Positions 1-64,000 of a DNA stretch of 64,000 nt are shown in pieces. Made by a program: the position numbers and the translations under genes. Numbering within the stretch: position 1 is the first letter of the stretch; each line of letters opens with the position of its first letter. Under the pieces are notes generated by a model, which did not search any database, was not told the DNA's origin, and saw only the letters and a program-made list of their open reading frames with translations. Location: positions 40,081 through 104,080 of the forward strand of contig VHIT02000014.1 in the NCBI GenBank assembly GCA_009768925.2, given 5' to 3'. Source of the DNA: Cryptosporidium bovis (taxonomy: Eukaryota; Apicomplexa; Conoidasida; Eucoccidiorida; Cryptosporidiidae).

Positions 1-406
1 TTATCCTAACTTTTTTTCTTGTCTTATTTTGTTCGAGGTAGGCATTATTAATAAATAGCATGTTCCCGCCATTTCATCTATTGCCATTTTAATTAGATCC
101 CGAATAAAATGAGTGTTGCCTGAACATTTGTTTCAATCTCAGATCAAATGCAAATTCCAGACAAAATGTGAAAGTGTGTGTTAGAAATACAAATTTTACA
201 AATATTAAAGATTACTCTTAATATTCCTAGCGTGTTTCTTGACTATTTTGAGTGAGTTATTATTTGTTTTATTTTACCTAATGGTCAGATTAGACATATA
301 ATATGCACACGTCTATGGAGAAAGAATGTATGAATTTTAGTAGTAATATATAAATTATGATCATATTAAAAGCAGGAGGTAGTTTTAAAGGAACGTATGT
401 CGGATA
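1..406. other. AT-rich intergenic sequence, no gene seen
   Basis: No convincing open frame, tRNA or repeat is visible. It probably contains the promoter of the membrane-protein gene that begins at 407. The window starts here, so the upstream neighbour is unknown. Confidence 0.6.
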
Positions 407-1339
407 ATGTCCATTAGAAGGCGTGATGAGATTTTAGTTATATATATTAAATTAAGTTTACAACTTTTATGTATTTTGGGTATATTTGCGTTATTAATAA
501 AAAAGGAATGGATAATTGGGAACAAGGAAAATACAGAAATAATAATATATGGAGATTTGGATGAATTTTGCATTAGAGGTGGCGTTAAGTTACTGCCAAG
601 CAACTCTTTAGTTGACTTTGGGAAACAAGGTATACAGAAAAAAACTAATGTAGGTAAAGTGAGTGATAACATAGATAATAGTTTGTTTGTATTGGAAAAC
701 TCTGGTGGAGATCTAGATTTAGATGGTTTGTATTCATCTGTTTATAGTCATAAAAAGAATGGCAAATCTAGGAAAATGACCTCAGAACTGGAGGCATTGA
801 ATGCATATAGTGAAAATAACGAATTAAAAAAACAAAAGAAAATAACATTTAAACAGAATCAAATAGATTTATCTTTTAACTCTGTTCAGTACTGCACGAA
901 CTACTTAAAATCCAATATGTTAAAGGGATGGTATATCCATCCAAATTACCTTTATTATGTTAATTTGCTATTTGTTTTTGTTTCAATGGTAATGAGTTTA
1001 AATTTGACCAGACTTAAAAATAAGTGGTCTACATTTGAGTTAATGATACCTGGATTAGATTTTGCTTCGTTTACGGTAAGCCTACTTAATGTAGTTCAAG
1101 TAATTGGCGTACTTACACCTTTGATAGACCATTTTGAAAGGACAAAATATCACGCTTATTTTTCAACAAACTTTGTTTTCGCTTGTGTCTCAATAGGTAT
1201 ATCATTTGTGGTGTTTTCTCTTTGTGTTGGAATAATCCACTACAGATACGAGGCATTCATAAGGTTCAAAAGATTCGAAGATCATATCGAAAATATTCAG
1301 AGCTCCAGTTCATTTATACACATTATTTCAAACAAATAA
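407..1339 (+). CDS. Four-pass membrane protein, unknown function
   Basis: I do not recognise this 310-residue protein. It starts at an ATG followed by SIRRRDE and has four hydrophobic spans: about residues 14-32, 180-200, 218-240 and 250-278. About 145 hydrophilic residues separate spans 1 and 2 and contain cysteines in 'EFCIRGG' and 'QYCTN'. Spans 2-4 are closely spaced. The order short N-terminus, large first loop, compact three-span bundle recalls four-pass surface proteins, but no family motif is visible, so no function is assigned. It is intronless as read and is followed by the convergent TCTP gene after about 220 bp. The gene is well supported as coding by its length and hydrophobic pattern; it may be lineage-specific. 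Confidence 0.75.
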   Translation: MSIRRRDEILVIYIKLSLQLLCILGIFALLIKKEWIIGNKENTEIIIYGDLDEFCIRGGVKLLPSNSLVDFGKQGIQKKTNVGKVSDNIDNSLFVLENSGGDLDLDGLYSSVYSHKKNGKSRKMTSELEALNAYSENNELKKQKKITFKQNQIDLSFNSVQYCTNYLKSNMLKGWYIHPNYLYYVNLLFVFVSMVMSLNLTRLKNKWSTFELMIPGLDFASFTVSLLNVVQVIGVLTPLIDHFERTKYHAYFSTNFVFACVSIGISFVVFSLCVGIIHYRYEAFIRFKRFEDHIENIQSSSSFIHIISNK

Positions 1340-1557
1340 AACACAGATCACCCCATTCTGACTCAAAATCAGACAATGGCCTATAACCACCCATGTGGGG
1401 GCAAGTGTACGTAGGTAGAATGTGTTAGAATACGAAGTTGAATGGGAATCAGCTTCAAAAATGTAATTCTAACGCAATAAATCCTAAATAAGAGGGAAAA
1501 TAGTCGTGAAAGCTTTTCTTAATTATTAACTAAGTATGAGTAAAAAGAAAAATAGTT

Positions 1558-2076
1558 CTAGTATCTCTCTTCGTTCAAAGCATCTTTAAAGTAAATGAAT
1601 CTTGGTGCAAGATCACCATCTTCATAGTAGGCATAAACAATAATACCATCACAATCTAATGATGGGCCTAAATAGAATTCTAAATCATCAAATCTTTCCA
1701 ATAAATACTTGACAAATGCTTGAGCATTCTTCATAAATGAGTCGACTCTGTCCGGATTTTTTTGTTCCAAATTCTCCTTAATTCTTGCTAAATAGGACTT
1801 TATATAAGCCATGTATTCCTTCTTTGTGAATGGAGTTGACTCTAGTTTGAATGCATCAATGATATCATTGACTGTTTCTACATCCGTATCAACAACCTCA
1901 GCTTCTCCTTCTTCCGTGTTATGGGCAATTCCAAAATCTTCCGCTGCCTTTTGGATTCTCTTGCTTGGAACCTCGAAGGCGATATCTCCGAATTCAGGCT
2001 TTCCGAAAGGTGCATTTTGTTTATATGAGTCAGACATGACCTCATCTCCTGTAAAAATACACTTGTATACCTTCAT
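1558..2076 (-). CDS. TCTP: Translationally controlled tumor protein (TCTP)
   Basis: The 172-residue product has the usual TCTP length and features. It opens 'MKVYKCIFTGDEVMSDS', the conserved N-terminal strand of the Mss4-like fold. An acidic flexible loop follows (about residues 50-65), then the helical hairpin with 'TKKEYMAYIKSYL', and the conserved C-terminal 'GIIVYAYYEDGDLAPRFIY'. TCTPs are small, abundant, calcium-binding cytosolic proteins linked to growth and stress responses, and apicomplexan members can be secreted; that is family knowledge, not visible here. The gene is intronless and is divergently arranged with the Nudix gene at 2478, sharing a 400 bp intergenic region. Identification is secure. 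Confidence 0.96.
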   Translation of the reverse strand: MKVYKCIFTGDEVMSDSYKQNAPFGKPEFGDIAFEVPSKRIQKAAEDFGIAHNTEEGEAEVVDTDVETVNDIIDAFKLESTPFTKKEYMAYIKSYLARIKENLEQKNPDRVDSFMKNAQAFVKYLLERFDDLEFYLGPSLDCDGIIVYAYYEDGDLAPRFIYFKDALNEERY

Positions 2077-2477
2077 TTTTAATATTTAAGCCTCAAGGAA
2101 AGACAATAATTTCAAACTATTAAAAAAATGGTAGAACTGACCCAACCTGTATTTCGTCAATTTGTTCAAGAAAAACAGTGAAAAGAAGAAAATATTACTA
2201 CGTATACTTTTAACTTGTAATATATTATCTATCCAATATGTATATATATACATATACTAGATAAATAATATATTACCCTCGTACTAGTGTTTATTATAAC
2301 CCCTACTAATATTTGATTGTAGGTAATAATTCGTTGTAAATTAAAGCTTTTAAAATATCCCGCCTAATGTACAGGCGGCGTGGGCTCCCTGCAAGTTCCA
2401 AGGAAGAACAGTGAATAAGAGGCAATTAGATCATTAATGTTATAAGTTGTTCATTGTGACATTTGTTTTGTATCTAA
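2077..2477. promoter_or_regulatory. Shared TCTP / Nudix divergent promoter region
   Basis: This 401 bp region separates two divergent starts. It holds an AT palindrome around 2240-2256 (GTATATATATAC core) and a GC-rich inverted repeat, CCGCCT at 2360-2365 and AGGCGG at 2373-2378 with a 7-base spacer, about 100 bp upstream of the Nudix ATG. The GC-rich repeat stands out against its AT-rich surroundings and is a candidate protein-binding site. No ORF is credible here. Confidence 0.45.
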
Positions 2478-3210
2478 ATGTGTAGCACCGTAGAGGAAAA
2501 TTTGGGGATAACTGCTGCAGGAATAATATTGTTCTCCAATAGGTGTAAAAGCAATCTGAGCAATGACTTTGATCCATGCTTTTTACTACTTAAGTGTTCG
2601 AAAAACGGTCACTGGAGTCCACCTAAAGGTGAGTTTATCGCACAATTTAGTGCCTAACATTGACATCCATGACAAAATAATTAAATAATTGATAGGAATG
2701 GCAGAGGAAGACGAAGCCGATAATCTCATAAAGACCGCATACAGGTATGGGCATAAACGGAAAGGAGAACATTTATTGTTCTGTACCAAATCTATTGCAA
2801 TTATTATCCAAACTCATTTTTAAAATAAATAAACTGAGAATCTTCAGAGAAACAATGGAAGAGTCAGGCATTCATCCTGAAAAAATCAAAATATACAACA
2901 ATTTTTTAAAGGTACTGTTTAACATTAACTTCGGTTAAGCGGGAATTAACCACTAGAATTGTGAAATTTATTACTATTTTAGGAAATACACTATAAGGCC
3001 TGGAACAGAAGGAAAAGAGTTGTATATTACCTTGGCGAGTGTGAGGAGATTCCAGAGGTTACTATTTCAGATGAGCATAGTGAATACAAATGGGCCGGGA
3101 TCGATGAGGTAAGAAAATTAGTGGAGTTTGAATCCCTGCTCCAAATACTTGAGAGCGCGTATGAGTGGATTGTAAACGAAAAGGGTAAATGGTATAAACA
3201 AAGCAAATAG
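2478..3210 (+). CDS. Nudix hydrolase, Ap4A hydrolase-like (4 exons)
   Basis: I assembled this gene from exons 2478-2628, 2696-2744, 2848-2911 and 2983-3210. All three introns have GT/AG ends and compatible phases, giving 163 residues. The product opens with a Nudix-fold strand ('GITAAGIILFSN'), then 'GHWSPPKG', 'TAYRETMEESGI' and a C-terminal 'EYKWAGIDEVRKLVEF'. The order and the 'W.PPKG' lead-in match asymmetric diadenosine tetraphosphate hydrolases (NUDT2 type, usually about 150 residues), which cleave Ap4A to ATP and AMP. The catalytic RE..EE glutamates are present. The loop between the Nudix glycine and RE is two residues longer than the canonical GX5EX7REUXEEXGU spacing. Three introns in a 730 bp gene is unusual for this compact genome. 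Substrate is inferred from family resemblance. Confidence 0.82.
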
Positions 3211-3286
3211 GGAAGATATTTAAAAAATATTAGCTATGATAAAAATTGTTGAAACGAAACAAACACCTTGTGGTATGTAAAATGTA

Positions 3287-4126
3287 TTATTTCTTTCCAC
3301 GACCTGGTATCCTACCTTTCCTACTATTTCTAGTTGATACTCCAATTTCTGAATTGCTTTCGATAGTTGCAGAGTTTTCTGTTTTATAATCGTTTTTGTA
3401 AGAATGAATTCCATTCCCGTCATTTATAGACGGATCAATATCGTTGATTCCGGAATTGACGTCTTTGTTTGCGCATCTTCTAGACCTTCCGTTCCCCTCT
3501 GTAGGTAATAAGTTTGGATCAGGAGATTGGGCCGGAGACATAACAAAGTGCCCGTGAGAATTCTCTGAATTTTTTCTTAAAACTAGGAAGGTGCGTATAA
3601 CATCAACGGGATTTATCTCAAAGTTGCTAAAATGTTCATTTATCATTTTAGAAACCGTATTTTTGTCTTGAGATAAATCGATCTTAGAAACCTCATTGTC
3701 ATTGCTGAAAAAAGATTTGTATCTCCTATAAAAACTTTCCTCAAATACAGTAAAATCTATCTTTGAAAAACGTTTAGCAGTAGTTTTTTCGCATTTAGTA
3801 CCAATTTCATTGGGTACCTTATCATTCGATGCTTGCTTTTTTATATCATTTACATCAACATTCTCATGAGTCACACTACCAGCATCATTATTATTTATAA
3901 TTAAATTACAAGAAACAGTATCAGCGTTTTGAAACTCATTTAAGGGAGCAGGTTGCATTTTTACATCATTTGTTGATATTTTTTGATCGGATATCTCATT
4001 CTCAATTACTTGGCTCTTAACTAATTCCTCCTCACTCTTGCAGGCTATCGCCTCACTTGTCTTATCCATAAGGACATCATTATTCCCTGGGTCTATCGTA
4101 TTGGAAAATCCAGAACCTTCTTCCAT
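3287..4126 (-). CDS. Hypothetical low-complexity acidic protein
   Basis: This is a 279-residue intronless frame with a good ATG. The N-terminal 130 residues are rich in D, N, E and S and look disordered. A more ordered patch follows (about residues 125-195), with aromatic and charged residues such as 'KIDFTVFEESFYRRYKSFF' and 'NPVDVIRTFLVLRK', which may be a small helical domain. The C-terminus is basic ('RKGRIPGRGKK') and could be a nuclear or nucleic-acid-binding tail. I recognise no family. A GGCGCC palindrome lies 97 bp upstream of its start, like those of cell-cycle-type genes in this window. Confidence 0.65.
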   Translation of the reverse strand: MEEGSGFSNTIDPGNNDVLMDKTSEAIACKSEEELVKSQVIENEISDQKISTNDVKMQPAPLNEFQNADTVSCNLIINNNDAGSVTHENVDVNDIKKQASNDKVPNEIGTKCEKTTAKRFSKIDFTVFEESFYRRYKSFFSNDNEVSKIDLSQDKNTVSKMINEHFSNFEINPVDVIRTFLVLRKNSENSHGHFVMSPAQSPDPNLLPTEGNGRSRRCANKDVNSGINDIDPSINDGNGIHSYKNDYKTENSATIESNSEIGVSTRNSRKGRIPGRGKK

Positions 4127-4222
4127 TTATTTTGTTCTAATTTGATAAATTACCTTAAATTTAATCTTTTTTAGGGTTCTTATCCCATTACTTGTACTGT
4201 GATCAAATAATTAGCACTAATG

Positions 4223-4228
4223 GGCGCC
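4223..4228. promoter_or_regulatory. GGCGCC palindrome, E2F-like site
   Basis: The sequence reads TGGGCGCCAA. It lies 97 bp upstream of the ATG of the minus-strand gene ending at 3287 and about 235 bp upstream of the plus-strand ATG at 4464. The core matches the E2F/DP-type element associated with Cryptosporidium promoters. Binding is inferred. Confidence 0.5.
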
Positions 4229-4463
4229 AATAATTGCCGCAATGTAATGGCTACAATAGTAATGACTATCTAACCAAATTCCAGGTACATAATGAGTAAT
4301 TTGAGGTGATAGCAGAGTTATTTTTTCTTTTAATAGGTTAGTTGATTTAGTCTATATTAAATCAAATATACAGGAGCTGACTTGTTCATTTTATTAATAA
4401 TACCGAAAAGCACAGTATGTACAGTATTGTTTAGGTGAAGGTGTGAAACAAAAATTATCTCAA

Positions 4464-4817
4464 ATGGGAAAAATAAGCCTACATGACATAAATAAAATAG
4501 AGAATGAACGAATTAGACAGCTTGCAACTGCATTGATAGCCGAGAACTTCAATAATTCAGAGGACTCTAAGTACATTGGTGAAATAATTAATTCAACTGA
4601 AGAGCAGTTGAATCAAAAAGCACAACACCTTACTCAAAGTATTAAGGACAAGGAGAAGAAATGGAATGAAATGATAGATGAATTGCAATTTTTGAATGTC
4701 ACACTACAGCAGCAAAAGATACCAAAGGCACTTAAGTCCATGACCCTGAGGGAATTGAAGCGGCACTGCTCGGAACTAAGGTCCATTATGGGCAGCTACA
4801 TGAGTTCCAACACCTAG
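4464..4817 (+). CDS. Small coiled-coil protein, unknown
   Basis: The 117-residue protein starts at the ATG giving MGKISLHDINKIENE. The open frame extends seven codons further upstream but without another ATG. Residues about 10-90 are predicted helical and heptad-rich ('STEEQLNQKAQHLTQSIKDK', then 'WNEMIDELQFLNVTLQQQK'), a probable coiled coil. The C-terminal segment 'MTLRELKRHCSELRSIMGSY' is amphipathic and could mediate assembly. Size and make-up resemble small structural subunits of larger complexes, but no family motif allows a name. It is the last gene before the long gene-free region upstream of the AP2 gene. Confidence 0.6.
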   Translation: MGKISLHDINKIENERIRQLATALIAENFNNSEDSKYIGEIINSTEEQLNQKAQHLTQSIKDKEKKWNEMIDELQFLNVTLQQQKIPKALKSMTLRELKRHCSELRSIMGSYMSSNT

Positions 4818-5730
4818 TGCAACTTAACCCTCCTCTCTCTGAGCCCACATGGAAGGAAACAAAGCACACAGATCGCACCCACATGCCTCACAAGACCGAT
4901 AGAGCTCACTGCGACCTGGATACCTGTCCCCACTCAGAAGACCACAAACCTCCAGTGCAGATCACGCTGGCATTACAACTACTTACAAAATAACGTTTCG
5001 TGGGGAATCACATAGAAGGTGCGGTCACAAGGTAGAAAATGGGAAAGATGTATATGTACACCTACGCATGGAGAGTGTGTATCGTGTGTGGGACCGTCGG
5101 TATAGATATTCACACCAAAATATAAACCTGCTTTCGATTAATGGTGTTGGATCACATCGAAATGTACAAATACACAACCTTCCTGGCTGTGGGGGTGCCT
5201 GCACTAACTTAATAAGCACAGAACATAATGTATTTCATTTCATTACCTTCCTTTTAGTATCGCCGACGCATACTTGTAGAGATTGACTTAGTGGTAGTTC
5301 TAAAATAATAAATTTATTCGTCTTATTAAGCCGGTGATCGTTGTGTTAGAATGCTGCGTAGAAGTATCTGGTCCCACCAACCAAACAACAGCTACCTATG
5401 TGTGTATTCGAAATGAGAAGTTAATATAGCTAGTTATTGAATCAAACGTGCCTTATAGTACTTCGTTTAGGAGTCAGTCTAAGTACTAATAGAGTCAATG
5501 TGAAATAGTTTTAATACAGAACACTTACATATTCATTCATTTCATCGAATTCATACTCGTACTTAACACAAATATTTGTCAAATACCTGCTCAATTCTAC
5601 AAAAAATCAACTTTACATGGAAAAGTGAATATAGTCTGCGGGTTTGTGGTATTGGTTCTATTTGTAAAGGAATATTATATTATCCCTACAGTTGGAATTT
5701 ATAAAAAAAATTATTTTAAAAAATAACGAT

Positions 5731-5753
5731 CCTCGATTATTAAATAATAGAGG
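5731..5753. repeat. 23-base near-perfect inverted repeat
   Basis: The arms CCTCGATTATT and AATAATAGAGG flank a single central A, and 10 of 11 positions are complementary. It sits about 1.7 kb upstream of the AP2 start. It could be a hairpin or a dimer-binding operator; function is unknown. Confidence 0.5.
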
Positions 5754-6242
5754 AATAAAAACAACATAAGTTAATAGTTTAATTGACAATATTTATGAAT
5801 TAATTTGATATTTAATCCCTCAGTAGTAATTATTACCCTCTTCCGTGGTTCTTATTTCACTAAGGCGCTCCAAAAATAAATAGCAAGAGCTTGTACCGTT
5901 TCACAAAGAGGGGCTACCGCCCAACAAAAAGATCACTGTGTTACTCTTTATAATGATAAAGTAAATAATGGGAACAAATATCAAGTAAAATTCTATTTTA
6001 GTTATTATATCAGTGAATTTAATTAAAAGCCGATCACTTAATTAAATGAATTATTGTATTTAATTATGCTTGTCTTTTTTTAATTGTATTTAAGAAAAAT
6101 AATAAAATTTTAGCTTATAGGAACGTCTCGTCTCCACAATAGTTACTCCAAACGACAAATTACCGGTCAAAAGTGTTTAATAATGTACGAAATGAGGGTC
6201 AAATCATTAGACAGTACGAAAGAAGTAAATAAATAACAAAGT

Positions 6243-6255
6243 GGATACGGTATCC
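6243..6255. repeat. Palindrome GGATAC-G-GTATCC
   Basis: This is a perfect 6+1+6 palindrome inside the AP2 upstream region, followed by a GC-richer stretch. It is a candidate site for a dimeric DNA-binding protein, possibly the AP2 factor itself; that link is speculative. Confidence 0.4.
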
Positions 6256-7453
6256 CCACGCGGATAAGCGGAAAGGCCTTATTGGAGTGTATATAATGGA
6301 ATAGTAATGGATAATAAAATACTAATCATACGTAACAGTCTATGGATATTTGACTAGTATAGTATCTGTTTCTTCCTCTTGTTACAATTGACCCCTCCAA
6401 TAACTGGTATTAAGTTTAAAGGATCCGAGGGGGAGAATTTATGACGATCGACTTTTTGACAGGATGACTGATTAATTCATAGTAAAGGGGTAAATAATCA
6501 AATAATACTTGAAGTTACATATTACAATGTTTTAATTGGATTTAAAAAAATCGTCAAATAATTATCGAAATAACAATTGTTCAAATATTGCATTTTTGAC
6601 TATTATATTAATTGAATGTTTAGGAACTTACTATTCCTCAAAATATAACTTTAATACTGGAATTATACTTTTATTCTCATCGAGTTAGATGTAATTTGAG
6701 CCTCTTTAAAATTAATTGTATCATCCAGGTAGGTTTCATTTCCAATGTAATGCGTGAATACGTTTCGCAGGAATTACTAAATCGGGAGTTAGTTGAGATC
6801 ATTACTGGATATTAGTTGGCGTTACTTAAGATAGGATACTGTTAATGTGGAATTGATGAGAGTTGCAATGGAAGTCTAGAGTGAGCCTCTCATTATTTCG
6901 AAGTTATCAATCAACAGTTTCTAACTCTTACACTTTTTGATTCAGCTTCCTTATTATAATTTTAAATGTCTGCGAAAAAGTATTAGTTCAAACGCATTTA
7001 CAGTGTATATCACATATATAACTTTTTAATTACCAGATTTCAATTGAGATAACACTATTTATCGCTCAAAATTAGTTATTGTTTCAAAGAGGAAAGGCAG
7101 TGAGACACTGAACATTTTGTTTGTTTTTGTGATCGTAGCTGAAAGTTTGCCGATTAATCATCAACCACAGTCTATTGCTTCAGAAAATAAATATTACAGA
7201 ATCACAAGGTATCAATATTTCATCAACGTAAAAAAAAGTTATTGTATTGCTAATTATTCACTAGAATATAATTCACACTCATAGACTTTCATTTTGCACG
7301 GAAAAAGGAAGTTTATTATTGAAGAAAAGTTATAAATATAAGGTCTTGTTAATATTAATATAACAATATCCCAAAACATAAATTAGAGAGGATCGAGTCT
7401 TTTAGAGTGGGTATTACAATATATCTATATTTCGCACCAGTTCCATTTCATAT

Positions 7454-10192
7454 ATGGTGACAGATTCTCATCACAAAGAAAGAGAGGGAGTTGAATCTCC
7501 AGTTTCGCTAGAGGAGGGAGAAAAGGAGACACATGCTCAAGGACACAAATTAGAATTGGATCCAGAGGTAGTTTCCGGATCGCAGAGTCAGGCAGATGGT
7601 GGTCAAGGAGGCGTTGTAATTACACCAACAGGTGTTAACAAGAGTAGTTCTATAGATGACATGACAACATGCACAACGAGTAGTGATTTGTCTACTCCAG
7701 TGGAAGGTTGTATCACCACAAAGAGACCGATTGCAGAGATATCAGGCGGAAGCATAGATTCCTCTGAACCAATTATTAAAGCTCAAAGTGTAGAGGCAGA
7801 GGGGAATACCAAAGAGGAATTTGCGGATGGAACATCGGGCATGGATTCTTCCTTTCTTCGTGGGTCTGAAAATAGCATTGTATTTAAGAGAATCGAGACT
7901 AAGGACGCAAATCAGGCAGTAAATACCCGTACAGAGACAACCTCTACAGAAGTCTTATCTAGTGTTGACACGTCAAAATCTACAACAGCATCTACGTCAC
8001 CGGTTAATCAACATCAAAACAATACAGAAGATGTCAATGGGATGCCGTGCCCCACGAACAAATCTGCTATTTCTTCCAAACAAATTCTTGACGAACTTGT
8101 CCAGTTGGCAGCCGCCTCTGCTGGAACAGGCGCTAACATGGGACTTCTTGGGTCACAGCAGCTTGCCTCTGTAGATAATGGAGTCCTCCAACAATCGCTG
8201 TTACTTTTAGGTGGTTATGGACATCCTACTCTAACTCCCACCTGCACAGGAACTCCAATTAAAGCACAATCTCCCTCGTCTTCGTGCCAAGGAGTTCCCC
8301 CTTCTGGATCTAGACCAGGGTCCGCCACTGACGTTCATGTGTCCGCAATGCCTTCTGCGACAGCATCAGGAAGCTCAATATTCCCCCAGCTGCTATCAAA
8401 TTCTATTTTTCAACATCAAAGTTTAGGGAGACCTCTATCTGGTGCATTCGGAATAGGATCTCATCCATTTGCCTGGCAAACAGCAAACTCTTCACCCACA
8501 GCGAGTCCTGGTTTCTGTTCCGCCATCCCACAGCCTAATGCACAGCAAAATGTAGCGAATATAGCAGCATTCCTTGCAGCAGCTAACTCACAGATTAATG
8601 GAAGGCCCATTGCAACTGTTCCTTTTCCTACCCCGGTTAACAGGGCAGTGGGTACTGCTGCACCCGGCCATTCGGTACTCATGCACATGCATTCTGCGAC
8701 GCCGTCTGATGCGTCGTCTACATGTGACGGAACTCAATTATCAACTGTAAGTACCGCAGCTCCCAGTGGTGCAACTACACCAATTCCTGGTACTAATGGG
8801 ATCACACAAGACACAAATAACGAAGCTCTTTTCAGGTTTGCGAGCGGCTTCGCTGCACCTGGAACTGGTGGCGCCAACAGTCTTCCTGCTTATTGGCATG
8901 CAAATCCAAACCTACTGGCAAGTGCTGCCGCAGCTTCCTCGTTACTAGGAGCTCCAAATGATCTTTCTTCCACAATGGCACTTCTAAATAGCAGTTCATT
9001 AGGCTTACAACAACTTCTCCAAACTGGCCAATTGGTTCCCCATGCCTCTGCAGCATCTACACTATCCGAGGATGGGTCTTTAACGAGGGGAACCAGAGAT
9101 ACTTTAAGTGGTACTTACAATCAGCAGAATTGCCTCCCATTTCTAGCGGGCTTGCAACAGCAAAATTTGGACCTTTCTACATTGACAAGTGGTTCAGGAC
9201 CTGGTACAGTTTCTCTTGGAACGTTGGCAAACGTAGCAGCTTGTGTTGGTTTTTCAAAAAACGGTGGCATAGATACAGATAATGATAACAGATCAACGAA
9301 AAGCAGCGGGAATAATAACGGTAATAGTGGTGGAAATAGCAATGTTGCTATAGATACTGGTAGCAACAATAGTAATTGTGGCGTTTCGGGTGTGGGGAGA
9401 ACATCTCATGGAGGTGGATCACGTTCCCTCAATTCGAATTCTTCCGTTTCCGCTGCAGCGGCGGCTTTGGATCACTTAGACGTTGATTGGGATAGTGTTG
9501 GACTCAGGGAGGCTGAATTGGCTGCGATGGAAATATGTAAGACCGCCAGCAGTCTGTTCGACACCACTGACGGAACAACTCCGGTGCCGAGTTCCCCAAC
9601 TGCCGTGGGTGAGGCTGTCCTCACAGCTGCTCAACTAACCATATCTGCAAGAGCTATGCTCAAATTTGTTAAGGGTTTAACCCCAACTCAGCTTGGGATA
9701 AATTGGCATGCTTGTACACAAAGATTTTGTGTTACATACACTACCAGAGACGAGCATAATCCGAAAAGTTGGACTTTGGGTGCTTATTCGAATGGGAAGC
9801 TTCATTATAAGTATTTTGGACCGAGATCATGGACGATTATGGGGCTAAAGGAAGCCCTTAGAAAAGCCTTCAAGGCCAGGACTTCGCTCTTGCTTGGACA
9901 GGGGATAATTGAGGAACCGGAAGACACGGGATTGAGTAAGGAGGAGCTTACTTATCATGCAAGGCAGCTTTTACAGCAGCTGAGAGACTCGCTGGGTGTT
10001 AAGAAAGGCAACGTACACAAGGGACTTTACATTTCATGGCATCCGAAGACAAGGAGATTTGTAGTCGCCCTAAAGTCATGTGAGAGCGGGAAGACCATAT
10101 ACAAGTACTTCTCACCAAAAGAAAGGTCGATAAAGGGGATTAAGACGGCTCTTTTAGATGCACATCAGATGGTCGTAGCTGCTTGTCAATAG
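7454..10192 (+). CDS. AP2 (ApiAP2) transcription factor, two C-terminal domains
   Basis: The 912-residue intronless protein is about 80% low complexity (S, T, G, N, A and Q rich), with asparagine/glycine/serine runs around residues 610-660. It carries two AP2-type modules at the C-terminus. The first spans about residues 748-805 ('INWHACTQRFCVTYTT', then 'YSNGKLHYKYFGPRSW' and a helix 'GLKEALRKAFKA'). The second spans about 857-905 ('GLYISWHPKTRRFVVAL', 'GKTIYKYFSPKERSIKGI', 'KTALLDAHQM'). Each shows the three-strand plus helix pattern, with W/F and R positions that contact DNA in AP2 domains. ApiAP2 proteins are the main sequence-specific regulators of apicomplexans. The protein probably acts in the nucleus, and its targets cannot be read from the sequence. 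An unusually long gene-free region precedes it. Confidence 0.93.
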   Translation: MVTDSHHKEREGVESPVSLEEGEKETHAQGHKLELDPEVVSGSQSQADGGQGGVVITPTGVNKSSSIDDMTTCTTSSDLSTPVEGCITTKRPIAEISGGSIDSSEPIIKAQSVEAEGNTKEEFADGTSGMDSSFLRGSENSIVFKRIETKDANQAVNTRTETTSTEVLSSVDTSKSTTASTSPVNQHQNNTEDVNGMPCPTNKSAISSKQILDELVQLAAASAGTGANMGLLGSQQLASVDNGVLQQSLLLLGGYGHPTLTPTCTGTPIKAQSPSSSCQGVPPSGSRPGSATDVHVSAMPSATASGSSIFPQLLSNSIFQHQSLGRPLSGAFGIGSHPFAWQTANSSPTASPGFCSAIPQPNAQQNVANIAAFLAAANSQINGRPIATVPFPTPVNRAVGTAAPGHSVLMHMHSATPSDASSTCDGTQLSTVSTAAPSGATTPIPGTNGITQDTNNEALFRFASGFAAPGTGGANSLPAYWHANPNLLASAAAASSLLGAPNDLSSTMALLNSSSLGLQQLLQTGQLVPHASAASTLSEDGSLTRGTRDTLSGTYNQQNCLPFLAGLQQQNLDLSTLTSGSGPGTVSLGTLANVAACVGFSKNGGIDTDNDNRSTKSSGNNNGNSGGNSNVAIDTGSNNSNCGVSGVGRTSHGGGSRSLNSNSSVSAAAAALDHLDVDWDSVGLREAELAAMEICKTASSLFDTTDGTTPVPSSPTAVGEAVLTAAQLTISARAMLKFVKGLTPTQLGINWHACTQRFCVTYTTRDEHNPKSWTLGAYSNGKLHYKYFGPRSWTIMGLKEALRKAFKARTSLLLGQGIIEEPEDTGLSKEELTYHARQLLQQLRDSLGVKKGNVHKGLYISWHPKTRRFVVALKSCESGKTIYKYFSPKERSIKGIKTALLDAHQMVVAACQ

Positions 10193-11081
10193 TAATCTAA
10201 AGAAAAACTAGGGTACGCATGTATATTTGGATATTTTGTGCCTATTATGTACAGTAACTTCGAAATGAAAATTTTTGGCCCTTGAAGTGACTTATAGGTG
10301 ATGGTTTCTCTTTTTCGGAGCCACTATTTTTATCTTGTGGAACGACGTTATTTTTAGATATCACATTTGTTCACTTTCCGATCTTCAGTAGGGATCGAGA
10401 CACAAACATAGGAGGTTTTATTTTGTCCAATGACTAGTTTTGTACTTAGGACATTAAACTGGCATACTTGTCTAATGATCTCTAGATAATAGTCGTTACT
10501 TTTCTTTCCATGACTAGTCGTTGATGAATTTAGAAGGCGTAGACACCGTTATTACCACTCATGTCTAGATCTCTCACTTACTTCCTTGGAGAGACGAGGG
10601 GCAAAAACAAGGAGAGGGCTTGTACTGGAGGGGCTGAGAAGGGGGTTTTGTGGGTTTGCTCTGTAAGAAAACCCAGGAGTAGTACAGAGTTGAATAGTAT
10701 TTGTTGGTGTACCTGCATCAAGATTCATGTTATAGGCACAAGGGATGGTTGTGTTCACGTAGATGATGTTGTCGCTTTGTTCGGGCCGCACCCGTCCCCT
10801 TTTTGTTATGGAATGGTATAATATTGAAAGGCCTAGACTTATTGGAAGGTTCAGCGTTGGACCCAAAACGGTTTTTTCAAGTAATGATTTTGTGCAAGGC
10901 TTATAAACAACTAATTTTGAGCTCTTAAGTTATAATTCAAAGAAAGAAACATAATACTATAATTAATGTAAATGCCGATCCGATTTGTTAAAAATTATTT
11001 TTCGTTTATCTGCTTTGCATACAGAAACAACATATGGGAAAAGAATACGGCTTTGAAGTTTAATTCGATTTTCTCCTCTAC
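10193..11081. other. Intergenic, AP2 3' side; GC-elevated block
   Basis: This region lies between two convergent genes. Two overlapping open frames on opposite strands (about 10552-10866) have no domain-like content and are taken as chance openings in a less AT-rich block (about 10,560-10,810). A 9-base direct repeat, ATGACTAGT, occurs at 10430 and 10510. It may hold 3' UTRs or a non-coding transcript; I see no recognisable RNA. Confidence 0.5.
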
Positions 11082-13754
11082 TTAGTTATATATGTTCCCT
11101 GAATCAGCATCTATTTTTGCTGAATTTTGAGAGGGAGAGGCTTTTGGAGAGCAGCATGGCTTTATCTCGTTCAAGTCACCAATATTATGATTGGTAGTTT
11201 CGAGATCGTCCTTTTTTTTATCGCTACTTGTTCCCTTCGTATTAATTTCAAGATCAACTCCCGTTGAGTCTTTTCTTCTCCTCTTTTTGGTTGTACTACC
11301 AATTGAGGTTTTAGAGTCGATTTCGACCTTAGGTCTTCTAATTGTAATGCTCGTGAGGCTTCTATATTTGTATTTTAATTGAAGAAGCTTGATTTGATTT
11401 AAAAAATATCTATGGGGAATGTCCTTTATCTTCTGACCCTCGAATGCAATGTTAGAGAATCGTTTTAAAATATAACCTTTAATCATTTGTTCAAGTCCCC
11501 TTGTTCCGTTCACAGGTAAGCCATCTTGCTCCTTTTGAACCGTTTTTACCATCAAATTTGCAGATGATATGTCCTTATAAACAAGTCTTAGCCTGTTAAT
11601 GCCGTGAATATATTCCAAAAGAGAAATACCAAAATCGAATACTAAATCACAGTCAATTGCTTTCATACTCTGTAGTGTAAATTCATTTGTTTTAGAAGAT
11701 GATTTTGATTTCTCCTGTGACACATTATTTTCGTTCTGAGAGGAATTTGCTGTTGGGTTGTTTTGCGTACTCGAATTGTTATCGGTTAACTGAGAAGCAC
11801 TAATTTCCTCGTTTTCCTCCTGAGAATTCTGATCCTCGCTCTTTAAATCAATTAAGGTTAATGTAGATCCAAGTTTCCGTGTATCGGAGTCATTTACAAT
11901 TGTATCTTGAGATGTCTCTATTGCAATTGTATTTGAATTTAACACCGTTTCTGTTTTATTTATTGCAGAATCATCTCTTTCTTTTAGTGAATTATTACTA
12001 GAACTTATTTGGGAATTATATTGAGAAATTGAATTCAGTATTTGTTTTACGTATTCAGGGGACTTGTTTTTTATGCTTGGATAGTTTATTATTGATTCAT
12101 AAGCATTTAGGTCAAGTTGATACAAAACTTCCTGATTGTGATTTAATACAAGCCTTAGCCATTTAATTCTAAAATTATCATATTTAGTCAGTAAATTAGC
12201 TATTGCAGAAGAATCCCCTTGAGATAGATTAATCTGCTTCTTTTTGTTATGCATTGGAACAGTTGCATTTAATGCTTGCCATATCACTTGGATTAACTTA
12301 GAGTCAAAAGGTACTACCTCGTAACTAGGATATATTGTTGTAAATAAAGACGGTATTTTGCAAAGTATTGGGTCTTTCTCAATTGTGTTAATTAATATAT
12401 CTATAGAATCTTGGATTTCTGGATCAATTGAGTCTTTCTCGATCTTAAAATTGCCATTCTTATTATAATAACTCTTGCATTTAGTATATGCCTCAGATAT
12501 TCGCTTCAGTTTTTCATTTAAAGACTTAAACCAATGTGAAACTACTTTTGGAGTGCGTTGAGGAAACAGATACTTTGAACTCGAATTTATTTCTTTAGCA
12601 ACAGGAGTTGATAAATCAACTGTTTCCTGGGAAAATGAAAGTGTGTCACCATAATTTAAATCAACAATAGGTGTTTGTGCAATATTTGCCGACTGATCAG
12701 AGGATAAATCCCTATTAATTGTTGTATTCTTTGGAGAATAATATGTCCAACAGTCAGTTCTAAGTTGAATAAGTAGCTTTAATATTTGATTATTAAGTAT
12801 TTCACGCATTGAAACACTCTTTTTTGACTCTTCACCGGAAGAAATATCTGAATCTTTGTTGGTATCATCTAATTCATTAGATGTATTTGAATCGGACTCA
12901 TAGTAGAAATCAATAAGGTCTCCTTGTGGATTATTATCGCAGCAAAAGGCATTTGGATCATTATAGTCCGCATATATTAACTCAGACGTTTGAATTGAAT
13001 TTGAACCAAATGAATCATCGTTTCCATTGTCATTTCTATTATAAAGATCGTCTAGTGATAAACCTAAGTCACCAACCATCTCAGAATCGTCGATAAAATC
13101 ATCGAAAACATCATAATAGTCCTCTTTACTCCTGTTTCCACCATTTCCACCTGTCATTGTCATAGGATTGAAGTAATACTCCCTAGGGTCACATAAGAGG
13201 CCCTGTTTTGAGAGTCTCGTTGACATTTCATGAACTCTTTTTCTAAGTACATTCTCACTCACAGCAATTGATTCGTTTTTAGTACTCGATTTAATAGTAT
13301 CCAAAAAGCTTGTTATATCTTTGTATGTCCTTTCGTTATCTTCATTTTCATAATTCTCAATTTCACAATCCTCTGTTTTCTCCTTTATTATTTTGTTCCA
13401 AATCTTCTTGCCATCAGAAATTTTTTTCTCCACTACATTATCCTCGCCATACACATCAATACATATGTCTCTGAAAGATATTAGTGTTGGTAACTGAATA
13501 TGCTTATCTAGTATTTCATTGTATATATACTTTATTGTTTCCTTTGGAACTTCGAGCACCAACTTTAAGCCCCTCTCAAATCTAAAAGAATCAACAATGG
13601 ACTGATAATCACTCTCGTCATCTTCATCATCTCCAACTACACTTGTGTCATCTTCCATTATTTTTTCTTCTAAACAATTTGTATTCTCAATTTCTCCCAA
13701 TACATTATTATTGTCGAGCAATTTATCATCATTTAGAGTAGAATTTATTAACAT
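11082..13754 (-). CDS. Ubinuclein/HPC2-like protein (HIRA-complex candidate)
   Basis: I start this gene at the ATG giving MLINSTLNDD (890 residues), because the upstream extension of the frame opens only at a TTG. About residues 205-245 contain 'YYDVFDDFIDDSEMVGDL', which closely matches the Hpc2-related (HRD) core of ubinucleins, the part that binds the HIRA histone H3.3 chaperone. The preceding segment ('EVPKETIKYIYNEILDKH...') and two large helical, lysine-rich regions (about 440-600 and 735-820) fit a ubinuclein middle-domain layout, separated by Ser/Asn/Gln-rich linkers. The C-terminus has a basic 'TTKKRRRKDS' nuclear-localisation-like stretch. Role in nucleosome assembly is inferred from the HRD-like motif alone. 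A CTGGCGCCAG palindrome lies 112 bp upstream. Confidence 0.6.
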   Translation of the reverse strand: MLINSTLNDDKLLDNNNVLGEIENTNCLEEKIMEDDTSVVGDDEDDESDYQSIVDSFRFERGLKLVLEVPKETIKYIYNEILDKHIQLPTLISFRDICIDVYGEDNVVEKKISDGKKIWNKIIKEKTEDCEIENYENEDNERTYKDITSFLDTIKSSTKNESIAVSENVLRKRVHEMSTRLSKQGLLCDPREYYFNPMTMTGGNGGNRSKEDYYDVFDDFIDDSEMVGDLGLSLDDLYNRNDNGNDDSFGSNSIQTSELIYADYNDPNAFCCDNNPQGDLIDFYYESDSNTSNELDDTNKDSDISSGEESKKSVSMREILNNQILKLLIQLRTDCWTYYSPKNTTINRDLSSDQSANIAQTPIVDLNYGDTLSFSQETVDLSTPVAKEINSSSKYLFPQRTPKVVSHWFKSLNEKLKRISEAYTKCKSYYNKNGNFKIEKDSIDPEIQDSIDILINTIEKDPILCKIPSLFTTIYPSYEVVPFDSKLIQVIWQALNATVPMHNKKKQINLSQGDSSAIANLLTKYDNFRIKWLRLVLNHNQEVLYQLDLNAYESIINYPSIKNKSPEYVKQILNSISQYNSQISSSNNSLKERDDSAINKTETVLNSNTIAIETSQDTIVNDSDTRKLGSTLTLIDLKSEDQNSQEENEEISASQLTDNNSSTQNNPTANSSQNENNVSQEKSKSSSKTNEFTLQSMKAIDCDLVFDFGISLLEYIHGINRLRLVYKDISSANLMVKTVQKEQDGLPVNGTRGLEQMIKGYILKRFSNIAFEGQKIKDIPHRYFLNQIKLLQLKYKYRSLTSITIRRPKVEIDSKTSIGSTTKKRRRKDSTGVDLEINTKGTSSDKKKDDLETTNHNIGDLNEIKPCCSPKASPSQNSAKIDADSGNIYN

Positions 13755-14261
13755 CACTGATGTGTGTATCGTATCATCTATAATTGTGAGAGAGATCAAA
13801 ACTAGAACAGGGTGTTTACTATTTTACCTTATTTACTTCAAGTTTGCTGCAACGAAATTGGGACTGGCGCCAGTACAACGACCTTCAAGAACGTGGAGCA
13901 TGCCTCTAAACATTTTCAAGTCGACATAAGAAAACACCGCATAAGTAGCTAGTCAGTTGAATAAACCGATCAAAATAACAAAACAAGACTAAATATAAAT
14001 TAATTGAGCTTATAGATTACCTATTTTAGAGGGCTTAGTAAAAACAAATCCAGAAATACAACCAGCTTAACCTGGACTTGTTTTGGAATAAGACAATCAA
14101 ATATTAATTTAGCTTGATTGGCTTACAATTTTAAACCTTAGAATGGATAATTCAAGTGCCATTACTACTGCAAAAGAACTAAAACGGCTTAATGTTTACA
14201 AGATAGCAACAGAATCTAAAATAGCCACAAATCATTTGATCGTTTGAGAAGGAAAAACAAT
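13755..14261. other. Intergenic, promoter of ubinuclein-like gene
   Basis: This region contains the 5' flank of the minus-strand gene, including the palindrome at 13864-13873, and the 3' flank of the CDT2-like gene. A 34-codon plus-strand frame at 14143-14247 is the only open frame of note and is not strong enough to call. Confidence 0.5.
13864..13873. promoter_or_regulatory. CTGGCGCCAG palindrome, E2F-like site
   Basis: This perfect 10-base palindrome has its GGCGCC core at 13866-13871, 112 bp upstream of the ubinuclein-like ATG. Sequence and spacing match other GGCGCC sites in this window. Confidence 0.5.
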
Positions 14262-16649
14262 CTAATTTGTAGGTGAAAGCTCAGCGGAACTATTGTTTGT
14301 GGTGCTTGCCTCTATATTTTTCTTGGCACGAACCCAGCTATCCAATCTCCGCTGTTTAAATCCCTTATTCTCCTCCTCAGAAGAGTATTCATTAACTCTA
14401 TCATACATACACTTATCTGAAAATGCATCCTGGCATTTGGTTATGTCTCTTGAATTAGAATTAGTAGTTACCTTGTCATAATCTCGTATTTCAGTGAAAA
14501 TCTCGATTGAATTTAAACTTGGACTTCCGTTGACTTCCTCATTTGACTGAGAAAGAGGGATGTGAATTATTTTCCTAGACGTATTATCTTTTGAGGAATC
14601 AGTATACTCATCATAGACATTGTTCTTTTCACTTTTAATAGAATTAGTGTTGTCAAATGATTTTGGTGTCATTAAACTTTCCTGCGACTGACTTATATAG
14701 CCACATTGTCCTCTATGTGGAGCAGGATACCCAACACTGTCTTGAGAAGAACCTGAGAATGGAATACTCCTCCTAAAGGGCGTTTTTTCAACATGTTCAC
14801 CTATTAGACCTGAACTACCCTTTAAGCCGTCAGAATTAGAAATAGGTTCTTTCTCAGATAAACTAAGGTTACCTAACGTTAAAAACCCCGTTTTATTTTC
14901 CTTCAGTGAATTCGAGGAGTCATTATTAGTTGAATTTGTAATTTCAGCATCATCGTTTGCAACCTTTTTGACTCCAACTTCCGCCCCGGTAATACTCCCT
15001 CTGGTGGGTTTTGGTATCGGAACTGAGAGAGAAGATGACAAAGAAAGTTGATTTAATGCCTCTGAATCACCTTCAAAAGAACCACTAAAAGACAGAGATT
15101 CACCCGATACCCACTGAGATTTTAATTTTTCACCATTCTTATTGCATTTCATACCACAATCCATGGGTAGAGGTCCCTTTTGGGATAAATCAGAAAAGTC
15201 CGGCATAGCAGATTTTCTGAAGTTAACTTGAAAATCTTTATTATCAAAAACTTTTAAATACCCCGATTTTGTCCCAACCAAAAAATTTGAGCAGTATTCT
15301 TTCCCCACATCAAAAACTTTCCCCAATTGCTTTTTGAGACCTTTGAGCGGGAAAATGTGTGACAAACTTGAAATATTATATATTTTCTTCCATTCAATAC
15401 ATTGAAATTCGGGAAATTCGTCGGCATTCCCACTTTTATGTATAAAATAAGGTTCTAACTTCTTACTTAAGTCTGAAATATCGAAAACACTGATAATGTT
15501 TCCTGAGTTTGATGGAGTTGCAATCCAATTTCCAAAACAAGAAATTGATGGTTTTTGACTTGAGTCAGCAAGTTCGCATTTTTCCTCTGGGAATAATTTG
15601 TTCATGTCAATAACAAGAGGCTTCACTCCCTTTTCTAATGAAAGAATGTCAGATATGTTGTAAACATAAATAGTTCCATCCCTTGTTCTCACACCTAATT
15701 TGTTGTAACTGTCGTCTACATCCATCCATATTATTCCCCTTAATTCGCTATTATCTGTTTTATCGTCCTCCATTTGGGGGGAAAATTTGTGAATATAATT
15801 ATCCTCCGAATTAGTGTTTGACAGCTTTCTAATATCCCAAATTTTGATGTATCCGTCAGAACTGCCACATGTTGAAATGTAGTTTAATTGACTTAAAAAA
15901 TTTACTGCACTAATAGATAAATTTTTTTTGCCTATAAGTCTCTCACGGGATTGACTTTTTTTTATTAAATTTGTTTTTTTATTTGGTTCGTGAATACCAA
16001 ATAATTCTATTTTCGGGACTAAATTTATCTTCTCAATATTTTTAAATGTGTTGGTATCAATTATATTATTTTTTCTAAGCATGTCAATTGAACAGTCTTT
16101 ACTTTGACCTGAATTAAATTTACCACTTGAGCAAAGAGAAGCTTTTTTGTTGAAATATCTGTTATCAAATATGAAAAAATTACCATCATTTCCAACAGTA
16201 GCCAGTAATGATGCATTTTCCGAAGAAAGAGAGAATTTTTTAACCCACTCTTTGTGAGCTCTTATTTTGCAACTCTCATTTTCCTGTTCTAAGTCAAACT
16301 TCACGATAAAACTATCTGTTGAAGATGTATATATATATCTTTCTATTGCGTCTGATTCAAAGTCTAATTTTTGAAATTTTACTTCAGTTATTGAATTGTT
16401 GTGTAATCTTCTAGAAAAAAGCCTTGTGTGCCTTTTTTCAGCGTCCTCAGCTAGAGAGTTTTCCATGTGAAATATTTTGTACAAAGTCAAGAAACCTCCA
16501 GTGTCACCAACAGATATTAAGTTTCCTTCAAGTAGATTTCGTGAATAATTAATTGTTAATGGAATTCCCAACTCGTGATATATTAGACTACTATTGTATT
16601 GATGTGCATGTCCGCCTTCTAAATGAAATTCCAATTCAAAAGCATCCAT
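14262..16649 (-). CDS. CDT2/DTL-like WD40 substrate receptor
   Basis: The 795-residue protein has an N-terminal WD40 propeller (about residues 30-470) and a long Ser/Thr/Asn-rich tail. Blades show 'LLATVGNDGNFFIFDNR' and 'YISTCGSSDGYIKIWDIRK'. The latter ends in WDxR, the box by which DCAF proteins contact DDB1. Blade order and spacing, with a large insertion before the WDIRK blade, resemble CDT2/Denticleless, which targets CDT1 and other PCNA-bound proteins to CRL4 ubiquitin ligase in S phase. The tail contains several S/T-P sites and, at about 766-773, 'QRRLDSWV', which resembles a PCNA-interacting PIP box (Q-x-x-L-x-x-aromatic). A GGCGCC site lies 118 bp upstream, consistent with cell-cycle control. 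The WD40 call is certain; the CDT2 assignment is probable. Confidence 0.65.
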   Translation of the reverse strand: MDAFELEFHLEGGHAHQYNSSLIYHELGIPLTINYSRNLLEGNLISVGDTGGFLTLYKIFHMENSLAEDAEKRHTRLFSRRLHNNSITEVKFQKLDFESDAIERYIYTSSTDSFIVKFDLEQENESCKIRAHKEWVKKFSLSSENASLLATVGNDGNFFIFDNRYFNKKASLCSSGKFNSGQSKDCSIDMLRKNNIIDTNTFKNIEKINLVPKIELFGIHEPNKKTNLIKKSQSRERLIGKKNLSISAVNFLSQLNYISTCGSSDGYIKIWDIRKLSNTNSEDNYIHKFSPQMEDDKTDNSELRGIIWMDVDDSYNKLGVRTRDGTIYVYNISDILSLEKGVKPLVIDMNKLFPEEKCELADSSQKPSISCFGNWIATPSNSGNIISVFDISDLSKKLEPYFIHKSGNADEFPEFQCIEWKKIYNISSLSHIFPLKGLKKQLGKVFDVGKEYCSNFLVGTKSGYLKVFDNKDFQVNFRKSAMPDFSDLSQKGPLPMDCGMKCNKNGEKLKSQWVSGESLSFSGSFEGDSEALNQLSLSSSLSVPIPKPTRGSITGAEVGVKKVANDDAEITNSTNNDSSNSLKENKTGFLTLGNLSLSEKEPISNSDGLKGSSGLIGEHVEKTPFRRSIPFSGSSQDSVGYPAPHRGQCGYISQSQESLMTPKSFDNTNSIKSEKNNVYDEYTDSSKDNTSRKIIHIPLSQSNEEVNGSPSLNSIEIFTEIRDYDKVTTNSNSRDITKCQDAFSDKCMYDRVNEYSSEEENKGFKQRRLDSWVRAKKNIEASTTNNSSAELSPTN

Positions 16650-16766
16650 CTTTCAGCGAAAATAATATATTTCAAACTTAACTACATATTTCATTAATGC
16701 TTTCAAATTATTCGCTCAAATATATTATTGTGGCCTTTACAAAATAGCATGTTGTTTGAACAAAAT

Positions 16767-16772
16767 GGCGCC
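16767..16772. promoter_or_regulatory. GGCGCC E2F-like site
   Basis: Sequence AATGGCGCCGAT, 118 bp upstream of the CDT2-like ATG. An E2F-type site before a replication-licensing regulator is biologically sensible, but binding is inferred. Confidence 0.5.
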
Positions 16773-16823
16773 GATGCTTATTTTCATGTTATTCAGGCAT
16801 CTACAGAAAAAACTTAAAACTAA

Positions 16824-19800
16824 CTATACTCTTTCTATAATCTCTTCCTCTAGTTCACTATGGCTATAAACATATTCTTCTATTTGAATTTTATCGGTAT
16901 TTTTATGTTGCTCCTCTTTAATACAATTCGAGTTTGAAATTATAGAACCCTTTTTATCGCTGTTACTATTTCTACTAAAGCTTGACAGTATAGAGCTTTT
17001 TTCGTTTAGAGGAACAAGTGTGCCTGATCTTAGCTGTGTCGAAGAAATACTACTTGGAATCCCGCTCTCTATAGTAACTAGCTTGTTTATGAAATCATTG
17101 ACTTTAACAGAAAGTTGATACTTGTTTTTTCTCTTTGAGTCTGATTTTTTTAAACTATTTACAGAGTGATACATGGAGGTGGGGTTTCTTCCTCCAGATA
17201 AGAAGATCATTGCATGCCTTATTTGCCCGTTAGACCATCCCAATTTTAACTTTTTTACCATTGAGGTGAATGTGCTCAGATCTATTCCAGTTGATGAAGC
17301 TGTATTTACTCCAAAATTTGATTCGAGATAGTTTAATATAATTGATACATCAAGTTCTCCCATAAAATGTTGTTGAATCGCGTGATAGCAAATAGAGAAT
17401 TCTGATTCATTTAATATACCATCATTATCAAAATCAAAAACAGTTAAAAGTTCTTTAGCGTGTTCAGATGAGTAATAGAGACCTTCAGAAATTAAAAAGT
17501 ATTTAATTGTGTGCTCATCAATACCTGATTTATTCACTATCGTCTATTAAGTTTAATATGGTTAGTTATTAATGTTAAAATAACTATTAATATTTAATAA
17601 AACTTACTTGTGTTTTTATGGGTGCATTGTTAATTAAAAAATTCATCGTGTTTCTGCATCTAACCTGAAGTTCCCAAGGTGCGGTTTTTGCAACAATACT
17701 ATACTTTCTTCTTTGTAGTTCTTTGTCTTCTTCATTCCCTCTTGTGAACAGGTAAATAAAACTGTAAAATCTCAAAGATTCGGAAATTTGTGCAATTCTT
17801 TGAATATTTTGAGTCTTTTGTATTGATATTACTTGTTCAAGTACTAGTTTATCTGCCATTTGGCCTACGGAGGTACACAATAATATGGGATATAGTATAA
17901 AAGGAAGGCACATATTTTGTAGTATAAAAATACACCAAATGGATACGGTAACTAGTTGGAACTCCTTAAACCAAAGTTCTTTTTGAAGATAAGAGAGATG
18001 AATGACTATTGAAATGAGAATGTGTTGGAGAAAATAAGAAGCTTGAAACCATCTCAACAATATATTCGGCCCATTCTTTTTAAAGAAAAATAAGTCATCA
18101 TGAAGAGTTGGATTATTTGTTCCAAATAATTTATTATATATGTATCTATACAATCTTTTAAGGAACGAGGATGATTCTTTAATATCACAATCGCCTAAAT
18201 AATTGGTTTCAAATGTGCCTTGTGCAATTAAATTACCAGGTTGAGTTGATAATTGAAAATAACCACCACTTCTTGACATTGATTCTTTTTTTTTAGATAA
18301 TTTAGCGTTGCGTATTTTGTACCTAGGCATTATTTTTTCATACTCTATTTCTTGTTGAGGTATTCCAATATCAAGACTGTATTTCATTTTAAGATACTCT
18401 AATACATCCTTTGGTTGGAGATTTCTTTTTATTATCCATGATTCAAGCCATATAACCAATGAAAACCCAAATAATACAACAGAAATATAAAAACAAATCA
18501 TAGGTTCGGAAAAATAATGTTTTGTATTGTTAAAAGCAACAATATTGTAATGATAATTATAAATACATAGCCAAGAGATTATATTAACAGTAAAAGCAAA
18601 TACCAATGTCGTAATCGGAATTCGAATTAGTGACACTGCCAAAATCAATAATTTTGCTCTTAAATATTCTGTAAAGTATACACCGGCTACTAATAAAACT
18701 GTTGGGTCTGCTAAAGAAATTAACCATGAATTATTTTGACATTCTAACGATGAACAAGTGTCGCCGCTAACGTTTGAACTAAACGAGCCATAATTATCAT
18801 AAGTTGCTATCTCGTCCATGAAATCATATCGTAAGGACACAAAATGAGCTTTCATATACGTCAGTAAAAATTGGTTGGGCCAATCCCGTATATTGTTAAA
18901 AAAAAGAGAAAATTTCTCTGAAATTTGTCCTCTCCATGTCAATGGAATATTACTTGCCTTTCTAATTTGCTTTTTCTTCCTTGATGAAACGCTATCTCTC
19001 TTTGACTTTGTATTACTGGTGTTATTTGGTTTGTTTCCCAACTCGATGCTATCATTAAATTGTGAAACCCTAATATCATCCTCAACAATGGAAATATCCC
19101 CTTCTTCTCTTTCAGAGCACGAACTTAAACTACTATTAATATCCGTGCACTGTTCTATATCAACCTCGGATGAATAATTCATAACTTCATTCTTTTCAAC
19201 ATCAATTAGGCGATCAGTTTCAATTTGTCCCCTTTCACTTAAACTTCCGTTCTTACTTAAGGGTAACTTATAACTTGAAATACTTCCACAACCTTGTAGT
19301 ACTGTAATGGGGATATTCTCTTGAATTGAACCTTTATTCTCACTCGCTGTTACATTAGAACCATTTTTTCCTAATTCACCCAACAATTTCTGAATGTCAC
19401 TGTTGTTATTTCCGTTGCTATAATAATCTCGGCAGTCTGATGTCTTTTTTTTCCTTATTTTTCCTAAACTAAACATATTTTTGAGAGTATATATTGACTT
19501 TATCAGTGATCCTACATCAGTACTATCTGCATATCTAATCCATTTCTCTAAAAACTTGACTGAAGCAGTAAATAATAACACGAAAACACAATACCAAGAA
19601 AATGTTAATATAACTATCGCCAATATATTATTAAATTCTTTTGTTAAATTTTCAGTCGTCCATACTTTTGAGTTATTTATTATAGCATCATCTATTTTAG
19701 TAGCAATGTTATTTATGATAGTCTTATTTGAATAATTTAACATTATTTTCTCACAGTATTCTCTTATAAGATCAATTAATCTTGAAGTAAGCAAGCAATA

Positions 19801-20244
19801 AGAGATAGCAAGAGACAAAAATATACATGTTGCCTGACGAAATACTGTATCCATTACTGTTTGAAGAAAAAAATCATTTTTAAGCCTGATTCTTTCAACA
19901 ACACAATCTCTTACTATAAAAGTTGAAAATATTGATATTATTATTAATATTCCAGCAAGTATGAAGTATATACTTCTTGACGAGTATCTATCATCTTTAA
20001 CTATATGCGACTTATCGTATTTTTTGTCTATTTCAGTATCATCAAAGTTTTCCACTGTATTCGAAGTTTCAGTTTTATTTTCTATAGTATAATCCTTCAT
20101 ATGTGTTGTTTTAACAATATCTAGTGGTAAGCCTTCACCTCCATTCTCATATTTAAAAACTTCACTTGTTATCTCTGAGTTGGTGAAAGTATAATTAAAT
20201 AATAGTATTAACACAAAAAAAAACGAAATATCAAATTTAAACAT
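16824..20244 (-). CDS. MLO-like multi-span membrane protein with EF-hand (2 exons)
   Basis: I join exon 1 (20244-17608) to exon 2 (17543-16824) across a 64-base intron with GTAAGT and AG ends. Both reading frames continue in phase 0, giving 1,118 residues. Neither piece makes sense alone: exon 2 has no ATG before its EF-hand. The start is the ATG giving MFKFDISFFFVL, a signal peptide; the frame extends upstream only to a TTG. Spans lie near 91-112, 137-158, 205-230, 515-565, 580-600, 730-750 and 760-785. Spacing, 'AHFVSLRYDFM' after a long cytosolic loop, and 'DDLFFFKKNGP' before the penultimate span resemble MLO proteins (plant seven-span, calmodulin-binding, calcium-channel-linked). Exon 2 adds a canonical EF-hand (about residues 916-927, D-x-D-x-D-G...E) and a Ser-rich tail. 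An unrelated channel family is possible. Confidence 0.6.
17544..17607 (-). other. 64-base intron joining MLO-like and EF-hand exons
   Basis: On the minus strand the donor is GTAAGT after a CAA codon, and the acceptor is TTAATAG before ACG. Removing it fuses two long frames without a shift. If retained, translation stops within a few codons, giving a shorter protein without the EF-hand. Confidence 0.75.
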
Positions 20245-20913
20245 TTTGTTATACTGAATTATTATCTGAGTATTCAAAATTTTAAGTTCATTTGTAATTT
20301 AAACCTGCTTCTGTTTTAATTCAAGGTTTGTTTGAACAACTTCCTGATTGTTTTTAGCTTATCTCAAATACCAAATAACTTAGTCTTCATAAAAAGTGAA
20401 AAAAAGCTCAATACATGAAATAACAATATACATAAGCAAGTTTAACCTAATTATTTTAGTCGAATGTTTTATATATGCAAATATTTAAAAAAATATGTAT
20501 ATATTTTTATTTTTATTATACATTCACTGCATGGTATAATATGGGGGACTACAAAAAGTGTTCGTGTGCAATTTTTTTTCAACGAGTCACATATTTCATT
20601 TTTAACTAATAAAATAGGGAACTTTTCACCAGAATTTTTGTGACTATTTTAAATATTTGGTATTATATACACCAATAAATTATCATCTTATTGTTTTCAA
20701 ACATATTATGCACCTATTCTTTATTTTGCTCACAAGCCTATTTTTCTCTTTACATTTATATTTGTAGAAAATGAGTCACACCGAACTTTTAAAAAAAAGT
20801 TTGGCGCCAAACAAATGCCATTCCATTAATGTTAAAACGGTCACCTAAGTAACTGGAATGATAATAAATATCATGAATAAAGGAAAGTAAATAGTATAGC
20901 ATTAATATATGAG
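20245..20913. other. Divergent intergenic region, MLO-like / POP5
   Basis: This 669 bp AT-rich region separates divergent genes. Apart from the 12-base palindrome at 20800-20811, I see only poly-A/T runs and no coding frame. Confidence 0.55.
20800..20811. promoter_or_regulatory. TTTGGCGCCAAA, consensus E2F-like palindrome
   Basis: This perfect 12-base palindrome is the best match in the window to an E2F/DP consensus (TTTGGCGC on both strands). Its GGCGCC core (20803-20808) ends 106 bp before the POP5 ATG. Confidence 0.6.
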
Positions 20914-21445
20914 ATGAGAAAAAAGACCCGTTGGTTCTTGGTTTCAATACCAAAAGACCAGCAATTTAGTGAGTCTGAATTTAAGGAACTGTTAAGCAAA
21001 ACAATGAAGGAAATGTTCGGTATTTTCTCGTATTTATACTCAATAAAAAGTAAGTTTAATGGTTGAGCTCTAAAAAAATCACAAGATAGTATCGATTATT
21101 GTGGTTTTAAATTGGCAAATTCGCACTTAAGCTTCAGTGATTCGATAGTAATTTGAATTAATTGAAGATGCAACATCTACACAGCATCAACTCAATGTTC
21201 GTTTAACTAACAATATATTCTAACTTTTAACCTTAGTTGTGTACTTTAGTATAAAGCTTGGATATACTATAGTTAACTGTAACCGAGAAATAAGTAATTA
21301 CCTAAGGTTATGCACTATTCTCGCACAAAACTCGGGAGAAATGAACATTCCGTGTAGTATTGTGCATACCAGTGGCACGTTGTGCTCAATACAAAAGAAA
21401 TTAACAGACATCCTGGTAAACGAAGAAATATTCTTTTATAGTTAG
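20914..21445 (+). CDS. POP5: RNase P/MRP subunit POP5 (2 exons)
   Basis: I joined exon 1 (20914-21049) to exon 2 (21237-21445) across a 187-base GT/AG intron with matching phase, giving 114 residues. Exon 1 starts MRKKTRWFLVSIP, like the R-x-R-Y/W-LLV-strand of Pop5. Exon 2 gives 'LGYTIVNCNREISNYLR' and then 'PCSIVHTSGTLCSIQKKL', the Pop5/Rpp14 signature in which R/C-containing strands lead to V-x-x-SGT-x-x-x-CQ-K. Pop5 is a core protein of RNase P and RNase MRP, which process tRNA and rRNA precursors. The length is near archaeal Pop5 and shorter than human (about 163). An E2F-like palindrome lies 106 bp upstream. Confidence 0.85.
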
Positions 21446-21678
21446 AAAACAAAGTATTATTAATATGTTTTTTAAACTATTTTCCCGTCTTTAGCCAGTC
21501 AGAAACAACTCTTCATGACTTATTGTAATTTTCTTAAAGTAAAACTCTCCTAATTTACTCAATTTCATAAATAAAATAAAACTAATAACGGCATTAACAC
21601 TGCTATTGTTATTAATATTTCCTGGTATTTATAAAAAGGTCATATAAACGTCTTGTTTTTGACACTCAAAAAAAGATC

Positions 21679-23607
21679 TTAAAATCTGTTTTCAGGAACG
21701 TTGTCGAATCTTCCATCGTCAACACCAAATCCATAAAGAACGACATTGAAATCTTTCTTTGGAATCCATGGGACTTTCGGAAGAATTGTGTTATTTATAA
21801 CAGCATCAGGAGATTTTTTGTTATTAGTGTCAGACAACGATTGATCGTCCTTGATATCCAAATCGTTATTTTGGTCTTTTGAATTTGCTTCAGAGGAATC
21901 GCTCGATTGCTTGGGTTGAAGTTTTTGATTATCAATTGCAACAGCTGTTGCCTGCAGTCTTTTTGCAACAGCAGACCCAATGTTTGGAGAGACAAGAGTG
22001 CTGGATGAATCACCACAAACACTTCTCGTTGATGGTCCCAACTGGACGATCATTAAAGTCATATTATCACATCCAATACCTTCGCTTTCGACTGGATTCG
22101 GAGCCAGACATTCGTCACATATTTCTTCGCAAATATCAGACAATTGAATGGAATTTAACGGTGGAATAGGAGAAGAGCCATCTAAATGTGACTCTGAGTA
22201 TGGCTTCCCATTAGTAGTTGTGAAGTTTTCACCAGTGTTCACCTCCACTTCTTTACCACTACTATTACTTGTGTCTTCGGAGTTATTTATCTGTAACAAC
22301 ATCTTCCTTCTGACGATATCTACACATAACTGATTATCAACAACATCCCAAATACCATCACATGCAAGAATAATGAATTCGTCCTCACTAGTTAGAGGAA
22401 TTATTCTAACATCTGGAAATGCCGTTATTTTTTGTTCTCTTGGTGTAAGAGTCTCGTCACTCTTGTATTGTAAATCACCTAGGGTCCTAGACATATTTAG
22501 ATTACCGTCCACGCGACCATTCTCTACTGTACCATGCGCCTTTAAAATTCTTTCATTCTCTATTGGTAACTCAGGCTTGTGATCATGAGACAAAGCAATT
22601 GCTTGGCCTGAACGACTTAAAACAGCTCTTGAATCACCTGCATTAGCTACAATTAGGAACGGACTTTGATTTGAATTTCCCTGGACAATAACAGCAACAA
22701 CAGCAGTCGTTCCACAATGGTCCGGACCACATGCTCCTGAGTCAGACAGGTCTTCCATGTAACTATCTTCCTCCAAACATTCATCTTCAGCTAAACTCTG
22801 GTCAGCAGATTCAAATGGAGATTCATTGTTCATGCAATTTACATCGCTTTCAAAAGGAACAATTCCATTGGAATTTGTTTCTTCAGCTTCATGATAATCA
22901 TGATTTTGAGTAACCTTTACCGGATCAAGATTTTCTCCTGTTGTAACAGAAGTTGACTCCTCTACAGATTCCCTTTTTTCCTGTACTTCTTCAATTTTTT
23001 TTTCAGTATCTTCAAGCTCAGCATTTCCCGACTCCTCATCGCCATTGAAGGATACTATTTGAAGAAATTTATTTCCATTTTGCTCTACCATTCTTAATAC
23101 CCTTTTTTGCCCATCTATTCCTCCTAATAACTCTTGGAGGAAAGTTTTCGGTTGATTGACTTCATTGGACGACTTTTTCTGGTCATATATGGCTCTTTGT
23201 TCCGGCCTAGAGGAAGGAGCAGCCATCTGCTCATCCAATTTAATATATGTCCTTTGAAGTGCCTCAGAAATAATCACAACTTTTGCTGGTAGCTTACTTT
23301 TCTCTTGGTCCAAAACCAACTCATTTGAATTTAATTCAGAAGCAACCAAATCTAGTTCTTCCTCGAATATTGATTCTATGTGTTTTGATACCCACTCTGA
23401 AATCACCGAGCCACCATGGCCATCAAAAACACCAAAAAGAGACAGTTCAGAATGTTTACTGAGCTTCGGTAAAGCCAAATGGGCATCCTCCATAGATACT
23501 CTCCAACCTTGCATCCCACTAACTCCATATCTAACGCCGTAATTCTCGAAATCACCTCCTTGGTTCGAGTGTTTCTTAGTGGATGGTTTCGTCAAAAACA
23601 TCCCCAT
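21679..23607 (-). CDS. PP2C-family (PPM) Ser/Thr phosphatase
   Basis: The start is set at the ATG giving MGMFLTKPSTKK (642 residues), because the frame before it opens at TTG and the MG-x-FL-x-x-P start is typical of PP2C. Gly2 could be N-myristoylated. Motifs in order: 'GVSGMQGWRVSMEDAH', 'GVFDGHGG' (about 59-66; metal-binding Asp), then 'CGTTAVVAVI' (about 290), 'NAGDSRAVLSR', 'HDHKP', 'RTLGD', 'ACDGIWDVVDN' and 'GCDNMTLMIVQ' (metal-binding DN). All catalytic aspartates are present, so it should be an active Mn/Mg-dependent phosphatase. An acidic insertion of about 160 residues separates the DGHGG and CGTTA motifs, and the C-terminal 100 residues are low complexity. Two E2F-like sites lie about 217-230 bp upstream. 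Substrates are unknown. Confidence 0.95.
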   Translation of the reverse strand: MGMFLTKPSTKKHSNQGGDFENYGVRYGVSGMQGWRVSMEDAHLALPKLSKHSELSLFGVFDGHGGSVISEWVSKHIESIFEEELDLVASELNSNELVLDQEKSKLPAKVVIISEALQRTYIKLDEQMAAPSSRPEQRAIYDQKKSSNEVNQPKTFLQELLGGIDGQKRVLRMVEQNGNKFLQIVSFNGDEESGNAELEDTEKKIEEVQEKRESVEESTSVTTGENLDPVKVTQNHDYHEAEETNSNGIVPFESDVNCMNNESPFESADQSLAEDECLEEDSYMEDLSDSGACGPDHCGTTAVVAVIVQGNSNQSPFLIVANAGDSRAVLSRSGQAIALSHDHKPELPIENERILKAHGTVENGRVDGNLNMSRTLGDLQYKSDETLTPREQKITAFPDVRIIPLTSEDEFIILACDGIWDVVDNQLCVDIVRRKMLLQINNSEDTSNSSGKEVEVNTGENFTTTNGKPYSESHLDGSSPIPPLNSIQLSDICEEICDECLAPNPVESEGIGCDNMTLMIVQLGPSTRSVCGDSSSTLVSPNIGSAVAKRLQATAVAIDNQKLQPKQSSDSSEANSKDQNNDLDIKDDQSLSDTNNKKSPDAVINNTILPKVPWIPKKDFNVVLYGFGVDDGRFDNVPENRF

Positions 23608-24082
23608 CTTTACCTCTTCTTCAATATCCAAACTGCTATGTAAAAACCAATGGAAATATCTATTCTAGTGAAATAGATATATTTATCCACCTTTTTATTA
23701 TTCAATGTAATTGTTCTTTCAACATATAAAATCGTGCTTCTCAACTATTTTCCTCCCTGTTCACTCAGCATGACCTAAATTCATTACTAATCTCCCCTCA
23801 AATATGATAATACTAAAAACCACGGCGCCGTACGGCGCCAAATATAGTGGGCATTTATTCTCATTAACAAGGAATAAAAGATTAAAAGAGATGCAGGAAA
23901 AGCACACAAACGGAATAATTACGCTAATAAACAGCAAATATATAATTAACGCTTATTTGAGAATTGTAATATGACTCATGTGGATATAAAATAAAAAATT
24001 AAACACCCTATCTTGCATAACTAGTGAGCTTTAAAGCCTAAAGTTCAATCATCTTAAATTGTAGAAAATAATGAAGAACGAG
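23608..24082. other. Intergenic, promoter of PP2C gene
   Basis: 475 bp between two minus-strand genes. The notable content is the tandem GGCGCC sites at 23824-23839. A 27-codon plus-strand frame from 23891 is too short to support. Confidence 0.5.
23824..23839. promoter_or_regulatory. Tandem GGCGCC E2F-like sites
   Basis: Two GGCGCC cores lie at 23824-23829 and 23834-23839, exactly 10 bp apart (one helical turn), the second followed by AAA. The pair lies about 217 bp upstream of the PP2C ATG. Tandem, in-phase spacing suggests two factors bound on one face of the DNA. Confidence 0.55.
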
Positions 24083-25282
24083 TTATTTGGTCAGCCAGTT
24101 ACTTAGAGGAATAATCCCCTCTTCAATTAGTTGTTTTTTTTTTCTCAAATAGTGTGAAAACCTGACATTTGTATAACTTGAAAAGTCAAATTCAACGGAA
24201 TTTGGCTGGTATCCTGGGGTTCTTGCTATAGACCAAAATCCCCATGAAAGGTGTGAGGCTAGAGAAAACACCTCTATTACCTTTGTAGTTATGTGTACCA
24301 CATCATCACTAGGAAGAATTTGCTTTTGTAGCGTTTGTGAAAGATAAACAGAAACAAACAATTTTCTGAGTTCTTCGGAAGGATAATCATCATAATTATA
24401 TTTGAAGAACGGTGGTTCGTCATGGCAATAATTGTATGTAAATTCGCAAAAAAAGTTAGCAATGTCTGAAGCAGCGAAGTTAACTGCTGAATACTCATAG
24501 TCAATCATCCTAATGTTGTTAGAAGTTTGAAGAAGATTGTTCTCTTGCAAATCATTATGGGCAAATACAAGTGAATATGCAGGTGTAATCGATGAGAGAG
24601 TATCAATTGTTTCAAAAGAAAGTTTTCTTCCCCCCAAAATAATATCCTCAAGTTGTTCTACTTCGTTTAAAACAGTCTTGTATAATTCTTGATCTATTGA
24701 AAAATTTTCCTTAGATACTTGTGAAATTGCCTCTTCTTTCCAAAGATATATTCTTTTAAAAAGTATCGGTTCTTTGTCAAAGTTCTTTGGAAAGTCTGCT
24801 CTTTTTGTGTTAATTGTATGAAGATAACCCAAATTTTTAGCAACTTCTGTACATATATGGGTAAGCTTAAGTTGACTAGTAGTTAATGGCTCACCCTCTA
24901 AAAACTCCTCAATACGTCCTTCCGGAAAGTCTGCAATTAGTTTTGGAGCAATATTTATCTCACTTAGATATCTAAATACCTGAAGTTCAACTTTTGAATC
25001 ATAAAATTTTCCCACATGTTTACCGTATATTCTAAAAAGAACTCTCGAGTGCTTCAAACTAGAACTTATACTCCCATCAATAATGCTTACTGAAAAAAGT
25101 TGATTTGTTAATCCAGAAAGTATTTGGCTCACTTCTATATTCTTCGTTTCAATCTCCTTCCATCCAGGTATGTTAGTAATGCACAATTCCTTTATTAATC
25201 CAACATCAGTTATTGTTGAAAATGATCTGAATGACTCTGAAAGTTGATCACCTACTTGAATTTTCTTATTTGGGAATGGCAT
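24083..25282 (-). CDS. Choline/ethanolamine kinase
   Basis: The 399-residue product has the eukaryotic-kinase-like choline kinase core: nucleotide-binding lobe ('SGLTNQLFSVSI', 'VLFRIYGKHVGKFYD'), 'RIEEFLEGEPL', the catalytic 'FAHNDLQENNLL' (Brenner motif H-x-D-x-x-x-x-N, about residues 238-249) and the choline kinase motif 'MIDYEYSAVNFAASDIANFF' (about 256-275). The enzyme phosphorylates choline and/or ethanolamine with ATP, the first step of the Kennedy pathway to PC and PE. Catalytic Asp and Asn and the metal-binding DYEY are all visible. The sequence does not decide between choline and ethanolamine; this parasite group is annotated with choline kinase. Other lipid genes here are PS decarboxylase, the PTPLA dehydratase and the giant synthase. 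Confidence 0.93.
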   Translation of the reverse strand: MPFPNKKIQVGDQLSESFRSFSTITDVGLIKELCITNIPGWKEIETKNIEVSQILSGLTNQLFSVSIIDGSISSSLKHSRVLFRIYGKHVGKFYDSKVELQVFRYLSEINIAPKLIADFPEGRIEEFLEGEPLTTSQLKLTHICTEVAKNLGYLHTINTKRADFPKNFDKEPILFKRIYLWKEEAISQVSKENFSIDQELYKTVLNEVEQLEDIILGGRKLSFETIDTLSSITPAYSLVFAHNDLQENNLLQTSNNIRMIDYEYSAVNFAASDIANFFCEFTYNYCHDEPPFFKYNYDDYPSEELRKLFVSVYLSQTLQKQILPSDDVVHITTKVIEVFSLASHLSWGFWSIARTPGYQPNSVEFDFSSYTNVRFSHYLRKKKQLIEEGIIPLSNWLTK

Positions 25283-25689
25283 TTACTGCACCAAATAATT
25301 AAATATTACTTGCGTTGCACAAAAATATATTGAATAGTTATTCTTTTAAAATAACTCGTAAATGTTTTCCAGCAGCAAATAATTCAATAATCAACTTATT
25401 TTAGTTATTAAATATTGTAAAATGTATATATTATATAATTTAATTAATGTGCATATATTTTCAGGTGACTTTAATAGTGTATTAAATTATTATATTTGCA
25501 CAGCTTTAAACAGTCATATTTTTTAAGATAGTTAAGAGGGTAATTGATCGTTTTTTTTTGCGGAAAATTTTAAAGAAAAATAAATAAATTTAAGATTTAA
25601 AGTTAAAATCCCTTAACAAGAATACCTTAAACATACTTTAGTTCAAAAGAAAATATTAATCACTGAATTATGAGTTAGCCGAGTAATTA
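25283..25689. other. Divergent intergenic region, AT-rich
   Basis: 407 bp between the choline kinase and CCA-adding enzyme starts. Very AT-rich with T and A runs; I see no distinct motif, RNA gene or coding frame. Confidence 0.5.
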
Positions 25690-27666
25690 ATGCTGAAAAA
25701 TAAAAAGACTTTGAATTTCACAAAAAGAAAACTTTACATCACATCTGGACAGTATGAAAATATCAAATTTGAGAAAAAGGTGAAAAAAGATATAGAATGT
25801 GAATCTATTACGATAAAATTAGATAAAAATGAGAAAAAACTTTTTAATCTCTTGTTTGAGTACGTAAGTTCAAACAATTTAAATACAATTGTCAGAGTTG
25901 CAGGTGGGTGGGTTAGAGACAAAATATTGGATTATATGCATTCAGTAGGACTTGAGAGTCCACAAAATATTACTGATAATGGGTGTGAATATGAGTTTGC
26001 CTTCAAAAAAGATATTGATATAGCATTAGATAATCTGTCAGGAAAAGAATTTGCAGAAGGGTTTAATAATTGGCTACAACAAGTCCACAATTATCCAAAA
26101 CACACAGTTGGAATAATTAACAGAGATCCAGAAAAAAGCAAACATCTTGAAACAGCGACCCTTATTTGGAATGAAATATGTATTGATTTTGTTGGTCTTA
26201 GGTCAGAAACGTACACCTTAGACAGCAGAATACCAACAATAAATCTTGGAACTGCTGAAGAAGATGCATACAGAAGGGATTTTACAATCAACAGTATGTT
26301 TTACAACATTAATGATGGAAAGATTGAGGACTTTACAAACATGGGACTTGTTGACTTGCATAACAAAATAATAAGAACCCCTCTTGATCCAATTAAGACA
26401 CTACTAGATGATCCTCTAAGGGCACTCAGGGCCTTTAGATTTACATCCAGACTTCACTTTATTATGGAGGACAATCTATTAAATGCATGCAAGGAAAATT
26501 CCCTGAGAGACTCTTTAAGAACAAAAATAAGCAGAGAAAGAATAGGTTCAGAAATACATGAAATGATATCAAATAAATATTCCGGTAATCCCGCAATTGG
26601 TCTTAAACTTATAGTAAATAGTGGTCTTGTTTATTCTGTTTTTAAATTTCCAGATAATGAAACTATCTTCAGTTATCTAAATAATGAAATAGAGTTTGTG
26701 GATTTGTCCCAGCTTGGAGATTGGTACAGTATTGGACCTTTTGTAGTCGAATTAACGCATCGTACAATTGAATTATTGGTTGTTAGTGAAAATAACGAGA
26801 GTGTTTTTTGTGGAGTCAACTTTATTAATTTACTATCTTTTGATCAAGAATCAAATTGGGGGACTTCAACCTACTTCGCCTTTATGCTTCCCTTATTTCA
26901 TTATTATTATAAAAACGAAAAGGGGAAAGAAATTCTACTAATCAAATACATTCTGTCAAATTCACTCAAACTTTCAAATAAGATATCAAATTCTGTAGTA
27001 TCACTTGTTAGTTCGTGTCTAACTTTGATTCCAAGTATAATTGAATTAGATTCATTGAATTTATTGGCAAATTATACCATTAAGGACAACGATTTTTGTA
27101 AAGTTGATCTGTATTGTAACTCCACAAAAACTCGACTTCTAAATCAGGTTGAATCCGGGTTATTGGATTTTTACACGAAACATTTTAAGTTCATCCAAAA
27201 AAGTTGCGACCTAAAAAAAAATACAGAAAGGAAAATTAAATTGGGACTGTTCATCTCAATAACAGGAGAACTCTGGATTGAATTGATAGTTTCATTGTTC
27301 TCACTAGACATTATTTATAGAGGATCTAAATTTGGATCGTCTGAAAAAAACGACCGTTGGAGTGATTCAGAGTTGAAGGAACTCTTTCACTCTCACCCAT
27401 GCTTTAATTTAATTAAAGAAATTGCAAGTTTGAAATTAGATAAAGCCTATGAATTTAAAAATCCCGTTGATGGAAAAATGATTAGCAGGCATTTTCCAAA
27501 ACTATCAAAGGGTCCAAAATATAAGTATTTAATTAACATGTCGCACTTGTGGTTTATAGCATTTTCTAACGATATTAGTTGCATTAATGAAGATGAAATA
27601 TCAAGATGCATTTGTTTCATTGAAAACAACTGTGAACAAATCCTGAATTCTGAGGATATTTGTTAG
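25690..27666 (+). CDS. CCA-adding tRNA nucleotidyltransferase
   Basis: The 658-residue class II nucleotidyltransferase shows motif A 'VRVAGGWVRDKILD' (about 68-81), the metal-binding 'KDIDIAL' (DxD, about 105-112), motif B 'AYRRDFTINSMFYN' (about 193-206), motif C 'DDPLRALRAFRF' (about 239-250) and 'ISRERIGSEIHEM' (about 277-290), in the order of eukaryotic CCA-adding enzymes. It adds or repairs the 3' CCA end of tRNAs without a template. It is longer than yeast CCA1 (about 550 residues), with extra AT-encoded, Lys/Asn-rich sequence at the C-terminal half. Intronless; its stop lies 11 bp from the convergent stop of the next gene. All catalytic residues are present. Confidence 0.96.
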   Translation: MLKNKKTLNFTKRKLYITSGQYENIKFEKKVKKDIECESITIKLDKNEKKLFNLLFEYVSSNNLNTIVRVAGGWVRDKILDYMHSVGLESPQNITDNGCEYEFAFKKDIDIALDNLSGKEFAEGFNNWLQQVHNYPKHTVGIINRDPEKSKHLETATLIWNEICIDFVGLRSETYTLDSRIPTINLGTAEEDAYRRDFTINSMFYNINDGKIEDFTNMGLVDLHNKIIRTPLDPIKTLLDDPLRALRAFRFTSRLHFIMEDNLLNACKENSLRDSLRTKISRERIGSEIHEMISNKYSGNPAIGLKLIVNSGLVYSVFKFPDNETIFSYLNNEIEFVDLSQLGDWYSIGPFVVELTHRTIELLVVSENNESVFCGVNFINLLSFDQESNWGTSTYFAFMLPLFHYYYKNEKGKEILLIKYILSNSLKLSNKISNSVVSLVSSCLTLIPSIIELDSLNLLANYTIKDNDFCKVDLYCNSTKTRLLNQVESGLLDFYTKHFKFIQKSCDLKKNTERKIKLGLFISITGELWIELIVSLFSLDIIYRGSKFGSSEKNDRWSDSELKELFHSHPCFNLIKEIASLKLDKAYEFKNPVDGKMISRHFPKLSKGPKYKYLINMSHLWFIAFSNDISCINEDEISRCICFIENNCEQILNSEDIC

Positions 27667-27677
27667 CTAAAACTTGA

Positions 27678-28613
27678 CTAACATTTTAAAAGGCTTGCTA
27701 ATTCAGGTGATAATTTGAAGGCTTTTTTAAATAACGAAACTGCAGTTCCAGGATCCCCTTTTTCAGCTATATTTTGAGCATCAAGCCACATTTTATAGGC
27801 CTTTTGGTCGCTTTCACCTGTTAATATTGGATTTATCCTATTGAACAATATATCCGTGCGAATCATATATTTTTTATAACCGGAGGATACAGGTTCTCCC
27901 TCATGCATGTCTGTAAAGAAGAAAGTGACGATGCGACCTGCCTTCGGTTGGACTTTGTATAACACATTTTCTGGTATGGTTCTGTCTCTACCATCCTCAT
28001 CTTTATGAAATTTTTCTAGTTTTTGCCTCGAATCTACAAAGGATGTGGCTCCTCCACCCTCCTCGGGAATTGTGTTTAAATAAAGCAAAATCGTCCAAAA
28101 TGTTCTTTTGTTCGCATCTAAGCATACAGATCCATCAGTATGAGGCCCAAAGTGCCCACCTTTTCCATATCTTCCAAATAACATTCTTTCGTAAATTCCT
28201 GAAGCCTTCCATTCTCCAACAGTGTCCAACTCTGAATAATCGTCTTCTTCTTTAATTGAAAAACTATGGTGGGAGAATAAACGTTTTATCCTTTCCCACA
28301 TAAAATTAGAGAGTAAGCTCATGTCGCTTTCGACTGTATCTACATCTCTAAAATCTTTGTTTTCTTTATCTATGGGGTTCCAAAATGAAAGTTCACCGCT
28401 TTTTTCTAACAAATCAATTATTGCTTTGCATTCTTCCTCCGTAAAAACATCGTCCCATATTTCAGCAAAAGGGAATCCCGGGATACTCTTTTTTGTAACT
28501 TTACTAACCTGGATTATTGGATTGGTGTTTAGGACAAAGTCGGGTAGCAATTTACTTTCCTCCACGAGTTCCTTGTCCCTTACCATAGACAAATAGTTCG
28601 AGTAATTAGCCAT
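27678..28613 (-). CDS. Prolyl-4-hydroxylase-type 2OG-Fe(II) dioxygenase, TPR-like tail
   Basis: The 311-residue protein has the double-stranded beta-helix of 2-oxoglutarate/Fe(II) enzymes. Iron ligands appear in 'FGPHTDGSV' (H-x-D, about residues 156-160) and 'DMHEGEPV' (distal His, about 233). The 2OG-binding basic residue is in 'YMIRTDILF'. 'EEGGGATSFVDS' and 'KAGRIVTFF' fit prolyl 4-hydroxylases. The enzyme has no signal peptide or KDEL-like tail, so it is probably cytosolic or nuclear rather than collagen-type. The last 40 residues ('AEKGDPGTAVSLFKKAFKLS') look like one TPR motif, an unusual addition. Possible substrates, by analogy, include Skp1 or ribosomal/translation proteins, but none can be proven from sequence. 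It is convergent with the CCA gene (11 bp gap). Confidence 0.85.
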   Translation of the reverse strand: MANYSNYLSMVRDKELVEESKLLPDFVLNTNPIIQVSKVTKKSIPGFPFAEIWDDVFTEEECKAIIDLLEKSGELSFWNPIDKENKDFRDVDTVESDMSLLSNFMWERIKRLFSHHSFSIKEEDDYSELDTVGEWKASGIYERMLFGRYGKGGHFGPHTDGSVCLDANKRTFWTILLYLNTIPEEGGGATSFVDSRQKLEKFHKDEDGRDRTIPENVLYKVQPKAGRIVTFFFTDMHEGEPVSSGYKKYMIRTDILFNRINPILTGESDQKAYKMWLDAQNIAEKGDPGTAVSLFKKAFKLSPELASLLKC

Positions 28614-29023
28614 TCTAGAAGAAAGAAAGATCCACTCCTAAATGTGATTATCATAAAAAATGTTACCCCTTTTTTGTCTCAATTGCTCCCTTCCCATAAA
28701 GTGCTTTTACGGACCAAATAAATTAAAGTACTGAATTTAGATGGCGGTGCATTCATAACTTACACCCCGAGAGGAAACTACAAAGTGTAACATAAATATT
28801 ACAGATATTTTTTATTAAGGAAAAATCAGTTTTTATTAGCTGATATTTTGGATTTTTTGTATTTACATTTATATTGGTTCTCATCTGTCATTTTCGCCTT
28901 ATTATTATCATTTAGAATCCGTCTCAACTCTAGTTATTAAACAAAGTATAATTACTTATTAAAAAATAGGGCTGTTGTATATATTAATCGCAAATTTTTC
29001 TTTGAACAAAAATTTAATCTGAA
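28614..29023. promoter_or_regulatory. Divergent promoter, hydroxylase / RING E3
   Basis: 410 bp between divergent ATGs. AT-rich, with no GGCGCC element. No RNA gene or small ORF is evident. Confidence 0.4.
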
Positions 29024-30502
29024 ATGCAAAACGATGTATTTAATGCTGGTATTAATGGGACTTCTGGAAGTCTTCTAAGAAGGTATTGGTGCCACGCCTG
29101 CCAAAGGTATGTTGCTGTAAATGAGACGGTAGCAAATACTGATCTAACATGTTCTATATGTGGCAATAGTGGGTTTGTTGAAATAGTTCACCACTTTCAA
29201 GATCGTGGTACTGAATCATTGAATACCCACGATTTGAATACAAACAATGAATCCAATACAAATAATCAATCCACAAATTTTCCGGGAAATGAAGCGAACT
29301 CAAATCAAAATACAAACAATAATTCTGCTTGGGTAAACATTTCCTCTTTGCCACAAATCCCTCAAGGTATTAATGGTGAAACTTTAATTTCAAGAATAAT
29401 ATCAGAGGTTTCCGGGAGTTTAAGAAATAACATTAACAATCAAGGCTCAAACAACCAATTTCAAAGCAACAATGGTAGAAGAGCCACTATAACAACTATC
29501 AATAGCAACAATAACAGTAATTTACAACAAGAACAAAATTTGCAAGGTGGTGGAAATTCAATCACCTTTCAAAGAATTGGTTATCAAAATCCGTCAGTTC
29601 CTAATTCATCCAGTACAGCATTTGTTGTTGGTATGAATGGAGAATTTAGAGAACTTCCAATAGCCGAAATGTTGTCGGGTAACGCTATTTCTACTCTTGT
29701 TGAAACGATGGAAAACGCATTGGCTGTTGCTCTTAGTACAGAAGATCCAAATAATAGATTTGGGAGTCCACCAGCATCTGTTCAAGTTGTTGAGCAACTT
29801 CCAAGAGAAACAGTATCCGAGTCTAACATTGCAAAAATTAAATTGGGTGGTCCTTGTGCCGTTTGCCAGGATGAATATAATGTTGGTGACGAAGTTATGG
29901 GTTTAACCAGAGATGTAGAGGTTTGCCCTCATATATTTCATGTTAATTGCCTTATGCCATGGCTAAATCAACACAATTCATGCCCCGTTTGTAGATTTGA
30001 ACTTCCTACAGACGATGATTCATATGAAAACAGAAGAAGAACAACCCAAAATTCCAGCTCTACACAAACTAATACAGATAGTAATAATGTTACGCAACAA
30101 ACAACAGCTGAAACTCAAACTAATACAGAGAGAAGTGATGCTTCTCGTTCTCGCACGACAAATACCCAAACAGGCCGTTCCGGAAATACAAGAAGTATTA
30201 ATTCAACTGCATTTTCCGGAATGCCTATTTTTTCACCACAATTCCCATTGCTTACAAGTAGCTTTACCACTGTTAGAAATTTTCCTGTTGAAACCATCGA
30301 AATTAATGAGAGTGGTGAAGCTCCCAATCTACAAACCAACATTATTGAAGAAATACACAATGCTACTCACAACAGAATTCATCAACTACACCACAATTCA
30401 GGTATTGACCAATCAAATAATGAGATAGACTCTGATTCTCTTTCCGAATTCACTCCAATTGACAGAATAAATAATCCTTCAAACATGTGTAGAATGATGT
30501 AA
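29024..30502 (+). CDS. RING-H2 E3 ubiquitin ligase, RNF115/126-like
   Basis: The 492-residue protein begins with a zinc-ribbon-like module (about residues 20-50: 'RYWCHACQRYV', 'LTCSICGNSGFVEIV'; CxxC and CxxC), as in the RNF115/RNF126 group. A Ser/Asn/Gln-rich linker follows, then a RING-H2 (about 276-320: 'CAVCQDEYNVGD', 'CPHIFHVNCLMPWL', 'SCPVCRFEL'; order C3H2C3). The hydrophobic helix before the RING ('NAISTLVETMENALAVAL') is also found in that family. It would recruit E2 enzymes and ubiquitinate quality-control or trafficking clients. C-terminal 170 residues are disordered (S/T/N/Q). All zinc ligands are present, so the RING should be functional. Confidence 0.9.
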   Translation: MQNDVFNAGINGTSGSLLRRYWCHACQRYVAVNETVANTDLTCSICGNSGFVEIVHHFQDRGTESLNTHDLNTNNESNTNNQSTNFPGNEANSNQNTNNNSAWVNISSLPQIPQGINGETLISRIISEVSGSLRNNINNQGSNNQFQSNNGRRATITTINSNNNSNLQQEQNLQGGGNSITFQRIGYQNPSVPNSSSTAFVVGMNGEFRELPIAEMLSGNAISTLVETMENALAVALSTEDPNNRFGSPPASVQVVEQLPRETVSESNIAKIKLGGPCAVCQDEYNVGDEVMGLTRDVEVCPHIFHVNCLMPWLNQHNSCPVCRFELPTDDDSYENRRRTTQNSSSTQTNTDSNNVTQQTTAETQTNTERSDASRSRTTNTQTGRSGNTRSINSTAFSGMPIFSPQFPLLTSSFTTVRNFPVETIEINESGEAPNLQTNIIEEIHNATHNRIHQLHHNSGIDQSNNEIDSDSLSEFTPIDRINNPSNMCRMM

Positions 30503-30908
30503 CCACTTAAATTTATATTTTGAGGTTATTTACTTGCATATTCTTATTCGCATGTAGATGAATTTACATTATATAAATTCCAGTAGTTAACACATTACAT
30601 GGTGATTTCCAAAATACTTTCATTAAACTTATCACTTAACCTCGTTATACGCATTAGTATAGTATTAATGTCCTATATGTATGAAAGTAATTACATATTT
30701 ATTATCCCTTATTAGATGCTTTCTACGGAACAAAATTTTGTGAGAAACATATTCCATAATCGGGAAAACTCGTAGTTTCAACAGTGTCATTTATTTTTTT
30801 AAAAGACAAAAATACATTTGAATCAAAAACTAATTATTCATAATAGTGGTAATTACCACCATTACTATAGTTACTATATAAATACACATTTTAGACTTAA
30901 CTCGCTAT
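30503..30908. other. Convergent intergenic, 3' UTRs
   Basis: 406 bp between convergent stops. Very AT-rich; no coding frame, tRNA or strong repeat seen. Confidence 0.5.
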
Positions 30909-31436
30909 TTAAGTTGTCATTTTTGGATCAAATACATTTTGTGAGGCGTTATTAGATCCATACTGATCATAGTTGTTTTCTAGTTCGTACATATTACCTG
31001 GGCCTAGAACCGTTTCTTTCATATGAAAAGAGACAGCTCTTGTTGTTCTCCCAGTTCTTCTTGGTCCAACTACTCCTCTCGCCATTAAATCTAGATTCTC
31101 CATGAAAATGTTGTCTATAGACTCTGGAATGAACTCCCATCTATATAGCCAAGCCCCCTCATTCTTTCCTGCTCTTCTTTGCACTCTCCTCCACCTCCTT
31201 GGCCTTCCAGGAACAAGAACCAAACTTGAAAACTTTAGGAATTGATTCGGAGGAAAGCGACGTTTTACCTTTTCATCTATATTTTTCGATTCAATATTCC
31301 GAATATTCACATTTGAATCTGAAATATTATTATCTGCAGTTCTACCTACAAACTCAATATTATCTGGTTCACTATTTCTTTCTTGCTTTTTGGGTGATGG
31401 AGGAGAAAAAGGAACTGAACTCTCATGTAGATTCAT
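30909..31436 (-). CDS. Small basic protein, unknown
   Basis: A 175-residue frame with a good ATG. The N-terminus is acidic/Pro/Asn-rich and probably disordered. A central block (about residues 66-102: 'FLKFSSLVLVPGRPRRWRRV' followed by 'YRWEFIPE') is rich in W and R and hydrophobics and looks like a compact conserved domain. A segment 'GVVGPRRTGRTTRAVSF' follows. The W...YRW pattern weakly recalls BCL7-like chromatin proteins, but that is not a family assignment. I cannot name it. A GGCGCC site lies 365 bp upstream at 31801. Confidence 0.6.
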   Translation of the reverse strand: MNLHESSVPFSPPSPKKQERNSEPDNIEFVGRTADNNISDSNVNIRNIESKNIDEKVKRRFPPNQFLKFSSLVLVPGRPRRWRRVQRRAGKNEGAWLYRWEFIPESIDNIFMENLDLMARGVVGPRRTGRTTRAVSFHMKETVLGPGNMYELENNYDQYGSNNASQNVFDPKMTT

Positions 31437-31845
31437 TGTATTGTAGTTAGAAAAATAAAAACTACTAAAAATCCGTAAAATTATTCCCAGTCACACCATA
31501 AAAGTTATTTTAAAGTGGGATATCTAAAGTAATCAAACATAAATACGCAATATTATCCATAAAACCTTCAAACCCCTCTTGGTGTTAGTTCGGAAACAAA
31601 GACGCAAAACAAACCAAAATACAGGACTAATTGACGAATTTTATTATTATGTGGAAACTGTATAGACAAAATACTATTGATCTCTTATATTTCTAAATTA
31701 TCTTTTGTATATTGAGAATCGTTGTTCCTATATTGAGTTTTTTTTCCCAGCCTGAAGAATAGTATATTCTCTTCAAATACCCGTTTTAAAAATTGAAAAA
31801 GGCGCCATTGTATTAGCGAATTTTTCCTTGCAAAAAGACCACAGT
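31437..31845. other. Intergenic with one GGCGCC site
   Basis: 409 bp between two minus-strand genes. Contains GGCGCC at 31801-31806, just downstream of the capping protein stop and 365 bp upstream of the small basic protein gene. No ORF or RNA seen. Confidence 0.45.
31801..31806. promoter_or_regulatory. GGCGCC E2F-like site
   Basis: Sequence AAAAAGGCGCCATTG. It is farther from the nearest start codon (365 bp) than most sites in this window, so its link to the gene ending at 30909 is less certain. Confidence 0.35.
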
Positions 31846-33097
31846 TCAACTGCCTAAATTTATACTTTTAATGATCGTCTCATTCAATGGTTCTTGTATA
31901 GAAGTACAAAATTCCTCCCAATTAAATTTCACAGGGTTAATAGGCATCAAACGTCTCAGTTTTTTTATTCTATCATCTTTGAACTCGATTAATTGCTCAT
32001 TTAGTTCTTGTTGAATTCTTCTTTCACAGCTAGAAATAGATTCAGATGATTCTTTCGAGAATAATAAAGGACTCTGCGTAATTTGAATTAAATTTTAGTG
32101 TTTTTTTATGTTGGACTTTAACTTACATTTATCAGTTGGTCTTGAGAATGATTCTTCGAAACAATGTTAATCCTAATGTCATCTTTTGCATGAACAAGAT
32201 GAGAGTTTCCATCTTCTGAGCTATAACAATGTAGATGTACTTTTCCTTTCCATATTAATTCTTTACTATTTTTGTCATCTGTGAACTCGAACCTCCATTC
32301 AGAATTCCAAACTCCAGTTCTACATTAAATGAACAATAGAAGCAATAATCAAATATTATCATTTTTATCTTTAAAAAAACTTACTTTTTTGAAGGTAATT
32401 TTAGAGAGGCAGAAGAACGAATAACTAGCAAAGTTTCATTATTGTTCATGCTTATTTTTGGGAGTAACTCAGAATCATATATTATTGTCCTCCTGATTGG
32501 AGTATTGAAATCAGTTAAATCTAAACTCTCAAAGTTATCATGACCTTGAGATTCATTTGAAAATAGTTTGTTATTCTTAAAATACAAAAGATGTTTATCC
32601 AAAAATCTATTCTCAAGCTCTTTTCTGAATAAAGATAGTTTTGAATCTTTAAACTCGCTAAATTTCTCAATATCAACTATTTCCAATATACTTGCTTTTA
32701 AGACGAAATTAATACCCAAAAATGGGTCCATGTATTTAAACAATTTTTCTTCTTGAGTCTCTGAACAATTTTCATCATTGACCCTTCCATACTTACTCAC
32801 TACACTCCAGAATGTTAAATCCATATTTTGATCAAGATTTTTAATCGGAACCAACATAGAGAACTTTTCCAAATGGTTCACCGCTATTTCCTCGATTAAT
32901 TCTTGCTCTTTTTCTGAGTTTCCAAAAAAGTTCGAACATATGTCTAATGTTCCAAAAACAGTCCCTGGTGCAGAATAATTACATATTTTCCTAGATTAAA
33001 ATTCATAAAATGAAAACAATATTACGAACTTGAAAAGAAATAAACACTCAAAATAGGTACTAACCTACCCTAACGAATGATCTAGATTTTCCATCAT
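31846..33097 (-). CDS. CAPZA: F-actin capping protein alpha subunit (4 exons)
   Basis: I assembled four exons on the minus strand: 33097-33069, 32990-32385, 32319-32127 and 32073-31846. The introns are 78, 65 and 53 bases, all GT/AG, with phases that agree throughout, giving 351 residues. Family landmarks are in order: 'ICNYSAPGTVFGTLDIC' (the N-terminal AP-G-F-N-E-V region of CapZ alpha), 'TGVWNSEWRFEF', 'GKVHLHCYSSEDGNSHLV' (the alpha-subunit beta-strand core) and 'RRLMPINPVKFNWEEF' near the C-terminus (R-R-x-L/M-P-x-x-x-x-K-x-x-W). The protein caps actin barbed ends with a beta subunit encoded elsewhere. The first exon (10 codons: MMENLDHSLG) is short and least certain. It is somewhat longer than typical (about 285), with acidic insertions in exon 2. 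Confidence 0.87.
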
Positions 33098-33300
33098 ATA
33101 AAATAGATAAATCACAAACCCTGTCCACACTTATATTGGATTTTAATAAGGTACCTATAGAATTTACCCACCTCAACTGCCCCCGCCAAACACTCATTTG
33201 CATGAAAAGCAAGAACATTCGCGATTAAATCAGAGATAAAAGAAAAATGAAATCACATTATAGAACATATCATTAATTAGGTCACATGTTACTAATCTGA

Positions 33301-36300
33301 TTAAAAAATCTTAGTTACTGGCGTAACTATATATATTAAATCTGATTTCGAAATAATGTATTTGGGGTTAGGTGAAAGCAATAAAATCCTGTTGTTAAGA
33401 TTGAACTTCGGTGCAATTCGACCAAAATGATCGCTTACAGCATTTAAAGTGTTATTTCTTTCATTTATTGTCTGAAATCCATTGTATGAGCCAGGTTCTG
33501 GGAATTGTGAGTTTGGAATCTCACAATTATCTGTGAGTGTGTGAACTATTCCTATTGTTATTATTCCACTTATTCTAAGAATTTCTCTAAAAAGAGTCAA
33601 AAAGTTACATCCGTGAAATCTTTCTGGAATTGTGATAAGTTCTAATGCACCCCACTCAGTGTAATCTGGAACAAAATCGTTTTCAGGAGAAAAGCTACTT
33701 GAAGCTGAATAAAATCTTTGTAAGCTAAAATTTGAGATATTGTTTCTAATTTGATTATCAAAGGTCATTGGACTATTAAAAAAGTTATATCTTTCATTAT
33801 ATCCTAACAGTGGTTTTATTGAATCTGAAGTTGCCAAAATGGGATTTATTTTTACGCTTCTAAATATAATAGGTATAATCATATCCGTAGTTAATACTCT
33901 TCCTGATATAACGGTTGGGCAAGTAGAAAAGTCCCATTCATTGGATGATATCCAAGAAGTATTATCAAGCAGTGGAAGGGACTCTTCAAATCTTATATCT
34001 GCAATTATTGCAGGAAAGAAATACGGAGGGAGGTGACCACCCTCAAATAGCCACTTTTTTGTTAGCTGGGCCAAATTTGCTGTAATTTTCCATTGCCACA
34101 TATTCCATTTGGCATCAAACAATTTCAATTCTCTATTCTTTATTTCTGATGTATTGTTCTTTATATTATTTTTATTTTGTAATTTTGAAATGTAACTTAA
34201 TTTACTGTTATTATTCACCCCATTCTTTCTCAAAAGGACTATCTCTGCTTGTATCTTCATGTTAATTAACGAATGAATTCTCCAACATGTAGTTATGACT
34301 TTTGAATCACTATTAACTGAGTTTGATGAACAAACAACTATTGAGTGAGCATAAAACAATCCAGATCTTATCAAATCTTCATCATTAGATGAATTTCCAT
34401 TAATGTATATTCCAACACATCCTGGTGGAACTATTGCTTTCCTAAAGTACTTCTCATCGTTGTCTTTTGATAAAAAAACGATTATAGTTGATAAAATTAA
34501 TGACTGACTTGAAATTGGAACAGTTGTTTTAAAATGTCTATTATATCTATAATAATCCCATCCCACTGGTATTGACCTATTTAATATTACTCCATTTAGA
34601 AACTCTTGAATGGATTCAGGCCACTCGCAAACCAATAAAATAAATGTTGTGCCATGAATATATCCTTCTATCTTTGAAGGACAAAACATTTCAAGTTTTT
34701 CAATATGAGATATTTTTGAATATTTTAATTCTCTATGTACTGGTGAGGGTGGTAAACCTCTAACTTGTGTATTTTTAAAAATTGTCGATCTTCTTATTCT
34801 AGGAGTAATTGGTGTATCTACTTTCCAAGAAGGTATGATCAACTTATTGTTGATTAACTGCGTTTTTCCTTGTAAACAAAGCCTTATATAATTGAGTGAC
34901 TGTCTTACTTGTAAATTATGTATTTGTTGGTATTTTTCCAATTTGTCTTTTATTTTTCCTTTTTCATGGATAAAAGAAAATATTTTTTCCTTTGAATTAG
35001 ATATTATTAACAATTTCACGTCACTATCTCTTTCTATTATAAAGTCTCCATATTTCCATCTTTTACCAGTTATATAGTCTGATGGATTTAATATCTTTCT
35101 TCTAGTGGAGCCTACTTGTACCTTATCAATATTTTTAAAATAAATATTTTTATCCCCACTGTTTTCATTTGATTTGTTCACTTTAGATTTATTTGCAAAC
35201 ATTCTTAACTTTTTGAAACTTAATATTTCACTAGTTCCATTTCTGCTAGCCTCATTTCTTGCATCTTCCAACTCACTAGATTTACCTCCGGTGCTACTGT
35301 GATTTCTTGGAGTTTCACACTTTTCACAACTTTCATCGTCTGACGTAATTATGAAGTTAAATAACTCGTTTTCCTCATTATCCTCATCATAATCTACATT
35401 TTCCTCACTTTCGTATCCATTCTGACTTATTTGTAAACATTTATTTGGTTCTTCTTTCACATCTACTGTTATTCCAATGCAAATTAAAGAATACATATCG
35501 TATAAAAATGACGATATCTGTAAGAATTGCATGTTATTCATGTAGTCGGGCAATGGTATTTCCAGAAGTTCACAAAAAGTTCCATTTATGTAATCTTTTG
35601 CAAGCAAGTTTGCTTTTGATACAATATCTGCCAGTAAATCGTTGCCCCTAACTGAATTGTTTTGCGAAAATTCATTAAAATTGCCATTTTCCAAATCAAA
35701 CATGTCTATATCAATAGTCTCTGTTTCATTAACATCACCGACACTAGTTTCAGTACTTTTATTTGTATTCCTGGAAACATTTCCGGAAAAATCATTTACC
35801 TGATACAATCTATTGTCGCCATATTCATCTAATATACCTTTTATCGAATTATACAGTGATTTTTCCGTTGAACTGTCTTCTATTTTAATAGTATTGAATA
35901 AATTAGCCAAAAGTGTTGAGAATCCGGGGCATAAAGATGTTTTAGCTAATAATCTTGACCTCACTTCTGCTATATAAATAGATTTATAAGTGTTTCTGAA
36001 CTTTGTTGGATTATCACTTTTGTGAAAATCGTTTTTATTATTTTTTTGCCTTTCTTGCCCAAAATTCATCCTTTCTTTAATGATGTTTTTTATTCTGTTC
36101 ATCTCATTGTTGTGATCTGTATTTGACATTTTAGAAAGGTAAAATAAGTAACTACTTATTTCTTCAGGTCTGCTTGGTGCTTTTAGTATTGGATTATTTG
36201 ACAAAACCGTTCTCCTAGTTGTATTTACATCTTGAATTCCATATAGATCATAAAAGTGGTCGTCCCTAAGAGCATTATCCAACTTGAAATCCGAATTTTC

Positions 36301-38523
36301 ACCGTTAAATACAACAACAGAGTCAATACAGTAATTCGTTGACATATCGGTTAAAAATTTGTCAGAATTGCATTGTCCATACTTCCTAAATATTAACTTT
36401 TCGGACACAAATACAGACTCATTCTGTCTCGTTTTGAATAAATATTCATAATCATCCAGGTTTAAAAATTTTCTCACCGAATACCAGGCCATCATAGTAT
36501 CTCTTTCCAAATCAAGCAGTTTTTCAAAAGTCACAACTTTGGAATTCCCTTTTCCGAGTTGTTTATCAATATACTTGAAACTCGACCCATTTGAGTTCTC
36601 ATTCAGTGAAATATCAGTTGGAGATAAAACTTGAGCATTAATTGCATCACTCCAGAAGTAAATGGCAGTTATAAATCCCCTAATACTCTCAATATCCTCC
36701 TTTAGATTTTCAAAGTTTTTAAGTTTTTTCACGAAAAGTTGTGTCTTTAAAGAAATTTGAGAATCCTTAACAAGTTTAGAATATTCTCTTGGATCTACTG
36801 TAGTTAAAACCATAACTATAGGTTGATATCTAATTATATTTCCAGAATTTCCATTGAATTTTTTTATTAAATCTATATTAACATTAAGTTGGTTGAGTTC
36901 CATTAATAAATATGAAAGATGCTTAACAGATGGTGTCCCTATTACCAATACTAGCTTTGTATGAATGTGCTCTTTTTCAAATATGCTTTCATCATAAACT
37001 CCTACATTACATACCCCAATAGTTTCTGGAGGTGTTTGGGCCAACTGAAAAAGTTTACTTATTTGATTAGGAACATATATAATTGTGAATATAATGAGTA
37101 CAATACATACAAGTCTTGATACGAAGTATGTGGGTGAGTAGTCACCATACCCTACAGTTGAAATTGTAATAATTGTATAGTAAACAAAATCAAATAGATT
37201 TTTAAAATTTTCTCTGGGGGATTCTATAATCATCATTGCTCCAGAAAAACCTAGGACGACACAGGTAATTGTCCAAATAACGGTTATGCACGTCCTCATT
37301 ACCTCAGTTGACCAATAGAAGATAATAAAGAGAATTGGAATAGGATTCAACAATCTAAAAAACCTGAGGAATCCAAGTACAAATAACGTTGTAATTGGTC
37401 CAGTTCCTATTGAATACTTCATTATCAATAATACGGGTGATGTTGTTAAGACTTCAAATAGAGAGACAAACATTGAAGAAGTAATAAGATATTTCATTGC
37501 CATTATCCTATTGATTCCTCTACTCAACCTTGATATCTCAAGCAAAATCTTATAAAATAAACTGAAATCCGCTATCCAAAGAAATGCCTCGTCAAAAAGT
37601 AATAATTTTTCAATACCACTTTTTATTTTCCAAGGTTCCTCATATGATGCTCTCGTCAAATAATGTGTATCTATTACCCACAAAAACGCCCATGCTAAGT
37701 TGATTAAAAATACTGAAACTTGGACAAAGTCCTTTGAAAAAAACGCATTTAGACCTCTTAGAAAATAACGATCGTAAATATGTAGTATTTTGCTTCTAAT
37801 CAAGTCAGATTTTCTACTATTTACAATATTACCTTCTGTTATATTAGAAAAAGATTTTGAGATGATAATTTTATTCATTTTCCTGTGGTCCAATTCCTCT
37901 AGATTATTAGTGACACTTCTCCTTGTACCTATACTTTTATTTCTCATGCTAGTAATACTTGTTATTTTTTCAAGCAATTTATTATTATTCGAGTTTGATG
38001 ATACAAATGAATTAGCATTTGCCAATACATTTGTACTTGGATCTGCATAATTCAACAAAATTTTCGATGCCCCATTATTTCGCCCCCGATCATTTTCATC
38101 ATTATCGTTTTCACTTTTTCTTTCATCGTCTAACGTAAACTCTATATCTAGATTATTAAAAGCAAGTACATTGTTCTCCCTTTTCTCTATTTTCTCGCAA
38201 CTCTCATAATTCCCAAAAAACTCTTCTAATTGAATTTTATTTATTTCGATATTCTTTTGCAGACCCAATTTAGCTAGCCTTCTCCTTATTAACTTCCTTC
38301 TCACACCAAAAATATATCTCTTTATTCTCCCGAACGTTTCTAAGGGGTAAATCAATATCTTGATAAATATCACGAAGAATATTGTACATACAAAAATACC
38401 AACAGCTAACGCTAATGCTATTATATATTTTAGATCGTGAAACAAGAATAAATGGCAAGCAACCAAGGATACTGCGTAGATTATCAGGATTGGAATAGAT
38501 AACCAAGCATGATAAAAAATCAT
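33301..38523 (-). CDS. Large BK/Slo-like potassium channel
   Basis: The 1,740-residue protein has two N-terminal spans (about 5-60), a long Asn/Ser-rich cytosolic insert, then S1-S6-like spans (about 255-490). The pore carries 'TISTVGYGDYSP' (about 451-462), the classical K+ selectivity filter TVGYGD. The voltage-sensor span is poor in arginine ('GFLRFFRLLNPIP'). After S6 comes an RCK-type fold ('HTKLVLVIGTPSVKHLSYLL', about 519), as in calcium-activated BK channels, with a second, widely interrupted RCK-like region extending to the C-terminus. Large low-complexity insertions (about 600-1,150) enlarge it beyond usual BK length (about 1,200). It is likely a plasma-membrane K+ channel; gating by calcium is inferred. 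A GGCGCC site lies 106 bp upstream. Confidence 0.92.
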   Translation of the reverse strand: MIFYHAWLSIPILIIYAVSLVACHLFLFHDLKYIIALALAVGIFVCTIFFVIFIKILIYPLETFGRIKRYIFGVRRKLIRRRLAKLGLQKNIEINKIQLEEFFGNYESCEKIEKRENNVLAFNNLDIEFTLDDERKSENDNDENDRGRNNGASKILLNYADPSTNVLANANSFVSSNSNNNKLLEKITSITSMRNKSIGTRRSVTNNLEELDHRKMNKIIISKSFSNITEGNIVNSRKSDLIRSKILHIYDRYFLRGLNAFFSKDFVQVSVFLINLAWAFLWVIDTHYLTRASYEEPWKIKSGIEKLLLFDEAFLWIADFSLFYKILLEISRLSRGINRIMAMKYLITSSMFVSLFEVLTTSPVLLIMKYSIGTGPITTLFVLGFLRFFRLLNPIPILFIIFYWSTEVMRTCITVIWTITCVVLGFSGAMMIIESPRENFKNLFDFVYYTIITISTVGYGDYSPTYFVSRLVCIVLIIFTIIYVPNQISKLFQLAQTPPETIGVCNVGVYDESIFEKEHIHTKLVLVIGTPSVKHLSYLLMELNQLNVNIDLIKKFNGNSGNIIRYQPIVMVLTTVDPREYSKLVKDSQISLKTQLFVKKLKNFENLKEDIESIRGFITAIYFWSDAINAQVLSPTDISLNENSNGSSFKYIDKQLGKGNSKVVTFEKLLDLERDTMMAWYSVRKFLNLDDYEYLFKTRQNESVFVSEKLIFRKYGQCNSDKFLTDMSTNYCIDSVVVFNGENSDFKLDNALRDDHFYDLYGIQDVNTTRRTVLSNNPILKAPSRPEEISSYLFYLSKMSNTDHNNEMNRIKNIIKERMNFGQERQKNNKNDFHKSDNPTKFRNTYKSIYIAEVRSRLLAKTSLCPGFSTLLANLFNTIKIEDSSTEKSLYNSIKGILDEYGDNRLYQVNDFSGNVSRNTNKSTETSVGDVNETETIDIDMFDLENGNFNEFSQNNSVRGNDLLADIVSKANLLAKDYINGTFCELLEIPLPDYMNNMQFLQISSFLYDMYSLICIGITVDVKEEPNKCLQISQNGYESEENVDYDEDNEENELFNFIITSDDESCEKCETPRNHSSTGGKSSELEDARNEASRNGTSEILSFKKLRMFANKSKVNKSNENSGDKNIYFKNIDKVQVGSTRRKILNPSDYITGKRWKYGDFIIERDSDVKLLIISNSKEKIFSFIHEKGKIKDKLEKYQQIHNLQVRQSLNYIRLCLQGKTQLINNKLIIPSWKVDTPITPRIRRSTIFKNTQVRGLPPSPVHRELKYSKISHIEKLEMFCPSKIEGYIHGTTFILLVCEWPESIQEFLNGVILNRSIPVGWDYYRYNRHFKTTVPISSQSLILSTIIVFLSKDNDEKYFRKAIVPPGCVGIYINGNSSNDEDLIRSGLFYAHSIVVCSSNSVNSDSKVITTCWRIHSLINMKIQAEIVLLRKNGVNNNSKLSYISKLQNKNNIKNNTSEIKNRELKLFDAKWNMWQWKITANLAQLTKKWLFEGGHLPPYFFPAIIADIRFEESLPLLDNTSWISSNEWDFSTCPTVISGRVLTTDMIIPIIFRSVKINPILATSDSIKPLLGYNERYNFFNSPMTFDNQIRNNISNFSLQRFYSASSSFSPENDFVPDYTEWGALELITIPERFHGCNFLTLFREILRISGIITIGIVHTLTDNCEIPNSQFPEPGSYNGFQTINERNNTLNAVSDHFGRIAPKFNLNNRILLLSPNPKYIISKSDLIYIVTPVTKIF

Positions 38524-39112
38524 TCTGTCTATATTAATATTACAATATTAAATATTTTTCGACTGCGATATTATTTTCAGTCGCCAACTTTTACATGTAA
38601 AGGGTAATTATTATTATTGGAATTATTGGGCGCCACCAAAAAAGGTTTTGTTTGGCCACATTTTGTCCCCAGAGACTTCAATACTGCCAAATTTAGTTCG
38701 CAGATCAAAGCTGAAATGGCCGCCAAAACGGTTGCCTTGATCAGGATTTCTGCTTCATGACACACAATTCAAGGGAATTGTTGGGTTCAGGAGGAATAAG
38801 TATAGATAACCAGAAATCTACTAATGCGAACAAACCAAGCAAGGTAAATAACGATCCGGGAACATAAGCCCGGTGGAAGTGAGTGTCGAATGTTATTTGT
38901 GGATCAGGAATGTAAAAAAAAAGTTGAAAAGGTAATAGCTATCCTAATTTAACTCACTAATTCTGAACTCTAATAATAAAACTAATAACCGTGAATTAAA
39001 AAGAGTTGTTAGACGTAAATTAAAAAGAAAGATACATCAATTTTAAATATTAATGATTATTATCGCCGTGAAAAAGCGAAAATACTAAAATCTCACATAA
39101 AGAAGGAAATAA
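38524..39112. other. Intergenic, K+ channel promoter; possible tiny gene
   Basis: 589 bp between the channel start and the ribosomal protein SA stop. It holds an E2F-like site at 38629 and a plus-strand ATG frame at 38757-38849 ending in a good donor (AAG|GTAAAT). No convincing acceptor follows, so I do not call a gene (see findings). Confidence 0.45.
38629..38634. promoter_or_regulatory. GGCGCC E2F-like site
   Basis: Sequence TGGGCGCCACCAAA, 106 bp upstream of the K+ channel ATG. It could also serve the plus-strand frame starting at 38757. Confidence 0.45.
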
Positions 39113-39883
39113 TTATGGAGCATTTCTCCATTCGTCCGCTGCGGAACCACCCCAGTTTCCTGTAACACCATTCCAGTCGTTGGCAGCAGCAGCGCTATCT
39201 ACAGCGGTTCCTTCGATATCTACTCCCATTCCATCATTGATTTCCATGTCGCCAGCAATGGCAGAGTTATCGTACTCTTCAGGGTCTCTCCAGAAGAACA
39301 CATCAACCATAATGTCCCATTTGTCGGTCTTACCACGTAGGAAGTTGACTTCACGAGCTAATAAATAGTAAATTAATGCAATTGACTCCTTACCTTTGTT
39401 GTTACATGGGATTGCAATATCAACGTATTGTAGGGGAGAGTCAGTATCACAGAGTGCAATGACCGGGATATTAGCATAAGAACTTTCAATAACAGCCTGA
39501 GAGTCTACACGTGGATCTGTAACAATCAATAAACGTGGCTCCATGAATTTCTGAGTAATTTGGTTGGTTAATGTACCTGGAGTGAAACGGCCAACCATTG
39601 CATGAGCCCCTGTATGCTGAGAAAACTTTAATGCTGGTCTCGAACCATATGGCCTTTGAGAAACAACAACTACATCAGCCATGTTATCGATAGTGGCAAT
39701 GATTCTTGCTGCTATTTGAACCTTCTCCCATGTCTTAGCAAGATTTATTAAGAATATTCCCTCGTTTGTTCTTTTATAAACATATGGAACCATTTTGTCT
39801 TCAACATTCTTTGTTCCTATATGAGTTTTGCATACGATCATCTTTGCAATGTCGTCTAATTTGCGCGTTTCTGCTGGTGGCAT
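39113..39883 (-). CDS. RPSA: 40S ribosomal protein SA (uS2)
   Basis: The 256-residue product matches small-subunit protein uS2/RPSA: '[19 protein letters not shown]', '[18 protein letters not shown]', '[20 protein letters not shown]', '[20 protein letters not shown]' and '[20 protein letters not shown]' are hallmark segments. It binds the 40S head-platform junction and is needed for 18S rRNA maturation. The C-terminal 45 residues are an acidic, Ala/Gly/Trp-rich tail ('[12 protein letters not shown]') like the tails of eukaryotic RPSA; the vertebrate laminin-receptor extension is shorter or absent. Codon use is less AT-rich than in neighbours, as expected for a highly expressed gene. Identification is secure. 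Confidence 0.97.
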
Positions 39884-41235
39884 CCTTAAGTAGTTACTTG
39901 CTATCTAAACTTTCCGTTACAATACTCTATAATCCAAAAAATATGAGGAAATCGTTCGGCAACGATCAAAACTCGTGCTTTCCTTAAACTTTTATGCCTC
40001 CAAGGAAAGTCCAATATAATTTTTTTAATTTTTATCTATTATGTACCGCAAGACAATTTTATCTGTCTCCGTCTCTATTTCCAACTATTGACGTCTCGTG
40101 AAAATGGCGCTACCTCCTATTAAAAGATTTAGTTAACAGTACAGAATGGTGTTTATTGATCATTTGAAGGAAACATTCTTCTTTTGTTTGAGATGCATTC
40201 ATGCCATACTTTATGAATAAATTCATGTGCTTTGTCGTTCCAAATTCACACAAACTATTTAAATTGTTCACTTTATTTAACTATTTTTCCCGAGTTTATT
40301 TTGTTAATTTGCTAGGTGTGGATAAAATAGTGCCGATTAGATAAGTTATTTCTTCCTCTAGCAACCATTTCTCACGTTGATTTCAAGGGTTAGCTATACA
40401 TTTGTTTCCATCTATTACTGACTCTCATATTTATGCGGGTTTTGACACGTTCATTACCTTATTGGGCACTTTCTTTAAACCAAATGAATTACTCCACTAG
40501 TTGATTATTTGTTTCATTTATTGTTACTGAAAGTACTTTAATCTTGATTTGTGTTTCGTTTTCTATGAACTGTAAATTACATTAATGAGTATGTTCGGCC
40601 TGCAACTACTTTTATTGCTTTATTACATATAGTTCTAGAGTTGTTTTTGGGCCTGTTTCGTTCACAAAAAAAAACTAGCTTTTATTCAATAGTTGCTAAA
40701 CATATCCACAAAAGCAAATATAACTTCAAAGTGTAAAATGCCACAACTGTCTAATAGCATTCATATATCAGGATATAAAAAGAATATAGACTTGATGAAA
40801 ATGTTGCTACTATAGTGCAAAGTAATGGTAAACGGTACACAACATGGTAGGACAGGATGGATGGTGATATTGCCTTAAATCACCTGGACATAAAAAAAAG
40901 GTATTTTCCCCTTTGCAAAATAAGTTGGTGACATAAGTATATGGGGTGCATGTACAATGAGAACAAACTTAAAGATATAGACTAATGATTAGGTGAGTTG
41001 GCACAAACAAAATATTAAACGGACAAAATAATAGAAATAATAACAGTAGAGTTTTACTATCTGAAAATAATTAACAGTTAAGGCGCTTAAAAGAATAAAT
41101 AGATGTCAACAAAAAAATGTGCATATAAAAAGATTTGTTTAAAGACAAAAACCAATGAGATGTAGCCAAAAAATTCTGTAACTAAGCCTTGAATTAATTC
41201 TTATAATTTTTTTCTTAAACTTTATTTTCGTTGAA
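39884..41235. other. 1.35 kb divergent intergenic region
   Basis: This lies between RPSA and PS decarboxylase (divergent). A GGCGC near 40107 is about 220 bp upstream of RPSA, and another near 41082 is about 150 bp upstream of the decarboxylase. The rest is AT-rich without a coding frame or a recognisable RNA gene. Length is notable for this genome, and an unannotated non-coding transcript is possible. Confidence 0.5.
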
Positions 41236-42353
41236 ATGTTCAACTTACTTAAGAGCAAAAGTTTGTTCTTTATTGGTACGACCTTTGTAGTATATAAATA
41301 TTTTGAAAATTCATTCATGAATGAGTTGCTTGCTTCAGGTAAGAGAGAAGAATACATCTCAGATTATAAAAAGGTAATTTTGTGGTAGTTTAGTTTTTTG
41401 CTTAATTCTAAAACTTGTAAATTCGATAGATATTTCTCCTTAAATCTTTATTTGGGAGAACAAGATCAAAGTGCATAGGTAAATTACTTAATATAAATAT
41501 ACCTATTTTAATCAGAAGAAGACTGTATGGGTTTATAATTAACAACTACTTGGCCAAGAATCCTGAAGGTAAAACCCCCGAAGGTAATATTTGTTACTTT
41601 GAGAAAAGGTTTACAAAACCATTAGAATCTTATAACTCTATTGGAGAGTTATTTACAAGGTCAATGAATCCTTCAGAAATTAAAATATATGAAATAGACG
41701 ACTATAAATCAGTCTCATCACCATGTGAGGGAAGAATAATTGAATTTGGGAGAATATTCTCAAACAAGTGTATACAATTAAAAAGTTCCACATTTTTAAT
41801 CTCTGAACTTCTACAGGAAAACTTTGAATCACTTATTAAAAATTCAAATTTGTACTATTCGATAATATATTTAAGCCCTAAAAATTACCACAGGTTCCAT
41901 ACCCCAAGTAAAATAAAAATCAATTTAATCAGACATGTTACTGGAGAATGTTTTCCGGTATTTAAAGGTATTGCATCTAGGCTGAACAATTTGTTTTCTT
42001 TAAATGAGAGGATTGTAATTAACTCTAACTGGAAATATGGGAAAATGTATATTATTGCTGTGGCTGCTCACGGAGTATCTGACATCAAACTTTTCTGTAT
42101 TCCAAAATTGAAAACTAATGAGAATAACACCAAACCAAATTATTTAATGGACAAAACACAAGAACAAGTAACCAGAGAGTACACTAATTTTTGTGATCAA
42201 GAAAACAAAGGAATATACAATAAAGGTGAAGAAATAGGGTTATTCAGCCTTGGTAGTACAATTATTGTTATATTCCAGGCCCCGGACACGTTCAAATTCA
42301 CAATTAAGAAGGGTGAAGACGTTCAATTAGGGTCCCCACTTGGAAGTGTTTAG
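41236..42353 (+). CDS. PSD: Phosphatidylserine decarboxylase (2 exons)
   Basis: I join exon 1 (41236-41373) to exon 2 (41430-42353) across a 56-base GT/AG intron in phase 0, giving 353 residues. Exon 1 supplies a start and a hydrophobic anchor ('SLFFIGTTFVVYKYF'). Without it, the frame opens only at a TTG. Exon 2 shows 'RRRLYGFIINNYLA', 'YNSIGELFTRSMNP', the 'SPCEGRIIEFG' segment, 'YLSPKNYHRFHTP' (catalytic His) and 'FSLGSTIIVIF', the LGST self-cleavage site that yields the pyruvoyl Ser. It converts phosphatidylserine to phosphatidylethanolamine. The catalytic Asp of the D-H-S self-processing triad (usually in a DG pair) appears as Glu in 'CEG', a conservative but notable change. Confidence 0.9.
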
Positions 42354-42446
42354 AATAGATCTAAATCATAAGCACAAAATAAAGATATTAGTTATTTGGC
42401 TATTGCCTATAATGACAAAAAAATTAAAACATTAAATTAATTTGTT

Positions 42447-43847
42447 CTAGTATTTCGCTTTTTTCTCGGGAGAATCACCCTCATTTCTATTTCCAAATGA
42501 CTTCCTTTTACTTCCAACAAAATCAGAAGACGAATCATATGATCCAATTGCTTGAGTTTTAACGGGACTATATGAAGGAGTTTGTGGTTTTTTATTGCTA
42601 CCAGCTGCTGAAAGACGTCCAGAATTTAATTGATTACTTAACTCCTCCAATCTTTTTTCAACATACTCCTTATTCTGAATTGCAACTGTAGGCTCGTTTT
42701 GATCATTTAAAGCATCAACACGTACGCATAAAGATAATTTAGCTGCCAATATTCTACTAATTTTACCCTTCAATTTCGGCGCAGATTGTCCCACAACAGC
42801 CGCATGATATATAAGACCGTATTTCGGGGTACTCTTTTTTGTTTTTAAAGCTCTAAATAACGCCTTCTCAGCACCGAGGATCTGTACTGTGCTTGAAGGA
42901 TGTTTAGCCAAGTTCATTAAGCTTCCTGCATGAGAAATTAAGCGCGCTCCTATAAGTTCCCCGACCATATATGTAAGATTTGGGGCAATAGTAGACATTC
43001 TTGTCTTTAAATAAGTAGACAAAGATTCTCTATAATTTGTAAGTTCTAAGACTCTATCACATAGCTCTAAAATATTTTTCAAATCCTCCTCAGTTATATC
43101 CGTGCCCATAGAAATTTCAGCCGCCTGTTTAATTTCTGCTTCAACTTCACTTGGAATATTACAAGGAGGCATTTGTAAGTTTGAATTCCTTGTATTATGT
43201 CTAAATCCTATAGTCTTAATGCAATTAGCATAAACATCCTTGTCTGAAATTATTTTTCCAAGTTCGGGAAAGTGCCATCCATACCATTCCCTCAATCTCA
43301 TAGCATAATTATTTAACTCACGGTCCAAGTCATCCAATAATGCTACAGCCTGAATAATCATAGTATCTATCTTCTCTGGACTGAATTTTAACTTAAATCT
43401 CCCCAGGGAGTGAGATAACGATAGTGCCATTGTTCTCATATCTTTCTCAGTTATTCCTGTTAGTAAGTCCGTCACCTGATTTCTAATACCTCTAATTATT
43501 TCTTGTGTTTTTGGGTTGTAAACAATATCTATACCATATTTTTGTTTAATAAGACCACCCAAAACCTTATCTGCTACTGCTAAAGATTCCGATGCAGGAT
43601 TTGGAATATTTTTCTTAATAAACTTTGATAAGCCTTTACTTAATTTCGATTCCACCAAAGCCGTTGCTTCTGCAAGTGCAGATTTTGTATCATTAAATCT
43701 CAAAAAAGATTCCAGGGAAACAGACTTATTTACCTTTTCAGAACTTTGGAAATATTCTGATATTTCTTCACTCTCCATACTAAGTATTTTGGAGTTTGTT
43801 ACCCTGAACAAGCCGTACCCTGCAGGTGTTTCTAGAAGCACCAACAT
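42447..43847 (-). CDS. NOP58: NOP58, box C/D snoRNP core protein
   Basis: I start at the ATG giving MLVLLETPAGYGLFRV (466 residues), because that is the NOP58 N-terminus; the frame upstream opens at GTG. It has the NOP5NT region (about 1-65), a helical central segment including 'REWYGWHFPELGKII', and the NOP domain (about 250-405) with 'MVGELIGARLISHAGSLMNL', 'AKHPSSTVQILGAEKALFRA' and 'HAAVVGQSAPKLKGKISRIL'. The domain grips kink-turn RNA. The C-terminus is short and Lys-rich ('GDSPEKKAKY'). It assembles with NOP56, fibrillarin and 15.5K for rRNA 2'-O-methylation in the nucleolus. The start choice and MLVL motif separate NOP58 from NOP56. CGCGCC-type GC sequence occurs about 190 bp upstream. 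Confidence 0.96.
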   Translation of the reverse strand: MLVLLETPAGYGLFRVTNSKILSMESEEISEYFQSSEKVNKSVSLESFLRFNDTKSALAEATALVESKLSKGLSKFIKKNIPNPASESLAVADKVLGGLIKQKYGIDIVYNPKTQEIIRGIRNQVTDLLTGITEKDMRTMALSLSHSLGRFKLKFSPEKIDTMIIQAVALLDDLDRELNNYAMRLREWYGWHFPELGKIISDKDVYANCIKTIGFRHNTRNSNLQMPPCNIPSEVEAEIKQAAEISMGTDITEEDLKNILELCDRVLELTNYRESLSTYLKTRMSTIAPNLTYMVGELIGARLISHAGSLMNLAKHPSSTVQILGAEKALFRALKTKKSTPKYGLIYHAAVVGQSAPKLKGKISRILAAKLSLCVRVDALNDQNEPTVAIQNKEYVEKRLEELSNQLNSGRLSAAGSNKKPQTPSYSPVKTQAIGSYDSSSDFVGSKRKSFGNRNEGDSPEKKAKY

Positions 43848-44294
43848 TTTTTCTAAATTAATGAAAAAATAAAAATTTAAACAACCTTCCACTTATCGAC
43901 TCTTCAGTGCTAATATTTCAGAGGTAATATAATTAATTTCTTTGGTAACCTAAGCTACCTTCTTTTCTTTAGATTCTTGTCAGACTCTTTAACCTCTAGT
44001 AACCTGTCATAAAATGACGAACCATTACGTGTCTCGCGCGCCACATTGTTTTCATATTAGCGGTATTTATTCATGCTATTAATAAATTGTGAAGATAAAA
44101 ACATGTTCTTTAAAAATGATATATATATATATATATATTGTGAATTATTTACATGATAATTTTATAATATAATTCATCTTCTAATTCAGTTTGTCTACAT
44201 TAGTGTAAATGGTTTATAAAAATATGAATTATACTTTTTTAGTTACTTCTTTTTTGGATATATCAATTTTAATATGACTTGTCAGCTCTTGCCT
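43848..44294. other. Intergenic with AT microsatellite
   Basis: 447 bp upstream of NOP58 and downstream of the giant myosin gene. Contains a GCGCGCC sequence near 44036-44042 and an (AT)n run at 44119-44139. No RNA gene or ORF seen. Confidence 0.5.
44119..44139. repeat. (AT)n microsatellite
   Basis: About ten uninterrupted AT dinucleotides. Length is likely to vary between isolates. Confidence 0.85.
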
Positions 44295-47200
44295 TTATTT
44301 TGTGTCCTCAATATGTTTTTTGTTTTTGTTATGCTTTATTTTTCTAAGCAATTCAATAAACACACTGTCATTTCCATATCCATTACCCAATATACGTTGT
44401 GGGTCATGGAACAAATACGATGGTATGTAACTCTTTGGTTGTATACGATATGATAGCTTAGTCACATTTATATGTGTATTTTGACCTTTAGACTTTTGAA
44501 TTGAATTATTATCTTCACAATTAGAAGATAGTAAATCATTACTTAATACACTTCCCATACTAATTCTTGAACCTCTTCTTTCAAATTCAATATTTTCTTT
44601 TATACTAATATCTGAATCTTTATTACCATTATTCATTACTGATTTTTCTTTAAGTTGTGGTACATATGTTTTTCTTCTATGTTTTACCCAAACTACACTC
44701 ATTGTTGAACTCACACTTGATAGTACTTCCTCAGTTAACAACCCTGCCTTTTTAGTATTTGGTACACATCTATATTGATATAAATTAGGTTCAAAGTAAA
44801 ACAAATCATTTAATTGATTTGTACGTTTTTCAGGTATTTGTAAAATATCTAAATTTTTACAACTTTCAGGTAAATTTATTGTTTTTTTATCAACTTTATC
44901 TTTTTGTTTCTTTTTGATACTTTTAAAACCAACCCAGCTATTTGTTTTATCATCATTCAGTGTCTCACCCGACTTTACTGATATATTTTGTGATTTACCT
45001 TCTTCAGTTCTTAATAACGATATTATTTCAAATCCATACAATTCACTGTCGTCTGTTATAACAGCAACTGAACTTACTGTGCAAGCGACTTGTGTTAATA
45101 TTTTATTTTCCCATAAGCCATGTCTAACTATTGTAGGACATTTTATTGCCTTGTTAGAAACAATTGAAGTATTCTGAGATTTTATATTCAGTTTGTTATG
45201 TTCTATATTTTTAAATGAGGATGTGTTACCACCTATTTTCTCATAAACCTTAAAATTACCCCATATATACATTACATTAACACCATCTTCTATTGTAGCA
45301 CAAACAAAATCTAAACCTGCACTTATTGATGATATTATTATTTTGTTACCTGAAATTAACGCATGTAAACTTCTTCTTCTTACTTGTTTTTTTAGTTCCT
45401 CTGAATATTCCAATTTCAGTAAGTCAACTGTTGGTAATTGTAACATTGTTGGTTTTAATATATGTCCCTTTGTATTCATGCCTATTTGTCCTTTATCATT
45501 TCTCCCCCAAATAAATAAATGATTTGTACAAACTATATTAAAACCATTACCACATAAAATGTGCCTAACTCCACCATTTTTATTTGTTTTTAAATTTTGA
45601 TAGTTATATGCATTATTATTACCATTATTAGTTATATTATTATTTGAAGTTTCTACTGCTGGTAATTCCACAATAAATGGTTCATAAAAATTTGCATTTC
45701 TTGAAGTTGTGTCATAGTCTTCTAAATGACCATATAGTGATCTAAATCTGTGATCTTCCAGACATAGATGTGTTCCAGCACCCCACATAAATACGGTTCC
45801 ATTTTGTGTAACTACACCGCAATGCCTTACACCTGCTGATGCCATATAAACCTGTTCTTCCTTAAGTGATTCAACTATTTTTGGATTTGGAATATATGCA
45901 TAATTGTGGCCATGACCACATTGACCGTAAGTATTATCACCCCAAGTAAATAATTTACCATCAGATGTTATTGCCATGGAATAATCTGAACCACATCCAA
46001 CCCATCTTATTCTTTTTGTATAATCAATTTGCCTTATTAAATAACGCATTAATCTACCTGTATTTTTACTCTTTACATATCTATATTCATAATCGATAAA
46101 TTTTACAGGTTCTCTAATATCGGATGATACCAAATCTAATATTGGTAAACCCAATTGACCTTGATCATTGACACCCCATGAGTATACATGATTTCTATAT
46201 TCAAAATTCAATAACTTTCCTGATGTTTGACCTAATAGTGCCCCACCATTATTCGTACCATTTTTTGAATTCCTGCTTGACTCGTCATAATGATCAAACG
46301 AATCTAAATCTATAGTATCATCACCTTGTCCTGATAATATGCGTTCTGCTAATAAAACTAATGTGTGCCTTTGACCCAATGAAAATTGAAGTATTTTTAA
46401 AGGTGGAAATTGCTTCGTTGGTGCTATCTCGAATATCGCACTACATAATCTTCTACACAAAGTCACAAACCCTCTTCCCCATGTACTTGGATAAAAATCA
46501 CCAACGTCTTTAATTATGTTTAGGTCTACTGGATTCAAAAATACTGTATTACTTTCAACTATTTTTGCTAACGGTTGGAATAATCCTTGCATACTTAATA
46601 ATGGATATCTCATCATATCAAATTGTTTCATTTCTCTTATTAAGAAATTATTCATTTCTATAGATTTTTTTATTGGATCTCTTGGTATTTTTCTTTGAAT
46701 GTTAAATTTATTGACCGTATTTAATAATGGATCCCCTGAAGATGACTTCTTTTTTAATATGTAATTAAGTCTCCACCATTGTTGCAATAATGTTATTGAC
46801 CTTATTGCTTTGTAGTATCTATAAACTTCCAAGCAAGTATATGCTCTACATTGAATCACTTGAGCAGAAAAACATAATTTAGCATACTGCCTTTTGCATA
46901 AAGCCATGCGAAATACTCTTTGAATAATTATTGCCTTATTTACCACTTCTCTATGAGCTCTTATTTGTTCTCTAAATACATGGCTCCTTCTTAATGTACC
47001 TCTATACTCAATGTGCTTTGCTATTCCAATTCTTGTTATTGACTTTCTTTTTAAGGATAATAAACATCTCTTTAACATAAATAACTTACATGTTTTTTTT
47101 CTGACCAGCCAACCTCTAAATACTGCTTGAATTTTTACTGCTTTATAATTCGGTGTTTTTGTAAATGCTAATTTCTCAACTAGTGATGCTTGAGCTTTCA

Positions 47201-50200
47201 ATGTTCTCCATGCTGATTGAATTACCTCTATAGAAAATTCTCTAAATTCATTATAACGATATAATATAACCCTTCTGCGTACCATCTCACCTCTCCACCA
47301 AGCTTGGATTGAAGTTGCAGCACAATTTCTGAGGAATCTGCGCTCATGTTCACGTTGTTGAGCTAGTTCTTCTAATTTATCAAATATTGTGGATGTTTTG
47401 ACCCACGGTATTGCCAAATGTAATAATAGTACTATTCCGCATATTAATTGGCGAAATGGTAATATTTTTTTCCATACTAGAGATACTGATCTCATTCTTA
47501 TTAAGGACTGTATTCTTACGCTCATCATTCGCAGATTTGTAACAAAGAATCTTGGTTTTAAAGTTCTCCAGGCATTTTGAAGAATAATTGTTGCAGGCAA
47601 GATCTTTTTCAAGTATTCTTCTCTTCTTCTCTCAAGAACTAAAATCATTTTATTTCGAATAAATAAATTTTGCCTTCCAATTAAATATTCGACTTCAGGA
47701 ACCTCCAAACCATGCAATAGAGTCCTTACTGAGTCACCAACATTATCCTGCATTATTAATTTTTCTAATATACCTTTTTTGTGGATTCTAGGGATGTATA
47801 TTTCACTAAATTTAATTAGAAATACTTTCAGTGGAATTTTAACTGTGAAACCATATTGCTGAAGCAAAACTTGAGAAGATATATTATACATTGATAAATC
47901 CTTGATTATTTTGTCCTCACGAATTTCTTCGTGTGTATCTTCATCACTATAAAAACTACTTGCACAAACAGTGAAAAAAATATTTGAATTTTTCAAGCTT
48001 TTGTTTAATAAAGAAGACGTTTTAATTGCTATTTGTGACATTGATGGGGAACCCGGTATTGCACTTGTTCTCATCCAAGATAAATCGGTAAAGTCTTCAA
48101 CTTTGCTCCAAAATGATTCAAATTGTATGATGTCAGGTTCTTCATCAATAAAAACCTTTGTTTTCTTTTTTTGATTGTTTACCTTGTTATTTTGTTTATC
48201 AAATTTATACTTTTCATCAACTTCCAATAATTTAGTCCAAAATGTACGGATAAGAGTATTTTTTGATTTTTTTAGGAGTTCTTCAACTTTGGTCGGAACT
48301 TGGTTTAAACAATCCTCTTCTGCCATTCCAAAAATATTGTATCTACATTTTCCAAATGAGTGGTTGATCGCTATTTCAGTTTGTGAATATTCTGGAAGAT
48401 CTATAACATCATTTTCTTCAATCATTACACTTGAATTTAATACCAAATTTTCATCACCTAACTCTAGATCATCAATAACATTTAGGAACAGGTCTGCTCC
48501 TTTTGAATCTGCACGATTTATTTGTTTTGCTTTTATTTTCCTATATTTCTTTATCCTATTTGAACAATAATTGTGGTGCGTTTTACATACTTCATTTCTT
48601 CTTTTTTGCAATATATCAAAAGGATAATGAGTGAACATAGACTCTCCTCTAATTAAATAATCTTCATTAATTAGTAATATGTCACTGCTTGCATAACTTT
48701 TCAATAATTTAGAGTAGATCGATCTTGAGGGTTCCAAATCAATTCTTCCAAACTCGTCACACGGTGTTGCTCTATGAGAGGTAGATAATTCACCACTATC
48801 TTTTTTTATTTCATAAATAAAGTCTTCTACTCTTTTTTGCCTTTTTGATGTTATCCTTAACAAACTTAACACTCCTTTTTCCTTTTCATCAAGAACACTT
48901 ACTATTTTACCGATATTAGGATAGTCCAATGGTAACATATCTAAACCCTCAGATTCAAGGTTATTTTTTTCAGAGAGAAATACCTTATCAATATAATTCG
49001 TTTTAATCATTTCTTCTGAATAATTTTGTAATAGATTTGAAAGAGAATATCCCTGATCATTAAAACCCGGACCATGAATAATGATAAAAGATTCATAATT
49101 TGATACTGACAACTCTTGTGGGCGTAGATTTTCATTAAAAACACTTGATAACCAGTCAACCAATCTACAATAAATAGAAACACCTAATTGTAAATACTCA
49201 AAAGGCGTCTTTATTGTTTGTTCCATATCCCCCAGTTCTAATCCAAGTAATTTTGATATCAAGGGTAGAAAAACCACTTTTGCATTGAATATGTCACTTT
49301 CTTTGGAATTCAATAATAAAGACGTATATGCATCGATTATAACCACAGCCATAATTATCTTGAAAAACTCTACTTTTTGAATATCATTTAACCCAAGTGT
49401 ATTAAGTGATCCAATCGACATTTTGAACCCTCTTAGATGATCTATATAATTCATATTCAATTTAGGAGATACTTGAGCCAAATAAATCATAATTTCAGAT
49501 TTTGTCAATCTCATTGCTTGTATCAACTGATTATTTTTATCCAAGATCATGCCATGCGCTAATTGATAAAAAATAGAAAAAAACCCTTCATTTTCTCTCA
49601 AAAAACATGTCAAAGGTGTTACATTCAAAGACCACAAGTATATATGTAATCCCAAAAAATAACCTTCTCTGGCAATAAATATTCTCCATATTTGCCCGGA
49701 ATAACTCCGGCCATAACTATAGTATTTGCCCCCTCCTTCCATTGATTCACCTGGTGTTTGGATTAAACTCCTTATTAGATGAACGCATGATCCTAATTTT
49801 TCTGAAATGACATATGAACTCTTCAAATGTTTATATAGACTGAGATTTCTTGCCAAAAAACGGATAAGCATGTGTAAATTAAAACATTTACCTGTATTTT
49901 TATTTCCCATAATAATTATTACTTGGTCTAGATGTTTTTCAGTCCAACTTATTAGAGATCTTCTGGCGATTGTGAAAATGTGTGGTTCAAACTTGGTTTT
50001 CATTTCTGTCCAATATCTTTGTATTTCCAGACTGTTGTATGACTTCATTAACCTTGGAATTTTTTCCGCTCTTGGTAAAATAAAAATTAGAACATTACCA
50101 CTAAATGTATAGCAAAGACCTATTGAGCACCTTTCACCGAGAATATGAGAGATTCCGTGAGGAGTACATACATCCATTAATGACAGATCGAAACTATTTA

Positions 50201-50480
50201 TCGGCTTGTCTAAAATTAAACCTATTCTGTCTTTTGGATAACTCTTTATTTTTACTAAATTTTGTGTTTTATTTGACTTAAATTCAACCATTACATTTTC
50301 ACCAAGATTTGCATCTCTTAGACATCCTCTCCGAAAATCAACATTCTCACCATTTACATCATGAACCCAAACTGGTATTCCAAATGGTATTATTGACTCT
50401 CTCTGATCTTTTGAAGTAATGTACTTTATGGTATTCACTATTTCTTTATTAACCCCATTTTGAAGCTTATTTTCGTTCAT
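44295..50480 (-). CDS. MyoH-like myosin: degenerate motor, IQ motifs, RCC1 repeats
   Basis: The 2,061-residue intronless protein begins with a myosin head (about residues 10-850), as judged by 'FEPHIFTIARRSLISW', 'IYLWSLN' with 'FFSIFYQLAHGM', 'YCRLVDWLSSVFNENL' and 'LLQNYSEEMI'. IQ motifs follow (about 1,000-1,240: 'AATSIQAWWRGEMVRRRV', 'IQAVFRGWLVRKK', 'IIQRVFRMALCKRQ'). RCC1/ATS1 repeats come next (about 1,380-1,670: 'YSWGVNDQGQLG', 'LFTWGDNTYGQCGHG', 'LFIWGRNDKGQIG'), then a low-complexity tail. This order is that of Toxoplasma MyoH, a conoid myosin needed for gliding. However, the P-loop reads GNKNTGKC (about 190), with the Ser/Thr replaced by Cys; switch I lacks NSSRFG; and switch II (D-I-x-G-F-E) reads HGPGFN. 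The head is probably unable to hydrolyse ATP normally. Confidence 0.88.
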   Translation of the reverse strand: MNENKLQNGVNKEIVNTIKYITSKDQRESIIPFGIPVWVHDVNGENVDFRRGCLRDANLGENVMVEFKSNKTQNLVKIKSYPKDRIGLILDKPINSFDLSLMDVCTPHGISHILGERCSIGLCYTFSGNVLIFILPRAEKIPRLMKSYNSLEIQRYWTEMKTKFEPHIFTIARRSLISWTEKHLDQVIIIMGNKNTGKCFNLHMLIRFLARNLSLYKHLKSSYVISEKLGSCVHLIRSLIQTPGESMEGGGKYYSYGRSYSGQIWRIFIAREGYFLGLHIYLWSLNVTPLTCFLRENEGFFSIFYQLAHGMILDKNNQLIQAMRLTKSEIMIYLAQVSPKLNMNYIDHLRGFKMSIGSLNTLGLNDIQKVEFFKIIMAVVIIDAYTSLLLNSKESDIFNAKVVFLPLISKLLGLELGDMEQTIKTPFEYLQLGVSIYCRLVDWLSSVFNENLRPQELSVSNYESFIIIHGPGFNDQGYSLSNLLQNYSEEMIKTNYIDKVFLSEKNNLESEGLDMLPLDYPNIGKIVSVLDEKEKGVLSLLRITSKRQKRVEDFIYEIKKDSGELSTSHRATPCDEFGRIDLEPSRSIYSKLLKSYASSDILLINEDYLIRGESMFTHYPFDILQKRRNEVCKTHHNYCSNRIKKYRKIKAKQINRADSKGADLFLNVIDDLELGDENLVLNSSVMIEENDVIDLPEYSQTEIAINHSFGKCRYNIFGMAEEDCLNQVPTKVEELLKKSKNTLIRTFWTKLLEVDEKYKFDKQNNKVNNQKKKTKVFIDEEPDIIQFESFWSKVEDFTDLSWMRTSAIPGSPSMSQIAIKTSSLLNKSLKNSNIFFTVCASSFYSDEDTHEEIREDKIIKDLSMYNISSQVLLQQYGFTVKIPLKVFLIKFSEIYIPRIHKKGILEKLIMQDNVGDSVRTLLHGLEVPEVEYLIGRQNLFIRNKMILVLERRREEYLKKILPATIILQNAWRTLKPRFFVTNLRMMSVRIQSLIRMRSVSLVWKKILPFRQLICGIVLLLHLAIPWVKTSTIFDKLEELAQQREHERRFLRNCAATSIQAWWRGEMVRRRVILYRYNEFREFSIEVIQSAWRTLKAQASLVEKLAFTKTPNYKAVKIQAVFRGWLVRKKTCKLFMLKRCLLSLKRKSITRIGIAKHIEYRGTLRRSHVFREQIRAHREVVNKAIIIQRVFRMALCKRQYAKLCFSAQVIQCRAYTCLEVYRYYKAIRSITLLQQWWRLNYILKKKSSSGDPLLNTVNKFNIQRKIPRDPIKKSIEMNNFLIREMKQFDMMRYPLLSMQGLFQPLAKIVESNTVFLNPVDLNIIKDVGDFYPSTWGRGFVTLCRRLCSAIFEIAPTKQFPPLKILQFSLGQRHTLVLLAERILSGQGDDTIDLDSFDHYDESSRNSKNGTNNGGALLGQTSGKLLNFEYRNHVYSWGVNDQGQLGLPILDLVSSDIREPVKFIDYEYRYVKSKNTGRLMRYLIRQIDYTKRIRWVGCGSDYSMAITSDGKLFTWGDNTYGQCGHGHNYAYIPNPKIVESLKEEQVYMASAGVRHCGVVTQNGTVFMWGAGTHLCLEDHRFRSLYGHLEDYDTTSRNANFYEPFIVELPAVETSNNNITNNGNNNAYNYQNLKTNKNGGVRHILCGNGFNIVCTNHLFIWGRNDKGQIGMNTKGHILKPTMLQLPTVDLLKLEYSEELKKQVRRRSLHALISGNKIIISSISAGLDFVCATIEDGVNVMYIWGNFKVYEKIGGNTSSFKNIEHNKLNIKSQNTSIVSNKAIKCPTIVRHGLWENKILTQVACTVSSVAVITDDSELYGFEIISLLRTEEGKSQNISVKSGETLNDDKTNSWVGFKSIKKKQKDKVDKKTINLPESCKNLDILQIPEKRTNQLNDLFYFEPNLYQYRCVPNTKKAGLLTEEVLSSVSSTMSVVWVKHRRKTYVPQLKEKSVMNNGNKDSDISIKENIEFERRGSRISMGSVLSNDLLSSNCEDNNSIQKSKGQNTHINVTKLSYRIQPKSYIPSYLFHDPQRILGNGYGNDSVFIELLRKIKHNKNKKHIEDTK

Positions 50481-50690
50481 CTTACATTAATTTTACGAAA
50501 AAGTGTAAAGTTATGTATACTTGCTATTTTTTATTTTGTTTTTTTAGATGATGTCATGACCATAATGAAATCTGCACTACTTTGCAGGCGCTGTCCACTT
50601 ACATGCAGGTCATTAAAGGACGGAGTTGCCCGCCACTAAGGAGCGATGGGGAGTTAAAAAATCTTAGAATTCGGAGAAGTATTTGTTTGA

Positions 50691-51668
50691 ATGAATGTGA
50701 TCTTTAAAGATATGGCATTTTATAAGATATTTCTCAATATATCACTAATATGCATCTATTTCTGGAATTGTTCTGGTGGTGTACTTGATCCGAGATCTCC
50801 ATCTGGTGGTATAACCGTAAATGGGTATGCGCAGAGACCTGGAATATTTTACTTCTTATATGAAGAAATTCGTTGGAGAGACCATGATCTTCCATTTTAT
50901 AACATGATTATGAGTGTTATTGCTAATTCCTTTGTTAATCTAGCAAATAATATGGACAAAGGAGAAGATGATTTACTATTACATTACAGTAAAGAAATCG
51001 GAACTTTGGCCAAAAAAGGAGAACTAATTAATTCAATATATAAGAGCTTTTTAACAGTTAAGGGTTCTGATAGTGAGTTGAAGATATATGAAGAACAGTT
51101 GAAACCAATGTGCAAAAACTATAGAATAGAGATATCCAAGAGTCCAGTTATTTCTATTGTGTCGCACTCTATTTCAAAAATAAATGCATATAACTATTAC
51201 ATACCTTTTGTTCCAAATGAAGTTTTGGACCCGGTAATGAAAAAGTTTTCAGTTGAAGTGATAAAGTTTTTATGGCCTCAAGAATTCTCGGAAATGTCAA
51301 ATGGATTTATCATGATGATAGAAAAGTTAGAGAAGCTCTGTGACCATATAATACATTATTTGGTCGAGTCATGTGGTGAATACATGCAACAAGCAAGAAA
51401 GTATCTAATTGAACTCATTAGAAATCAAGAGAACTACTTGAAATACGTGAAAGAGGGTAGTGACTTCGTAAAATTCTCAACGGAAACAAGAAAGTTTAGA
51501 GAGGACATACTTTCATTTACTCCATATCAAATAGTGATTAGGAAAATGGATCCAATTAAGGCAGATGCACTTGGGATTCCAATGTTTGTCGGGTCAAATC
51601 ACTCGGCTCTAGACGATGTAATGATGGAGTTTTATGAAATTCTTAGAAGAAAACGAATAAAATATTAG
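50691..51668 (+). CDS. Secreted protein, unknown function
   Basis: A 325-residue frame with a signal peptide. The first ATG gives MNVIFKDMAFYKIF; a second ATG seven codons on ('MAFYKIFLNISLICIYFWNC') would place the hydrophobic core at the very N-terminus and may be the real start. Residues after about 30 are soluble and mainly helical, with few cysteines ('PMCKNYR', 'KLCDHI', 'ESCGEY'). No further membrane span or GPI signal is evident. No family is recognised. It could be a micronemal/rhoptry cargo or parasitophorous-vacuole protein, but that is speculation from the signal peptide alone. It is divergent from the myosin gene (210 bp). Confidence 0.7.
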   Translation: MNVIFKDMAFYKIFLNISLICIYFWNCSGGVLDPRSPSGGITVNGYAQRPGIFYFLYEEIRWRDHDLPFYNMIMSVIANSFVNLANNMDKGEDDLLLHYSKEIGTLAKKGELINSIYKSFLTVKGSDSELKIYEEQLKPMCKNYRIEISKSPVISIVSHSISKINAYNYYIPFVPNEVLDPVMKKFSVEVIKFLWPQEFSEMSNGFIMMIEKLEKLCDHIIHYLVESCGEYMQQARKYLIELIRNQENYLKYVKEGSDFVKFSTETRKFREDILSFTPYQIVIRKMDPIKADALGIPMFVGSNHSALDDVMMEFYEILRRKRIKY

Positions 51669-51693
51669 AAAATTTATAAATATAAAGAAAAAA

Positions 51694-52986
51694 CTAACTA
51701 TTATCAATGATATAAATTGGAAGTACTTGCCGCCTTATGTCATTAATAGGATATATTCCACATTTACTATTATCTGTTTCAATTGCTACTAAGCAAATGA
51801 GAAACCTTGTGATATTTTCTAATTCATTTGTAGCACTCCACTCACAAAAGTCATAGTTATGCTTAATTTCTATTGGATACTGTCCAAACGTGCTAGCTAA
51901 TAGGATTTCTGGTTCACCCATAAAAAAAAGAAGCTTCAATTTTAGAAGACTATTTAAGTTGGCTGGTGAACACTTAACAAAATTAATGAACCTTTCCCTT
52001 GCAAAATAACAATACATCTTGCCAACACGTTTTATAAACAGCAAATTATTTAAATTATAAAATTCCATATTTACCGATATGAATTCTTTGAGAGTATCAA
52101 TTTCCCCAAATGTACAATAATAGGGATTAAAGGAACTCTCATATTCATATATTCCACATGGTGGAAGCATTGCCATGGAAACGATCTTCGATTCAAGTCT
52201 CTTATAATGTTTTATATAAACATGTTCGTTTTTACTGTGGTTTGAAATAATGCTTAAATGACCAATTTGATCACTGCAGTTTTGCACTATATTCTCCAAT
52301 TTCTTAATTTTCTTCTCTATACTTTCAACAATTTCCCTAGTTTCCAATTCAAATTGATTTGTAAGGCTTCTCTCTGGTGAAACATATTGATTTCGCCTCC
52401 AAATAGGCTCTCTGTAAGTCGAACCATTATTTATCGTCGGCAAGTATGTTTGATTAAGTAGACTTTCTTCACTTTTATTTGAGGTAACTTTCGGATTTTT
52501 GGAGTCTGTTCCAAGATACTTATTACTTTTTTTTATATTCGAACAATTATCACCATAACTAAATCCATTTTTTTCATGTATATTTGCGTCATTATTGGGA
52601 TCTTTCATACTAAATCCAACAGAATTCCTGTATCTCTCAATCATTTTGTTAATAAAGGAATTATTATAACTTATTGAGCTTTCGGAACATAACTCCGAAT
52701 TTTTTTCCTTGAAATACGCATTTTCTGTATTTGGACAGTAATTCTCGAAGTGATCATGTGCATTGTCTCTTGATCTGTATGCACTATGAAATCCCACACG
52801 TTGGCTTATAACTGGGTTATCTCTTGATATATGCGATAAATTACCATTTAAAGTTTTCTGATATTTGGCTCTATAATGGGACCTCACGAACTTCTGTAGG
52901 TTAAGAAGCTTTCTTTTGCATTTTGAGATTGTAAAGTCAACACTCAAAGAACTAGGAATAATTACAGAGTCAAATTCTTGAATCAT
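51694..52986 (-). CDS. Hypothetical protein, unknown
   Basis: I start at the ATG giving MIQEFDSVIIPSS (430 residues), because the longer frame opens at TTG. The first 60 residues contain a basic helix ('CKRKLLNLQKFVRSHYRAKY'). About 60-230 are Ser/Asn-rich. 'ETREIVESIEKKIKKLENIV' is a likely coiled coil. The C-terminal 180 residues appear globular ('GEIDTLKEFISVNMEFYN', 'FVKCSPANLNSLLKLKLLFF', then 'YPINDIRRQVLPIYIID'). No known domain is recognised. Its stop is 25 bp from the convergent secreted-protein stop. Real coding status is supported by length and structure-like composition. Confidence 0.65.
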   Translation of the reverse strand: MIQEFDSVIIPSSLSVDFTISKCKRKLLNLQKFVRSHYRAKYQKTLNGNLSHISRDNPVISQRVGFHSAYRSRDNAHDHFENYCPNTENAYFKEKNSELCSESSISYNNSFINKMIERYRNSVGFSMKDPNNDANIHEKNGFSYGDNCSNIKKSNKYLGTDSKNPKVTSNKSEESLLNQTYLPTINNGSTYREPIWRRNQYVSPERSLTNQFELETREIVESIEKKIKKLENIVQNCSDQIGHLSIISNHSKNEHVYIKHYKRLESKIVSMAMLPPCGIYEYESSFNPYYCTFGEIDTLKEFISVNMEFYNLNNLLFIKRVGKMYCYFARERFINFVKCSPANLNSLLKLKLLFFMGEPEILLASTFGQYPIEIKHNYDFCEWSATNELENITRFLICLVAIETDNSKCGIYPINDIRRQVLPIYIIDNS

Positions 52987-53352
52987 TTTTTGTAAATTCA
53001 AACATTGATACTTTAATTGCTCAAAATTTCGATTAAATAAAATTACATATAGCAATAATGTTACTTAATGTTATGAAAGCAAAATTTCCACATTTAATAC
53101 AAAAAAAATCCCTGTAAATTTGAATTTTTTTGTGTGGAATTTCAAATAAGAAATTACTTAATTCCAATTAGTATAAATAATATCGATAAAAAATGGGCAG
53201 CAATCAAATATGTTTAATCTGTATTTTGAGATTTATAGTTAACAATAACAGCAAAACTGTTTTCGAATAAAAAAGTCGAAGTCAATAAACACCACTTCTT
53301 TTAATTTATAATCTAGTTCTAATACCGGTATTTTTTTTTATGAAAAAACGAC
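52987..53352. other. AT-rich intergenic, no feature
   Basis: 366 bp between two minus-strand genes, with very long A/T runs. No ORF, RNA gene or GGCGCC site was noticed. Confidence 0.5.
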
Positions 53353-54099
53353 TTATTCAACTTTTAGATTGCTCTCGCTTTCTACCTTCCACAAATTTGT
53401 TAATGACTTTTTTCTCTGTTTAATCATGTATGAATACATAAATATTGATCCAGGAATATATAAAAGTAGAACAAAAATATAAACGAATGCTAGATTTACT
53501 TCAAAATTAAGATAATTAGGCATTTCTGACGGAAAATGTCTTAACTTTTTGTATAAAATATTCACTGAATTCGAATTCTTGTATATATCGGATATAAAAT
53601 TTGAACAAATAACAACTTCTCCAACTATTCCTATAGGGTATAAGACGGCAAAACCACTGTATCTAAGCCATTTGAGAAAAAGAGGCATCCTTATTTTCGG
53701 AAGTATAGTAGAAAGCTGTGCAATAACATAATAGGGATATCTTATCAATTCAGATAAACACCAAGATATAATCATTATATAAGAAAAAACTGTTGTTACT
53801 TGTTTTGAATCGACAGGAGATAAGTAGAATACTATCCACACAACATGAAGCCTCGAAAAAACTTGTATTAACGTTGGGAATGTTTGAGATTTAACTATGC
53901 CAGTCAATGAATTTAAAATATCGAAAATTGCCAGACTTTGTGAAAATCTAAGTATAACCATATGTGTGGGTGGTGATTCTGAGCCATATTTACCCTTGCA
54001 AAGTCCACTGATTGTGTATATTAATGTTAGCAGCCACAAAAAAGTAGAGATTACACCGTAGGTAATCAGATATATGTTTTTTTGTTTGCAACAATGCAT
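53353..54099 (-). CDS. 3-hydroxyacyl-CoA dehydratase (PTPLA/HACD type)
   Basis: I start at the ATG giving MHCCKQKNIYLITYG (248 residues); the frame upstream opens at TTG. This multi-span ER enzyme has about six hydrophobic spans, with 'LRFSQSLAIFDILNSLTGIV', 'FSRLHVVWIVFYLSP', 'SWCLSELIRYPYYVIAQL' and 'LRYSGFAVLYPIGIVGEVV' matching the PTPLA family. The catalytic pair is a Tyr and a Glu; here 'YPIGIVGE' supplies both. It removes water from 3-hydroxyacyl-CoA in very-long-chain fatty acid elongation. Lying about 2.8 kb from a giant fatty-acid/polyketide synthase may be coincidence, since gene clusters are not expected here. The C-terminus is Lys-rich ('KQRKKSL'). Confidence 0.93.
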   Translation of the reverse strand: MHCCKQKNIYLITYGVISTFLWLLTLIYTISGLCKGKYGSESPPTHMVILRFSQSLAIFDILNSLTGIVKSQTFPTLIQVFSRLHVVWIVFYLSPVDSKQVTTVFSYIMIISWCLSELIRYPYYVIAQLSTILPKIRMPLFLKWLRYSGFAVLYPIGIVGEVVICSNFISDIYKNSNSVNILYKKLRHFPSEMPNYLNFEVNLAFVYIFVLLLYIPGSIFMYSYMIKQRKKSLTNLWKVESESNLKVE

Positions 54100-54248
54100 T
54101 AATAATAAATTATTATCACACTCACCAAAATACAAAGCAAGTATGAATATCGATTTTTTTTAATTTATTTGTACTTTTCCACTTTTATAAATACAAGAAT
54201 AACATTTAACACTAACTGTAATCGGCGCGCATTTTTTTCTTTTTAAAG

Positions 54249-54923
54249 GTTTCAAAAATAGCTGGAATCAAGGAGTCAGATAGAGAGGAATTTGAGGAGT
54301 TTCCAGATATTCACGATGTTTTATTGCAATACAATGACTTGTATTTTTATGGCACTCTTGGGTCGGTTGTAATTAGATGGAGCAAAAGGATGACTCTCTG
54401 TGCTGGCAAATGCACGTACGAGCCAGGTGGAAGGTGTGTTGTTAGTCTCTCAGAACCACTTCTAAAGTACAGAACGGTCAAAGAGTTACGTGAAACAATA
54501 CTTCATGAGCTTATACACGCATACCTCTTCATTACTTTAAATAACCGGGATAGAACTTCTCATGGACCGGAATTTTGCTACCATATGAATAGGATTAACG
54601 CATTAGCAGGTTTAAATATTACAATATACCACAATTTCCATGAAGAAGTAAACTATTATAGAAGATATGTTTGGCGTTGCAATGGTGTATGCAGAAATAA
54701 ACATCCACATTATGGCTTCATCAGGCGTTCAGTTAACAGAGAACCAAACAAGAACGATTTTTGGTGGGCTCACCACAAAAATACATGTGGTGGAAAGTTT
54801 GTCAAACAAGAATCAAATAACGATTTTAATGGAAGTGCAAGTATAGAGAATGCTAGCATCGAAAACTATTCAGATTTGGAATCCAAGGATGATGTTTTAG
54901 AAGTTATTGACATAGGAGACTAG
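54249..54923 (+). CDS. Spartan/SprT-type DNA-protein crosslink protease (5' exon missing)
   Basis: This is the Spartan SprT domain: 'FPDIHDVLLQYNDLYFYG', 'IRWSKRMTLCAGKCTYE', 'LRETILHELIHAYLF' (HExxH zinc site), 'HGPEFCYHMNRINAL', 'EVNYYRRYVWRCNG' and 'FWWAHHKNTCGGKFV', the last two being the zinc-ribbon-like part. Catalytic Glu and zinc histidines are present. The frame is open upstream from 54222 but contains no ATG before the domain. A good acceptor (pyrimidine tract then AAAG) at 54248 implies a spliced first exon that I could not place, so the gene is incomplete. The C-terminus is short and ends 'DVLEVIDIGD', resembling a SUMO-interacting motif. Spartan proteases remove DNA-protein crosslinks at replication forks. 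No UBZ or SHP motif is visible. Confidence 0.85.
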   Translation, partial: VSKIAGIKESDREEFEEFPDIHDVLLQYNDLYFYGTLGSVVIRWSKRMTLCAGKCTYEPGGRCVVSLSEPLLKYRTVKELRETILHELIHAYLFITLNNRDRTSHGPEFCYHMNRINALAGLNITIYHNFHEEVNYYRRYVWRCNGVCRNKHPHYGFIRRSVNREPNKNDFWWAHHKNTCGGKFVKQESNNDFNGSASIENASIENYSDLESKDDVLEVIDIGD

Positions 54924-55138
54924 ATTGTAATTTACAGAGTGTACAAATATATTAAACATGCCTACACTGCTTTTCTATGTTTGCACTGTTTTTAATGTTA
55001 CCAAAAGTACTGTTCGGAGCCGCTCACAGTTAAAAGAAGTAATTGCGCGATTTCTAGAGGGGCAGGCAATTCGAAATAACCTGCTTTATTTAATGTAGTA
55101 TCTTTTGTTATTTTTTTATAGGATCATCGTTTTATAGA

Positions 55139-55955
55139 ATGTCTAGGTCATCACAGTCACTCCACGATCGTCACATTACTATCTTCTCACCAGAAGGAAA
55201 ACTCTACCAAATAGAGTACACCTTTAGAGCCGTTAAGAACTCGAATATTACTGCAGTTGCAATCAAGGGCGAGGATTCAGCCTGCATCGTTTGTGAGAAG
55301 AAGGTTCCGAACCAACAGGGACAACAGGATAAGTTGTTGGATCAATCATATGTTACTTCTTTATACAGAGTTAGGAGACATATCGGTGCAGTAATGTTGG
55401 GATTAACACCAGATTGCAAATCTTTGATCACAAAGTAAGTCCAACTCAACAATTCACTTTAGGCTAATTCATTTCTAAATTATCTGATATAGATGTCGTG
55501 AAATTGCCGGAAAATACGCATTTGACAATGGTGTTGAAATTCCTGTTTCATATCTATCTCATAAAATTGCTGACGTAAATCAGCTTTATACACAACACGC
55601 ATCTATGAGATTGTTAGGTGCATCTGGAATGTTCATTTCCATAGATGACGAAGATGGCCCTTCTATCTTCAAAATTGACCCGGCTGGCTACTTCGCATCC
55701 TACAAAGCATGTGCAGTGGGCACTAAGGAGAGAGAGGGAAACAACGCCTTAGAGAAAGTGATTAAAAACGAATCCCTAAAAACCCAAGAGGAGGTAGTTT
55801 CTGCGGGAATAAACTGTCTTAAGACTGTTCTTGGAGTTGAATTTAAGGCAGATGATATTGAGGTCGGGATTGTCACTAAAAGTAATCAAGAATTCAGACT
55901 TTTGACAGTTAGCGAAATTGATAATTACCTGACTATCATTGCAGAAAGAGATTAG
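55139..55955 (+). CDS. PSMA6: Proteasome subunit alpha-1 type (PSMA6), 2 exons
   Basis: Exons 55139-55434 and 55493-55955 are joined across a 58-base GT/AG intron (phase 2), giving 252 residues. 'HDRHITIFSPEGKLYQIEY' is the alpha-subunit signature near the N-terminus that gates the 20S pore. The exon junction runs 'LITK|CREIAGKYAFDN'. 'VEIPVSYLSHKIADVNQLYT', 'DPAGYFASYKA' and the C-terminal 'EIDNYLTIIAERD' match alpha-1 (PSMA6/Scl1) specifically rather than other alpha types. Non-catalytic as expected. A sequence TTTTTTTATAG just upstream of the ATG could be the acceptor of a 5' UTR intron. Confidence 0.93.
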
Positions 55956-56219
55956 ATTTGTTAATTTAGGCATCTAATTCAACTAGCCAGATCTATTTAC
56001 TTCAAATTTATTAATGTTAATTCATTTTCTACTATTTTCTCCCAGAACATTTAATTGTATTTGATGTATCATGCCACCGACATTGGTAGAAAAGGATAGA
56101 GACACAATGTCGCACCCACATTAATTTCGTCGGTGCAGTTTTATAATACAAAACTTAGAGGTGTGGGGTCCGAATTAACGCTCCAATAAGTTTGAAAATT
56201 AATTAAAATTGATCAGCGG

Positions 56220-56260
56220 GTAACTCTAAACCTCGCACAATCTGGAGTGAGGAGAGTTAC
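56220..56260. repeat. Two-tier hairpin
   Basis: Outer arms GTAACTCT (56220-56227) and AGAGTTAC (56253-56260) are perfectly complementary. Inside them, CCTC (56231-56234) pairs with GAGG (56249-56252), and AC/GT pairs extend the stem after a 2-base bulge. The length and GC content make chance less likely than for the AT-rich repeats. Confidence 0.6.
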
Positions 56261-56433
56261 GCTTAAATATGTCTACGGTGTAATACTCACAGTGGATTTC
56301 TTTTTGACGTGTCTGAATGCAATAAAGAGGTGCAAATTTGCATTGAAAGTTTATATCGTGAAGGATAAATTCTAAAAAAAAATAAGTAGTTTGTATTTTT
56401 ATAGATTAAAAGGTCTTTTATATCCAAAAGGTG

Positions 56434-56461
56434 TTCGCAAAAATACTGGGACTTTTGCGAA
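56434..56461. repeat. Perfect 9-bp inverted repeat, 10-base loop
   Basis: Arms TTCGCAAAA (56434-56442) and TTTTGCGAA (56453-56461). Sited about 405 bp upstream of the synthase ATG. Confidence 0.65.
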
Positions 56462-56480
56462 TATTTGACGGATAATAATA

Positions 56481-56510
56481 TATGTTAAGAGTTAATTTAG
56501 TCTTAACATA
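56481..56510. repeat. Perfect 10-bp inverted repeat, 10-base loop
   Basis: Arms TATGTTAAGA (56481-56490) and TCTTAACATA (56501-56510). It follows the previous repeat after 19 bases and has the same 10-base loop size. Confidence 0.65.
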
Positions 56511-56865
56511 AAAAAGAAAACAAGTAGCTTTTTGTTTTGGAAATCAATACATTATTTCCTCTTTGAGATATAATAATCAGTTTTTTTATTCTCCAACCCA
56601 TTAATAAGTGTAAGGTAAATCAACCATTTATTTGTACCTTTCAAATAGATAAACTTGTCTGTTATTAAATTGCTATTAAGAAGTAAGATTTAATAACTTA
56701 AAGCAAATATTTAAGTTGTACAAACGATAAAGCATATATATTTAATTATACAAGTATATATAAACATATTTATGCATAATTTGTTTTGTATATGAATATA
56801 TACTTTTTAAAATCAGTACTTTTTGTTTAGACTGAAAATAAAAAAACCAATAACAACAAAATAGA

Positions 56866-59800
56866 ATGCAAGTTACAGAGGATGTATCCTTTGGTAGTGA
56901 ACCTTCAGAAAAACCATCAAAAATGGTAAATAAAGAAGGCAAATTAGCCGGTAATTGTGCGAGAAATTGCTACAATTCGGCTGGTTTATTCAATAAATTT
57001 GGAAAAAATCCTTTCTACACTTCTATTAGACACTTTGCTATCACAAATGGAACAGATGAATGCTATTCGTGGATAGGCGCAGATGGTGAAACAAAAAAAA
57101 AATTCAGTTTTATGGAGCTTTACGAGAAGATAGTTGAACTAAGTTGGTACTTGAGAAAGAAGCTGGGAATTGAAGTGGGAGAGAGGGTTATTTTGTGTTA
57201 TCCTCCAGGGTATGATTTTGTTGTTGCATTTCTATCTTGTGTTGTAAGTGGAGTAGTTGCTATACCTGTATACCCTCCTGACCCCATGAGAGGTCAAAGT
57301 GAAATTCAAAGATTTTGTGATATTAAACAAGTTTCGGAAGCAAAAATAACACTAACTGTAACTTCTTATATGAGGAGTATTGAAGTTGCGAAAACTATTT
57401 CATCTGACCAGAGATTTAAAAAAATAACATTCGAAGTTACAGATAATTTAAAAATATTTAGGGATGAGAATGTGAGGACCGAAATTCAAAGAGTAATTGA
57501 GGAAGATCTAAAAAATGATACAGAAACTTCAGATTTTGTCGGAGTAAAAGTGAATAGAGATTCACTTGCATTTTTGCAATTTACCTCAGGGTCTACTTCG
57601 AATCCCAAAGGAGTGATGGTAACACATGGTAATTTATTGTTCAATGCTCATATTTGTGCTAGAAGCTTCTCTTTTCCATCTGTATTCCAAGGATACTTCT
57701 CGGAAGGGGATGAAACAACATCTGGAATTACTCAGTTGTGTAGATCTGACCTTTCACAAGAGGAAATAGAGTTTTTGACAGAAGAATTTGGAGAAGAAAA
57801 TAAGATAATGTCGTTGCATACCTTAAAATACGAAAAATTTTCTAAATACCTTTCCATTCTTAATAATTTTAATCGAAAAAAGACGAATCGGACATTTGGT
57901 GTGTTTAGCTGGTTGCCTGTTTACCATGATATGGGTTTAATAGGTTTTGTGTGTACACCACTATTATTTGGATGTTCCATTTATCAAATGTCCCCGATAG
58001 ACTTCATTAAGAAACCACACTTATGGCTGCAATCTATGGACAAGTACAAATGTTGTATCAGTGGTGCACCAAATTTCGCATTTGAAGTCACAGTGAGAAA
58101 AACCACAAAAGAAATGATGAGTCAACTAAATCTCAGTCATGTTTTTGCAATTCTCTCTGGAGCAGAACCAATTAGAAAGAACACAATCGAAAAATTTTTA
58201 AGAGCATTTAAAGAAACTGGTTTGGGAAATAATGTTATAAAACCAGCGTATGGACTCGCAGAACATACCTTAATTGTTGCAGGGAATGACGGATACTCAC
58301 AAGAAATTTGTACTATTGATGTAGATACAAAGAAACTTAGAGAAAATAATAAAGTTGAGATAGTTTGTGATCCTAATGGGAAAGATAAATCGATAACAAC
58401 AATGAATCAATCTAAAAACCTTGTTGAGGTCACGAACTTTGTTTCAAGTGGTAAAGTTTTTGAAGGCGTAGAGCTGAGGTTAATTAATCCTGAAACCTTG
58501 AAGGAAGTCGGTGCTGGAGAAATAGGTGAAATATGGATATCAAGTGATTCTGTCACTCTTGGATACTACAATAATAGGGAAGAAACAGAAAGAGTATTTA
58601 AATCCAGATTTGAGAAGTTAAATGGGGAGCTATCGGACAATACTTTTCTAAGAACAGGCGACAGTGGATTTATTAACAATAATATGTTATACATTTCGGG
58701 AAGAATCAAGGATCTAATAATAATTAGAGGTAGAAATTTCTATCCACAAGACATAGAAGAAGTGGTTGATTCAGTTAGTGGAGTAAGGCAAGGTTCAGTG
58801 GCTGCATTCTCAGTAACTCAACCTGATGGGGAAGAAGTTGTAGGAATAGCAGTTGAAATAAGAATGGAAACGAGCATTCTGGGAAGAGTCAGAAGATTTT
58901 TTGAGAAACCTGCATATGAGAATATTGTCCGGGCAATTTCAAAAGCAGTATTTGTAAATCACGGATTATCTGTACATTACATTTGGTTGCTCTCACCAAG
59001 AACTATCCTTAAAACAAGTAGTGGTAAAATTAGAAGATCACAAACAAAAGATGCAATATTTTCAAAAAAGATTATTCCGTTATTTGAGTGGATTTGTGAA
59101 CAATCTACAACTTCTAATACTGTAGTGGAGAGATCATCACAGTTTATTAGTCCAACTTCGGTTATAGTTTCAAAGTCTGGTGCAAAGAGTAAATCTAAAT
59201 TTTATGGCCAATATACAACAGAACAAAAAATCAGGGCCAATAATCAAACTGATGAAAACTTGGATGCTAATTTGAACCTTATGAAAGTCAAGATAATTGA
59301 TTGTGCATCACAGGTTTTGGGAATTTCTCAAGACAAACTGGATTTAAATGCACCATTACACGAATATGGAATAGATAGCATGGGTGCAATAAGACTATCA
59401 GAAATGATGAATGAGGAGTTTAATATTGAATTAGATTCAACACTATTGTTCAATTATCCAACTGTTTCGGAAATAATTGATTTCGTTGCTGCGGAAATAA
59501 ACGGAAGGGAATTAAAAGAATCAAAAATATTCAAGGAGGGTGGATTTAGAGAATCCGATGATATTGTTGTTGTTGGCCTTTCCTGTTCGTTTCCGGGTGA
59601 ATGTAAAACACCTGAGGAATTTTGGAGTTCATTACAATCTGGTGTAGATGCAATTACTGAAATACCAAGAGATAGATGGGACATTGAAAAGTATTATTCT
59701 GAGGATTTAGAGGCTACTGAGAAAATGTACACTCGTGAGGGTGGTTTTATTGAAAATGTTGAATTGTTTGGGGCATCTTTCTTCAAGATATCTCCTGTAG

Positions 59801-62800
59801 AAGCTAAGTCAATGGACCCACAACAAAGAATATTCATGGAAAAGTCGTATGAGGCATTGAATAATGCTGGTTACTCTCTTGAAACACTTAAAAAGTCACC
59901 AATATCAGTATTTGTTGGTTGTTGTAGTAATGATTGGGCACATATATGTAAAACTAATGAAGGGTCACAACTTGGAACGTATGCAGCAACTAGTCACGCT
60001 GCATCAATAATAGCAAATAGGGTTTCCTATACACTCGGACTTACTGGATCTTCTGTAACAGTGGACTCCGCATGTAGTGCTTCTATCGTTGCTCTTCACG
60101 TTTCACTGCAAGAACTTTCTTCAGGGCAATGCAGTGCTGCAGTTGTTGGGGGAATCAATTTGATACTTTCGCCTCAGATTACAATAGCTTTGTGTAAGGC
60201 AAGGATGCTTTCTGTGGACTGTAGATGTAAATCATTTGATGCCTCTGCAAATGGATATGTAAGAGGAGAAGGTGTAGGTGTAATTGTTTTAAAGAACTAT
60301 GAGTCTGCAATAAGAGACCGCAACAAAATTTACTCAATTGTAAAAGGTTCTGCTGTGAATCATAATGGTAGGTCGGCAAGTTTAACCGCTCCAAATGGAA
60401 TTTCTCAACAAAATGTTATCAATTGTGCATTGGAACATGGAAATTTGAGGCCAAATGACATTAATTATGTTGAAGCACATGGAACGGGGACCCCATTGGG
60501 AGATCCCATTGAAATTTCCGCCCTTAAAAACATTTTTTCTCGTCATAGAGATTCTGGAAAGCCACTTATTGTTGGAGCTGTAAAAACAAACATTGGACAT
60601 TTAGAGGGTGCTGCTGGAATGGCAGGCATATTTAAAGTCATTTTATCACTTCTAAATGATGTTGTACCTCAAAATCTTCATTTCAAAACAATTAATCCAC
60701 ATATAAACACAAAAGGGTTTCCTTTTGTCATCCCAACGTCAAATATTTCTTTGAATTCATATGATGGTTTGGGTACATATGCTGGTGTTTCTTCATTTGG
60801 GTTTGGTGGTACGAACGCGCATGCAATATTTGCAAAACCAAATAAAAAAGATATTGACACTAAGGTACCTAGGATAGAAACATCAATACAAAGTGATTTG
60901 TCAATTGGAATTATTTTTGGTTTCCAAGGTTTTCAGTACGTTAATATGGGAAAATATTACTTTGAAAACGAGGAAGTTTATAGATACTGGTTTACGAAAT
61001 GTTGCGAAATAGCAGATTCTATGCTTGGATGTTCACTTAAATCAATAGTTTATCCAGAAACTAAAGATTCTGATAAATTAGAAGGAGCAGAAAAGAAGAT
61101 AGAAGAAGTTATTTATGCACAGTGTGCACTTTTCTCTGTGCAATTCTCACTAGCTATGTTATTGGAATCCAAGGGAGTTAAACCCAACTTTGTTATCGGG
61201 TTTGGAGATGGAGAATTGATTGCTGCTACCTATTGTAACACCATCAGTCTCGAGGATGGTATGAAAATATGCATTTTAAGAGCATCAATGATAGAAACAT
61301 TTTCCATTAAACAGACAACAATACTTCATTGCACGGTATCAAAAGAAGATATAGAAATGGCATTAGCAGAAATGGGACCACAATTAGGTGATGAAATCCT
61401 AGTAATAGCATCTTTTGGTGATAAGCAAGTCTTTTTATCAGGAACAGATGAAAAATTAAACATTCTTTTATCTATTTTGAAGGAGTACTATTCGAAAAAG
61501 TCTTGTTCATTCTCGACAAAATTCCTTAAGCCATCTTATGCCTTTGGGACGAGAATTATGGATAATACCGTTGAACCAATTAAAAAAATAATGAGTTTTG
61601 TTTCACTGAACTGCCCAAGGTTCCCTACAATTAGTGGAATAACTGGGGAGTTTGTAAAAGATGAACTAAAAAGTCCAAATTATTGGGGATGGCAATTGAA
61701 TAATGGGATTAACTTTTCAAAAGCAATAAATAAAGCTGTTTCGAATGGTTGTAATTTATTTCTGAATCTAATGCCCCTATTTGATTCAGATATCAAAGAT
61801 GAGAATAATAATGAGATGAATAAAAAATCTTCATTTAATTCTGAACAAAATACTGCTTATTCTTGGTATTCTATACTTAAAGAGTCGAGTAAAATACAAT
61901 CAAATTTCAAAAAAGTTATTGATGCAGTATCGAATGTAAATAAATTAAAATATGAAGAAAATCAAGGGTCTTCATTGAATAATGGTGAGTGCAATGAACT
62001 TAAAAGGTCACAGGAATCATTCCATTGGATTGAATACACCCACTCAATTATTGGGGATCCAATCAAAGACGACGAAGTAATAGATTTTGAATCAACGCTA
62101 TCTGATAAGGCAGTGAAATTATTTTCTGATCATAAGATATACAACAAAATAGTAATTCCAGGAGCTGGCCTATTAGATATTGCTATTGCTGCGACTATCT
62201 CTGGATTTTCGATGACTAAATTCCAAAGGAAGTCCATTTACTTGCAAGATGAAATAAGAGTTAAGCTAAATAATGTACTTTTTGAGAAACCAGTGATAAT
62301 TGAAAACCAAAATATATTGGATTATGATTATTCGAGGATAATAGATGAACTGAAAACACAATGTGATAGTGGTTTGATCTCTAAAGGTAAAACGACAACA
62401 AATTTATACTGTTCTATTGAATCAGATGGTAACTTAACAATTCAGTATGGATATAAGAATTCGAACTTCAAAGTAGAATCAAACAATGAAGATTCAATGC
62501 ATTATTGTTTCTCTTGTAAAGTAGATTTCACAGAAGACAAATTTATTGTAACAGATAAACTTGAACAGATAAAATCAATATGTGAAATAAAAGAGGATCC
62601 AGAAAACTTATACAAAGAACTTTCTGAAATTGGTCTTAACTACGGAGAAAAATTCAGAGTTGTTCAAGAGATATTTAGAAACAAAGATTCTAATATTTCA
62701 CTGGGACGCATTAAACTAACAAATTCTGATAAAGCAACCTCTTTTGAACGAGGATTTTACTTTCATCCTGCAATTTTGGATGGTGCCTTTCATTTAGCTG

Positions 62801-64000
62801 GATCTTTGCTGAGGCATGACAATAAAGTTGGTAGGGAGGGTGCGATGGTTCCAGTTTCTATTGAAGAAGTAAATATTACTAATTTATATATCAATCAGAG
62901 TATTTGGGGTGTAGTATATCTCATCGAATCGAGTGAAGGTTATGCTCTTATTGACTTGGTATTGTTTGATTCTGAAGGAAGATGTATTGGTAAATTCGAT
63001 AAGGTGACTTTACGTCTTTTCAATCAGCAAAGTGTTTTTAAGTCAAGTAATATAAAAAAGGATTTGCTTTGGAAATCTGAATGGGTGTTGAAAAACGAAT
63101 TCGAAATACTGGATTCAAATATACTTGAGAAATCATTAAAGGATAAAAACATTTTATTAGTGTATAATGACTCAAAGAACTTTGAGAAATTAAATATATA
63201 TACTGCAAACTTAAAACTTATAAAAATGAGTGAAATCAGAAGTTATGGTGTGGAAGAACTGGATTCTTTGTTTAAATTGGATGAAATTTACACTATTCTA
63301 TTCTTTCCATCAATTGAACAAACTGACGGAAATAACTTGGATGATTATTCAATTGATGTAATTGAATCTGCATTGAATATTTGTAAACTCTACGTAAGAG
63401 CAATTAAAGGGGATAAATTTAAAAAAAGTGGAGTTATTCCCAACTTATGGCTAGTTACTGCTAATTCGAAGAACCTAAGAAATTATGCCAGAGTTAATGA
63501 AAAGATATTAGATATTCCATACAACTCAGGGATATGGGGATTAGGAAAGTCAACGTCACTTGAAATTAGTTCGATGTTATCGAATCAAAATCAACCAATA
63601 AAGTGTGTAGATATTGAATTTGTAGTTAATAGCAAACTATTTGAACATGAGTTTAAACATACTCTCAATAATTTAATAACGTGGATTTGCAATTACGAGT
63701 ATTATTCAAGAAATAATAGTGAAGGTAATAAAACATACAATTTAGAGAGGGAATTTAGCATATGTGGAAAAGGTTGTTTCGTAAATAGAGTTGAATTAAT
63801 TGATGAAAAAATAAAAGGACCAATAGAGTTGCACATGACAAGCAGAGGCTCAATTTCTAATTTAACACTTAGAACTATGAGTAGAATTGATTTTGATAAT
63901 GTAAGTGAAGGTGAAGTAATTTTAAGGGTTAAGTCCATTGGATTGAACTTCAGAGATGTATTGAATGTAATGGGATTATATCCTGGTGATCCTGGTCCAC
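56866..64000 (+). CDS. FAS1: Giant type I fatty acid/polyketide synthase, FAS1-like (5' part)
   Basis: The frame runs open from the ATG (MQVTEDVSFGSEP) to the window edge, 2,378 residues, 3' end missing. Domains: acyl-AMP ligase (about 30-740; P-loop 'FTSGSTSNPKG' at 239-249, 'GRIKDLIIIRGRNFYPQD'); ACP with phosphopantetheine Ser838 in 'GIDSMG'; ketosynthase (about 900-1,320) with Cys1070 in 'VDSACSAS', His1205 in 'HGTGTPLGD' and His1245 in 'NIGHLEGAAG'; AT (about 1,345-1,640); DH with His1756 and Asp1972; a structural KR-like subdomain; and the start of an ER ('SIGLNFRDVLNVMGLYPGD'). This is the loading module plus one fully reducing module. CpFAS1 and CpPKS1 share this opening. Gene order and the ER favour FAS1. 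The AT lacks its catalytic Ser and His. Confidence 0.9.
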   Translation, partial: MQVTEDVSFGSEPSEKPSKMVNKEGKLAGNCARNCYNSAGLFNKFGKNPFYTSIRHFAITNGTDECYSWIGADGETKKKFSFMELYEKIVELSWYLRKKLGIEVGERVILCYPPGYDFVVAFLSCVVSGVVAIPVYPPDPMRGQSEIQRFCDIKQVSEAKITLTVTSYMRSIEVAKTISSDQRFKKITFEVTDNLKIFRDENVRTEIQRVIEEDLKNDTETSDFVGVKVNRDSLAFLQFTSGSTSNPKGVMVTHGNLLFNAHICARSFSFPSVFQGYFSEGDETTSGITQLCRSDLSQEEIEFLTEEFGEENKIMSLHTLKYEKFSKYLSILNNFNRKKTNRTFGVFSWLPVYHDMGLIGFVCTPLLFGCSIYQMSPIDFIKKPHLWLQSMDKYKCCISGAPNFAFEVTVRKTTKEMMSQLNLSHVFAILSGAEPIRKNTIEKFLRAFKETGLGNNVIKPAYGLAEHTLIVAGNDGYSQEICTIDVDTKKLRENNKVEIVCDPNGKDKSITTMNQSKNLVEVTNFVSSGKVFEGVELRLINPETLKEVGAGEIGEIWISSDSVTLGYYNNREETERVFKSRFEKLNGELSDNTFLRTGDSGFINNNMLYISGRIKDLIIIRGRNFYPQDIEEVVDSVSGVRQGSVAAFSVTQPDGEEVVGIAVEIRMETSILGRVRRFFEKPAYENIVRAISKAVFVNHGLSVHYIWLLSPRTILKTSSGKIRRSQTKDAIFSKKIIPLFEWICEQSTTSNTVVERSSQFISPTSVIVSKSGAKSKSKFYGQYTTEQKIRANNQTDENLDANLNLMKVKIIDCASQVLGISQDKLDLNAPLHEYGIDSMGAIRLSEMMNEEFNIELDSTLLFNYPTVSEIIDFVAAEINGRELKESKIFKEGGFRESDDIVVVGLSCSFPGECKTPEEFWSSLQSGVDAITEIPRDRWDIEKYYSEDLEATEKMYTREGGFIENVELFGASFFKISPVEAKSMDPQQRIFMEKSYEALNNAGYSLETLKKSPISVFVGCCSNDWAHICKTNEGSQLGTYAATSHAASIIANRVSYTLGLTGSSVTVDSACSASIVALHVSLQELSSGQCSAAVVGGINLILSPQITIALCKARMLSVDCRCKSFDASANGYVRGEGVGVIVLKNYESAIRDRNKIYSIVKGSAVNHNGRSASLTAPNGISQQNVINCALEHGNLRPNDINYVEAHGTGTPLGDPIEISALKNIFSRHRDSGKPLIVGAVKTNIGHLEGAAGMAGIFKVILSLLNDVVPQNLHFKTINPHINTKGFPFVIPTSNISLNSYDGLGTYAGVSSFGFGGTNAHAIFAKPNKKDIDTKVPRIETSIQSDLSIGIIFGFQGFQYVNMGKYYFENEEVYRYWFTKCCEIADSMLGCSLKSIVYPETKDSDKLEGAEKKIEEVIYAQCALFSVQFSLAMLLESKGVKPNFVIGFGDGELIAATYCNTISLEDGMKICILRASMIETFSIKQTTILHCTVSKEDIEMALAEMGPQLGDEILVIASFGDKQVFLSGTDEKLNILLSILKEYYSKKSCSFSTKFLKPSYAFGTRIMDNTVEPIKKIMSFVSLNCPRFPTISGITGEFVKDELKSPNYWGWQLNNGINFSKAINKAVSNGCNLFLNLMPLFDSDIKDENNNEMNKKSSFNSEQNTAYSWYSILKESSKIQSNFKKVIDAVSNVNKLKYEENQGSSLNNGECNELKRSQESFHWIEYTHSIIGDPIKDDEVIDFESTLSDKAVKLFSDHKIYNKIVIPGAGLLDIAIAATISGFSMTKFQRKSIYLQDEIRVKLNNVLFEKPVIIENQNILDYDYSRIIDELKTQCDSGLISKGKTTTNLYCSIESDGNLTIQYGYKNSNFKVESNNEDSMHYCFSCKVDFTEDKFIVTDKLEQIKSICEIKEDPENLYKELSEIGLNYGEKFRVVQEIFRNKDSNISLGRIKLTNSDKATSFERGFYFHPAILDGAFHLAGSLLRHDNKVGREGAMVPVSIEEVNITNLYINQSIWGVVYLIESSEGYALIDLVLFDSEGRCIGKFDKVTLRLFNQQSVFKSSNIKKDLLWKSEWVLKNEFEILDSNILEKSLKDKNILLVYNDSKNFEKLNIYTANLKLIKMSEIRSYGVEELDSLFKLDEIYTILFFPSIEQTDGNNLDDYSIDVIESALNICKLYVRAIKGDKFKKSGVIPNLWLVTANSKNLRNYARVNEKILDIPYNSGIWGLGKSTSLEISSMLSNQNQPIKCVDIEFVVNSKLFEHEFKHTLNNLITWICNYEYYSRNNSEGNKTYNLEREFSICGKGCFVNRVELIDEKIKGPIELHMTSRGSISNLTLRTMSRIDFDNVSEGEVILRVKSIGLNFRDVLNVMGLYPGDPGP

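What the first reader, a model, noticed from the sequence alone, without database searches (positions are those of the whole stretch)
44295..50480. A giant RCC1-tail myosin with a degenerate motor
The fold-level landmarks of a myosin head are clear, but three ATPase elements are changed: the P-loop reads GNKNTGKC (Thr to Cys), switch I lacks the NSSRFG sequence, and the switch II D-I-x-G-F-E reads HGPGFN. The IQ and RCC1 parts look intact. By family knowledge, Toxoplasma MyoH, with the same layout, is an essential active motor at the conoid. Here the head may have become a nucleotide-independent scaffold, or it may use altered chemistry. Three independent sites changing together argues against simple sequencing error.
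Basis: partly seen in the sequence, partly recalled or inferred. Interest (0 to 1): 0.75.

Follow-up and report, generated by a model that had tools for sequence, protein, structure and literature searches.

The report
Cryptosporidium MyoL, a dead-motor myosin
The gene encodes the Cryptosporidium version of myosin L, a myosin-shaped part of the parasite's apical invasion ring whose motor has lost the residues needed to burn ATP, so it probably works as a bracket rather than as a motor.

Summary
The 2061-aa ORF (44295-50480, minus) has a divergent myosin head, IQ neck and RCC1 tail. P-loop, switch I and switch II are non-canonical and intact nowhere else in the protein. This is not error or recent decay: 8 other Cryptosporidium orthologues share the changes, and all 6 other myosin loci found in the same genome keep canonical motifs. 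The MyoH comparison is wrong. MyoH is a separate gene in this genome with an intact head (601 bits). The window protein's best solved relative is Toxoplasma myosin L (TgMyoL, PDB 9ya0), a subunit of the preconoidal P2 ring; that match rests on neck and tail, as the head alone is too divergent. TgMyoL, two Eimeria and one Babesia homologues are also degenerate, all four with Gln at the P-loop lysine. Between this species and Eimeria the MyoL head is 22-26% identical against 52% for MyoH, while necks and RCC1 domains are similar. Best reading: MyoL is an ancient apicomplexan pseudo-myosin kept as a structural, perhaps Ca2+-responsive, ring bracket. The published proposal that MyoL translocates actin is hard to square with this. 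A 2026 MyoL preprint could not be read, so priority is open.

The parts
44295..50480 (-). whole MyoL gene, single open frame, 2061 aa
   Evidence: 8 orthologues of 2065-2170 aa in other Cryptosporidium
48801..50189 (-). degenerate myosin head core, residues 98-560
49884..49907 (-). P-loop slot, residues 192-199, GNKNTGKC (canonical GESGAGKT)
49695..49718 (-). switch I slot, residues 255-262, SYGRSYSG (canonical NNNSSRFG; the Arg of the slot is lost)
49059..49076 (-). switch II slot, residues 469-474, HGPGFN (canonical DIxGFE)
   Evidence: register uncertain by two residues
47901..48800 (-). lower-50K-like region with a long insert, residues 561-860; least conserved of five regions compared; a strand-like stretch HSFGKCRY aligns with the canonical strand after the helix-loop-helix
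46761..47900 (-). converter end and IQ lever/neck, residues 861-1240; most conserved of five regions (226 of 380 positions invariant in 9 Cryptosporidium proteins)
   Evidence: part of the best alignment block to TgMyoL
44991..46205 (-). RCC1-like domain, residues 1426-1830

Best explanation
This is the Cryptosporidium orthologue of apicomplexan myosin L, a pseudo-myosin. Its head keeps the myosin fold, a recognisable converter end and an IQ lever, but very probably cannot run the ATPase cycle: the P-loop Thr, the switch I Arg and the switch II Asp and Glu are gone. It most likely sits in the preconoidal P2 ring with formin 1, with EF-hand light chains on its neck, as a structural and perhaps Ca2+-sensitive bracket rather than a walking motor. 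Shown here: relationship to MyoL, motif loss across the family, weaker head constraint than in MyoH, and a formin 1 homologue in the same genome. Taken from the Toxoplasma paper: ring location, light chains, requirement for growth. Inferred: that the Cryptosporidium protein sits in the same place, lacks ATPase activity and works as a bracket. The statement leaves open whether the head binds actin or nucleotide, so the first two rivals overlap with it.
For: TgMyoL is the best PDB match of the whole protein: E 9.1e-99, and 1014.7 bits from a 12-sequence family profile with head (228.7 bits) and neck-tail (773.5) both aligned. P-loop and switch II are non-canonical in 9 of 9 Cryptosporidium, 2 of 2 Eimeria and 1 of 1 Babesia; switch I in 11 of these 12, the twelfth (E. 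intestinalis) being a gap in the gene model. TgMyoL reads GELDAAQD at the P-loop and ASTGLD at switch II and shows no NSSRFG. Six of 6 other myosin loci found are intact. Paired control: MyoL head 22 and 26% identity to two Eimeria MyoL against 52% for MyoH to two Eimeria MyoH, with necks 32 and 29% against 29% and RCC1 domains 30 and 33% against 34 and 33%. MyoL and MyoH heads separate in a tree at 100/99 (17 of 20 rows used). Myosin fold. In Toxoplasma, MyoL lies on the P2 outer rim with CAM1, CAM4 and MLC4, and its depletion stops plaque formation (PMC12819142, section 10 read whole). A formin here best matches Toxoplasma formin 1 of that ring (E 1.8e-209, best stretch in the C-terminal part).
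Against: No biochemistry. PMC12819142 calls MyoL a motor and proposes an actin translocation step; it also notes that an earlier study found MyoL dispensable, which it puts down to partial disruption (passages). The head alone points to ordinary myosins: in a head-only PDB search scallop myosin leads (E 2.8e-15) and TgMyoL is not among the 60 rows listed of 139. Cryptosporidium keeps G-x4-G-K in 9 of 9 proteins, so nucleotide binding is not excluded. Babesia does not show the head-only contrast (head 22%, neck 26%, RCC1 25%); its RCC1 part matches the window protein less well (39.3 bits) than MyoH does (54.9 and 59.9), and its head is below the Pfam cut-off (20.4 against 33.3). Identities near 22% are close to alignment noise. 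The tree program warned that MyoL long branches meet. Structure models are weak (pLDDT 46.9 and 58.7). Localisation in Cryptosporidium is inferred.
Confidence: 0.76

Rival explanations
1. Natural rigor tether: the head still binds actin without a nucleotide cycle and holds formin-made filaments at the ring. (Overlaps with the best explanation.)
For: Both Eimeria, the Babesia and the Toxoplasma MyoL carry Gln at the P-loop Lys, the substitution used to make rigor 'dead' myosins in T. cruzi (PMC7300353, passages). Myosin-18A shows no ATPase activity yet binds actin (PMC7900500, passages). Toxoplasma MyoL shares the P2 outer rim with formin 1.
Against: The stretch aligned with the actin-binding helix-loop-helix has lost its canonical residues and a long insert follows. 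Cryptosporidium keeps the Lys. Actin binding was not testable.
Confidence: 0.2
2. Nucleotide-sensing, non-hydrolysing switch: Cryptosporidium MyoL binds ATP or ADP through the retained G-x4-GKC and changes lever position without cycling. (Overlaps with the best explanation.)
For: GKC is invariant in 9 of 9 Cryptosporidium proteins; 8 of the 14 positions 191-204 are invariant, against 150 of 463 in the head core.
Against: The four non-Cryptosporidium members seen have lost the Lys, so this is unlikely to be the family's general mode; switch I Arg and switch II acid are absent.
Confidence: 0.15
3. Active motor with altered chemistry.
For: Converter end and IQ lever are well conserved; PMC12819142 proposes actin translocation by MyoL (passage).
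Against: Switch I Arg and switch II acid are missing together in Cryptosporidium, and the family shares no one alternative set of residues at these slots.
Confidence: 0.04
4. Pseudogene or assembly error.
For: None found.
Against: Proteins of 2061-2170 aa in 9 Cryptosporidium sources, with invariant positions inside the changed motifs.
Confidence: 0.01

Closest known systems
Toxoplasma gondii myosin L, TgMyoL (TGME49_291020; PDB 9ya0)
   Same: head, IQ neck and RCC1 tail; degenerate motor; best whole-protein match
   Different: TgMyoL P-loop is GELDAAQD (Lys also lost); Cryptosporidium keeps G-x4-GK with Cys for Thr; heads are barely alignable one to one (7.1 and 5.9 bits); Cryptosporidium location untested
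Eimeria myosin H (MyoH) and its orthologue L011 in this genome
   Same: domain order head, IQ neck, RCC1 tail
   Different: MyoH has an intact motor (600.9 bits for L011; motifs) and separates from MyoL in the head tree
Myosin-18A
   Same: myosin without ATPase activity (PMC7900500, passages)
   Different: different tail; kinship beyond the myosin head not tested
Trypanosoma cruzi MyHd pseudomyosin
   Different: different lineage and location; sequences not compared here

Membership tests
Apicomplexan myosin L | best whole-protein match to MyoL rather than MyoH | tested here: met
   neck 141.2 bits to E. praecox MyoL against 39.6 and 35.2 to MyoH, RCC1 part 118.5 against 54.9 and 59.9
Apicomplexan myosin L | degenerate head that separates from MyoH in a tree | tested here: met
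   motifs; 100/99 support, with a long-branch warning from the program
Apicomplexan myosin L | location in preconoidal ring P2 | not testable with these tools
   shown in Toxoplasma only (PMC12819142)
Apicomplexan myosin L | EF-hand light chains on the neck | tested here: inconclusive
   IQ motifs present, 42.3 bits; binding not testable
Myosin H (class XIV) | canonical P-loop, switch I and switch II | tested here: not met
Myosin H (class XIV) | best match to MyoH | tested here: not met
   L011 fills this role
Myosin superfamily (fold) | myosin motor fold | tested here: met
Functional myosin motors | ATPase activity and actin movement | not testable with these tools
   sequence predicts absence

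The most novel reading that the evidence does not exclude
MyoL is a phylum-wide pseudo-myosin in which the ATPase was lost before Cryptosporidium split from coccidia and piroplasms while fold and lever were kept. Rows of such heads around the roughly 46-repeat ring (MyoL copy number per repeat not checked) would act as fixed, Ca2+-tunable actin catchers next to formin 1, so the first step of actin flow at the apex would be capture and orientation of filaments rather than motor translocation.
Probability: 0.25. Interest if true: 0.7.

Novelty: new member of a known kind. Interest (0 to 1): 0.5.

Why it matters
Myosin L was recently found to be needed for Toxoplasma growth and invasion and was proposed to add an actin translocation step at the apex (PMC12819142). 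The P-loop and switch II are non-canonical in 13 of 13 members seen here (12, TgMyoL), which argues that a required 'motor' of the invasion machinery is not a motor. That would change how gliding is thought to begin and can be tested in vitro. For Cryptosporidium it separates an active-looking MyoH from a dead-looking MyoL, which share a domain layout and are easy to confuse.

Tried and rejected
Rejected: MyoH identity; sequencing error or pseudogene; intact motifs elsewhere in the protein.

Led nowhere: the region 870-1600 search found 222 proteins, 120 listed; beyond the 9 Cryptosporidium rows the other 111 are RCC1-repeat proteins, and no other MyoL came up. The first search, region 1-1200, gave Cryptosporidium only. 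The first structure prediction (residues 1-966) had mean pLDDT 46.9 and was not used for fold search. The second (84-560) had 58.7, was built with two canonical Eimeria MyoH in its alignment, and was used only for fold class; TgMyoL is not among the listed Foldseek or VIA-align rows, which says nothing against the match. Of four formin places found, L021 was searched and matched formin 1; L022, cut by the end of the fetched stretch, was searched and did not list it at E 0.1; L023 was fetched and not searched; the fourth was not fetched further. PMC7951837 lists number 1435500 in its Plasmodium column of the MyoL row (passages); that sequence was not examined, and a search for the gene number gave no paper on it. 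No dN/dS was done, because no DNA of the other species was held.

Literature: I saw no statement that MyoL is catalytically dead in the listings (no papers), nor in PMC12819142 (term find; section 10 read whole). [quoted passage not shown] it may already say so.

Full report
What is there. The window holds a single open frame at 44295-50480 on the minus strand, 2061 aa. Pfam finds a divergent myosin head (101.5 bits; residues 103-550; profile 8-453 of 679), IQ motifs and an RCC1-like domain. The closest named orthologue is from Cryptosporidium ryanae (90% identity over the searched region 1-1200), so the source is a Cryptosporidium near it (lineage).

The motif claim holds. The P-loop slot reads GNKNTGKC, switch I SYGRSYSG, switch II HGPGFN. 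The nine Cryptosporidium proteins (window, seven named species, one unnamed) agree: GKC in 9 of 9, no Arg at the switch I slot in 9 of 9, and H[GS]PG at switch II in 9 of 9. At least seven myosin loci are found in the genome; the six others all keep GESGAGKT, N(N)SSR and DI[YF]GFE. The changes are therefore old and specific to this gene.

Which myosin it is. The best solved relative of the whole protein is Toxoplasma myosin L, chain 9ya0_NA, at E 9.1e-99, chiefly over residues 870-1575; one to one, its head adds only 7.1 and 5.9 bits. With the head alone, ordinary myosins lead (scallop, E 2.8e-15) and TgMyoL is not among the 60 rows listed of 139. A profile of 12 MyoL sequences does align the TgMyoL head (228.7 bits) and neck-tail (773.5 bits), 1014.7 bits in all. 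Using the Toxoplasma neck letters I recovered two Eimeria MyoL, one Babesia homologue and two Eimeria MyoH. The window protein prefers Eimeria MyoL (274.5 and 166.6 bits; Babesia 119.7) over MyoH (108.9 and 107.7), whereas locus L011 prefers MyoH (1084 and 1002) over MyoL (62 and 52). The preference comes from neck and tail; the head alone gives 42.5 and 41.0 bits for MyoL against 36.7 and 30.9 for MyoH. L011 has a full canonical head (600.9 bits, 2-679 of 679) and an RCC1 tail; its best PDB matches are Plasmodium and Toxoplasma MyoA. L011 is the MyoH orthologue here. A maximum-likelihood tree of 17 of the 20 heads separates MyoL from MyoH at 100/99 and from all eight canonical heads at 99/98; the MyoL branches are long and the program warns that their joining may be false.

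The degeneracy is a family trait. Toxoplasma reads GELDAAQD at the P-loop and ASTGLD at switch II. Eimeria read GAFGSGQD and GPFGCGQD, and Babesia reads GDSSFGQM. These four have Gln where the catalytic Lys belongs; Cryptosporidium keeps the Lys and has Cys for the following Thr. The E. intestinalis gene model has a gap at switch I, so that cell is empty rather than degenerate.

A paired control. Between this species and two Eimeria, the MyoH head is 52% identical, its neck 29% and its RCC1 domain 33-34%. The MyoL head is 22 and 26%, its neck 32 and 29%, its RCC1 domain 30 and 33%. Neck and tail are thus alike in the two families while the head has lost its constraint in MyoL. Babesia, which has no MyoH partner here, is low throughout (22, 26 and 25%), and identities near 22% are close to noise. 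Within Cryptosporidium the converter and IQ neck are the most conserved region (226 of 380 positions invariant; RCC1 194 of 405; post-neck 92 of 185), the head core has 150 of 463 and the lower-50K-like region 71 of 300.

Mechanism. In Toxoplasma, MyoL lies on the outer rim of the preconoidal P2 ring, its neck with CAM1, CAM4 and MLC4; depletion stops plaque formation and reduces invasion; the ring is estimated at 46 repeats and also carries formin 1 (PMC12819142, section 10 read whole). That paper calls it a motor, suggests an extra actin translocation step before MyoH, and attributes an earlier report of dispensability to partial disruption (passages); a term search of its text found no comment on the catalytic residues. 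The window's genome carries a formin that best matches that formin 1 (E 1.8e-209; best stretch in the C-terminal part). I infer that Cryptosporidium MyoL is the corresponding ring subunit and works without an ATPase cycle, as a bracket whose light-chain-loaded lever may answer to Ca2+. Whether it holds actin is open. The Lys-to-Gln change of four members is the substitution used elsewhere to make rigor myosins (PMC7300353, passages), and myosin-18A gives a precedent for actin binding without ATPase activity (PMC7900500, passages).

Known or new. The MyoL family and its ring location are published for Toxoplasma; PMC5477499 calls TgMyoL unclassified and places it at the conoid and cytosol (passages). 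I saw no statement that the family is catalytically dead in the listings, but a 2026 preprint on MyoL is cited in PMC12918799 and could not be read. I therefore file the gene as a new member of a known kind, with a useful correction to how the family is described. What the missing motifs do in the ATPase cycle is recalled knowledge of myosins, not a result of a call.

Noticed in passing
G000 contig C2, locus L011:1063-6012 (-): MyoH orthologue of this species: intact motor head, IQ motif and RCC1 tail, 1650 aa.
   Followed up: yes
P0121, P0122, P0123 and TgMyoL: Gln replaces the P-loop Lys in the four non-Cryptosporidium MyoL seen, as in engineered rigor myosins.
   Followed up: partly
window 48831-48848 (-): Residues 545-550 form a basic SKRQKR patch (S545, R547 and Q548 invariant in the 9 Cryptosporidium proteins) just after the stretch aligned with the canonical helix-loop-helix EExC.
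   Followed up: no
G000 contig C3, locus L021:4513-9516 (+): Formin of 1668 aa in the open frame, best matching Toxoplasma formin 1 of the P2 ring.
   Followed up: partly
window 33301-38523 (-): 1740-aa protein with an ion channel domain and a BK-type Ca2+-activated potassium channel domain.
   Followed up: no
window 11082-13754 (-): Weak HUN (ubinuclein) domain match below the curated cut-off (23.5 against 26.9 bits).
   Followed up: no
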